A stretch of DNA of 46,054 nt from Stentor roeselii (lineage: Eukaryota > Ciliophora > Heterotrichea > Heterotrichida > Stentoridae). The notes under the pieces are model-generated. The model searched no databases. It was given only the letters and a program-made list of their open reading frames with translations, and was not told the DNA's origin. The stretch is from NCBI GenBank assembly GCA_006503475.1, contig RSEH01000327.1, forward strand, positions 1-46,054, in the 5' to 3' direction. Positions 1-46,054 of this stretch are shown in pieces. Made by a program: the position numbers and the translations under genes. Every line of letters starts with the position of its first letter. Position 1 is the stretch's first letter.

Positions 1-700
1 TATGATCTAATGAAAATAAAAATGATGTGAATATTTTTTTTATTTTAGATTGAAGGTATTAGTCTGTTATAATTTATAGAGCACCTTAAAAAATATCTTA
101 TGAGAAATGCTCTTATAGTTTATTTTCATGTAAATCCTAGTGAAACCAAATCAATAGATTCCAAGAAAGAATTTGTGTCAATACTTCAAATTCTAAAGTA
201 AATGCCTGATTGAGACTTTTCGTGATATTTTTAGCTATTTTAAATTATTTCAAAATTATTTTCATTGATTTCTCAAACTCTTTGTTAATTATTACACAAT
301 ATTTTTAGTATTTGAAATTTTATATTTAAAATTAATTTATAGTTAATCTTTATGCTAGATACTCTATAATTGATATTTAATTCATAAGATGGTACTTTAA
401 ATCGAAACATAAACAATTAAATTATAAATGGCTTCAATTCATTTTTATTTATGGTCATTTATCAAAGAAATAGTATCACTAAATTTATACCTTCTTCGAG
501 ATTTAGCATTTCTTTATATAGATACTTGTCGATTCATTGATAAATTTAACCTTTTTTATATTCATCAACCCTTAAAGGCAATCATTCAATCATAAATAAA
601 GTCTCAGGCATAACAAGAACAATAATTTTATGCATGCAAACAATGATCTTTTAACCTTATAAAAACTTTTAATTTTGAATAAGTCTGAAAAATCCAATGA

Positions 701-1018
701 AAAATTTATCATCTAAACAATATTTCTATAGAAAGTTCCAGAATAGCGAAGAATCTTAGACTAGTCTCTTATGAAGATCAAAATAAAAACAGCAAAAGAT
801 TTTTAGAATTAGGAAGCTTTGGACTATGCGTAAAACCATAATTTTCAGCATGCTGACTAAAGATCAAAGCCTAGAAATCTTATAATATCGAAAACAAAGA
901 AAGACTGCAAATTTCATTTCAATTACTGAGTTCTATTAAATCAAGTAATTTCTAGTCTTACTTGGTGATTGCTAAAGAATTAAAGAACCACAAGTCTGTG
1001 AAAAGGAAGAACAATTAA
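701..1018 (+). pseudogene. Decayed protein-kinase-like remnant
   Basis: In one frame this stretch is open for 46 codons and then continues through TAA (839), TGA and two TAG codons to a TAA at 1016-1018. The reading contains a glycine-loop-like run (LELGSFGLCVK), then LKIKA where a kinase would have its ATP-binding lysine, then an acidic helix-like segment followed by LLSSIKSSNF, as in the C-helix region of ciliate kinases. No catalytic loop is visible. The likeness is by eye only and the region is AT-rich, so this is a weak call. It could also be chance coding-like sequence. Confidence 0.3.
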
Positions 1019-1629
1019 CAATGAATCTTTTTGCTAAGCCTGCTCATCTACTTGTCTAATTCAATCAATGTTTATGATTTGAACATCTAGCTCAGAATTT
1101 ATTGAATTAGTTGAATTAAAATCGCTGAATTTTCTTAGAATTGTATTCTTTTGAAATTTTGAATAAAACTATAAACAGATAAGTAAAGTTTCAATAATGA
1201 ATTTATTTTATTTATCACTTAGAATAATCATATCTGAAATCAGAACAGAATCAGAGTTAATTCAAAAAGAAAATGATAATTATTTCACTATTGGAATCAA
1301 AAAGAGTGAATTTATTTATTATTCAAGATTTTTCGTCGTCTAATTAATTATGTCGGTTGTAAATAATAGTAGATAGTTTTAGTTATAATTTGGATTTCGA
1401 ATCCCAGTCAAATAACTCAAGATTGAAACGATAACTAAAGTTAAAACTTAAATTATTATTATTACTCAAAATCATTTAATAAAACAATCAATTTCCTATG
1501 AATATTAAAAACTATATAAATAATCATCTTTTTATCACTAGTGCAACAGTAAATCTATTCATTCTGAAGCTCCCTGTAGCCCAAGGTGGTCATATTATCA
1601 CTTGAATTTCAGAAAGAGAAAATCAAAAT

Positions 1630-1770
1630 CAGAATGAAACCTAAAATCTATTGAATAAATTATGATTTTAATTTGAGAGAATGAAACCTAAAATCTATTG
1701 AAATAATATTTCACTTTAAGTTCAAAGAAAGAAAATAACATCAGAATGAACTTAAAACCTATTGAAATAT
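1630..1770. repeat. Short imperfect repeat, three copies
   Basis: The sequence AGAATGAAACCTAAAATCTA and its continuation TTGAA occurs at about 1631 and 1679, with a more divergent copy at about 1743. Spacing is unequal (about 48 and 64 nt), so it is an interspersed cluster rather than a clean tandem array. No function is evident. Confidence 0.6.
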
Positions 1771-2334
1771 TAAACTGGTGTTAAGAGCTACTTTTGATAT
1801 TTAAAACTTTATCAACCATATTCACAAGAATCATTTCGTAATTATAATTTTGAATAATATCTCAATTTATTAAACACTCACACCTTAAAGTAAATATAAA
1901 TGATATTTGGTTTAGACTCAGATTTTATCATAGGAACATGCACTCATCCCTTTGTTCTTTCACAAGGAGAGGATTTCATTAAGCTATTACTGTATTCGTT
2001 AAGACATTCAACTCTTATGTTGATTATTCAAATCTTTTAGGTTAATTTCAGCTAAATATTGATAGGTAGGATGTATTATCAAGATTTTCTAATGATGATT
2101 TCTAATCCTTTACAATTGAAAAGTTTAAATTTCAATGCTAATCAAATAGTCACTATTTGGTAAATTCCTAAACATAAATTATTCCCTTCAGTCCTCATCC
2201 CTAATAAGAGATAGTTCTTTTCTTAAATATTTGACTTACCATCTCAAGCTATTCCAAGATTTTCTTGAAACTTGTTCAGATTCTCAAAAATATTTGAAAA
2301 GTAAATCATCTTGAAAGTCGTAATATTATTGGCT

Positions 2335-2709
2335 ATGGAGTATTCGAGAACGGTGGAAAATTGTAAAAGGAATTCTATCCTAATTATCAGAATCAAGACC
2401 CCAGATGATACTTCAGACTACGAAGAAACTTTGGATTCAGATAAAAACCTTGATTTTCTTCATGTAGACTACAAATCCAGACGGAGAAGTCAGTCTGAGA
2501 ATGTCAAGGATAAGATTAAGTTTAAGATCTCGACTCACATCACTGAATATTTAAGCAAGAACACTTCTGGTCCTTTTCAGAAGCCATCTGAAATTTTATC
2601 GACTGGAACAACGGAAGAAGAAGAGCTTCAAGCCTACAAAAAAAAGATTAAAAAAGCGAAAAGAAATTCTTATCGTATGGCTTGCTCGTCTGCATGCCTA
2701 ATTCAGTGA
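2335..2709 (+). CDS. Small protein with Ras-like CaaX tail (paralogue 1)
   Basis: Predicted 124-residue protein with no recognised catalytic domain. Its tail is a basic stretch (KKKIKKAKRN) followed by two cysteines and CLIQ. CLIQ fits the CaaX farnesylation consensus, and a basic patch plus an upstream cysteine is the usual Ras-type plasma-membrane anchor. The middle is acidic then basic (KSRRRSQSE) and probably disordered. It shares layout with the gene at 3436-3819: a beta-like start (ILIIRIKT versus FIITITS), a middle ending YLSKN versus FLSEN, and a lysine-rich, cysteine-containing end. I start at the first ATG (2335); the open frame reaches 2311 only through a TTG. Function is unknown. 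Confidence 0.65.
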   Translation: MEYSRTVENCKRNSILIIRIKTPDDTSDYEETLDSDKNLDFLHVDYKSRRRSQSENVKDKIKFKISTHITEYLSKNTSGPFQKPSEILSTGTTEEEELQAYKKKIKKAKRNSYRMACSSACLIQ

Positions 2710-3435
2710 AAATTTAGATAGTTTAAAAAATATAACGCAAATGTAGCTGGTTCAAGTAAATTTTTAATGGAACTTTAGTTTACTGCTAACTTTTATGTGA
2801 TATTTAATATGAATTTCTGCATGGTTTGAAAGGATTTAGGTTGATTTAAGCTTGTTTTGAGGTCTTATTTAGAGACTTGCATTAGATAATGAATTTAATG
2901 GTAGTATTAAGTAATCACTTTGCTTGAAATATATTAGTTTCGCTTATTTTAAAGAATTTCTGATGATATTTTGTGAATATTCATGAGTATGATTAAAAAG
3001 GCAAGCTTATAGAAATTTTTGCTCTTGGAGATCATTTAGAGAGATTTAGGATCAAAATTATAGAAATTATTTCTTAAACCCCAAAATATTCTTGTATATT
3101 ATCTTCAGTTGTAAGAATTCAATCTAGTTTTGATCATGGATTTTACAGAAATAGGATTATCTTTCCATCTATCATATTTAAAAAATAGCTAAGCAATGAT
3201 TACTTAATACAATATAATTTACGCCAATATGAATGATGCGATTTGCTATAAGTTCTCTGTTAATTCCAAATTTTGGCATATTTTTTATTTTAATCTTCAA
3301 TATTTCTTCAAGTATCTCACCAGCCAATCTCTTAATTACCAAAAACCAAATGTATTCTTTTTATTGTCATCTGACCAAATAAAATCTAATTGAACTTAGT
3401 TTATATAAGGAAATTCTAGACCATTCTAATAAGTA
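2710..3435. other. AT-rich spacer
   Basis: No coding-like reading longer than chance is seen. A TATATAA motif at about 3401-3407, 29-35 nt before the ATG at 3436, could be a core promoter element for the next gene. Confidence 0.4.
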
Positions 3436-3819
3436 ATGGATACAAATACATGCAAATCAGCCGAGACCTTCCGCCGGCAGTTTATCATAACGATTACTTC
3501 AGAAGCAGGTAGTGAAAGTTCATTCTTAGATAGCTCGAATAATCCAAAGAATTCTCCTGAGACACTCTCAATCCCCTTAAGGTCTCGATATCGTTCTCAT
3601 CAAGAATTTGCGAGAAAAAAATGCAAGGTTGCTGCTCAGATAGCAAAATTTTTAAGTGAAAATCGATTGAATTCTGAATCAAATTCAATTTCAAAGCTTA
3701 AACCTTCTATAGAAGGTACTTCCGACGAAAAAATTATTGATACATTGGTGAAGGATGCTAAGAAAAAATCGAAGAAAAGTGAATGTGGTAACTGTTCAAA
3801 GATTTGCAAAATCTTTTAG
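3436..3819 (+). CDS. Small protein with cysteine/CaaX-like tail (paralogue 2)
   Basis: Predicted 127-residue protein, paralogous in layout to the gene at 2335-2709. It has a short hydrophobic beta-like start (FIITITS), a serine-rich middle, a helix ending FLSEN, and a lysine-rich tail (KDAKKKSKKSE) followed by CGNCSKICKIF. The last four residues, CKIF, fit a CaaX box with a Phe end, which favours geranylgeranylation, although Lys at the first 'a' position is not ideal. The upstream cysteines could be palmitoylated. Membrane attachment is inferred from the motif only. No GTPase motifs are present, so this is a Ras-like tail without a Ras domain. Confidence 0.65.
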   Translation: MDTNTCKSAETFRRQFIITITSEAGSESSFLDSSNNPKNSPETLSIPLRSRYRSHQEFARKKCKVAAQIAKFLSENRLNSESNSISKLKPSIEGTSDEKIIDTLVKDAKKKSKKSECGNCSKICKIF

Positions 3820-4502
3820 TTAAGTTTTGGTTAGAATTTTAAAATTGTTTTGTAACGCATAGAATAACGTAGTATGTAAATATTGTTTAAATGTAATCTC
3901 TGCTCTATGTTTAACCTGTTTTCATCACTCTCTAATCAGTCAAGCCTGATTGATTCTACATCTCATGAATACACCTCCCTTTACCCTAAAGTTGAATAAT
4001 TAATTACTTTAAGAAATCAGATTTGAAAATGTATAATTGAACTATCCTAAGTGAACATATCAGATTTTTCATTTCGCTAAAACAAAGATTAATCTTAAAG
4101 AAAATTAGTTTGAATTAAGATTCAGATCAAAATCACATTAACCAGATAAATATAAGCAAACTCATATAAAAGAAATTCAGATCTATAAATATTCTGAAAT
4201 CATACAAGATGCATCATCATAACATGTGAATTACACTAATTAATTAAACCATATGTAAAACCCGTTCATAAATTCTAACTATATTCAACAAATCCGCCAT
4301 CTAAAAAAATCAACCCAGTTTAAAACAATCATGCAAAAATGAACATATATAAAACCATTTAACTCTCCATTCTACCCAAAAGATTAATTAAAAATCCAAA
4401 ATAATCCATAATCCAATCTCCATCCCTAAATCAACCGAAACCCGTATCCACAAAGATAACCTAAATATTCCACAACCGAAAAAAATGTTGCCAAATCTAA
4501 TA
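3820..4502. other. Spacer, C-rich on the sense strand near the PP2C gene
   Basis: No gene is seen. The last 250 nt before the phosphatase are poor in G and rich in short CCC/AACCC runs on the sense strand, the same bias seen before other genes in the window. Confidence 0.45.
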
Positions 4503-5795
4503 ATGGGAAATTGCTGCACCAGTTCAAAACAAGACTACAAAAGCCGTATTTTCACTAAAACCATAACAATCGACGTGAAAACATCTCTAGCTTCCGAAAA
4601 GTTGAAGTTCACAATGACAAGTGCTTTAAAAGCAGGAACATCTCTATTTTCCTCTTCAAATCTTGACCTCAAATCAACTTTCTGCGTTTTACCAGGTCAA
4701 GACCCTCGAGGTCTAATCTCCAAAGTCTGTCAAGACCAGCTTTTCACAGAGCGAAAGTCAGAAGCCTTGCTGACAGGAGTATTTGACGGCCACGGTAAAA
4801 ACGGGCAGCAAGTTGTAAACTTTTGCACTGAATTCATGCGAAGTTACTTCCTTAAAAACGACTTCCAAGATTCAGTTCAAACAAGTCTCACTTCCATGAT
4901 AGAAGAATGCGACAAGGCATTACTTCAAGAGTCAAAAATAAACTGCAGTACATCAGGGACTACTGCAGTTTTGGTATTATTCACTAATCATGGAATTTGG
5001 ACTTGCAGTGTTGGAGACTCTAGAGCTGTGCTTGGTACTCTTCCGAAGTATATGAAAATCGTTGAAATAATTGAGAAGAGGACTGAAGAATATAAAGTTC
5101 CAGTTGTTCCTGCCAGGGTGTTAAAAGCCGTTCAAATGACCTTGGATCAGAAACCGAATATTTCTTATGAATTGGAAAGGATTAAGAAAAGTGGAGGAGT
5201 CGTCTCGCAGGCGATGAACTCGGAAGGGAAAAAAATTGGACCTTATCGTATTTGGAAACCGGAGACTCAGATACCGGGACTTGCTATGTCTAGGTCTTTA
5301 GGAGACTCGATTGCTAAGAAACTTGGAGTGATTTCGAAACCGATTCTTTATTATTTTGAGATTTGTACTGTGAGGGATTTGTTTGTTGTTATTGCTACTG
5401 ATGGAGTTTGGGATGTGATGGATAATCAAGAAGTCTGCAACTTTGTAGACAAATATAAAGAACTCTGTGTCGACATCTCTGTAAAAGATAAACCTAATGT
5501 CTCTGAAAGCAACTCTTGTGTTGCTGAGTTTTTGTGTGAAGAAGCCAGGTACCGTTGGCTCGGTATCTGCAAAAATGAAGATGTCCCGATTGATGATATC
5601 TCTGCACTTGTCGTAGAAATCAAACCAAAAAAACACTTTGTCACACCTTCTATGAAGCGCAAAGGAATCACTAATGAACAGATACTTGAACCTTTGGCAG
5701 ATACTCAGGAAATTATCATTGGTGAAAGGTTTGACTTGAAAAGAGGGTCGAACGCTGTGATACTAGAAGACAGTGGAGAAGACCAGGATGAATAA
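4503..5795 (+). CDS. PP2C-family (PPM) Ser/Thr phosphatase, myristoylated
   Basis: Metal-dependent protein phosphatase of 430 residues. Family motifs appear in order: CQDQ near residue 76 (metal Asp), VFDGHG (Asp95, Gly96), SVGDSRAVLG, MSRSLGDSIAKKLGV, VIATDGVWDVMD and the closing DDISALVV. The metal-binding aspartates are present, so it should be active. An in-frame ATG lies at 4485, but I prefer 4503 because it gives MGNCCTSS, a standard N-myristoylation signal with adjacent cysteines for palmitoylation. This implies a membrane-attached phosphatase. Ciliates have many such PP2Cs and the substrate cannot be read from sequence. The gene converges on the coiled-coil gene at 5822, 26 nt away. 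Confidence 0.93.
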   Translation: MGNCCTSSKQDYKSRIFTKTITIDVKTSLASEKLKFTMTSALKAGTSLFSSSNLDLKSTFCVLPGQDPRGLISKVCQDQLFTERKSEALLTGVFDGHGKNGQQVVNFCTEFMRSYFLKNDFQDSVQTSLTSMIEECDKALLQESKINCSTSGTTAVLVLFTNHGIWTCSVGDSRAVLGTLPKYMKIVEIIEKRTEEYKVPVVPARVLKAVQMTLDQKPNISYELERIKKSGGVVSQAMNSEGKKIGPYRIWKPETQIPGLAMSRSLGDSIAKKLGVISKPILYYFEICTVRDLFVVIATDGVWDVMDNQEVCNFVDKYKELCVDISVKDKPNVSESNSCVAEFLCEEARYRWLGICKNEDVPIDDISALVVEIKPKKHFVTPSMKRKGITNEQILEPLADTQEIIIGERFDLKRGSNAVILEDSGEDQDE

Positions 5796-5821
5796 TAATA
5801 AGCTTAAGTTACCTAGTTTTT

Positions 5822-6358
5822 TCACATCTCATAATCAAACTTATCCAACTCAATCTCCCTTGTCAAAGTTTTGATCTCATCAGTCGCTTTCAAGTTAAAG
5901 TTCTTCAAACCTCTAACCAACCCTTCAATATCAGAGCAGTCTTCATGGCTAAGCAAGTTTTTATCATCTATTTTCTCAACAAAAGGTCTTTTAAACAATT
6001 TTTTCCTCGGAAAATGCGGAATTTCTTCTTTCTGAGACCGTTCACATAATTTAATCTCTCTCTTCAGCGCCTAATTTTCCATTACGCTATTTTCTTTACT
6101 TAAATTCGCACTATAATTCTTAAGTTTCTCAATTTTTTTCTTAGATTTCTTCAAAAGTTTTTCCTTTTTTACCTTAGAAGGGCTGAACTTATAAGCTTGT
6201 CCTCTAAGTTTTTTCGCATCAGCTAAAATAGACATGATAAGATGAATATTTTCCTCAATTTCCTCTTTGTTGGTAGGGTCAATAAGTTCTTCCAACTCAT
6301 CAGAATTGAGTTCAGGCCTCCATCCAGTCAAATTAGTGCTAGGTTTAGTAGAATGCAT
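5822..6358 (-). CDS. Coiled-coil protein, one 15-nt intron
   Basis: The first reading from the ATG at 6358 ends at TAG 6071-6073, but the same frame continues for 83 further codons to TGA at 5822-5824. The stop sits at the end of GTAATGGAAAATTAG (6085 down to 6071), exactly 15 nt. Removing it gives a 173-residue protein. The middle is very lysine-rich and predicted helical/coiled coil (SKVKKEKLLKKSKKKIEKLK), and the tail is acidic. No known domain is recognised. The gene is convergent with the phosphatase and divergent from kinesin-2, with only 60 nt between the two starts, so it may share a promoter with that ciliary motor. That link is inference. Confidence 0.7.
6071..6085 (-). other. 15-nt intron in the coiled-coil gene
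   Basis: Sense sequence GTAATGGAAAATTAG, phase 0, contains the in-frame TAG. Removal joins two stretches in one frame. Confidence 0.78.
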
Positions 6359-6418
6359 ATACCAATTATATTTAAATAAATAAGAAAGACTCTAAAAACC
6401 TCCTGTTAACTAATAAAT

Positions 6419-8662
6419 ATGAGTAAAAAGACTGAATGCGTAAAAGTCGCTGTCCGTTGTCGACCGATGTCAAAAGATGAACTCAGGGACAACCGTGCTT
6501 GTGTGGTCCTCGTCGACTCAAACCGCGGTGAGATTTCAGTTCACAACTCAAAAGCAGAAGTAGCAGAAGCTCCGAAGACCTTCACATATGACTGCACCTA
6601 CGGCCCTGACTCTATTCAAGAACAGGTCTACACAGACACTGGATACCCAATCGTTGAAAGTTGCATTCAAGGCTACAACGGGACGATTTTCGCCTATGGA
6701 CAGACAGGCACAGGGAAGACTTTTACCATGGAAGGCGAAGAGACTCCTCATGAGAAGCGAGGAATTATTCCCAGGTCCTTCGAGCAGATTTTTTACGCAG
6801 TCGAGCAGAACCCTGAGACTGAATTTTTGATCCGGGTGTCATTTTTAGAGATTTACAATGAAGAAATTCATGACTTGCTCAGTAAAGACGCTGCTACTAA
6901 ACTCGATGTGAAGGAAAAGGCGGATACTGGGTTTTACGTGAAGGACTTGAAGTTGAACATTGTGAAAAGTATCGACGAGATGAAAGAAATCATGCTCAGT
7001 GGAAGGAAAAATCGTCATACAGGGCAAACTGCGATGAACAGGGACTCGTCAAGGTCCCACTCGATCTTTTCAATAGTAATAGAAAGAAGTGAAAAAGGAC
7101 CTGATGGCATGAATCACATCAGAGCTGGAAAGCTGAACCTCGTCGACTTGGCAGGCAGCGAAAGGCAAAGCAAGACCCAAGCTGTCGGCGACAGACTCAA
7201 AGAAGCTACAAATATCAACAAAAGTTTACTTACTCTAGGAAACGTCATCTCCGCTCTTGTTGATGGAACCTCCACCCATATTCCTTATCGAGACTCAAAA
7301 CTCACCAAGTTACTCGCAGATTCACTTGGAGGCAATACCAAAACTCTCATGATCGCTAATGTCGGCCCTGCTGACTGGAACTACGACGAAACAATCACAA
7401 CTCTTCGATATGCGAACCGAGCGAAAAACATTCAAAATAAACCGAAAATCAATGAAGACCCGAAAGATGCCCTTCTTAGAGAGTACCAAGATGAAATCGC
7501 TAAACTTAGAGCACAACTCGAATTTCAAGGCGGAGGAGGACCTGCTCCTTTTGGAATGGGGGCACCGGTACCTGGCCTTTCTCAAGTCATTCAAGTTGAA
7601 AAAAAAGTTTATGTTGAGGACCAGCAGAAGATTAAAGAACTTGAAGAAAAACTTGAAGCTGAAAAAAATGCAATTGAAAAAAATGCGGAAGATGAAATAA
7701 AGAAAATTGAAGCACAGAGAAATTTAGCGGAAGATGAAAAAAAAAGACTTATTGAGAAATTAAGGAAACAGGAAGATCATCAGAAGAAAGCAAAGGAAAA
7801 ACAACAGAGATTGGTGAAGAAACTTAAACAAATGGAAGATAAACTTGCTGTTGGACCACAGATCATGGAACAGGCAGTTAGACAAGAGCAAGAACTACAG
7901 AAAGCTAATCAAGAACTAGAAAGTAAAAGACGCCAAGAACGAGAAATCTCCAGAAAACTCAAAGAAAAAGAAGAGGAACAAAACATGTTAGAACAAAGAT
8001 ATTCCAGTAAACAAGAAGAAATCGAAGCAAAAAACAAGAAACTAAAAAAAATCGCGAAAAAGGTCCAAGACGCTGATCAAGAAATAAAAGACATGCAAAA
8101 TGACTTCCGCAAGGAAAAAGAAGATATGTTCGATACTATCAAAGTCCTCACCCAACAGTTAAAACTAAAAAGTTTACTTATCGAACATTTTGTACCTAAA
8201 GAAGAAGTTGATAAAATTGAAAGAAGAGCCGTTTGGGATGAAGACGAAGATGAGTGGGTGTTAAAAGAAATACGCATCAGTAAAAACGTTCAGGGAAAAA
8301 GACCTTCTTCAGCAGTGGGTCTTAAGCAGCCTACTTCTGAATATGCGAGAATCGCTCAAGGCTTGGGTGACACGAATACTCGCTTTCGTCATGATAATAT
8401 CTTGAATTTGGACTTGGACTTACCTGAAAGAACCACTGAGGACTATAATGGATTTATTTCTGGGAAGATTAAAAATATGATCAATTCACTCATTAATGAT
8501 ATTGATGATGATGCCTCTTTTGTACCTATTGAAAGTTATCCGCATATTGATGAACAAGAAAGAGCTAAACCTGCTGGAGCTAGACCTGGAAGTGCAAGAC
8601 GACCGGGGACTGCAAATAAGAGAGCGAGTGATAGGCCACCTTCTCAGAAGGGGAGAAAATAA
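6419..8662 (+). CDS. Kinesin-2 (KIF3/FLA10-type) motor subunit
   Basis: Complete 747-residue N-terminal kinesin. The motor covers about residues 5-345 with the P-loop GQTGTGKT (94-101), switch I SSRSH (210-214) and switch II DLAGSE (243-248). The opening [10 protein letters not shown] and the neck ([20 protein letters not shown]) are typical of the kinesin-2 family. A glycine/proline spacer (about 369-385) is followed by a long charged coiled coil to about 610 and a basic tail rich in Arg, Pro and Gly. Kinesin-2 drives anterograde intraflagellar transport as a heterodimer plus KAP. Which of the two subunits this is cannot be told by eye. There are no internal stops or introns that I can detect. 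It starts 60 nt from the divergent coiled-coil gene. Confidence 0.95.
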
Positions 8663-8973
8663 GGTAGATTTAAAGATATTTGCTTGAATTTTTTATTATT
8701 CTCTTCTAACCCTTAATAAATCATTAAAAACTCTCTTCACCAATCTTCTTAATTTTAACACTTTTTCAATTATTTTCATAAATCATCAAAATTTCTCCTT
8801 TTCTCTAAACCTTATCTTTCTTCATTCAAGCCTTCTCTTAAATCTCTTCTCAATAAATCTTCTTTTTACCACAAAAACCTGCCTTCATTAAAAACCTGTC
8901 TTTATTCCTTTTTCATTGAAAAGATTCTATCAATTACTTCCTTTAACGATTTCCATCTTTCAACTATCTCATA
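8663..8973. other. Pyrimidine-rich spacer
   Basis: Gene-free 311 nt. The plus strand is rich in C and T (many CTTCTT and TCTCTT runs) and poor in G, continuing up to the CFAP97-like ATG. No motif is assigned. Confidence 0.45.
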
Positions 8974-9912
8974 ATGATCCAACAATTCGGCGAAAGTTTA
9001 GAATCGCGATGGTACCGAGAACATTCAATCAAAGCTCATAGAAGACATTTGCGTGAAATCTCTCTTCGCTCTAAAAGCACTATTCGATCACCTGGACAGA
9101 CTAAACTTGTTAAACTTAGAAAACTTTCGCAGGAACTTGATAAACAACGTGAAATCGAACGTGAAAATTTCTTGTTGTTTCTTAGGCTTAACTCGATTAA
9201 AGAACGGAAAATTAGTCCTCGAGAGTCTTATGGGCCCAGATCTTTGAATATCTCGAATAGACGGAAAGATGCTGAAAGGATTATGAATGAAAACTATAGT
9301 TATGTCAAAAGGTTTATTGAAATGCCTTCTTTTGTCAGTGCTGAAAGACATCAAAAAGACTTCGAACTCCAACAAAACTACAAAAAAACAATATCCAAAG
9401 CAAATCTCCACCAAAGACTAGTAAAACTTTCCTCATTCGTAGCAAAGCCAGGTCTTTTACCCCCATTAGAAATCAGCATAAGTGAAAGCGAGGCAAAAGT
9501 CCGTTCTCAAAACGAGTCAAAACTCGAAACCTCAGACGAAAAAGATGAAAAAAGTGTAAAAAGCTTAAAATCAGAAAAAACCACTCAAATCGATAAAACC
9601 CTTAAAAAACCTCAAAACCCTTCAAAACTCGTCGACGTGCAAGAAACTCAATTTCTGTCAAACCTTCCAAGTGATCGAATGGAAAACTACGAAGACGAGC
9701 ATTTCGAAGTCGACGATTCCATCAAACTGGAAGAAAAGAATTCAATTGAAGAGCCTTTAGACCCACGATCAGCTTCAAAGTCTGAAAAGTCAAGAAATCC
9801 ATCAGAAAACAATGAAAATCCAGAAGAAACTATTGAGAAAAAAGAAGTAAAACCGTTAAATCCAAATAAAAAGAATGAGGAAGACCTGGGAGGTTCAGCT
9901 GAATCTAATTAA
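8974..9912 (+). CDS. CFAP97/Hemingway-like ciliary protein
   Basis: Predicted 312 residues. The N-terminal half is basic and helical and carries IERENFLLFLRLNSIKERK at about residues 60-78. This resembles the conserved core of the CFAP97/Hemingway (KIAA1430) family, where an invariant 'EN..L..RL' segment lies in a charged helix. It is followed by a basic region and a LLPPLE linker, then an acidic, serine-rich, low-complexity tail. CFAP97 relatives are axoneme-associated and needed for motile cilia in flies. The assignment rests on a short motif and the overall layout. The next gene on the same strand starts 27 nt after the stop. Confidence 0.5.
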   Translation: MIQQFGESLESRWYREHSIKAHRRHLREISLRSKSTIRSPGQTKLVKLRKLSQELDKQREIERENFLLFLRLNSIKERKISPRESYGPRSLNISNRRKDAERIMNENYSYVKRFIEMPSFVSAERHQKDFELQQNYKKTISKANLHQRLVKLSSFVAKPGLLPPLEISISESEAKVRSQNESKLETSDEKDEKSVKSLKSEKTTQIDKTLKKPQNPSKLVDVQETQFLSNLPSDRMENYEDEHFEVDDSIKLEEKNSIEEPLDPRSASKSEKSRNPSENNENPEETIEKKEVKPLNPNKKNEEDLGGSAESN

Positions 9913-9939
9913 TAATAACGCCATCCATTAATAATTATT

Positions 9940-10773
9940 ATGGGATGCTGCCAAAGCCGACCACTTCCAAATGATGGTGAAAAGGCGAACCCAGTAGGTA
10001 AAAGCGTTTCTTCGTTTAAAACAGATTCAAGTACCTCTCTTTTAAACTCTTCATCAGCTAATAACTTGATTCTTCTACTCAAGTCGCATTATGACTCAAA
10101 AGACTGGAATTTTTTAGTCTCTCAAATACCCAGCAAGCAAAAGATTCATGAAGTCAGTCCTAGTCCATCTTGGGTAAAAAGTCCTAAAACAATAGGATGT
10201 CTCTCTCTTGTCTTCTTAACAAAAGGGTGTAAAAAACACCCTGAAGAACTTTTACCTATTTTCGAAGAACTTCACCTTCTAATGTTTGAACTACTGAAAA
10301 ATGGTTCTTCTGACTTCAGAGAACAATGCGTTTTATTTATTAATTACTTGACAGTTCTAGAAAAAGACTCCTTAAAGCAACTTCTTACAAATTCAAATAT
10401 TTTCGAGATGTTAATTCCTTTATTTTACAGTGAAAAGTTCGAATTAAGGCACATTTGCGCAACAACCTGTTCAAGGATCTACAAAAACAACGAAAAAGGT
10501 CAATCCTTATTTATCTCTTCAGAAGGTGTTAAAGCCTTAATGCACATAATGTTATCAGGACCACTTCGAGGCAGGTTTTTTTCAAGACTAGTTCAATGTT
10601 TGATAGACCTTCTAACAACACCCAATCCTTTAAATTCCAAAATTTCTTCAGTCCTTCCTTACATCGACCAGTCCTTCATTCACGGTGTTGACGTTTCTTT
10701 AATGAACGACCCAGTACGAGAGAAGTTCTTCGAATTAATCTCTCTTCTTCATCATTCAACAAGTCCTTCCTAG
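9940..10773 (+). CDS. N-myristoylated ARM/HEAT-like protein, unknown function
   Basis: Predicted 277 residues starting MGCCQSRPL, a myristoylation signal with two cysteines that could be palmitoylated. After a serine-rich linker (about 20-50) the remainder is all-helical with leucine-rich pairs reminiscent of armadillo/HEAT repeats (for example FREQCVLFINYLTVL, LRHICATTCSRIY, LVQCLIDLLTTP). No catalytic motif is visible. A membrane-anchored scaffold is the natural reading, but that is inference. The gene ends in TAG 20 nt from the convergent eS25 stop. Confidence 0.7.
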   Translation: MGCCQSRPLPNDGEKANPVGKSVSSFKTDSSTSLLNSSSANNLILLLKSHYDSKDWNFLVSQIPSKQKIHEVSPSPSWVKSPKTIGCLSLVFLTKGCKKHPEELLPIFEELHLLMFELLKNGSSDFREQCVLFINYLTVLEKDSLKQLLTNSNIFEMLIPLFYSEKFELRHICATTCSRIYKNNEKGQSLFISSEGVKALMHIMLSGPLRGRFFSRLVQCLIDLLTTPNPLNSKISSVLPYIDQSFIHGVDVSLMNDPVREKFFELISLLHHSTSPS

Positions 10774-10793
10774 CCTAATAAAATTATTGTATT

Positions 10794-11153
10794 CTAGTTA
10801 GCTACGACTTTGGTGTAAATCTTAAGCGACGCGTGAGGATCACCGACCAAAGCAATGGTCCCTCGTTGTTCCAGGTCTCTCAGGGCTCTTCTGGCTAGTG
10901 AAACTCCGATTTTTAGCTTGTCGGCGACGACGGCTGGAGTAATCACTCGGCTTTTCGCTGGAATCTCGTTTAGGATCTTGTCGAGGGTCTCTTGCTCGAA
11001 GTATACTGCGCTGTCCAGCTTGTCCTTTACTTTGGATTTCGACCACTTCTTTTTCTTACCTTTCGAATCACCCCCTGCGTTTTTAGGCTTTGAGAGAAGA
11101 CTGACTTTCTTGCCTGAGTCTTTCTTCTTGTCGTCTGCCTTGCCTTTGGCCAT
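10794..11153 (-). CDS. RPS25: 40S ribosomal protein eS25
   Basis: 119 residues, the usual length for eS25. It has a lysine-rich N-terminus (KKKDSGKK, KGKKKKWSKSKVKDK), then the winged-helix core LDKILNEIPAKSRVITPAVV, LKIGVSLARRALRDLEQRG and LVGDPHASLKIYTK, all diagnostic of this small-subunit protein. The codons are visibly more GC-rich than in neighbouring genes, as expected for a highly expressed gene. No intron is detected. Upstream on its sense strand lies a dense array of CCCTAAAACCCC repeats (see the regulatory entry), which probably belongs to its promoter. Confidence 0.97.
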   Translation of the reverse strand: MAKGKADDKKKDSGKKVSLLSKPKNAGGDSKGKKKKWSKSKVKDKLDSAVYFEQETLDKILNEIPAKSRVITPAVVADKLKIGVSLARRALRDLEQRGTIALVGDPHASLKIYTKVVAN

Positions 11154-11188
11154 TTATATTTAGACTTATTTGAGGTCGATTTTTATGG

Positions 11189-11290
11189 AAGGGTTTAGAG
11201 GGTTTTAGGGATCTTGATTGGTTTAGAGGATTGGGTTGGGGTTTTAGGGGTTTGAGGGGTTTTAGGGGTTTTAGGGAGTTTAGGGATTTA
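11189..11290 (-). promoter_or_regulatory. Telomere-like C4A4T repeat array upstream of eS25
   Basis: Starting 36 nt before the eS25 ATG, the plus strand carries repeated GGGGTTTTA and variants (GGGTTTAGAGGG, GGGTTGGGG, GGGGTTTGAGGGG). The sense strand therefore reads CCCTAAAACCCCTAAAACCC. There are about ten G-runs of three or more within about 100 nt, enough for G-quadruplexes on the non-sense strand. Plant telo-boxes and yeast Rap1 sites are telomere-like elements in ribosomal protein promoters, so a promoter role is plausible but not shown. Confidence 0.5.
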
Positions 11291-11581
11291 GGAAGGAATT
11301 TGGAGTGGTTTTGGAGGAGTGGATAATGGATTTGAGAATTATTTTAGGATGGGGATTTAGATGGTTGTTGAAGTATCAATAAGTGATTATTACAAATAAT
11401 TGTACTACTTACTAATATCTCTTTATTCTATAATCAACTGCCCAGCCCAATACTCATATATTCTTATTACAATAAAATTACAATTTTTTATCTCATGAAA
11501 AAATCAGCATACTCATAAATCCACCTAAAACCTCCACATCCAAAATTTTCAAACCAATAAAATCTAATCCAAACATTAAGT
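11291..11581. other. Spacer with a strand-composition switch
   Basis: No gene is seen. The plus strand is G/T-rich up to about 11,360 (upstream of eS25), then becomes C/A-rich and G-poor to 11,581, just after the end of the next minus-strand gene. Confidence 0.45.
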
Positions 11582-14500
11582 TTAAATACTCTTAAATATC
11601 GGACTAAGTTTGTACCCCTTATTCAGGGTCTCATAAGCCAAGACTTCATACCCAAGCTGCTCAAAAGCCAAGAAAATCAAATTGAAATCTCCTTTAAATT
11701 CACTTAAATCAAAAGTACATGTTTGCGTATTCTTCGGAAAAATCAATGTATTTGTTCCTTTCTTCACAAAAGGGACCTGCAACCCAAAAAAATCAACCAT
11801 TTCCTCAACACAAAAGTCTTTTTCCAAATTTTTTCTAATTTCCGAAACCGAATTTAAATCAAGTCCCCAAATTCCCAGTTGATCAAGTTCAAAGCAAAAT
11901 TTATTCACAATTTTCTGATCAATGATATCAATTCCAATTGACTTGTAATAAAGAAGGACAGAGAAGAACTTTTGAGTTGTTTGAGAATAAATTATACTAT
12001 TGATGCTATCCTCGTTGACTTCCTGATATTCAACAAAAGAGCCCATTTTTGCATGCATGTACAAAATTTTTATTTTCGTGTCGAGTACAACTTTTTTATT
12101 GGGACTGAAAAGCTCCTTGGCCATATTAAATAATTCAATGCAGGAAGGATTTGATTCGAAGTTAACGTCGCATGCACTGACAATGGCGTCGATGTGATAA
12201 TCTCTTATTATTATATCTGGAGTTATGATATCAGTAAGCACCCTTCTGAAGATCTCTTTATTGCAAATCCCTCGAAGAGCTAAAGACTTCAAAATACTCA
12301 CCTTTGACTCTAAATTTAATTTCAAGTAATTTTTCCCGATTTCCACGAAAATCGTCTTGTATAAACTCTGGTTTTTTATTGGAAATTTGCAGAAACTTTG
12401 GCAATAATTTACTAAAAATTTTGGAGTTATAAAGGTATCATCTTTTTTCGCCATTTTATTTGCTTGGTCAAAAATATGCTCGATGAATTTTTCGTTATTT
12501 TTATAAGTTTTGATCTTGAAGTCCGTTAAAAGTTCGAACATGTCTTCAACATGAAAGATGTAAAGTTTTCCAAATTTTTCAGTAAAGTAGTTAATGATTT
12601 TTTCTTCCATTTGTGGACTGATCCATTTGAGAGAAGCGATTGCTTGTATCATAAGAGAACATTCTTTATAGTCTAGTCTTGGCCAGATATAATTAAGCTG
12701 TTTATCACTTACTTCAGTTAACAAGTAATCATTTATGAACTCTTTCAACTCTTCATCTTTCACACTTGAACATAAGAACAAATAACTCTCAATTTCATTT
12801 AAGGCGATTTCTTGGTTTAACTTCAGGACTTTTTCAATCAATTCTTCGTCTTCCTTTTCAAATAGCTTTAACCATTTTAAAGTATTCAGCACTTTTACAG
12901 ATTTTAACTCTGTGTCAGGAAGGGTCTTGATGTGATTCAATAATGCTCCGAAAAAGGGTTTGAAGTACTTATCAGCTTCCTTTGAATTTAAAATTTTAAA
13001 GAAAATTTCTGACTCGAACTCAAAAAAATCAGCATCAAAGACATTTCCATTTAAATCATTCAAGATTTTCGAAGATTCAACTATGTCTATCAGGGTGTTA
13101 GACTCTGAGATATTCGAAAGTAAGGCAAAGAGTTTTTGATCATCAGTCAAATTCGAGTTTTTCAAGATAAAAACAATAGCCCTTTGATGAAAATATTTCC
13201 CATTTGTTAAGAAGTCAGTTAAGTCATGGTTTGACAAGGTTTTAATTTGTTCCAGAAGCAAATTCTCCATACTTGAAGCTAAGGGCTTGAAATATCTCAC
13301 AAGTATTGAAAAGTAGGAGTATTTATCTAATAAATGTTTAAAATTACTGAGATTTTCAATACATTTGTCTACCTCATCAGCCATGATAATTAGAGGTCTT
13401 TTAAACATGCCGAAATTTTCAAAGTTTTGAAGGATGTCAAGGATTTCATATAAATCTTCGGACTGGGTTTTAAACTTAAGTCTGTCTTTTTCTTACGTTT
13501 TTTCTGAAGCTTTTGAAATAAATTTTAAGTATCTTGTGTACATAGACTTCACATTTCTTGTACAGTTAAAAATTTTTAAAATTTCTGAAAATGGTTGATT
13601 TCTTAAAGAAATTTCGTGATCTATAGTGAATTCCAAAAAGTTTTCATTTTTATTCATATGGTATATGTTTATAGTAGCGAGGACATGGGAAAAGTTGATA
13701 TTTCTGCTGTTTTTTAGATAATTTTCTACCATTTTTACGAAATCTTCAGGCAACTGCCCACAGATTGTAGCTAAGGATTCGACGGTCACTCCGATGTTTA
13801 GCCAGTTAAAGTCTTTTTGAGTGATTTTTTCACTTATGTTGCTATAAATGTATTTTTTTAAGGAGAAATTTATGTAAGACTGCTTTTTTTTTAGGATTTC
13901 TGCGATGTTGTAGTTGAGATGCATGAACTTTTGAGTTGACATCATTTGAAATGTCTCAGGAGGTAAATTGAAAATGTTTTTGAAGGAAAGCTGCTGGAAG
14001 TTTCTTTGAATTACTTCGCATTCGTTTATAATCTCGAAGATCCTGATTGAGTCGTTTAAAGGGTCCATTTCAATTTTGGTAGAAAGAAATATCAGAAACT
14101 TGTTTAAGATTCTTTCGGAGGTTTTGGAGATGTTGCCAATTCTAGTTAAAACTTGAACACAATCAATAATCGACTTGGCAGAATAGCTCTGAGACACCCT
14201 AAGTTCCATCAAATCAGCAGCTTCCTTAAAAAGTCTAAGATCCCTGACCCTAAAGTTAAAAAATGCAAGATTGATAAGCTGTGCAAGTTCATCCATATTA
14301 AGATACCCAGAATAAATCGTCTTCTTAAAAATCTGAGTAACTTCCCTTCTAGTCAAATGATTTTGACTCAAGTTTTTCGCCATCTCACAAAACTCCAACA
14401 CAGAAATTTTCTTACTAGTCATCCTTGAATGGAGTTCAGAAAGACAACTCTGGGAAAAGCCCATGTCCGAAACAAGAAGTCTTGAATAACTGCTGAAGTC

Positions 14501-14692
14501 TTTACAAGTCTTCAGAAGAGACTCGTTTGACATGGAGTTGAGTGACGGGATCAACAAGGAAAAGTCTTTAGTCTCCAGTTCTGGATTCCTTGCCTGTTCG
14601 ATCAGGTAGGGGGAAAGGTTCTGGTTTCTAGAAATGAAAGAGCGAAGAGGGGTTGAAAAATGAGATACAAATCTAGAAAGAACCTTCAGCAT
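11582..14692 (-). CDS. Large mitochondrial-type helical-repeat protein (FASTK/RAP-like), one intron
   Basis: Two long readings (14692-13493 and 13408-11582) are in the same frame. Between them is a single TAA inside GTAAGAAAAAGACAG (13496 down to 13482), a 15-nt GT...AG segment. Removing it fuses them into a protein of 1,031 residues. The N-terminus (MLKVLSRFVSHFSTPLRSFISRNQ) is rich in Arg/Ser and free of acids, like a mitochondrial presequence. The rest is a long run of leucine-rich helical repeats. The final 60 residues (for example IFLAFEQLGYEVLAYETLNKGY) are weakly reminiscent of a RAP domain. FASTK/RAP and OPR-type proteins bind organellar RNA, so a role in mitochondrial RNA processing is the best guess, not proven. 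Confidence 0.75.
13482..13496 (-). other. 15-nt intron joining two long ORFs
   Basis: Sense sequence GTAAGAAAAAGACAG, phase 2. It contains the only stop (TAA) between two same-frame ORFs of about 400 and 630 codons. Splicing turns ACG/TAA into ACA and keeps the frame. Confidence 0.82.
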
Positions 14693-14763
14693 ATTTACAA
14701 TAAATCATGAATCATAAGCTGGAGACCTTAAAGACTAGCTTAGTTGATTCAAAGTGACTTTCA

Positions 14764-15834
14764 ATGATTAATTATAAATTGATGGAAAGGAATAAAAGAA
14801 GACCTCTTCTACAAGTTTCACATTTTAACCATTCTTCAGATTCTAGTTTTTCTTCAACTCAAAGCACTGCAACTATCGTTCAAAAGGCCTTTGTCCCTGA
14901 TTTTGTTAACAATAGGAACCTTCGCCAGACACTTAACAGAACTTTTGACACTCGAGGCGAGAAACAACTGGGAAAAATTCTTGACTTTCAATTAAAAGTC
15001 AAGTCAAAAAGTCCTCCAAAGCGAAAATCTTTATCAGTTGCTGTGAAAAACCCGAATGATTTAATTATGGACGAGTTTTTCAGTATTTCTAGCGGAAAGG
15101 TCTGGAAACAACTTCTGGAAAACTTCAAAAACCACCCCAAGGCCCTGGTAAGACTTATTTCTTCAAGTGCCAGGGGAAAAAAAAGCCGAAAACTGAAGAA
15201 AAATATGAAAAACAAGGAAAAAGAAGAAAAAAAAGCTGAAAATGAAGAATTTGAAAGTGAAGACGAGGTCATCACCTTTAAAACAAGTGATTCAGTCCCT
15301 GAGGACTGGAGCAAGTCTTTACTTTGTTGGAAAGTAAAAAAAGGTGTCTTTCGAAGCACTTGTTACCCTGAAGACATCCAGAAAAGCCTCAGCAGCATGC
15401 CGAGGACCCAGGAAGGTCTTGAAAAAGGCATCGAAAAAGGACTGCATATTATTGAAAACTTCTTGTTGGAGATGCTCGGCACTGAAGAGGACATGGAAGT
15501 GTTTAAAACCAGCGCAAGTGTTGTAAGTCTTAAAGTTTACGAGAAACTCTTTGAAAAATGCTTGAATATGTCACGAATGAGGCTAAAAGCTATTAAAATC
15601 TTGAAACTTATCTTGAAAAGAGAAGATCATATGAAAAAAGTAATAAGTGGGAAAAAGTTTCATGCTAATGAGATCTGTCTTATTAACTGTGAGTTAAAAC
15701 CTGCACTTTTTGACTGGGAACAGGATAAAACAGTTCCTTTTAAATGTTTTATTTTCAATGGAGATAACTATTTGTGGAAGATAGAGAAGGATAACTTGGT
15801 GATTCAGAGAAGTCTGTTAAATAACTTAAACTAA
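14764..15834 (+). CDS. Conserved-looking basic/helical protein, unknown
   Basis: Predicted 356 residues, not recognised. The N-terminal 60 residues are Ser/Thr-rich. Next comes a short segment (RQTLNRTFDTRGEKQLGKILDFQL), then a basic-acidic low-complexity stretch (about 138-165, KKSRKLKKNMKNKEKEEKK followed by acidic residues). The C-terminal 180 residues are well folded in composition, with tryptophans, alternating helices and a beta-like end (FKCFIFNGDNYLWKIEKD). The start is 71 nt from the divergent mitochondrial-type gene. Its TAA overlaps the TAG of the convergent glutaredoxin gene by two nucleotides. Confidence 0.75.
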   Translation: MINYKLMERNKRRPLLQVSHFNHSSDSSFSSTQSTATIVQKAFVPDFVNNRNLRQTLNRTFDTRGEKQLGKILDFQLKVKSKSPPKRKSLSVAVKNPNDLIMDEFFSISSGKVWKQLLENFKNHPKALVRLISSSARGKKSRKLKKNMKNKEKEEKKAENEEFESEDEVITFKTSDSVPEDWSKSLLCWKVKKGVFRSTCYPEDIQKSLSSMPRTQEGLEKGIEKGLHIIENFLLEMLGTEEDMEVFKTSASVVSLKVYEKLFEKCLNMSRMRLKAIKILKLILKREDHMKKVISGKKFHANEICLINCELKPALFDWEQDKTVPFKCFIFNGDNYLWKIEKDNLVIQRSLLNNLN

Positions 15835-16199
15835 ATGTCTTTTGATGAGACTGAGTGCTTGTCGAAGAGTTCTTGTAAAGAGTTACTTTTATGCATTTCT
15901 GCTAAGATGTCAGCTCCTCCAATGAACTCCTTATTAATATAAAGCTGAGGATAAGTCGGCCAATCCGAGTACTTCTTCAGCTCCTCTCTCAAATAAGGGT
16001 CTTCCAAAATATTGTAAAAATAAAAATCCTTCACTTTATAATGATTCAAAACCTGCACCGCATAATTACTAAATCCACATTGAGGATTCGAAGGAGTACC
16101 CTTCATAAACAAGACAACTTTTCCCTTAGCAAGAACAGCTTCAATGATATCCTTTGCACTGTCCTCAGCTGAGAACCTTCGAAGAGCCATTCTAAACAT
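15831..16199 (-). CDS. Monothiol glutaredoxin, mitochondrial Grx5 type
   Basis: 122 residues with the monothiol active site CGFS at residues 41-44, the preceding KGTPSNPQ, the cis-proline region WPTYPQLY, and the GGADI glutathione-binding end. These are the hallmarks of single-domain CGFS glutaredoxins, which carry [2Fe-2S] clusters with glutathione in mitochondrial iron-sulfur assembly. The start MFRMALRRFS is short and basic, compatible with a mitochondrial targeting sequence. A second ATG at codon 4 would also serve. The gene's TAG (15831-15833) overlaps the TAA of the convergent gene (15832-15834), and its ATG lies 9 nt from the ATG of the divergent TBC gene. It is boxed in with almost no non-coding DNA. 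Confidence 0.95.
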   Translation of the reverse strand: MFRMALRRFSAEDSAKDIIEAVLAKGKVVLFMKGTPSNPQCGFSNYAVQVLNHYKVKDFYFYNILEDPYLREELKKYSDWPTYPQLYINKEFIGGADILAEMHKSNSLQELFDKHSVSSKDI

Positions 16200-16208
16200 T
16201 TATAAATC
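16200..16208. promoter_or_regulatory. 9-nt spacer between divergent starts
   Basis: Only TTATAAATC lies between the two start codons. It contains TATAAAT, itself part of a TATAAATCAT/ATGATTTATA context readable from both sides. Any promoter must lie largely within the two coding regions, unless the glutaredoxin starts at its second ATG (18 nt). Confidence 0.45.
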
Positions 16209-17699
16209 ATGGAATCCTCAGATCAAGACTTTCCAGAAGAAAAACTTGACGTTCATTCATTTTTTCACTCAATTTACCAAAAATCCGAAGACCTTCGGTC
16301 CTTAGCTAGAACTGGACAACTAGGCTCTCTTCACAATCGCTTCATAATCTGGAGGATCTTTCTCAACATCTTCCCAGAAACCGGAAGTATGGAAGACTGG
16401 CTTATTTCTTTAAGAAAATACCGAAAAAACTACGAAAATCTTAAAAATTCTTTAAATTCTTTGAATTCTGTTGAAGCTAAAAACATGGACCCTTCTATTT
16501 TCAATCCTCTTTCACAAGCAAGTGAAAATCCTTGGAATGAGTTTTACCAGGACAATGAGTTAAAGCAAACAATTAGAAATGACGTTGATCGCACTTTTCA
16601 GGAACGAGCTCTTTTTCAAAAGGAAGAAACTAAAGCGGTTTTATTGCAGGTTCTTTTTATCTGGGCAAAAAAAAACTCGATTGGTTATCGACAAGGCATG
16701 AATGAGTTACTTGCTGTTTTTTTCATTGTCGCATTTTTAGAAAAAGCGGAAAATATTGAAGCCGATTCAGAAGAAGTGAAAAATTTGATCTTGGAGTTTA
16801 ATGATCCGAAGTTTATTGAAGCTGATATTTTTGAAATGTTTTCAAAGCTCATGGACCTCGGGGTTAAAGAGATGTTTCTTCCAGTAATGACGAAAAAACC
16901 GAAGCTACTTGGAAATTTAATCTCATTCGACAAGCAATCCCTTGAAAACGATTTGGTTAATTCAGACAAGTCCCTCGACGCAAAAACTTCTTCAATTCTA
17001 AAAAAATGTCACCGAGTTCATCATCGTCTTTTGCCAGCTTTAGACAAACAGCTTTACAATTTTATAGAATCACAAAAAATCGAGCCTCAGATCTACTTAC
17101 AACGTTGGCTTCGTTGCATGTTAACTCGAGAATTCAACTTAGCTAACACCCTGGTTCTTTGGGACAGCATCTTTGCAGATGTTTTCATTTTAAAAGAAAA
17201 TAAAATCGAGTCTTTTACTGGAAAATTGGACTTTACCCGAGAACTCATTTTTTTAGAGTTCTTGTCAGTTGCCATGGTTATCTTTGTGAGAAGTTTTCGT
17301 ATTCGTTAAACAGTTCTTCAGTCAGACTCGACTGGAATCCTCAGGCGACTGCTGAAGTTTCCACCTGTTGAAGACGTCAGGACCATCATCAGCATGGCCC
17401 AAGGGTACCAGGACAGGGTGTTAACTGGAAAAGGAGTCACTGTTCCTCAGATTCACCTTGAAGAAGAAATTTTCAGATCAAAAGAAGAAAAAAAAAATCA
17501 AGTTGTTTTTATTTCTTCTCCTAAAAGTAAAGCAAAAATCAGTGAAAAAGTGGAAAATGTCGTCGATTTGATGAAGAAATTATTGGAATGGTGAGGGTCA
17601 TTTAGTGGAACTATTGATAAGGAAAAAATTGATGATGTCATTGAAAGACTATTGGAGGTTAAGGAAGATGTTGCAAGGATGCCTAGAAAAATTAGATGA
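16209..17699 (+). CDS. TBC-domain Rab GTPase-activating protein (TBC1D5-like), two introns
   Basis: A single gene of 486 codons (485 residues) once two 15-nt introns are removed. The TBC domain carries both catalytic fingers: IRNDVDRTF with the arginine at residue 128, and YRQGMNEL with the glutamine at 162. The intron at 17299-17313 restores VIFVRSFLLQSDSTGI followed by LLKFPPVEDV, which aligns without gaps to my memory of the TBC1D5 end of the domain. The intron at 17591-17605 removes a TGA and extends the reading to TGA 17697-17699. Human TBC1D5 acts on Rab7 with retromer in endosome sorting. The exact Rab here is unknown. Confidence 0.88.
17299..17313 (+). other. 15-nt intron 1 of the TBC gene
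   Basis: GTATTCGTTAAACAG, phase 1, contains the in-frame TAA. Its removal restores the conserved end of the TBC domain without gaps, the best evidence for a 15-nt intron in the window. Confidence 0.9.
17591..17605 (+). other. 15-nt intron 2 of the TBC gene
   Basis: GTGAGGGTCATTTAG, phase 2, contains the in-frame TGA. Splicing continues the reading into KEKIDDVIERLLEVKEDV, a helix like the one before it. Confidence 0.82.
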
Positions 17700-17710
17700 A
17701 AATAATAAAT

Positions 17711-18298
17711 ATGCTGCCTTTTGAGACTGAAAGACAACTCGCTCCACCTTCGAAGTTCTTGTCAAAAGAAGGTCTAATGTTGAGTTTTGATTACTTTCTC
17801 TCTTCTGAATCATCGAATACTTTCGAGTTCGCTTTGAAGACTATTGTGAGGATAAGCTTTTTAGTGTGTTCTGTTGAACTTTTAGCATTTTTGTTCAGTT
17901 TTTCTGATTTAGGGACGATTTTAGTGACTTTTCAAGAAACTGCTTTTTTTGTTGTCCTGGTTTTATTCAACTTGACTTCAATTGGAAATGATTTTTTTTC
18001 AGCTTACGCGTTTCAGTCAAAAAATGAGAAGTTTATTCGGAGGAGTTTTTTTTGGAGTGCTGGTCTTTATGCTTCGGCTTTTGGACTTTTTGTTGTTCTT
18101 TGTGTTATCACTTCGAAAAGGCCTGAGACCTTGAAAGACAAGTACCCGATCCAGATGGAATTAGAAGTGAATGTTTACACTTATATCAACCTTGCACTGG
18201 TTTTCTTAGGTTTTAACTTGTTTTATGTTGGAAGACTTGTGCTTGTTTATAAGTCTTATCAAAATATTCAAAAACTACTGGAAAATTCTGATATTTAG
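17711..18298 (+). CDS. Four-span membrane protein, unknown
   Basis: Predicted 195 residues with four hydrophobic segments: about 45-67 (ISFLVCSVELLAFLFSF), 73-95 (VTFQETAFFVVLVLFNLTSI), 115-137 (GLYASAFGLFVVLCVI) and 158-180 (LALVFLGFNLFYVGRLVLVY). Loops are short, with a Lys/Arg-rich stretch between spans two and three. No family is recognised. An in-frame ATG at 17696 overlaps the TGA of the TBC gene, but it is followed by KIIN and I prefer the ATG at 17711, 11 nt after that stop. It is convergent with the 18391 gene. Confidence 0.7.
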   Translation: MLPFETERQLAPPSKFLSKEGLMLSFDYFLSSESSNTFEFALKTIVRISFLVCSVELLAFLFSFSDLGTILVTFQETAFFVVLVLFNLTSIGNDFFSAYAFQSKNEKFIRRSFFWSAGLYASAFGLFVVLCVITSKRPETLKDKYPIQMELEVNVYTYINLALVFLGFNLFYVGRLVLVYKSYQNIQKLLENSDI

Positions 18299-18390
18299 AA
18301 CTAGTTTTATTTGAATTAGTTAGATATTGTTAAGAATGGTTGTTGGGATTTAGATTTATTAAGCTTTGAACTGATATCTTAACTAAACTT

Positions 18391-19692
18391 TTAAACTTTT
18401 GAATCTTCCTCGGCTTCGATGTTTGGCTTGATTTTTCTGTCTTTTTTCTTTTTTCTTTTGTATTTTTTGGGCTCGTGACTTCCGTCAGATACGTGGTAGA
18501 TGTTGTTGCAGTTTCTGATGAACTTACTTATTTTCCCTGGAAGCTCGTGTCTTAGTTTTATATCTATTTCGTCTTTCTGGTAATAGAGTTCCTTGGAAGG
18601 TGCTTTGTCCTTTTCAACTACAGTTACAGCTTCTCTCTGAATCAAGCTTTTTTCAATCATTTTTTTCTCTCTCTTATGTTCCTTTTTTTTCATCTTCTGT
18701 ATTTTCTTCTCATTCAACTTCTCAACTTTTCTCTTCCACATGAAAAAGTAAGTCTTAATACTTTTCAAGCTGAACTCCTGCCTATACATAGTCGCTTTTT
18801 TCAATATCTCCTGTTTCATCTTTTTGCTAAGAACCGAGTGAACTTCAATTCCAGCGTCAGTATCCGGGTTCCCTTCAACAGCGCTCATTTCAACAGCCTG
18901 ATCCTCTTTCCTTTCAGTAAATTCTTTACTTTTTTTACTAGCAGTAGCTTTATATTCATAGCTTTCATCAATAACATGCACTTCTTCATCACTTTCAATA
19001 ACAAAAGCTCCAGTTTTAGCAATACTTTTCCTATTCCTATCAAAAGCCTTTACATTAACAGTCCCAGCGATTTTCGTTGCCAAGTCAGAAAATTCGATTT
19101 TCGCTTTATCTAAAAGATTTTCAGTTTCTTCTTGAAGATTGAACCAGTTCGTTTTGAACCTCTCGTCAAGGTCAACGAAAAAAGGGTTGACTTTAAAAAA
19201 TTCTGGAAGATCTTCAAATATTTCTTTGTTTGACCTGGGCCTGTACACCACGACCTCTTTAAAATCGCAGAAAGGACTTGGCTGGACTAGTTTTTTTTCT
19301 CTGTTGACGGGAAAGATTTCTTTGAACTTCGGAGGACGAATCTGCTCGAAGAGGCTTTTTTTTGCTTTCCAGTTTTCATAGGCTTCGGAGGCCTTTTTGC
19401 TGAAGTTCAGGTCGCATTTTAATTTAAGTTCTTCTTCGATTTCGGTGTCTGAACCTTCGTAAGGCCATTCCATCACTTCTTTTGTTACTTTTGATAACTT
19501 TGTGCCTTTTTCGAAGTTCTTTTTTTTACGGTAGAAAAAGTTGTACTCGGGAAGATTATTTCGATCGATTAGACGCTTTGTTTCGGTTTTTTCTCTTTCT
19601 GTGTCTGAATTGGTTTGGAAGAAACGACTTTGACTGTCTTCTTGGGAAAAACATTCGTCTTCGGTTAGGGAGTCAGGGTCATCTTTAAGCAT
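18391..19692 (-). CDS. Charged, partly coiled-coil protein, unknown
   Basis: Predicted 433 residues, highly charged and mostly disordered or helical. Aromatic-tryptophan helices (ETKRLIDRNNLPEYNFFY, IKTYFFMWKRKVEKL) alternate with Lys/Glu-rich runs, and the C-terminus is basic (KKYKRKKKKDRKIK), possibly a nuclear or microtubule-binding signal. The TYFFMWKRKVE segment slightly resembles Sfi1/centrin-binding helices, but there is only one. The open frame extends to an ATG at 19818. I choose 19692 because the extra 126 nt have the C-rich, G-poor makeup of upstream regions here and the peptide there is unlike the rest. No family is recognised. Confidence 0.6.
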   Translation of the reverse strand: MLKDDPDSLTEDECFSQEDSQSRFFQTNSDTEREKTETKRLIDRNNLPEYNFFYRKKKNFEKGTKLSKVTKEVMEWPYEGSDTEIEEELKLKCDLNFSKKASEAYENWKAKKSLFEQIRPPKFKEIFPVNREKKLVQPSPFCDFKEVVVYRPRSNKEIFEDLPEFFKVNPFFVDLDERFKTNWFNLQEETENLLDKAKIEFSDLATKIAGTVNVKAFDRNRKSIAKTGAFVIESDEEVHVIDESYEYKATASKKSKEFTERKEDQAVEMSAVEGNPDTDAGIEVHSVLSKKMKQEILKKATMYRQEFSLKSIKTYFFMWKRKVEKLNEKKIQKMKKKEHKREKKMIEKSLIQREAVTVVEKDKAPSKELYYQKDEIDIKLRHELPGKISKFIRNCNNIYHVSDGSHEPKKYKRKKKKDRKIKPNIEAEEDSKV

Positions 19693-21118
19693 TTTAGAGA
19701 ATATTTGAGGGTTTAATTTAGATAAGTTTGAAGAGATTAAGGTTTTTATGTTGTGGCATTGGGAGATTATTTTATGGTTCTGAAGTTGTGAATATTTGAT
19801 GATTTTGGATTGAAGCATAGTTTAAATTGAAAGAAATTTCCATCATCAAGATTGATATTAAGTAGTATTCAAAATAGGTATCATTTGGTAAGTACTCAAT
19901 TAAATAATAAAGTAATTACTGAAGATTACAAGAATAGTATCTAAATATTGCCTACCTAAAGAATATTCGCCAAAATTTACTAACTCGTAACTATAGCTTG
20001 AAATAGTGATTTCCTTCATAAATCTTACTGATTCCAAATTTAGAAATGAAAAAAAAAATCCGATGGCCAATCTAATAAATAGAGAAACCCTATAAGATGC
20101 TTTAATAGACTTCAATTTTCCTCTAAAGACTGCAAGGCAATACTGATAATGCAATTTCATGTTTTTTCTAATTGATACTTAGCTTCTGGCTCAGTCGATG
20201 GAATAATTTTAAGTTTTTAAAATCAGAAAAATAATTGAGATATTACACTAAACAACCATAAAGGAATAACTTATTTTTTTTCATAGAATTGAATCGAAAA
20301 TTAATTGTATAAGGGTATTATTAGACAGTTTATTAAAGTAAAAAAATTTGATGAGAAAATTTTAATGCCTAATAAATAAATGCATAATGATGAAGCTACC
20401 TCAATTTGCATTTCAATGAATGATGAGATTTTCGATTTGGGGACTACTAATAGAATATTAAATTTTTAAAAGGTTTAGCTCAGTATTGAATACTCAAGAT
20501 CGTTGTTTGTGTTTTTTTATCTAATAGACATAGATTTTTAGCTGTTTTAAAAAGTGAAGATAACTGAATTGTGATTTTATGAAAAATTTGAAGTGTATAA
20601 TTCATTAATCGAATAAGAATCTAAAGGATAATATGGGAATTATAATTTTTTTAATCAAGTTCGGAAAGTAAGTGTTCAAACTTAATGTTTTTGGATGATC
20701 AGTCATTTCTGCTTCATGATGGAGAAATGCAAATAAAAATAAATAAAACTAGGAAAATAATATTGAATATTTAAACAGAGAAGAATTTATAAAGTTGTTA
20801 AGGATTATACCAAGCTTTATAGTATTAAATACAGTTAATAAAAAAAGAATAATTCCCTACTTTATCTTAAATAAAATCACATATGTGCATCAAGAGTGAT
20901 GAGAAGAACGAAAAAATTGATGTCAAGGATCAAGGAAAAATTCAGGAAAATAATGAGATATTGCTATACCAGTGAAAAAGGTTCCTCATAGAAATGTAAA
21001 ATTTGTTAATTAAACTGAGTTGCTATATTAATAAACTTCTTTTCCAATTTTAAATCATAAAAATAAACCAGATTTTAATCCATATCTTAATCTAATGATT
21101 ACTAAGCAATTACTCTAT
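19693..21118. other. AT-rich gap between gene blocks
   Basis: No supported gene. A minus-strand reading at 19900-20160 (86 codons, MKLHYQYCLAVFRGKL start) is open in very AT-rich DNA. It has a hydrophobic middle but no recognisable domain and may be a gene remnant or chance. The rest shows stops in all frames. Confidence 0.45.
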
Positions 21119-24100
21119 TTATATATCAGAATTGATGAAAGTGTCTGATTTTTTCATCTTTGATTTATCAGGAACAGTAACTTCTGGGTTAAAACTAGAA
21201 GTCATTGAATCTTTGAAAAATTCTAAATTATCTCTTCTCCTGTCTTTAAGAACTCCAAACTGCTTATTCTTTTCTTCATTTTCCTTATGATTTAAGTATT
21301 TTTCTTCAACATATTCCATTGCTGATCCCAACATATCTTTAATACCAGGAATGCTTCCAATAAGAGTCAAAAGTAGTAAAATTGCTGTAAAGGCCAAAGT
21401 TCTTTCAGTCCTAAGTCCATTGATACTTCTTTCAAAGACTATCTTGATTTGCAGATCAGAACTGAATCCTAAATTAGTCGGTTCATAAGAAGTTCCCCCA
21501 GAAGGATCAGCTAAAGGAGCAACATGATATCCAGTCAATTCACTTCCATCTTCTTCACTAGTGAAATAAGAAGGTGTGAAAGAAAACTTGAATAATGTTG
21601 GAGTGTCTCCTCTGAAAACTTTATTTCTTTGAGGATATGCGACCATTTTTACCTCACTCTTTTCATCAGGGATAGAAGAGTCAGCACTGACACGAACTGC
21701 AATTCTTGAAGTGTAAGAAGACATTTCTTGTAAACTGATGTATAAAATAGTTTCTGCTTCTATTTCGAAGTCTTTAATCACAAGTTTCAATTCACAGTCG
21801 GTATCAATTTTTTTGCATTCAAAAGTCGTTTTTTTATTGTCAAAGGAACTCATTGAGTAAAATATTGACTTTGAGCAAATTTCTTCACCGTCTTCATTTA
21901 AGTCTATGCAGTATCCGCCATAGTTACCTAAAGAAACATCGACTTCCACGTCTCCTGTAACTGAACTTGTGAGCTCTTGAAGGACTACGAATGGAATCAA
22001 ACTTTTACTTTCAAGCACGTTGTCCATGTTAAACAAAATGATTGACCCGACAATGACGATAATAGCTAAAATCAAGTAAAAGCAAGTAAAAATTCCTCCA
22101 ATAAATGTCTTTCTTGTTACCAAAGGAACTTCATCTTCATAGTTATGTGCATCATCAAATTTGTCCATTTCAGTGATACATCCTCTGAATTTTGCAAATG
22201 GTAGCATACACAACAAAATCAACAATCCAAACATCCCGATGCCGATTTGAATATTCATTATAAGTAAATTTGCTTCATCAGTTCTTCTATAAAAAGGAGT
22301 AGGTTGACTTGAAGTAACTAAATCTTCATCCAATCGAATGGTCGGCTTAGACGAGCCAATAGGACAATAAAACCCGGCTTGACAATCGATGCACATGGTT
22401 GATGCATTGTGTGGTGAGTATTGATCTTGATTGCAAGGATAGCATTGTCTTTGACTAGTAGCTCCAAATTTATCATTATAAGTCCCCCTGCTGCATTCTT
22501 TACAAGAAGAAGCTCCTTTAAAATCAGCATAATATCCAGGTGGACAAAGTTCACAAGCTTTCGTAGTCTTATTAAAATAAGTTCCAACAGAGCAAACATA
22601 AGAACAGTCATCAGTGCAAATATCAAGTAAATCAAAACTGATGAACTCATGAGTAGCAATATCATATCTAATCAACTCATTATAAGCTGACCCTCCTCCA
22701 TAAATAAAAACTTTGCTTTTAAATCTAGCACTAGGAGCTTGATATGCGATTTGATCAAGTTCTCCTATAAGTTTAATCTTTTTAGACTTTGAGTCAAGAA
22801 CAAAAATCTCTTTTTTCGGAGACGTTGCCCAAGTACTTCCACCAGTGATGTAATACTTCTCTTTAACCTCTGCAATAATCGGTCTTGCCCTGCTAGATAT
22901 TTCAGAATCAGGGTCAAACAACGTGCTCCATTCCATACTTGTAAAGTTAAACCTGGTGATATACCCAAGTGGCTGGTCTCCATCAGCAGTTCCATACAAA
23001 ACTCTGAATTCATCTCCATCTTCATTCAAAAAGCAAATTTGCCCATTTCCAGGAGTGAATCCATAACTATCTGAAACTTTCGCATAGGTGGCATCACTGA
23101 TGTTGTACTTATAGAGAGTCAATGAAAAGCCACTCAAGGTTTCACCTCCATAAATGTAAACCAATGGTAACCTGGCGACCATGCAAGCACTGAAGCGAGC
23201 GCTGGGGTTATGTTCTCCGTATTTCAAAAGTGACCAGGTTAAAGTCAAAGTGTTGAATTGGTACCCGTCGTTATAGTATTGATTCGCATCTTTTCCACCG
23301 AAGATTATTAAAATGTCTCCGTCTGAAGTGGCTGAATGATGAGAGCGAGGACTGGGAATGTCTCCGTATGACTTCAACTTTGTCCATTTTAATGACTGAA
23401 GATCGAACCGCCAGAGGTCATTGTAACGAGTTTCTTTGTACATCCCTCCGAAGAGGTAGAGATATGTAAGAATGTGGGTTAGACTTGCATTCATCAGGTT
23501 CTTTGGAGAAGATGATTTTCCTGTTATAGTTGAAATCGCTTTAGAAGATTTTGAAAACTGTTGAAGAGCGTTGGTGACTCCTACTGATGAGAGTCCTCCG
23601 AAGATGTATAATTTGTTGTCACTTTGAGCAAAGCCGTAGTTCTGCACAAGTAAATCAGATGAGACAGAAATTGATGTCTTATCGAATTTGCATGCTTCTA
23701 AGTCAAGTTTTAACACAGAAGGTTCATACTTGAACTCAAAGTCTTTCCAACCAAAGAGAACATAAACAGAATCATCAAACACGCCAACTCCGAAGTTAGA
23801 CCTAGGAATCCATCCTGTGCATTCAAATTCAGTCCATACCTGATCCTCCAAATCAAACCTAATAATCTTCTGATTCATCTCACTTTCACTTGAAATACCT
23901 CCCAAAACATAAATCGAGTTATTCCACTGAAACATCGAGGCACCTGCCAAATGCAAAGGTCCATTTTCCATCTTTTTCCAACTCATTTCATCGATATTCA
24001 AACTGCATAAACCTTACAAATAAAACCCGCTGCTAAGTCCTTCATCTTTCCATCCTCCATAAATAGCGAAGTAGTTTTTTTCATTATATTTAAAAGTGCA

Positions 24101-24511
24101 AGATCCGAATAAATAACGAAAGCTTGGCTTTGTCGAGGTTTCCACTTCACTCCAGTCCATAAGCACCGGGTCGTAAGCCCATAAATCGTTGACAGGCCCG
24201 CTGTTCGTATTTCCGGCGAAAACATAGAAAAGGTGCCCGAAGGTGAAACATCCTGGGTTGTATCTCGCGTCTGGCTTTGTTGAGGCTATTGGAATGCTTT
24301 CTGACCAGATGTTGCTTGTGGTGTCGAAAGTGTACAGCTCGTTGTGGACTTTGTCGGATTTTTCGTGACCGCCAAAGTAGTAAAGTGTTCCTGATGAGTT
24401 GTAAGTCAGGCATGAAGCCTTTTGGGAGATGGGAGGAGTCCCTGTGGATGGATGATGGGATACTTTCACTGAGAAGGTCGAGAGGATTAGAGTTGATAAT
24501 AGAAAATACAT
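21119..24511 (-). CDS. Large surface membrane protein: kelch repeats, Cys-rich repeats, three TM
   Basis: 1,125 residues after removal of a 15-nt intron that fuses two same-frame readings. Order: signal peptide (MYFLLSTLILSTFSV); about eight kelch-type blades to residue 620 (repeated YxFGG, YVLGG, LFGWKD, IYGG and NDLWxFD); a cysteine-rich stretch at about 627-712 with C.LCPPGYYADFKGASSC and C.ECSRGTYND, as in GCC2/GCC3 ephrin-receptor-like repeats; TM segments at about 745-767, 798-822 and 1033-1053; a 200-residue beta-rich domain between TM2 and TM3; and a charged cytoplasmic tail. I begin at ATG 24511; the frame runs further only to a TTG. Such receptors are common in ciliates, and the ligand is unknown. 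Confidence 0.88.
24003..24017 (-). other. 15-nt intron in the kelch gene
   Basis: Sense sequence GTAAGGTTTATGCAG, phase 2, contains the only stop (TAA) between two same-frame kelch-encoding readings. Splicing yields SGFYFLNIDEMSWKKM, a normal kelch blade edge. Confidence 0.87.
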
Positions 24512-25348
24512 TATAGTGATTTTTTTTTGGGGATTTTTCAAATATGTCGTATTTAATTAGATTCAGAGGTTTTGGATTTTTTGGATTTTGGGTGAGGTTG
24601 ATGATTTTTTGAGAAATTATGAAGATGTTGAGTGGGGTAGGGTTTTTATCATTTAGAGTAATTGCTATTCAATCTGGAGATGGAAATTCAAGGTAAGTGT
24701 TCTTTGAAGATTATAAATTAGGTAAAATTTTATTAAGTAGCGATTTGATATAATATTCAAGAGATAGTAATACATTGGAGAGAGTTGAGAAAATTATTTA
24801 ATAGAGGCTGTAAATTAAGTCTATTAGTAATTTGGTTAGATTAATTTACAATTTTAGATAAATCTTACATAAATTTGTAATTTTTTACGAAATTAATTGA
24901 ATGCATAATAAATTAATGAGAATCAACAAATCAGCTGTGTAAGTAAACATTTCTCAAACTAGTTGAATAAATCATAGAATTTAAGCAATATACTTGGCTC
25001 AGTGAATTAGTATAGGTATTTAATTATACTCAAATTAAGCCTTACTCAGATAAGCAAGTGAACTAATCCAGATTATGAATATATAAATCCCCTTTTCCTG
25101 AAATTTTTAAACGTCACTAAATCCACAATATGAGAAAATTGCTTAGATTTCAAACCCAATAGCTACTAATATAAATAATCTCTAAGACTCAACAACAATA
25201 AACCCCATTCACTAAATCCAAAAGACTCTTATCAACCCAGCCATCTACCCATTCAATCATCCTGATCAATTCAATATTAAAACTACCTTTTCATAACCCA
25301 AAATCTATCTACTCCGACCCATAGACCAAAAAGATTCAATTAAAACAC
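24512..25348. other. AT-rich spacer with composition skew at both edges
   Basis: No gene is seen. Next to the kelch start the plus strand is G/T-rich (AGTGGGGTAGGG near 24,635), so the sense strand is C-rich. From about 25,190 to 25,348, after the end of the next minus-strand gene, the plus strand is instead C/A-rich. Confidence 0.45.
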
Positions 25349-25696
25349 TTACTCTTTCACTTCCTCAACAAACTCTAAAACCTGGTCATGACTATGAATT
25401 CTCGTGACATTCTCATTCTTTTCCTTCATAATCTGTTCAATATTAACAGGAGAATTTCGAAACCACCCCAAGTTATCCGCAACTAAATGCAAAGCGTCGC
25501 ATCCATCACACCTAACAAGGACAACTCCTTTCTGATAAGAGTCTTTACTAAAAGTCTTCCCACCACGAGTATTACACTTATTACAAGTGAAGAACATAGC
25601 AAAAAGTCCACTTTGATGAGATTTGACTCCAGGAAGTTTCATTATCGAGTTCCACAAATCATTGTTATTCGAAAAGAACCTCATGAATCTAATCAT
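25349..25696 (-). CDS. DNL-type zinc finger protein (Tim15/Zim17/Hep1)
   Basis: 115 residues with the DNL zinc ribbon: FTCNKCNTRGGKTFSKDSY, then VLVRCDGCDALHLVADNLGWF. Both CxxC pairs and the diagnostic 'DNLGWF' (canonical D-N-L) are present. DNL proteins are small mitochondrial chaperones that keep mitochondrial Hsp70 soluble during import and Fe-S assembly. The N-terminus MIRFMRFFSNNNDLW is compatible with a targeting sequence. The gene lies 26 nt downstream of the signal/TM gene on the same strand. Confidence 0.93.
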   Translation of the reverse strand: MIRFMRFFSNNNDLWNSIMKLPGVKSHQSGLFAMFFTCNKCNTRGGKTFSKDSYQKGVVLVRCDGCDALHLVADNLGWFRNSPVNIEQIMKEKNENVTRIHSHDQVLEFVEEVKE

Positions 25697-25722
25697 TTTA
25701 TTATCTTATCTAAGAATGCAAA

Positions 25723-26076
25723 TTAATTATCGGCCTGTGTCTTTTCCAAGGCTTCTTTTTCAATGCTGTAGTTTCTTTTCAGGTCATTGAATTTTTTGAA
25801 CTCAGTGTAAGTCTTGTAGTTCTTTCGCAAGTTAATTAATTCGTTGTTCATTCGCTTGCTGAGGATGATCACGCCTTGAATAGCAGCGCAAGCAATGATA
25901 CAACCGATGACATTAAGCAAAAACACAGTCAGCACCTTGGAATCGTCTTCCATTCCACCTGAATCATTTCCCGAGCCGTCGTTGCTGAGCTGCAAGAAGC
26001 CTAAATGACCTTTACTTAAATTAACGGTGTTTTGAGCGGAGACAATAGAGAAGTAGCACACCAGGGCAAAGTTCAT
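25723..26076 (-). CDS. Small signal-peptide, single-TM protein, unknown
   Basis: Predicted 117 residues. A hydrophobic start (MNFALVCYFSIVSAQ) looks like a cleavable signal peptide with a likely cut after AQ. A short acidic, glycine-rich ectodomain follows, then one transmembrane helix at about 49-74 (VLTVFLLNVIGCIIACAAIQGVI) and a basic helical cytoplasmic tail (RKNYKTYTEFKKFNDLKRNY). No family is recognised. The gene lies in a tight minus-strand run, 27 nt after the CDCA7-like stop and in the same frame, separated by a TGA. I see no GT...AG of the right size to remove it, so I keep the genes separate. Confidence 0.72.
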   Translation of the reverse strand: MNFALVCYFSIVSAQNTVNLSKGHLGFLQLSNDGSGNDSGGMEDDSKVLTVFLLNVIGCIIACAAIQGVIILSKRMNNELINLRKNYKTYTEFKKFNDLKRNYSIEKEALEKTQADN

Positions 26077-26103
26077 TCTAATTAACTTATATAAAAACGG
26101 ATA

Positions 26104-26571
26104 TCAATTTTTTCCTTCTTTTTTATGATAATCTGCCAATTTCGCTAGTTTTTTCAAGTTCTCGTAAACGATTTTCAAACAAAGTTCAGTTTCATTCCTA
26201 CCAAGACACCCGCGGTTATTGTTCAAGTGAAGCATGAGAAGTGAATTGTGGTCTAAAGCACTTTGAATCACGTCTTCGCCGCGGTCAGCACAGTAAACTT
26301 TAAGGTTTCGAACGCCACATGAAGCACAAGTGCACTTGCCTTGCTTGAAGGGACATGACCAGGTCAGTAGTTCAGGAAGTTTTGAAAGAAGGTCTTCGTG
26401 GTACTGGGTCTTTAAACAGTGCTCGCAGTACTTCGCTTCACAGCCGCCTGAGGGAAAACAGCCGAAGACTTGCCTTGAAACTCCGCAATGATGACAACGG
26501 TTGACTGAGATGCCCTCCGCAGCTTTAGGGTACCTTGCTTGTAGTTTGATGACCATTTCGTTTCCTTCCAT
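26104..26571 (-). CDS. CDCA7-type 4CXXC zinc finger protein (zf-4CXXC_R1)
   Basis: Predicted 155 residues, almost all one cysteine-rich domain: CHHCGVSRQVFGCF, then C.AKYCEHCLKTQYHEDL, then TWSCPFKQGKCTCASC. This order of CxxC pairs, the 'YCxxCLxxxY.ED' helix and the final 'CPxxxGxCxCxxC' are those of the zf-4CXXC_R1 domain found in CDCA7. CDCA7 partners the remodeller HELLS and its domain recognises methylated DNA. The usual arginine of the 'NRYGE' segment is a glutamine here (TQYHE), so DNA specificity may differ. The protein has no other domain, unlike animal CDCA7. The start is 82 nt from a divergent gene. Confidence 0.65.
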   Translation of the reverse strand: MEGNEMVIKLQARYPKAAEGISVNRCHHCGVSRQVFGCFPSGGCEAKYCEHCLKTQYHEDLLSKLPELLTWSCPFKQGKCTCASCGVRNLKVYCADRGEDVIQSALDHNSLLMLHLNNNRGCLGRNETELCLKIVYENLKKLAKLADYHKKEGKN

Positions 26572-26653
26572 GGATTATAAGTCATTAGAAATTAAGATTT
26601 AACAAGAATAGTTCCTAGTTTAAAGTAAGTTTCCAGGCAAGATTATAAAGAAT

Positions 26654-26986
26654 ATGGCAGAAAGCTACGCAGCCGCTTTAAAAGGGATTTTAAACAACTT
26701 GCAGGGGAACTGTCGAAGTGCCAGTGTAGAAAGTTTGAACACCTGCAAAAGAGCTATTGAAGAACAACTCATCATCGCGGAAGTTGCAACGAGTACTGAT
26801 TTGAAAGTGCAGGAAAGCAACAAGAACGAATTGAGGAAAGTGAATGAATGTTTCGATAACTGTCGGTTTAGTGGCAGGACCATGGTGCGGGAATGCAACA
26901 CGACTTGTTCCAATTCGCTGATTCAGAGCTTGTGGCGACGGGTCAACCTTCAAGAGTACGAAAAAATAGCAGCGAAATATGCTTAA
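26654..26986 (+). CDS. Small twin-CX3C protein, probably mitochondrial intermembrane space
   Basis: Predicted 110 residues, all-helical, with paired CX3C motifs CFDNC and CNTTC ten residues apart (about residues 67-85), plus two earlier cysteines. Twin CX3C on helices is the pattern of small Tim chaperones and other Mia40-oxidised intermembrane-space proteins; FAM136A-type proteins are similar. The spacing is slightly short for small Tims (11-16), so the family is uncertain. No targeting sequence is seen, as is usual for this class. It sits between minus-strand genes, its stop 7 nt from the end of the zinc-finger gene. Confidence 0.6.
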   Translation: MAESYAAALKGILNNLQGNCRSASVESLNTCKRAIEEQLIIAEVATSTDLKVQESNKNELRKVNECFDNCRFSGRTMVRECNTTCSNSLIQSLWRRVNLQEYEKIAAKYA

Positions 26987-26993
26987 TAGTTAG

Positions 26994-28091
26994 TTAGTGC
27001 TTATCTGGACTCTCGTCTCCGAAGGTCTGTCCTATTAATAAAGCTGTTCGCTTTCTTCTGTAGTCTTCTCGACTCTTCCTGACGTCGAAGGAGGTTGAGG
27101 AGTCTTGGTTTTCTAACCAGTTTAGCCTTGCTTCGAAGTTTAGTTCTCCTTTTAACTCGAACATGTCTCTGAAAAATAAACCTTCCATTTCTTCTTCTTC
27201 TTCTTCGGTGTCCATGTCTTTAGCGAACTCGCTGCCGAACATTTTAGTCGCTATTCCTAATAATATTCCTTCCTCGTTTTGACTGATTCCGTGGAGAAGA
27301 CTGTATCTTCGCTTTGGGGCTGTCAGGACTTCAAGCCTTTTGGTTTCATCAGATGCCTCTGCTCTAGTCTTCATATTCGGATCCTTCGGACAATCAAAGA
27401 TCTGATGTCCATGTTTCTTACACCCAACACAAAACTTCTGTGCAAAAGGGTCTTGATTCTTACTAATTTCCGTATCTTCCTTAGAAACATGTTTTCCAAT
27501 GACACATCCAAGTGAGTCTTTTCCAACTTTCCCACAGCACCAATAAACATTTTCAAAAATAGTTCCATGATGAGTCTTGCAAGACCAGTTAAAATTATCA
27601 ACTTCAGTGAAAGTCTTCTGACATCTCGAACAAAATCTTTCCTCATTCAAATTCGAGCCATTATTTTTTCTTTGTTTAAGTTTAACTCGAAGTTTATGCA
27701 GCTCTTCCGAAGCATCTCCAAATTTTTTTTCAAGGTCTGAAGTTTTAACCCTGAGCATTTCTCGATCTTCAAGAACTTTCGAGTAGTCCTGTTGAAGATG
27801 AGTGTATCGATCTTTGAAGATTCTCATCATGCGACTTTGATTTTTGCTGTATTCGTCTTTCATTTCTAGGAATTCTTTATAGTCCTTTAAGATATCATCT
27901 CGACTTTCTAGGATTTTCTCGAGTTTCGATTCAAATTCTAAAAAAAGTTCAGAAATGCTGTTGCCGAGTCTTCCATTTATGAGGATAAACGATTCTAGGA
28001 CTTGAATACGGGCGACTGACTTGCCCATGCCGTCGAAACATTCAAAAATCGATTTGACTTTATCACAGAGGATTTCAGTTTCAAAGACCAT
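26994..28091 (-). CDS. Coiled-coil protein with CHORD-like and CCHC zinc motifs
   Basis: Predicted 365 residues. Residues about 1-145 are helical and coiled coil. Next is CSRCQKTF, then WSCKTHHGTIFE, VYWCCG and GCVIGKH, with the C..C...F...C..H.G...W.CC...GC...H order of a CHORD zinc-binding domain, although shorter. It is followed by CVGCKKHGHQIFDC, a CX2CX4HX4C zinc knuckle. The tail is acidic (EEEEEEMEGLFF). CHORD proteins assist Hsp90 and centrosome function, and zinc knuckles bind nucleic acid, so I would not infer a role. The frame is open 48 nt upstream as far as the TGA of the preceding gene. Confidence 0.65.
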   Translation of the reverse strand: MVFETEILCDKVKSIFECFDGMGKSVARIQVLESFILINGRLGNSISELFLEFESKLEKILESRDDILKDYKEFLEMKDEYSKNQSRMMRIFKDRYTHLQQDYSKVLEDREMLRVKTSDLEKKFGDASEELHKLRVKLKQRKNNGSNLNEERFCSRCQKTFTEVDNFNWSCKTHHGTIFENVYWCCGKVGKDSLGCVIGKHVSKEDTEISKNQDPFAQKFCVGCKKHGHQIFDCPKDPNMKTRAEASDETKRLEVLTAPKRRYSLLHGISQNEEGILLGIATKMFGSEFAKDMDTEEEEEEMEGLFFRDMFELKGELNFEARLNWLENQDSSTSFDVRKSREDYRRKRTALLIGQTFGDESPDKH

Positions 28092-28139
28092 CAGGGTGTT
28101 CTGGCTTTCAAGTTGAATTGCGACATTTTTCAGCTTATG

Positions 28140-28808
28140 TCAGAGAGTTAAAGAAAATTTAAGAAAGAATCGGATATCATTTATTGCTTTTTCTTCTTGT
28201 AAGTGCTTTGAAAGGTCTTCTTTTTCTTTGAAAAGCTGAGAAATCAGGGCTTTGTAGACTATCACTTGTTGAGTCAATGATGTCTGAGGGTCCAGGTGAA
28301 GGTTTTTGTAATGTTCTAAAGCCATGTTGTTTAAAAGAAGAGCTTTTGTAAGACTTTGCTGGTCCAACAGGTCTTCTTGCGTTTTCTTCAGCTCAGATTC
28401 AACAGTAAACAGCTTTTGCTTGTTTTGTTTATATAACTGTTGAGTATTTTCTAGTTTTTCTGCTAAAGTCTTCATGTCTTGTGAAAGCTGGTCACTCAAT
28501 TTCAGCTCTGAATACAAAGTCCCGTCGTAATTCGAAAAAACTTTCTTGTGATGCTTTAACCCAATTGACTTCCTTCTTTTTTCTAATGATTTTTCTCGGC
28601 AGTCCTGGTTGAAAAGAGGCAAAATGTACTGACGGACCACTTTTGAAGCGACTTCTGAGTTCAGCTGGACTTCAACGGGTGTTGTGCGATTTCTTAGAGC
28701 TGTTACAAGTTTTGAGTTGTTTTCAGGCCGGGTTGAGTTAAAGCTGTATCTTTGCTTGTCAAATGAGCTGAAAGGACGAGTTTTAGGAGTTTCGCAGTTT
28801 CTTTTCAT
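28140..28808 (-). CDS. Coiled-coil protein, unknown
   Basis: Predicted 222 residues with a basic, Ser/Thr-rich N-terminus (RPFSSFDKQRYSFNSTRPENN) and a long coiled coil from about 100 to 205 (QDMKTLAEKLENTQQLYKQN, LKKTQEDLLDQQSL). It ends at TGA in the same frame as the next coiled-coil gene, and the 48 nt between them are free of other stops. The two could be one protein if that TGA were bypassed, but no GT lies in the preceding 60 nt to start an intron. No family is recognised. The gene is 21 nt from its upstream neighbour. Confidence 0.65.
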   Translation of the reverse strand: MKRNCETPKTRPFSSFDKQRYSFNSTRPENNSKLVTALRNRTTPVEVQLNSEVASKVVRQYILPLFNQDCREKSLEKRRKSIGLKHHKKVFSNYDGTLYSELKLSDQLSQDMKTLAEKLENTQQLYKQNKQKLFTVESELKKTQEDLLDQQSLTKALLLNNMALEHYKNLHLDPQTSLTQQVIVYKALISQLFKEKEDLSKHLQEEKAINDIRFFLKFSLTL

Positions 28809-28829
28809 ATTTTATTTAAACTAAGGATT

Positions 28830-29936
28830 TTATTGTTTTAAACTTTCGATTTTTGTTTTCAATTCTCTCATCGCTTTTTTATTTCGAAGTTTGCTGTAAA
28901 GGTCAAAAGAATTGTTTAGGTATTCAAGAGCTTCTGAAAATCGGTTTAACATGGAAAAAATCGACCCGATGATTTTCAGGTCTTTTGCATGATGACTTGA
29001 ATTCAGGCCATAAAGACCCTTGTCGATTTCAAGTACTTCGAAACACTCAGAAAGGGCTTCTTCATATTTTTCTTCTTCTGTGAGGATTATACATTTCATT
29101 CTTTTTACTTTTGCTGTGGTTTTATGAATGTTTCCATGAAGATTTTCACTCAACTTTTCGCATTTATTTAAAATTTCAAGAGATTCTTGGAGTCTTTTCT
29201 GCTTGCGAAGAAGACTTACGAGTTTTAAACCTGTTGCTGTTGAAAAGTCGCCGTTGTAGTTAAGGTCTATTGAGAGGTTAAACATCCGGGAAAGCATGTC
29301 TGAAGCGTTTTTTGAGTCTTTTTTTAGTTTGTATACCTCGGCGAGGTTGAAGTAAATTTCTAACATTATTTCATGTCGCTTGCCGTGGATCGTCTCGTAG
29401 ATCTCCCAGACAGATGTCAGCAAGTCAAGAGCTTTTTCGAAGTCTTTACATTTTGAATAGACTTTACCGAGTTCTAGCATTATTGGTGCCTGATCAGCGT
29501 GGCCTTCGCCTACTAATTTTTTGCTCATTTTTAGTGCTTTTTCGAGTAGACTGATGGAATCTTCTGTCATTTCAGTGCTATGCAAACACTTAGCAAGAAG
29601 AGTCAACAAGACAATATGATAAGCTTTAGACTCAGGGTGACTATTAAAAAGATTTCCATTCAACCTCAAAGCACACTTAGCATGATCAACAGCCTGCTCG
29701 AAATAATCCATTTTCAAGTAACTCTCAGCAAGTTTCGCATGAGCTTCAACCATAAGAAACACAGGACGGTTATGAACATTGACTAAAATTTTAAACAAGG
29801 CAAACTGGTGAGCTCGAACTTGAATAACTCCTTCAAAGTCTTGATTTTCTTCTCTTTCCCTTGCATAATCACTGAGTAATCTAGCTTTATCCTCAAGTTC
29901 TCCAAACATTTTGCCATTCATTCCAGCATTTTCCAT
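28830..29936 (-). CDS. TPR protein, kinesin-light-chain-like
   Basis: Predicted 368 residues, built of about eight tetratricopeptide-type helix pairs (LAESYLKMDYFEQAVDHAKC, LLAKCLHSTEMTEDSISLLE, LGKVYSKCKDFEKALDLLTS, NLAEVYKLKKDSKNASDMLS, IGSIFSMLNRFSEALEYLNN). The roughly 42-residue spacing and the acidic-aromatic positions resemble kinesin light chain TPRs more than the canonical 34-residue unit. It is likely a scaffold for protein partners. It opens divergently from the STPGR gene, 14 nt away, and the neighbouring genes suggest a cytoskeletal or ciliary role (inference). Confidence 0.85.
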   Translation of the reverse strand: MENAGMNGKMFGELEDKARLLSDYAREREENQDFEGVIQVRAHQFALFKILVNVHNRPVFLMVEAHAKLAESYLKMDYFEQAVDHAKCALRLNGNLFNSHPESKAYHIVLLTLLAKCLHSTEMTEDSISLLEKALKMSKKLVGEGHADQAPIMLELGKVYSKCKDFEKALDLLTSVWEIYETIHGKRHEIMLEIYFNLAEVYKLKKDSKNASDMLSRMFNLSIDLNYNGDFSTATGLKLVSLLRKQKRLQESLEILNKCEKLSENLHGNIHKTTAKVKRMKCIILTEEEKYEEALSECFEVLEIDKGLYGLNSSHHAKDLKIIGSIFSMLNRFSEALEYLNNSFDLYSKLRNKKAMRELKTKIESLKQ

Positions 29937-29950
29937 AATATCATTGAAAA
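29937..29950. promoter_or_regulatory. 14-nt spacer between divergent starts
   Basis: Only ATATCATTGAAAAA lies between the start codons of the TPR and STPGR genes. No complete promoter fits, so control elements must overlap the coding sequences. Confidence 0.4.
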
Positions 29951-30694
29951 ATGTCAGAACTGCAGCAAATGTGTCTTGAAACAGGACCAGGAAGCTATGA
30001 AGTCCAAGACTCTTTAGGCCGTTTGTCTTACAAGCACTACAACCCTCCTCGTGTCGCTATTGCGAGAGCAAAAAAAACAAATAAGCTCTTTTTAAGTGTT
30101 GAACTTAACAAGCAGTTTTCAGGACTTGAGTCTCCAGGAGTCAATACTTATTCGCCGAATCATTTGAAGGTACTTGAAAAAACTCCTTCTGCTGTTTTTG
30201 GGACTTCCAAGAGAAACATGACTTATTTAACTCCTCTCATGGGAAGATCTCCTGGACCTGTTTATGATAGCTCTCTTGGGTATTACCCGAAAGCTGGAGT
30301 TTCTTTTACTAAGGCTAGAAGAAATTCGAGCTTAGCTAGCTATGAACCTGCTTCTCCGGCACCTTGGGATTATAATCCTCAGTTTCCCATGACTAAAGTT
30401 CCTGTAGTTATTTTTCGGGCAGCTTTTGATAAAGTTAAGCAGAAAACTATAACCCCAGGACCAGGTAGTTACAACGTTTCACTTTCACCCAAACGGGTAT
30501 CAGGTGCATACGTGAGTAAAATCGGCAGAACCGTAATCGAGAGTCAAAAAGCTCCAGGTCCAGGAACATACGACCCAGAAACATCACTTCACTCCTCCTC
30601 CTTTAAAATCGGTCAGGGTAAAAGAAACATCGACCCAAGAATATGTAATTTTTATCTAGACGCCAAGCCTCACGAGCTATACCGAGACTATTGA
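29951..30694 (+). CDS. STPGR (sperm-tail PG-rich repeat) protein, ODF3/CIMAP-like
   Basis: Predicted 247 residues with repeated proline-glycine motifs: TGPGSYEVQDS near the start, ESPGVNTYSP, RSPGPVYDSS, TPGPGSYNVSL and APGPGTYDPETS. These are sperm-tail PG-rich (SHIPPO) repeats, found in ODF3/CIMAP proteins that sit along axonemal microtubules, including their inner surface. The remainder is basic and Ser/Thr-rich (for example VSFTKARRNS). The stop is followed by the next gene's ATG 11 nt later, and the start is 14 nt from the divergent TPR gene. Confidence 0.9.
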   Translation: MSELQQMCLETGPGSYEVQDSLGRLSYKHYNPPRVAIARAKKTNKLFLSVELNKQFSGLESPGVNTYSPNHLKVLEKTPSAVFGTSKRNMTYLTPLMGRSPGPVYDSSLGYYPKAGVSFTKARRNSSLASYEPASPAPWDYNPQFPMTKVPVVIFRAAFDKVKQKTITPGPGSYNVSLSPKRVSGAYVSKIGRTVIESQKAPGPGTYDPETSLHSSSFKIGQGKRNIDPRICNFYLDAKPHELYRDY

Positions 30695-30705
30695 TAATAA
30701 TTAAC

Positions 30706-32217
30706 ATGGATGACGTCTTCGATGACAACTCGACTCCTTCCTTCAGCACAGTCCCATGTCCGGACTTCACCAACCAATCAGCCAAATCAGTGCGAATAGC
30801 TTTTCCTTACACCCAAGAAGCGAAAAGATTCTCTTTCACAGGTTCAATCGAACTAGAATCAGCACTTGAAGACTTCATCACTCCTCTTCAAGCACTTCCA
30901 AGTCAGCACTTTTTCGACTATTTCTCGAAAAGATATCAAAGAGAAAGAATCCATGACTTGCTTGGACAGATCTTTTGTTACCCTATCGATGAAGTGAAAA
31001 GAAAGAAAGTTGAAGCGAATCCTTACACCTTGTTGAAAAGTCCTCCTCCTGCATTTAATTATAAAGGAATTTGCAGAATGGCGAATATTTTGAAGTTATT
31101 TCCTGAGATTCTTGAAAAAAACTTCATGATGCCGAATTACGAGTTTTTAGTACTTGGTGATCAGGGAGGTTTTTCTGAGTTTATCGTGAATTCTTATGTT
31201 AACAAGTACTATGAAGAGCCTTTGGGACATTCTTTGTTCCCGAAGGTTTTGTTTAAGGTGCCTGGAGTCACTCTTTACCCAGAAGGCGATATTTCTTTTC
31301 AATCAATTAAAAAAGTTTCAAATGAAATCTTGGAAAATCAAGGAGAAAGTCCTTTAATGCTTATTATCAGCGACTTAAGCTGGAAAGAGTCAGATGCTGA
31401 CCTTGAAGAAAAATACATGAATCTTTACTTAAGTTATTCCATTTTCCTCTCAGTTAAACTACTTGCCAAAGGAGGTAACCTGGTCCAAAAGCTTTACAAT
31501 ACCAGCCACCCAGCGACAATTGAATTAATTTACTTGGCATCTTCATTATTCACCAGCATTTCCTTATTTAAACCTCTGAACTCCTCTCCACATTCCTCAG
31601 TAACTTTCAAATAGTGCCGAGTCCTCATCGCTCTTGACTTCAAAGGAACTCCCGAAGCCGAATTCTTCGAAAAACTTGCTTCAATGCTGGAAAAACTTCT
31701 GCAACTTGAAAAGAACCTGGACCATGTCCTTGCTTTTTCAAAGGTCATAAGCAACACCCAGTTCCAGGATTACATCATGAGTCAAAACTCGACAATTGCA
31801 GAAACTCAAATTACTGCACTTCAAAGAATCTTAGAATTTATCAAAGGTGATGCGAAAAAACTTAAAATTAACAAAGATGAAGTCGCTGAAAAGTGCCTGG
31901 TTAATTGGAAACTTAAGGAAGTCACTGAAGAAGAGCAGAAGGAAAGCTTTAGAGAAGAATTTCAACCTGAAGTGCCAAAGGATACGGTTAGGGTTATTAA
32001 AAGTGAAATGCCGATTGATATCTCTGGAATTGCAAATATTGTTAATAGGGGAAGCTCAAGTGTTAAGATGAAGAGCTTTGCAAGGAAACAACCTGAGCAA
32101 ATTGCACCTGAAAGGTCGTTGGACCTTCAGAAACAATTCAAACCGGAAGAGCAGAAAGCTGTTAGTGATCTCAGATTCTTTAGAGCGAAAGGATCTAAGA
32201 AACAAGTGAAAAAGTAG
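30706..32217 (+). CDS. CMTR1-like cap 2'-O-methyltransferase family protein, probably inactive; one intron
   Basis: 498 residues after removing the 15-nt intron at 31600-31614. From memory of human CMTR1, the segments line up: RMANI at 124-128 with KMANM; LGDQGGFSEFI (150-160) with CAGPGGFSEYV; ISDLSW with MADGGF (Asp223); GGNLVQK with GGHFICK (Lys262); SLFKPLNSSPHSSCRV across the intron with LFKPITSRPANSERYV; and a C-terminal helix DYIMSQNSTIAETQITAL with DYMIRSN...QIKAL. The K-D-K-E catalytic tetrad reads Arg124-Asp223-Lys262-Cys299 and the SAM motif has lost its Asp and central Gly. I expect no or altered catalysis. I start at ATG 30706; the frame reaches 30691 by TTG. It is 20 nt before the polo-like gene. 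Confidence 0.82.
31600..31614 (+). other. 15-nt intron in the CMTR1-like gene
   Basis: GTAACTTTCAAATAG, phase 0, ends in the in-frame TAG. Both sides keep the CMTR1-like alignment across the junction. Confidence 0.9.
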
Positions 32218-32237
32218 GGATAGTAGTTATACATATA

Positions 32238-33773
32238 ATGGAAGAATATATTATTGAAGAAGCTTCGGCCAAGTCAGGAAGTGAAAAGTCACTAAAAAAA
32301 TACCTTAAAGGTAAACCTCTAAACTCAGACAATGAAATCAAATACTTAGAAGTCACTTCTCCTGACAAAAAGACTTTCGCAGCCAAGATCCTACCAAAGT
32401 CCAAATTAAGAAACGGGAAGTTAAGACAAAGTTTAAAGTCCGAAATACGAATCCAATCAAAACTAATCCATCCAAACATCGTCAAATTCGAGAAATTCAT
32501 CGAAGACAGTGAAAACATTTACATTTTCTACGAGTTATGCATAAACAAAAGTCTTCTAGACCTACTAAAAAGAAGAAAAAGACTGACCGAGCTCGAAGCG
32601 AACTGTTACCTTTCACAATTAATTTCAGGTCTAAAATATCTTCACTCCTCAAAAGTGATCCACCGAGATCTCCGTCTAAACAAACTCCTTCTCAGTGAAA
32701 ACCTCGAACTAAAAATCTCTGACTTCTCTAAAGCCACCCGGGTAGAATACGAAGGCGAAAGGAAAAAATCCGTCTGTGGTGTGCCGAACTTTATGGCTCC
32801 AGAAGTGATCGACGGGTCTCATTCCTACGAAGCGGACGTCTGGTCTTTAGGAATTTTCCTTTACACTGTCCTGATCGGCCAGCCCCCTTTTCACTCAGTT
32901 AGTTCTCAAGAGACTTATTCAAAGATAAAATCAGGAAAAGTCTCTTTTCCAGTCCCTTTATCAGACCCTGCAAAAGCCTTGATTGAAAAAATTTTAGTTG
33001 TGGACTGGACTTTAAGACCTACTTTAGATGAAATCTTGGCTTCTGAATTCATGACTGGAATGGAAAACGTTCCGAAACTTATGAACCTTGCTACTCTTGC
33101 TGCTCCACCTCAAGAAACAAGAGGAAATAAAAAAAGACGCTCGACTCACATGATTTCTGATGGAATCTCTCCTGAACAGTTCAAGGTGAAAATGACTGGA
33201 AATGTTTTTGAAGGACATGGCATGGACGGCGAGGTGTTTGTTAAAAGGTGGATTGATTACACCTGGAAATACGGACTTGCTTATCTCTTGTCTAATGGCA
33301 ACTGTGGGGTGAGTTTCATTGATTCCACAAGAATTATTCTTAACGTTTCAACTGGACAGATATTTTACATGGACAAGGTCACGATTCATGAACATTCAAT
33401 CGCAAGTTACCCTGAAGAGTTAAAGAAAAAAGTAGCACTTTTACAGTATTTAAAGAATTATCTCGAGACTGATACTGAGAAGTCTGTTGGAGAAAATGAT
33501 ATTCGACTTCCGGTTTATGTTAAAAAATGGATGCTTACTCGACATGCTCTTATTTTTAGACTTTCAAGTAGACTGGTGCAGGTCAATTTTTTAGATAAGT
33601 CTGAACTGAGTTTGAACTGCGACAACAAAATCGTCTCTTTTTCAAACCGGAAAGGAGAAAAGATTCAGATGACTTTAGCTAAAGCAGTGCAAGTGAACAA
33701 CCCGGAGATACTAAGAAGGTTAAAATACACAAGAGACGCCATTCAGCATATGCTTAAGTTCAAACAATCTTGA
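32238..33773 (+). CDS. Polo-like kinase family protein, degenerate kinase (pseudokinase) with two polo boxes
   Basis: 511 residues with the layout of PLK1: kinase about 20-273, polo box 1 about 333-412, polo box 2 about 425-505. Kept: the VAIK-type lysine (FAAK, Lys50), HRD (142-144), the DFG aspartate (Asp162), APE (187-189), an activation-loop Ser178 at the PLK1 Thr210 site, and Trp338 at the PLK1 Trp414 site. Lost: the glycine loop (KGKPLNSDN has no GxGxxG); the catalytic-loop Lys and Asn (HRDLRLNK in place of HRDLKLGN, so Arg146 and Lys149); and the DFG glycine (DFS). In polo box 2 the PLK1 His538/Lys540 pair aligns with Lys454/Glu456. I infer a polo-like pseudokinase with altered phosphopeptide docking. 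TGA is the true stop, since the reading would otherwise run into the next gene's leader. Confidence 0.88.
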   Translation: MEEYIIEEASAKSGSEKSLKKYLKGKPLNSDNEIKYLEVTSPDKKTFAAKILPKSKLRNGKLRQSLKSEIRIQSKLIHPNIVKFEKFIEDSENIYIFYELCINKSLLDLLKRRKRLTELEANCYLSQLISGLKYLHSSKVIHRDLRLNKLLLSENLELKISDFSKATRVEYEGERKKSVCGVPNFMAPEVIDGSHSYEADVWSLGIFLYTVLIGQPPFHSVSSQETYSKIKSGKVSFPVPLSDPAKALIEKILVVDWTLRPTLDEILASEFMTGMENVPKLMNLATLAAPPQETRGNKKRRSTHMISDGISPEQFKVKMTGNVFEGHGMDGEVFVKRWIDYTWKYGLAYLLSNGNCGVSFIDSTRIILNVSTGQIFYMDKVTIHEHSIASYPEELKKKVALLQYLKNYLETDTEKSVGENDIRLPVYVKKWMLTRHALIFRLSSRLVQVNFLDKSELSLNCDNKIVSFSNRKGEKIQMTLAKAVQVNNPEILRRLKYTRDAIQHMLKFKQS

Positions 33774-33810
33774 GTAGTTTGTAATAAAGCCATTCTTATA
33801 ACTATTCAAA

Positions 33811-35013
33811 ATGTCAATAGAGTCAATAGTGCGAACGTGTAACAAACAAGCAATGGAATGTCTCTGCTCAAATAATTACTCAGAATGTTACCGTCTCTTG
33901 AAAAAAGCAGAAGAAATCATCAGGTCTCCGAACTACCCAACAAACTCGAAGTTATCAGCAGTAACCTGGAATAATCTTGGATGTTATTATAAAAGAATTA
34001 ATTCTTTCGATCTCGCCCTTGAATACCTGACCAAAGCTCTCAAAGACGACTCAGAAGGCGACCAAGTGACTCTCGCCGGGACTCATTTGAATCTTTTAGC
34101 AGTTCTTTCACAACTTAAAGACCACAAACAAGCTCTTTATCATGGAGTCCAAGCTGTCAAACTGTTAAAAACCTCCAACAATTTCCCGACACTTCTTCTT
34201 GCCTTGCAGCATGTGGGCGATGAGTATCTTCAGTTAGGAGATGCAGATAAAGCGTATTCGACTTATATTCACGCCTTGTCTATTGCTGAAGAACAGTTTG
34301 GCAATAATTCAAACTATTGTCTTCAAATTCATGATAAAATCGCTGCACTTAGTCGACAAGAGAAGAAGTTTTACTTTGAAAAACTGAATAAAAGAGCTAC
34401 TAGACAGATTTTTGATGGGTTTAGGAATTATTCAGTCCTACCGAAAATCACTGCTCCTATTAAACCTAGCAAAAGCTTTGAAAGAAGCCCACCTGTTAGG
34501 CAGAGGATTGGGAAAAAGATGAGAAGTGATAGGGTTTATATGAAAACTGCTCCTGGAAAAGCTAAAGTTTTTTTAAGTAATTTGAAAAAAGAACCGAATG
34601 ATGAGAGTTACTCGAAATTAGAGGAAAAAATTAGTGTCTTGCAAAATCAACTTGAAAACTTTGAGATTAGGTATAAGAAACTTGAACAGTTTGCTAGGGC
34701 TAAAACTCAAACTAGAGGATTTCGCAAAAAGAAAAAACTTACTATTGAAGAAAGTGCTGTGATTATACAGAAGTGGTGGAGAGGATATCGAGACAGAAAA
34801 GACTTTCGAGTCTATCGCCGTAAAATGACTCACGAGCGTGCAAAACGAGCAATAGAAGAACTGGAAATTCTTCGTAAAGTAGCAATCAACGAAGATCTCT
34901 ACGCAGCTGAGCCTCGTCCAAAGACGAACGCTCCAGAGTTATACAGGACAAACTACATTAGAAGCACCGGAACTGCTCACATGGGTCAACGATTTTCGGT
35001 GCATCCCTGCTAA
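33811..35013 (+). CDS. TPR protein with IQ motif
   Basis: Predicted 400 residues. Residues about 1-175 carry four or five TPR-like helix pairs (WNNLGCYYKRINSFDLALEY, THLNLLAVLSQLKDHKQALY, LQHVGDEYLQLGDADKAYST). A basic low-complexity region (about 190-255) and a short coiled coil follow (YSKLEEKISVLQNQLENFEI). At about 313-330 is VIIQKWWRGYRDRKDF, a good calmodulin-binding IQ motif. Similar TPR-coiled coil-IQ proteins are common in ciliates and often locate to cilia or basal bodies, but this is inference. The start is 37 nt after the polo-like stop and the stop is 13 nt before the next ATG. Confidence 0.82.
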   Translation: MSIESIVRTCNKQAMECLCSNNYSECYRLLKKAEEIIRSPNYPTNSKLSAVTWNNLGCYYKRINSFDLALEYLTKALKDDSEGDQVTLAGTHLNLLAVLSQLKDHKQALYHGVQAVKLLKTSNNFPTLLLALQHVGDEYLQLGDADKAYSTYIHALSIAEEQFGNNSNYCLQIHDKIAALSRQEKKFYFEKLNKRATRQIFDGFRNYSVLPKITAPIKPSKSFERSPPVRQRIGKKMRSDRVYMKTAPGKAKVFLSNLKKEPNDESYSKLEEKISVLQNQLENFEIRYKKLEQFARAKTQTRGFRKKKKLTIEESAVIIQKWWRGYRDRKDFRVYRRKMTHERAKRAIEELEILRKVAINEDLYAAEPRPKTNAPELYRTNYIRSTGTAHMGQRFSVHPC

Positions 35014-35026
35014 TATTAAGGTAAAA

Positions 35027-35572
35027 ATGGTTGTGCTACATCAAGTCTTCGATTTTCTAAAAGCTTCGAAGTACTTCAAAACCCTTTTCGCCCTTCAAGA
35101 AGAAACCGGCCAACTTGCATTTGACTTGGAAGATGACTTGGCACATGTTTACTCTTTAGTATCTAAAGGCGATTTCAGTCAACTTTCATTAATTATTCAA
35201 AATTTCAAAGAAACTAATGCAGAAGTTTTCAAAGAAGCGACTTTTCATGTCAAGACTCAGGAATTGTTGGAAAAAATTAATGGATTTCAGGAGAATCTTG
35301 AAAATATCAGGGAAAATGTCAGGGATCTAGCCGCGGTCTCTGAGAGAAGTCATCTTTCGAGTCTCTTGGATGCTGTTAAAAAGGGAGACTTGAGAGAATT
35401 TGCTTGTTGGGAGGTTTGGAAGGGAAGAATGAACTGTTGGGAGAATTTACTGGAAATTTTTAATGGGAAGAATGAGGTTGAGGATGAGATTGATGTTGAA
35501 TTGACTGAGTCTGAGGGATATTCGGATCGATATGAACAAGATGATAATGTGGTTTATGAAAGTGATGAGTGA
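35027..35572 (+). CDS. LisH-CTLH domain protein (WDR47 N-terminal-like)
   Basis: Predicted 181 residues. The start VVLHQVFDFLKASKYFKTLF followed by ALQEETG is a LisH motif. It continues into a CTLH-type segment (LVSKGDFSQLSLIIQNFKET) as in WDR47 and related proteins, where LisH-CTLH mediates dimerisation and microtubule contacts. No WD40 domain follows. Instead there is a helical stretch and an acidic tail (VEDEIDVELTESEGYSDRYE). The gene is 13 nt downstream of the TPR-IQ gene and is the last one before the AT-rich island. Confidence 0.68.
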   Translation: MVVLHQVFDFLKASKYFKTLFALQEETGQLAFDLEDDLAHVYSLVSKGDFSQLSLIIQNFKETNAEVFKEATFHVKTQELLEKINGFQENLENIRENVRDLAAVSERSHLSSLLDAVKKGDLREFACWEVWKGRMNCWENLLEIFNGKNEVEDEIDVELTESEGYSDRYEQDDNVVYESDE

Positions 35573-36296
35573 TTTTAGGTATTTTTTGTGTAAGTAAGAA
35601 TAGTAATTTTTTATTCTGGGTTGTAATTAGAATTAAGAAATTTAGAAGAATTTGAAGGGTTTAAGAATGTTTAGAGTGGAATGAAATTCTGAGAATTATT
35701 GTTTGAGTAAACTAGACAATAAGTCCTTTAAGTAATTGATAATATTTTATGGGTAATCCAAACTAAATAAGTTTCTCTTGTATCATTCGAGGTTGATTTA
35801 AAGATTCACTCATACTAAAAGTTTTTGGAAAGTTTCATATACAAAAATATGTCTATAATTTGATAAAATGCAATTCAAAATTCAAGGATGTCCTAACCAT
35901 CACTAAATAAGACTGATAGAAGAGCATTTCCCAATCAAGGTTCTTGAGGCTTAAGAACTTATCAAAAAACTACTGTGTAAAACTGGAGAAATCTCTCTTT
36001 CAGCAAAAAATAAAAACTTGACAAATATAAAGAATTATCAAATGAATTAATAACTATTTCACTCACGTCAATGAAAATCTCTTCAGGAGAATCTTCTTCC
36101 GTTAAACTTCCTAAAAAAATGGAAACTCAGGGATCAAATTATCAATTGAAATTTTGAGAAAAAACGATACATCTCAAGTAATTGAAACTATAAGAAATAC
36201 TTCAAGCACATCTTATTCTATCTACACTGATAATAAAGCAAATAATTTTGAATCACGTTATTCAAATTATTGACCTATAGATTGATTAGTGAGCTC
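35573..36296. other. AT-rich spacer, G-rich on the plus strand just after the LisH gene
   Basis: The first 120 nt are G/T-rich on the sense strand (GGGTTTAAGAATG, TTGAAGGG). The remainder is AT-rich with short coding-like pieces (for example GESSSVKLPKKMETQG near 36,080-36,130) that may be the front of the decayed gene that follows. Confidence 0.4.
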
Positions 36297-38352
36297 TCTG
36301 GATTTTTATGCGATGATAATATTGAAAAAGAAATTTGTCTAATAATTATCGAAGTACTTGGCTATATAAAATCGTAGTTGGATTTTAATAATCGATATTC
36401 AGATAGATTCTCAGTTTAAAAAGATATTTGTATAAAAATTTTAAAAGATTTAACATTCTTCGAACCATCTAAAGAAATAGAAATTCGGATCAACAGCTAC
36501 TTAAAATATCTCAAACTTCTTATTAAAAATAAAGCCACAAAAAATCAATCGAATGAACATTATCAAAATATAAGATTGTAATAGATGACTTCAATAAGTA
36601 TTTAGGCTCTATTCGGTTGCTTGGATACGAACAAAAGCTATTCATTTTTGAGCTTCTAGATTCTATTAATATTTGAAAAATTTTCTGTGATAGAAGATTC
36701 TCTTCTTATTTAGATAGAGCATTTGAAATTTAAAAGAAACTTACATTTCAGATATCTCATTTTTGGTCTCTTCAAATTTAAATAATGGAAAATTCTTAAT
36801 TTCTCATTTCAAAATATATCTTTCAAAGGAAAAGCAACAATGGAATAAATTTTGACATTGCTTGTTTTTAATTTTCCTTCAAGAACTCTTTAGCTATTTC
36901 AGAAATGATGCACAAGATTTGAACTAATATCAAGATAGAGATTTTTCTGTTATTTCCACTGGCTTGATCATACATCAGTAAATCTATCTATTCATTTATT
37001 ATTAGCAATCAATCTAAATTTATTTGGCCTGATAATTATATATTACAAAGATTCAATAATTATAAAGCCTAAAAGTTTTGAATTCAATAGAAATATGTTA
37101 CTAGCACAAAGATTAAAGAGTTTATTTTTTATTATAGAACAAGTAATAATTATATTGAAAGAAAATCAATAAGAACTTAAATACATTAGTATTGACTGAT
37201 CTCTTAATAAATATAGATGGTAACTACTCACATGATTTTAAAAATGTATTACTTACACCAATATGGATACTATTTAAATGAAAACTGTACTTTATTTAGT
37301 TAAATAAAAGGAAAATTTATAGACAAGTTGAAAGTATATACCGATAAACTAACTAAAGAACTTCCTTTAGAACTTCAGAAGATATTAATTAATATAGAAA
37401 CCCAAATGGATAAAAATATAGAAATGCATCTAAATTTTGAGTTATTATTAATGAACATAATCAATAATATTCTTTTAAGGCTTTCTGATATAAATTTCTG
37501 CATTTAAGGTAAGCGAGGAATTAATTGTGCTACTTATTTAAAAATTATGGAAGAGTTTAAATGATGTGGAATTTTATACGTTTCTAAATTCATTTAGAAA
37601 CCAAAATTTTAATTATTCATTAATGAAATATAGGATTGATTTATTAAACGAACTATTCAATATTAAATCAATCAAGAAACTTCAAATAAATGCTATAGAA
37701 TATTTATTTGTTGATGATTTAGAAATATTTAAATCAATAGCAATATTAAAACTTTTGAAAATTTGCAACTTGTAAATGATTTCAGAAGAATCATGCTAAA
37801 CTCTGCCATAAACAAGTTTATTCAGGATGGAAGTTTAAGTAAATATGATTATATTTTAGATGAAGCCCTGAAAATTTCATTAATATTTAAACTGCCAAAG
37901 ACTTCCACGGAAGGATCTTATTTAAAAAATAATCATTATTGACGATTTCAGTATACTGAGTATTAGTAATGAGATTATTAATGGTGGAATACTCTATGTT
38001 TTTATGCATGAATTAGTAGAATACTTACAAAGTACCATACTGCAACTTTAAAATATTTACAGAATTCAGTAATTCTTGGGATGAGGCAAAAAAAAAACTG
38101 GACTTATAATTGAAGAGAAACTGCTTGGAAATCAATTTAAACTTTTTCTTACTCAAGGAAAATTTGTTGAATATTCCTCAGTTTGTTACACAAGAAAAGA
38201 AAAAAAATGAGTTTAAGAAGGCTAATACTCCTTACCATGAATTTTTGATAATTAGAAAAATGGACTGTGGTGATTCAGAATATTCGAATTTGATGGCTAT
38301 TGCGGATTTCACCATATGGAAAATTGATACTGATTTTTTGGAAGATAAATGA
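36297..38352 (+). pseudogene. Decayed helical-repeat gene, multiple frameshifts and stops
   Basis: Coherent coding-like reading continues along the plus strand but jumps frame. Pieces: 36297-36581 (with TAG 36375 and TAA 36417), 36575-36676, 36666-37169 (open for 77 codons from 36939), 37174-37281, 37304-37507 (open for 67 codons), 37542-37775, a stretch of about 60 codons near 37,780-37,960, a stretch with GGILYVFMHELVEYLQ near 38,000, and 38110-38352 ending TAFLEDK-like in TGA. The translated pieces are leucine/isoleucine-rich helices (KEICLIIIEVLGYIK, DICIKILKDLTFFEP) resembling HEAT-type repeats. No 15-nt GT...AG removal fixes the breaks I checked. A broken gene is the best reading. The family is unknown. 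Confidence 0.5.
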
Positions 38353-39591
38353 ATTATAAATTAATATTGTTATTCACCTAAATTTAAAATTAGAAATAAT
38401 AATAGTATTTCCAGATATTAAATGCATCATGAGGTAAAGAAATTTTTATTGAGTTTCTGTGGTTTATATATATTGAAGAATTACAGTTTTGGTCATTTAT
38501 AAGTATGTTTCAGTTTCTAAGGATTTATAATAATAGTCTAAAATTCAATAATATTAAGACTCGTGGATATTTTTTGGCCTTGTGAGCCTAAGATATTTGG
38601 CACCTTAATTAAAATTACTTAAAAAAAGCTGGTTTTAAATTAATAGGGCCGCGTCTTCTCGCTTCAGGTAGAGGCCTGTATAATTTTCATGTACTCGTTC
38701 TCATTAATTTAGCCTAACTTTACCAGCGAACTATTTAGACTTCACATCAAAATCATTTTGCTCATCATATAAAGATTTTGTTTTCCTTTTGCTCTTACAC
38801 AAAAAAAGTTCAATCTTTTATGTTTGTTTGTAATATTTGGTAAATAAAAGGCTTATACTAACTTATCCTGTCCAATTGAAGTTAGAATTGTTATCGCAGA
38901 GGGTTACTGATAAATTTTTTTATTGGTATAAGTTTTTGAAAGACATCGCAAGAATCACAGTTGAGGAAGACGATGCAATAATTTGGCTTCTTTTCGATTA
39001 GTCTTGGAAACGGGTTTCAAATAAATCCCTTAACTCTGCTGTAGTTTTGAGACTTCTCTATTAAAACTTTCTTTTTTTTTTTTCCAAGTACTTCATATTT
39101 TTAAATATCTTATTAAAATTTTTGTAATCATTTAATCATCAAAATTAAATTTTTGTTTAAATCATTCAAGAACTCTAAAATTTTACAGTAAAATTTTCTC
39201 TTAGATTGGATAGAGTGAAAACCGATATTTCTTTCCCTGTCTTCAAGATCAGCATTTCCGAAAGGTCCATCATATCCAGTACCAAGTCTTTACTTCTGAA
39301 TACTGTTAATTTAAGTCTTGATTTATAATAAAAAATTTAAATGAATATATAAGATGTTTTATTCATTCTAATTCTATTGAGCAAAAATATTAAAATAGAA
39401 TTTTAGAGATCAATTAAACTATACGGGAATTCGATATTGATTTAAATAACTTTACATAATCATTCTATATTTAATTGATATAAATCACTCACTCTATTAG
39501 ATAAACTTTGTCAAATATCTATAATTAGCATTTAGAATGATCAGATAAGTGAAATAAGATAAAATCTTTAGATCACTTGCATCACTAAGTA
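38353..39591. other. AT-rich spacer with a GC-richer patch
   Basis: No gene is recognised. A patch at about 38,648-38,700 (GGGCCGCGTCTTCTCGCTTC followed by AGGTAGAGGCCT) and another at about 38,890-39,030 are less AT-rich than their surroundings and have no long open frame. A non-coding RNA is possible, but I recognise no family. Confidence 0.35.
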
Positions 39592-39805
39592 GCCATTTCT
39601 AATATATCAGATCGAAATTATAATTTATAATAATGTAGATAATTCATTTAAAACATATCAAAAAATGATGAATCAAAAACTGAATTATAATAATGTAGAT
39701 AATTCATTTAATACACATCGAAGAACGATTAATCAAAAATTTAATTATAATAAAGTAGATAATTCATGTAAAACATATCAAAGAATTAATCAAAAATTTA
39801 ATTGA
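39592..39805 (+). repeat. 60-bp tandem repeat, about three copies, readable as a 20-residue repeat
   Basis: TAGATAATTCATTTAAAACA-type units recur with a 60-nt period at about 39,637, 39,697 and 39,757, the last copy lacking 3 nt. One frame is open from 39,592 to the TGA at about 39,802 (about 70 codons) and encodes three copies of a 20-residue unit beginning NYNNVDNSF and ending NQK(L/F). The period and the last-copy loss are multiples of three, suggesting coding origin. No intact gene surrounds it. Confidence 0.6.
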
Positions 39806-40092
39806 AAATAGTTTCCTCCTTTTGATAGAAGTGCTTGAAGACTCAAATGAGATTATTTAACTATGATTCATGTTTTATATGTATTTCAGATAAAATATTT
39901 CTGAAATTTTTGAAATATTTGGTGAATGGATTTATATAAGGATGGCTGCCTATTAGTATGACAAAATTGAAGAAATCCTCATTTTAACTGAGCTCTGATT
40001 GCTTTTTACTACTTCAGCAGTAATCAACAATATAAAATTATTCAAATTCTTAAACTCTAAATGGATTTTTTATTGAAAATTAAAGTCTATAA
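39806..40092. other. AT-rich leader of the WD40 gene
   Basis: No gene is seen in this 287-nt stretch. A TATATAA-like motif lies near 39,931-39,938, about 155 nt before the WD40 ATG. Confidence 0.35.
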
Positions 40093-42132
40093 ATGGAGGA
40101 TTCAAGTTCACAAACATTCGAAAGGGTCAAAATTTTTAAAACTTCTCAGCAGGGTGACATTAATGAAGAAGCCAGAAGCCAAAAAAAGTTATTCAAATAC
40201 TACTCAAAGTACTCAAAATTTAAACAAAAAAATTATTCATGGCCGATGAAAGTTTTTGAGGGAAAACATTCAAATTCAGTAAGTTGCTGTTCTTACTCTC
40301 CTGATGGAAATTATCTGGCAACTGGATCAGAAGACAACTCGGTTAAAATCTGGAATATAAAAGAGCAAAGAGAAGAGTTTACTCTGAATAATAATGGATA
40401 TTGTGTTCGATGCTGTTCTTACTCTCCTGATGGAAATTATCTGGCAACTGGATCAAGAGACAAAATGATTAGAATCTGGAATATTAAAGAGAAAAAAGTA
40501 GAGTTTTCTTTATATGGAGAATCAGATTTGATAAATTGCTGTTCTTACTCTCCTGATGGAAATTATCTGGCAACTGGATCATATGAGAAGGTTAAAATCT
40601 GGAATATAAAAGAGCGAAGAGAAGAATTCACTCTTAGTGGACATTCAGATCAGGTATATTGCTGTTCTTATTCTCCTGATGGAAATTATCTGGCGACTGG
40701 ATCACAAGACAATACGGTTAAAGTCTGGAATATAAAAGAGCGAAGAGAAGAATTCACTCTTCATGGATTTTCAAATGAGGGATATTGCTGTTCTTATTCT
40801 CCTGATGGAAATTATCTGGCGACTGGATTAGGAGACAATACGATTATAATCTGGAATATAAAAGAGCGAAGAGAAGAATTCACTTTTAGAGGACATTCAC
40901 TTCAGGTATGTTGCTGTTCTTATTCTCCTGATGGAAATAATCTGGCAACTGGATCATACGACAAAATGGTTAAAATTTGGAATATTAAAGAGCAAAGAGA
41001 AGAGTTCACTCTAAATGGACATTCAGCTTGGGTACATTGCTGTTCTTACTCTCCTAATGGAAGTTATCTGGCAACTGGATCAAGAGACAAAATGGTTATA
41101 ATCTGGAATATAAAAGAGCAAAGAGAAGAGTTCACTTTCAATGAACAATTTTATTTGATAAATTTTTGTGCTTATTCTCCTGATGGAGATAATCTAGCTT
41201 TTGGATCATTTTTTGAGGTTAAAATCTGGAATATAAAAGAACAAAGAGAAGAGTTTTCTATTGATACAGCTTCGACTTTTATACAATCTTGTTCATACTC
41301 AAAAAATGGAAATTATCTTGTAGCCGAATCATCATTTTATAAGTTTGAAATCTTTAAATTGAAAAATAAAAGAGGTGATTTAAATTTGAACAATTTTTAT
41401 AAATTAAGCAATGATAATAATGTTGAAAACTTAAGAGATTCATTTAAACCATATTACTATAACATTACTAAAATTAAAAAACCTTTTATATGTGGAATAT
41501 TTACTATAAATTGTAATGATAATGGCAGTATTTCAGTTTGGAATAATTCAGAGAATAGAGAAGAATTTCTTTTATGTTATGAGAACTCCACACTTATAGG
41601 TTTATACTTGATAGAGAATCAAAAATATCTAGTAGCTGTTTATACTTCTAATATATTTAAGATAGCCTTTTGGAACAAATTATTATACATTCTACATGAC
41701 AACCTTTCTAGATGCATCATTGAAAGAGAAAATATCGAATTATTATTCAAAGATGCAAAAGTAGCTATATTTATTAATAACCACTATAATGAGTATTATG
41801 AAAGCAAACAGACAATCGAGAGGCAATTAACAATAATTGTTAGTAAACTTCTTCTGGAATTTAGTAAACAAAAAAATTCTGGCATAGCTCTGAATTTATC
41901 ACAATATCTGGTCAAATTTGCAAATTTAAATATTAGGATTAAGGATCTTGAAGATGAAGCTAGGAAAATGCTAATAAACTTTTATTCTGATACTAGAAAT
42001 AATAGAGTCGATATTGAAGGAATATATGAATTACAGATTTTAATGTTTTTATATCATTCGATGACAGAATTTGATGATACTCAAGAAAAGATAGGAATTT
42101 TATTCGATCAGTTAGTAAAAATTATTAGTTAA
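40093..42132 (+). CDS. WD40 beta-propeller protein with near-identical repeats
   Basis: Predicted 679 residues. After a basic N-terminus of about 55 residues there are seven well-conserved WD40 units, each 41-42 residues, with CCSYSPDGNYLATGS then IWNIKERREEFTL, followed by two or more degenerate units (CAYSPDGDNLAFGS, CSYSKNGNYLVAES) and a later ISVWNNSENREEFLL. The C-terminal 200 residues are helical and AT-rich, unrecognised. The repeats are almost identical at the DNA level. WD40 propellers are scaffolds; high-identity arrays of this sort are known in NLR/HET-type proteins of fungi, but no NACHT or other signalling domain is present. It stands alone in an AT-rich island next to a decayed gene. 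Confidence 0.85.
   Translation: MEDSSSQTFERVKIFKTSQQGDINEEARSQKKLFKYYSKYSKFKQKNYSWPMKVFEGKHSNSVSCCSYSPDGNYLATGSEDNSVKIWNIKEQREEFTLNNNGYCVRCCSYSPDGNYLATGSRDKMIRIWNIKEKKVEFSLYGESDLINCCSYSPDGNYLATGSYEKVKIWNIKERREEFTLSGHSDQVYCCSYSPDGNYLATGSQDNTVKVWNIKERREEFTLHGFSNEGYCCSYSPDGNYLATGLGDNTIIIWNIKERREEFTFRGHSLQVCCCSYSPDGNNLATGSYDKMVKIWNIKEQREEFTLNGHSAWVHCCSYSPNGSYLATGSRDKMVIIWNIKEQREEFTFNEQFYLINFCAYSPDGDNLAFGSFFEVKIWNIKEQREEFSIDTASTFIQSCSYSKNGNYLVAESSFYKFEIFKLKNKRGDLNLNNFYKLSNDNNVENLRDSFKPYYYNITKIKKPFICGIFTINCNDNGSISVWNNSENREEFLLCYENSTLIGLYLIENQKYLVAVYTSNIFKIAFWNKLLYILHDNLSRCIIERENIELLFKDAKVAIFINNHYNEYYESKQTIERQLTIIVSKLLLEFSKQKNSGIALNLSQYLVKFANLNIRIKDLEDEARKMLINFYSDTRNNRVDIEGIYELQILMFLYHSMTEFDDTQEKIGILFDQLVKIIS
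40285..41160 (+). repeat. 126-nt WD40-encoding DNA repeats
   Basis: The block TGCTGTTCTTACTCTCCTGA starts at about 40285, 40411, 40537, 40660, 40786, 40912 and 41038. Spacing is 126 nt except for one of 123 nt (one codon shorter). Within units the 45-nt core is almost unchanged, including third codon positions, while the 30-40 nt between cores varies. Confidence 0.85.
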
Positions 42133-43321
42133 TTAGAATAATTAGTATTTTGGAATTAGTGAGGGTATTTTATATTGATAATCAAGGCCTTTATTAATCT
42201 TATAATGGCCTATACTTGGTTACTGAACAAACATCATAAAGTCTCATTGATCAATTTTTATCTATAAAGATTCATTCAAAGTAATATGAGCTTTATGATT
42301 TAGTAAATTATATTTCCCTTTGTTTAACTTATAATCAATTTATCATCATACTTATTATTTACATCAGTTTTTCTAATATTTGAGTTTAATGCATCTTCGT
42401 AATCAAATATTCAATAATAAGATCATATAAATATACGAAATTTCCTTAGTTCGAGAGATTAGTTACTGATAATGAGACCTATTTATAAGTTATTATGTTA
42501 GGGAAATACATTTAGAATAATTATAAAATTGAGTTAGTTTTATACAATTATACATGCTATGATTACTTTTACTCAAAACAATATAAATCAACTAAATTGC
42601 CTTTAAATAAGGATATGATAAATTACCTTTAATAAAGGATATGATATGCTTATTCTTTGCTTCTGAAACTAATCATTAGGTAGGTAAACTATTTCTAAGT
42701 AATATAATGTCTATATTGAATTGATATATTTAACATATTTGATGTATTTAACTTTAATATTTTGACTAATATTTACAATCAAATCGACAAATTCCTAAAA
42801 ATTTTCAAAATTTTGATGTTTATATTAAATAATTCTAAATTCCCCATATGCGAGAAAATTCTGGCCTTGTTTAGAACTCAATATAATCTTAAATTATTTT
42901 TAAACTAAACTTCCTTGATCATCTCAGTAAATTAATTTATCCCTTCCAGAAATTAATTATCAACTCTATCATTTCTTCCTTTCATATTGCCTAGTTCTAA
43001 ATTGTATAATTTGTATAATCTTCACTCACTTCCATTTTACCCAAAAAGTATTCAAAATATAGACATTAAACAAACCATCTCTATCAAATCCAAGATTTCC
43101 AAATTCTTCTAACACCCATAAAACCCCAAGATCAAAATTCTAATCCTTAAAACCCAACGATCCCACCCAAATCAATCCATTAAAAATACTTCATTCCACT
43201 CCAAATTCCCTTCATAAAATCATCTAAAACCAGCCATATCAACCCCTATTCCCACCAAGTCCTTCCACTTCCAAAATCCCTAAAAATCCATAATTTTTTC
43301 CCCAATAATCTCTTATAATTA
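42133..43321. other. AT-rich spacer, C-rich before the last gene
   Basis: No gene is seen. A two-copy direct repeat, CCTTTAAATAAGGATATGAT and CCTTTAATAAAGGATATGAT, lies at about 42,600-42,650. The last 250 nt before the ATG at 43322 are C/A-rich and G-poor on the sense strand (AAACCCAACGATCCCACCC, AACCCCTATTCCCACC). Confidence 0.45.
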
Positions 43322-45197
43322 ATGGATAAGCGTTGTACGTCTGACGGCTGCCGGCTAAGTCCGAAAAATAGTTGTTCATGCAACAGGACTTTAGCCTTTT
43401 GCGACACGCACATAAACGAGCACATGTTCGAGACGGGCTTTCACTCCAAGCGTCCCCTGCTGGACCTTGAAGACGCCCTGACCAGCCAGATGCTGAACGT
43501 CTCGACGACTGTGAAGTCAGTGATAATGACGAGCAAGGAGATGTTCAACGAGATCTGCTGCAAGTTGGTCGAAATCACTGAAGACCTGACCCACAGACAA
43601 CATTCTTTGATCAAGATGACGAATGACCTGCCTTCAGGCAACCTGAACATCGAATCAATCAATCAACTCGGCCAGACAGGCCTCAAGTTCAGAAAGGCTG
43701 AAGACTTCAAGAAGCTCATCGAGCAGCACTTCTCTAAAGAAGAAGCAACTGTTGACTTCTCACTTTTCAATGAAGACTTTCAAACTATCATGAGTCATCT
43801 CGCGAAAAGTAATCAACTTCTTGAAGATGTCAAGGATAGGACTGATGCTGATCGCATCAGCAGGGAAGAGGTCTTGACAAGAATTCAACAAATAGAAAAC
43901 TCAGCTCAACAGTCCTCTGCTCACTTTGAAAATCGTGTTAGGGAGATTGAAGAATCTTTTAGAAGAAGAGAACAACTTTTGACTTTCAGGGATCAGACTG
44001 AAAGGATTGAAAATCGTGTTGAGGTAATTGAAAATCAACTCTTGCAGCAGGAGGAGATACTTGTGGAGGTTAATCAGAAGTTTGAAAATGTTAGTGTTGG
44101 AATTCTGCAGCATGATCAGGATTTGATAGAGAAGGAAAGGAAGTTGAGAGAGTTGCAGAGAAATGCGGAGGAGGAGTTAAATGTGAGGTTTGAGCAACTT
44201 AGTCAAGCTGTTGAGCAGCAGGTGAATGAACTGAATCAAGTTGTTGAAGCTTATAGAAAGTCGGCTTCTGAGCAGATCGGGAAACGCAGTGAAGAAATGG
44301 ATCAGAGGTATAATAAAAGGTCTGATGAAATAACGGATAATTTCAATGATTTCTGTGATAGAATCAATGGACAGATCAATGGTCTTGAAAATCAGTATGT
44401 TGAAATTATTGGCCAGTTCGCAATTGACTTCAGCCAGAAGGTTAGATTTGAAATTGATGCATATAAACAGTTTAAGAAAGATGAAATCGAAAGAATACAA
44501 CGAGAAGAACAAGAAAGATTGTTTAGAGAAGAGCAAGAACGATTGCATCGGGAAGAACAACAAAGGATCAGAATTGAACAAGAGCAAGAGCGAAAAAGAA
44601 TTGAAGAGCTAGCCAAAAAGAGAGCAGAAGAAGAACAACGAATTAAGGACGAAGAACAAAAGAAAAATGAAGCACCAAATAAAGGTTCGAACAATTCAGC
44701 ATTTGAAGCTATGGATTCAGAACAGAAAAAGAATTACTTTTTATCATTGAAATTAGGAGAGCCTGGAAATAATCCTAATAAGAATCCTCAATACATCAAA
44801 GAAATCAAGATGACTAATGATGGTATATATGTGTTTGTTTGTATTTGATATGCAGGTATGAGTCAACAGATCGTAAGTTTGATTTAGGTAAGAATAGAGT
44901 CAGAGATGGTCAATTTAAACAGCATGTATGAACTATGTAGGTACAAGTAACAAAGATCTTAGACATAATCAGCAGGTAATGATATCTTAGAAGGTAACAG
45001 TAATCAAGATTGTAGAGGTTAACAGATGGTACGGGTAAAAAAAGGCGCAGATTCGATTAGAAGGTAAAAGATATTTAGTACATGTTTACAACTTAACAAC
45101 TAAGAATCGAGAGTTATGGGGATCTAATGAAAATGATAAATCAAGACAGTGGAAAGATAGATATCCTGAATGTGTTTACGCTGCCTGGGGCTACTAA
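43322..45197 (+). CDS. B-box-like/coiled-coil protein; 3' end fragmented, exact exons unresolved
   Basis: The first reading (508 codons) begins with a cysteine/histidine cluster (CTSDGCRLS, SCSCNRTLAFCDTHINEH) resembling a B-box or related zinc finger. A long coiled coil follows (about 170-450, many QEEI, LREL and EEQERLFREEQ), as in TRIM-like proteins. It reaches TGA 44846-44848, inside GTATTTGATATGCAG (44841-44855). Beyond, coding-like pieces change frame: one includes STDRKFDLGKNRVRDGQFKQ, two carry the related motifs VQVTKILDII and VTVIKIVEVN, and the last runs from 45051 to TAA 45195-45197 ending RYPECVYAAWGY. Several further 15/16-nt GT...AG segments occur, but no combination I tried keeps one frame throughout. 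The 5' part is secure; the 3' join is not. Confidence 0.6.
44841..44855 (+). other. Candidate 15-nt intron
   Basis: GTATTTGATATGCAG contains the in-frame TGA of the long reading. A 23-nt alternative (44833-44855) leads instead into the coding-like frame that follows, so the true intron boundary is open. Confidence 0.4.
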
Positions 45198-45720
45198 AAA
45201 TCATTTAGATAATTTAGATTTAGCTATAATAAACTTCTTGATATTTGTATAAGTAAGATTATGATTGATATAGACGTATTCTTATGGAATATCAATTACT
45301 AATTTCTCAATTCAATGCAAGGAATTAATCATCATAAAAATATATATACCGCAATTTTAGGGACTTTAATAAGGCTGAATACATCAATTGATGATCTTTT
45401 GGTTTAAAACTCTCAGTTTTTCAATATGAGGAACTGAATAATAAAAAGAGAAGTAGTTTGCTTAGATTGTTTTCATTAATGTTGTAATATAAATCAGCTT
45501 TGCAATTGATTGGATTCAGACAAGTAAATTTGAATTGTTATTATTAGTCTATCACGAATTTTTAAATATTGATGGTATTAATATATTGGTAAAATATCAG
45601 AATCAATATATTCCCAGGTAAGATAATGAAAAATCACTATATAAATATTGAAACTCAAGTTATTCTTTAAGATACTACCTTAGGATAAAAAATGAGTGCA
45701 TGAAAGTTTATGGTATAAAT
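45198..45720 (+). pseudogene. Possible decayed gene remnant
   Basis: One plus-strand frame reads FRFSYNKLLDICISKIMIDI and, past a TAA, LNSMQGINHHKNIYTAILGT and LIRLNTSIDDLLV. It then meets TAA and a frameshift near 45,420 into a second coding-like stretch (EELNNKKRSSLLRLFSLML). The leucine/isoleucine helices resemble those in the decayed gene at 36-38 kb. AT-rich sequence makes such runs easier by chance, so confidence is low. Confidence 0.3.
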
Positions 45721-45959
45721 TTGAAATCTTTCAAACTGGAGTTAAAAGATTACTGAAATAATTTTTTTTTTCTCTAGTCAAAACGTGAACTATTTATCTT
45801 AAGTTCTTTGGTCCCATGGCTATTGTTTCTTGAAATCAAATTTTAACTAAGTGTAGATAGTTTTAGCTTTTTTATATGTGAACAAGGTTCAATTGTTTGA
45901 CTAATGAAATATCCAAAGAGAAATTAGTTAGGTTAAACCAGTCCTAACTTTATTTTCTA

Positions 45960-46054
45960 AAGAGTTGAGTAGTAGATTATAGATAGTTGAATAGTAGATT
46001 ATATATTGTTGAGTATCAGATTAAGGATTGTTGAGGATTAGATTAATGATTTTT
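45960..46054. repeat. Minisatellite, about four imperfect units, cut by the window end
   Basis: Units of roughly 22-25 nt beginning GTTGAGTAGTAGATTA recur as GTTGAATAGTAGATTA, GTTGAGTATCAGATTA and GTTGAGGATTAGATTA. The array may continue beyond the window. Confidence 0.6.

Follow-up and report, generated by a model that had tools for sequence, protein, structure and literature searches.

The window, a 46,054-nucleotide stretch of the Stentor roeselii genome, encodes a PLK1-type Polo-like kinase whose kinase half is, to judge from its residues, probably dead or nearly so. On alignment with its relatives, the losses of this protein (511 aa; 32238..33773, + strand; hereafter the window PLK) are concentrated at positions that handle ATP, metal and substrate, and the core of the kinase fold is kept. 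We regard a loss of physiological catalysis as likely and, with rather less assurance, would read the protein as an enzyme turned docking or competitor paralogue that has an altered ATP site and acts by binding.

Results

The window PLK is read in the standard code from a single, uninterrupted frame of 511 codons on contig C261 of the assembly (44.4 Mb, 522 contigs). Heterotrichs such as Stentor use the standard code and have 15-nt introns; TAA, TAG and TGA all serve as stops of PLK ORFs in the Stentor roeselii genome, which fits that code. The ORF starts 20 bases past the stop of its upstream neighbour, an FtsJ-like methyltransferase gene (30706-32217) interrupted by a 15-nt GTAA..TAG intron at 31600-31614. 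The frame of this neighbour is continuous once the 15-nt GT..AG stretch is taken out, and a plain ORF list displays the gene as two ORFs. The region 28833-35013 is a tight gene cluster in which the window PLK lies among TPR, SHIPPO-repeat and TPR/IQ proteins, with intergenic gaps of only 20 and 37 bases on either side of its gene.

Pfam assigned a Pkinase domain (187.2 bits) and two POLO_box stretches to the protein. The kinase domain (residues 17-292; 32286..33113, + strand) aligns with that of PLK1 (E 3.8e-76), and polo boxes 1 and 2 lie at 33267..33434 and 33537..33707 on the same strand (57 and 41.4 bits, respectively). The closest solved chains are PLK1 kinase domains for the kinase half (3.8e-76), with weaker matches to PLK2/PLK3 (~1e-63), PLK4 (~1e-45) and Aurora (~1e-41), and a PLK polo-box domain (PBD) for the C-terminal half (3.8e-25). 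Both marks of a PLK1-type Polo-like kinase, a PLK-like N-terminal kinase domain and two C-terminal polo boxes, are thus present, and the Pfam and solved-chain matches agree with the original prediction that PLK1 domain order and both polo boxes are kept. A PLK4-type identity was rejected: the sole match in the genome to the PLK4-type polo box PF18190 is on another contig (C145:216763-216999) and falls below the cut-off (19.6 of 26.4 bits). Judged by the PF18190 model alone, there is no clear PLK4 in this genome. A single-sequence AlphaFold model of the window PLK was unusable (pLDDT 34.5). One stretch of the viral contigs matched a pattern but does not code for a relative.

A six-frame search of the genome with PF00659, in which all 58 candidates were scored, gave 58 matches; two below the cut-off were dropped, and the other 56 fall two each in 28 ORFs, including the window PLK. 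A kinase domain is present in all 28. A kinase-domain search of the genome scored the best 84 of 1184 candidates and may miss PLKs that lack polo boxes. The alignment comprised the 28 polo-box kinases (the window PLK and 27 paralogues from the same genome), human PLK1 and C410b, and motif columns are given in PLK1 numbering. C410b has no polo boxes and is left out of all counts of 27 and 28. It is a 339-residue tandem copy (L039 about 1456-2516; C410:53455-54515, + strand) that is 72% identical to C410, shorter and degenerate, with DFG replaced by GFE, the helix-C Glu by Gln and no Pro in CGTPNY; a second polo-box copy was not found in the 8-kb C410 locus with the C410 PBD as query (E 1e-3).

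In the full-length tree, the window PLK (branch 2.12) and PLK1 form long unresolved branches beside the other PLKs; the long branches of the window PLK, C256 and PLK1 meet, and no starred set includes the window PLK. Its nearest rows differ between the kinase-only and PBD-only trees. The window PLK shares a one-residue gap at 533 with all 27 paralogues and Glu540 with 26 of them, and its mean PBD identity is 0.405 to the paralogues versus 0.326 to PLK1. We therefore assigned it to the ciliate family.

Inspection of the ATP site revealed the sequence NSDNEI (32322..32339, + strand, as are all motifs below) in place of the glycine-rich loop GKGGFA (PLK1 60-65). The glycine loop is gone, as originally predicted; since PLK1 and the 27 paralogues already have Ala at the third Gly of GxGxxG, the loss concerns G60, G62 and G63. 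Shortly after the loop, Tyr (32343..32345) replaces the Val or Cys at PLK1 C67, a position that we take to be the roof of the adenine pocket and part of the catalytic spine. The catalytic loop reads HRDLRLNK (32661..32684), in which the Asp is kept and Lys178Arg, Gly180Asn and a replacement of the metal-binding Asn (Asn181Lys) are found. DFS stands for DFG (32721..32729), and the activation/P+1 segment SVCGV (32769..32783) features T210S and T214V. The alignment bears out the predicted Lys at the metal-binding Asn and DFS, as well as retention of the ATP Lys (K82; 32385..32387), the HRD Asp (D176) and the DFG Asp (D194); the helix-C Glu (E101; 32442..32444) is also kept. The Arg of HRDLR is present, but K178R is conservative. 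Src-family kinases read HRDLRAAN, with Arg at the same position, and Lys178Arg was dropped as a clear loss.

Fourteen of the 58 kinase-domain columns that are invariant in the 27 paralogues are changed in the window PLK (G60N, G62D, F64E, A65I, K97S, H105Q, K178R, N181K, G196S, L197K, T210S, T214V, Y217F and P315N). When each PLK was scored in this leave-one-out manner at the columns invariant in the others, the next highest were C256 (4/62) and C71 and C124 (3/61 each), and the median was 0. Less strict columns are changed as well (G63N, V/C67Y, L130Y, G180N, G193S), and V/C67Y, L130Y, G180N, G193S, L197K, T210S, T214V and Y217F go beyond the changes that had been predicted. None of the 27 paralogues has the ATP-site losses. 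Invariant columns that are retained include L59, A80, K82, E101, H174, R175, D176 and D194, as well as A219-P220-E221, D233, W235 and R293. Functional elements (glycine loop, AxK/helix C, hinge, catalytic loop, DFG, T-loop/P+1) account for 11 changes in 27 columns versus 3 in 31 elsewhere (Fisher one-sided p 0.0066, a descriptive value because columns were grouped after the motif table had been seen). At near-invariant columns, counted for seven of the 28 proteins, the window PLK is changed at 13/31 in the N-lobe, 9/24 in the catalytic/activation region, 2/22 in the remaining C-lobe and 4/28 in the PBD; the six other PLKs have at most 4, 3, 3 and 4 changes in these regions, except for the PBD of C256 (16/30). 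The T-loop Ser and the basic stretch GERKKS are kept in the window PLK, and an upstream kinase could still modify this Ser.

A missed intron, a frameshift or an assembly error could in principle conceal normal motifs, an explanation that we consider extremely unlikely and for which no supporting point was found. The other two frames contain no glycine loop in the first 360 bases of the ORF. Six 15-nt GT..AG stretches occur in the ORF (only this length was scanned); none lies before 32868, which puts them all clear of the altered glycine loop, catalytic loop and DFG. The sole GTA-type stretch (33432) codes for VALLQ, residues that align with the paralogues. Moreover, 16 of the 17 codons examined are unlike every codon of the 27 paralogues at that position, which amounts to at least 29 base differences with the frame kept. 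A hidden 15-nt intron or frameshift at the lost motifs was therefore rejected, and no intact GxGxxG or Asn is concealed in this way.

Whether the window PLK is called a pseudokinase, as originally predicted, depends on the definition. The strict one given in PMC4718504 calls for loss of the VAIK Lys, HRD Asp or DFG Asp, and all three are present (K82, D176, D194); the broad one, also given there, calls for missing conserved motifs and includes the window PLK, in which the glycine loop, Asn181 and the DFG Gly are replaced. The same source counts six key residues, among them Gly52, Lys72, Asp166, Asn171 and Asp184; with the sixth taken to be Glu91, two of the six are gone (Gly52 to Asp, Asn171 to Lys). 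An intact glycine loop together with VAIK is described as the best past predictor of activity (PMC4718504). VRK3, in which the loop is severely degenerate with Asp at Gly52 while the Lys-Glu pair is intact, is reported to bind no nucleotide (PMC4718504, PMC3014569). In ROP2, Glu and Tyr are described in the glycine loop and a clash with ATP is predicted for a Tyr in beta 2; the Glu and Tyr of the window PLK resemble these. STRAD-alpha is reported to bind ATP despite loop changes and ILK to tolerate VRK3-like substitutions, so inactivity of the window PLK is not certain.

In an alternative reading, the window PLK is a low-activity or atypical kinase, in which Lys82, Asp176, Asp194 and Arg178 would permit slow and perhaps metal-independent transfer. 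None of the three classical catalytic residues is lost, nor is the helix-C Glu, and Src kinases use Arg at the Lys178 position. CASK would be the model for this chemistry, being described as active without cations and without Asp184 (PMC4718504). However, the glycine loop and VAIK of CASK are intact, the very combination that best predicted activity in the past (PMC4718504), whereas the loop of the window PLK has no glycine, Tyr occupies the pocket roof, and Asn181, Gly196 and Thr214 are changed. We consider residual transfer of this kind doubtful.

The kinase domain has also diverged outside these motifs. In a kinase-only tree, the tip branch of the window PLK is 1.47 versus 0.56 for the next longest, and in a PBD-only tree it is 1.36, fourth of 27 after C432, C273 and C71 (both trees leave out C256, C410b and PLK1; owing to the long distances, these rate comparisons are rough). 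A tree without the functional columns still gives a kinase branch of 1.18 versus 0.66, thus indicating that the acceleration extends beyond the motifs. Mean identity to the other PLKs (reference set without C256 and the window PLK itself) is the lowest of 28 for the kinase domain (0.484) and fifth lowest of 28 for the PBD (the same 0.405), and the PBD/kinase ratio of 0.84 is the highest of 28 (next 0.77). When identity was compared in 20-residue bins, the window PLK was lower than all other PLKs in 5 of the 13 that cover the kinase domain and in none of the 10 of the PBD, although in 9 of these 10 it lay under the family median. On these comparisons, the kinase domain lies beyond the range of the family, and the PBD falls within it, at its fast end.

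This pattern could also reflect a relaxed, decaying duplicate on its way to becoming a pseudogene and without retained function. The long branch of the window PLK in the full-length tree, the place of its PBD among the faster ones and its short linker (41 residues versus 56-94 in 26 of the 27 others and 25 in C256) are compatible with decay, and with C410b the genome does contain a degenerate, shorter tandem copy of another PLK. In contrast, all 511 codons are open despite long divergence, GC by codon position is similar to that of the paralogues, and the losses are clustered in catalytic elements while the fold core and the polo boxes are kept. When neutral change of one paralogue was simulated, none of 1000 copies was still open with 10% or more of the sites redrawn, which argues that selection kept the window PLK for most of its history, though not necessarily now. 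Decay without function is thus, in our estimate, improbable.

The original prediction also held that the window PLK had lost the phosphopeptide pincer of polo box 2. In PLK1, Trp414, Leu490, His538 and Lys540 are reported to dominate phosphopeptide binding (PMC3214037). The window PLK has Trp (33249..33251), Thr, Lys and Glu at these positions, with Lys-Ser-Glu at 538-540 (33597..33605); the Trp alone is kept of the four, and by these residues the PBD is not of the phosphopeptide-binding PLK1/Cdc5 kind. The predicted Lys and Glu are thus present, but they are no special loss, as Lys540 is missing from every one of the 28 PLKs and His538 from 26 of them. At position 540 (L031-L057 and 33603-33605 in the window), 27 PLKs have Glu and one (C256) has Gln; Lys occurs in none. 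Fourteen PLKs have Lys at position 538, four have Arg, two have His and eight a non-basic residue, and 27 of the 28 have Trp at position 414. Pincer loss was therefore rejected as a mark of this protein. Glu540 belongs to a tied group at ranks 7 to 19 of the 167 PBD columns scored for conservation (columns with more than three gaps were dropped), and it looks constrained rather than decayed. None of the five invariant PBD columns is changed in the window PLK. C256 (L052; C256:30394-31722, - strand) is the opposite of the window PLK, with intact kinase motifs and a degenerate PBD in which 11 of the 16 columns invariant in the others are changed and Trp414 is Phe; its 25-residue linker is the shortest. 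Given the family-wide Glu for Lys540, docking by the PLKs of this genome probably does not proceed via a PLK1-type phosphate clasp.

Discussion

Of what had been predicted, an impaired kinase retained for its docking function has the best support, given the ATP-site losses, the divergence of the kinase domain and a PBD within the family range; the special loss of the pincer is the part that did not hold. A mechanism is proposed where one PLK1-type paralogue in a large ciliate PLK family would have shifted from enzyme to binding protein. The Asp equivalent to Gly52, the Glu and Ile of the loop and the Tyr at the adenine roof would hinder ATP, and Lys for the metal-binding Asn, DFS and Val for the P+1 Thr would disable the remaining function. 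The window PLK may then work via its polo-box domain and an inert kinase surface, and if docking sites or partners are common to it and the active PLKs, it could compete with, tether or regulate them. A link to basal-body arrays, which the original prediction had raised, is conjecture. We think it unlikely, though conceivable, that the family PBDs, with a conserved acidic residue for Lys540, engage a basic or unphosphorylated ligand and that the protein is a dead decoy with the same altered docking code as its 27 sister PLKs, whose dose it sets at cortical or ciliary sites.

If the docking reading is correct, a giant regenerating ciliate has an inert PLK and possibly a built-in competitor within a 28-member family. 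The family-wide Glu at the pincer Lys would further mean that PBD docking in this lineage need not presuppose a phosphorylated primer. In the human kinome, about 10% of the members are classified as pseudokinases (PMC4718504), so one or two among 29 PLKs would be no surprise. A literature search of titles and abstract openings found no description of a ciliate PLK pseudokinase; a Stentor kinome preprint (Reiff and Marshall 2017, cited in PMC9371601) may include the gene, and the terms pseudokinase, polo and PLK are all absent from PMC9882060.

Among known systems, the Tetrahymena protein JanA is likewise a ciliate Polo kinase and is reported to act in cortical patterning (PMC12151471), which indicates that ciliate PLKs can matter in this process. 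PBDs that likewise lack phosphopeptide-binding residues are described for TbPLK of T. brucei and kinetoplastid KKT2/KKT3/KKT20 (PMC7653357, PMC4821238). TbPLK has an active kinase and a PBD with none of the four residues (PMC7653357), whereas 27 of the 28 PLKs here still have Trp414.

For the kinase half, the best reading by analogy is convergence with PLK5, with an ATP site blocked in the manner of VRK3. VRK3 belongs to another kinase family and is not known to have polo boxes. The two proteins are alike in a degenerate glycine loop, Asp at Gly52, bulky pocket residues and a Lys-Glu pair (PMC4718504, PMC3014569); the failure to bind nucleotide is reported as measured for VRK3, whereas for the window PLK it is predicted from the residues. 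Non-catalytic Polo-family members are already known in vertebrate PLK5, which keeps its polo-box part, as the window PLK does, and is described as a pseudokinase that is full-length in mouse (PMC6930252). Human PLK5 is reported to be kinase-deficient (PMC3386946), with the kinase domain described as absent or truncated (PMC9102930, PMC8027324), whereas the window PLK has the whole domain with an altered ATP site. The two would have arisen separately: the gap at 533 and Glu540 link the window PLK to its paralogues, whereas the tree, which covered the paralogues and PLK1, leaves it on a long branch of uncertain position. The window PLK would act non-catalytically much as PLK5 does and, if so, Polo kinases have turned non-catalytic at least twice, once in vertebrate PLK5 and once in this protein.
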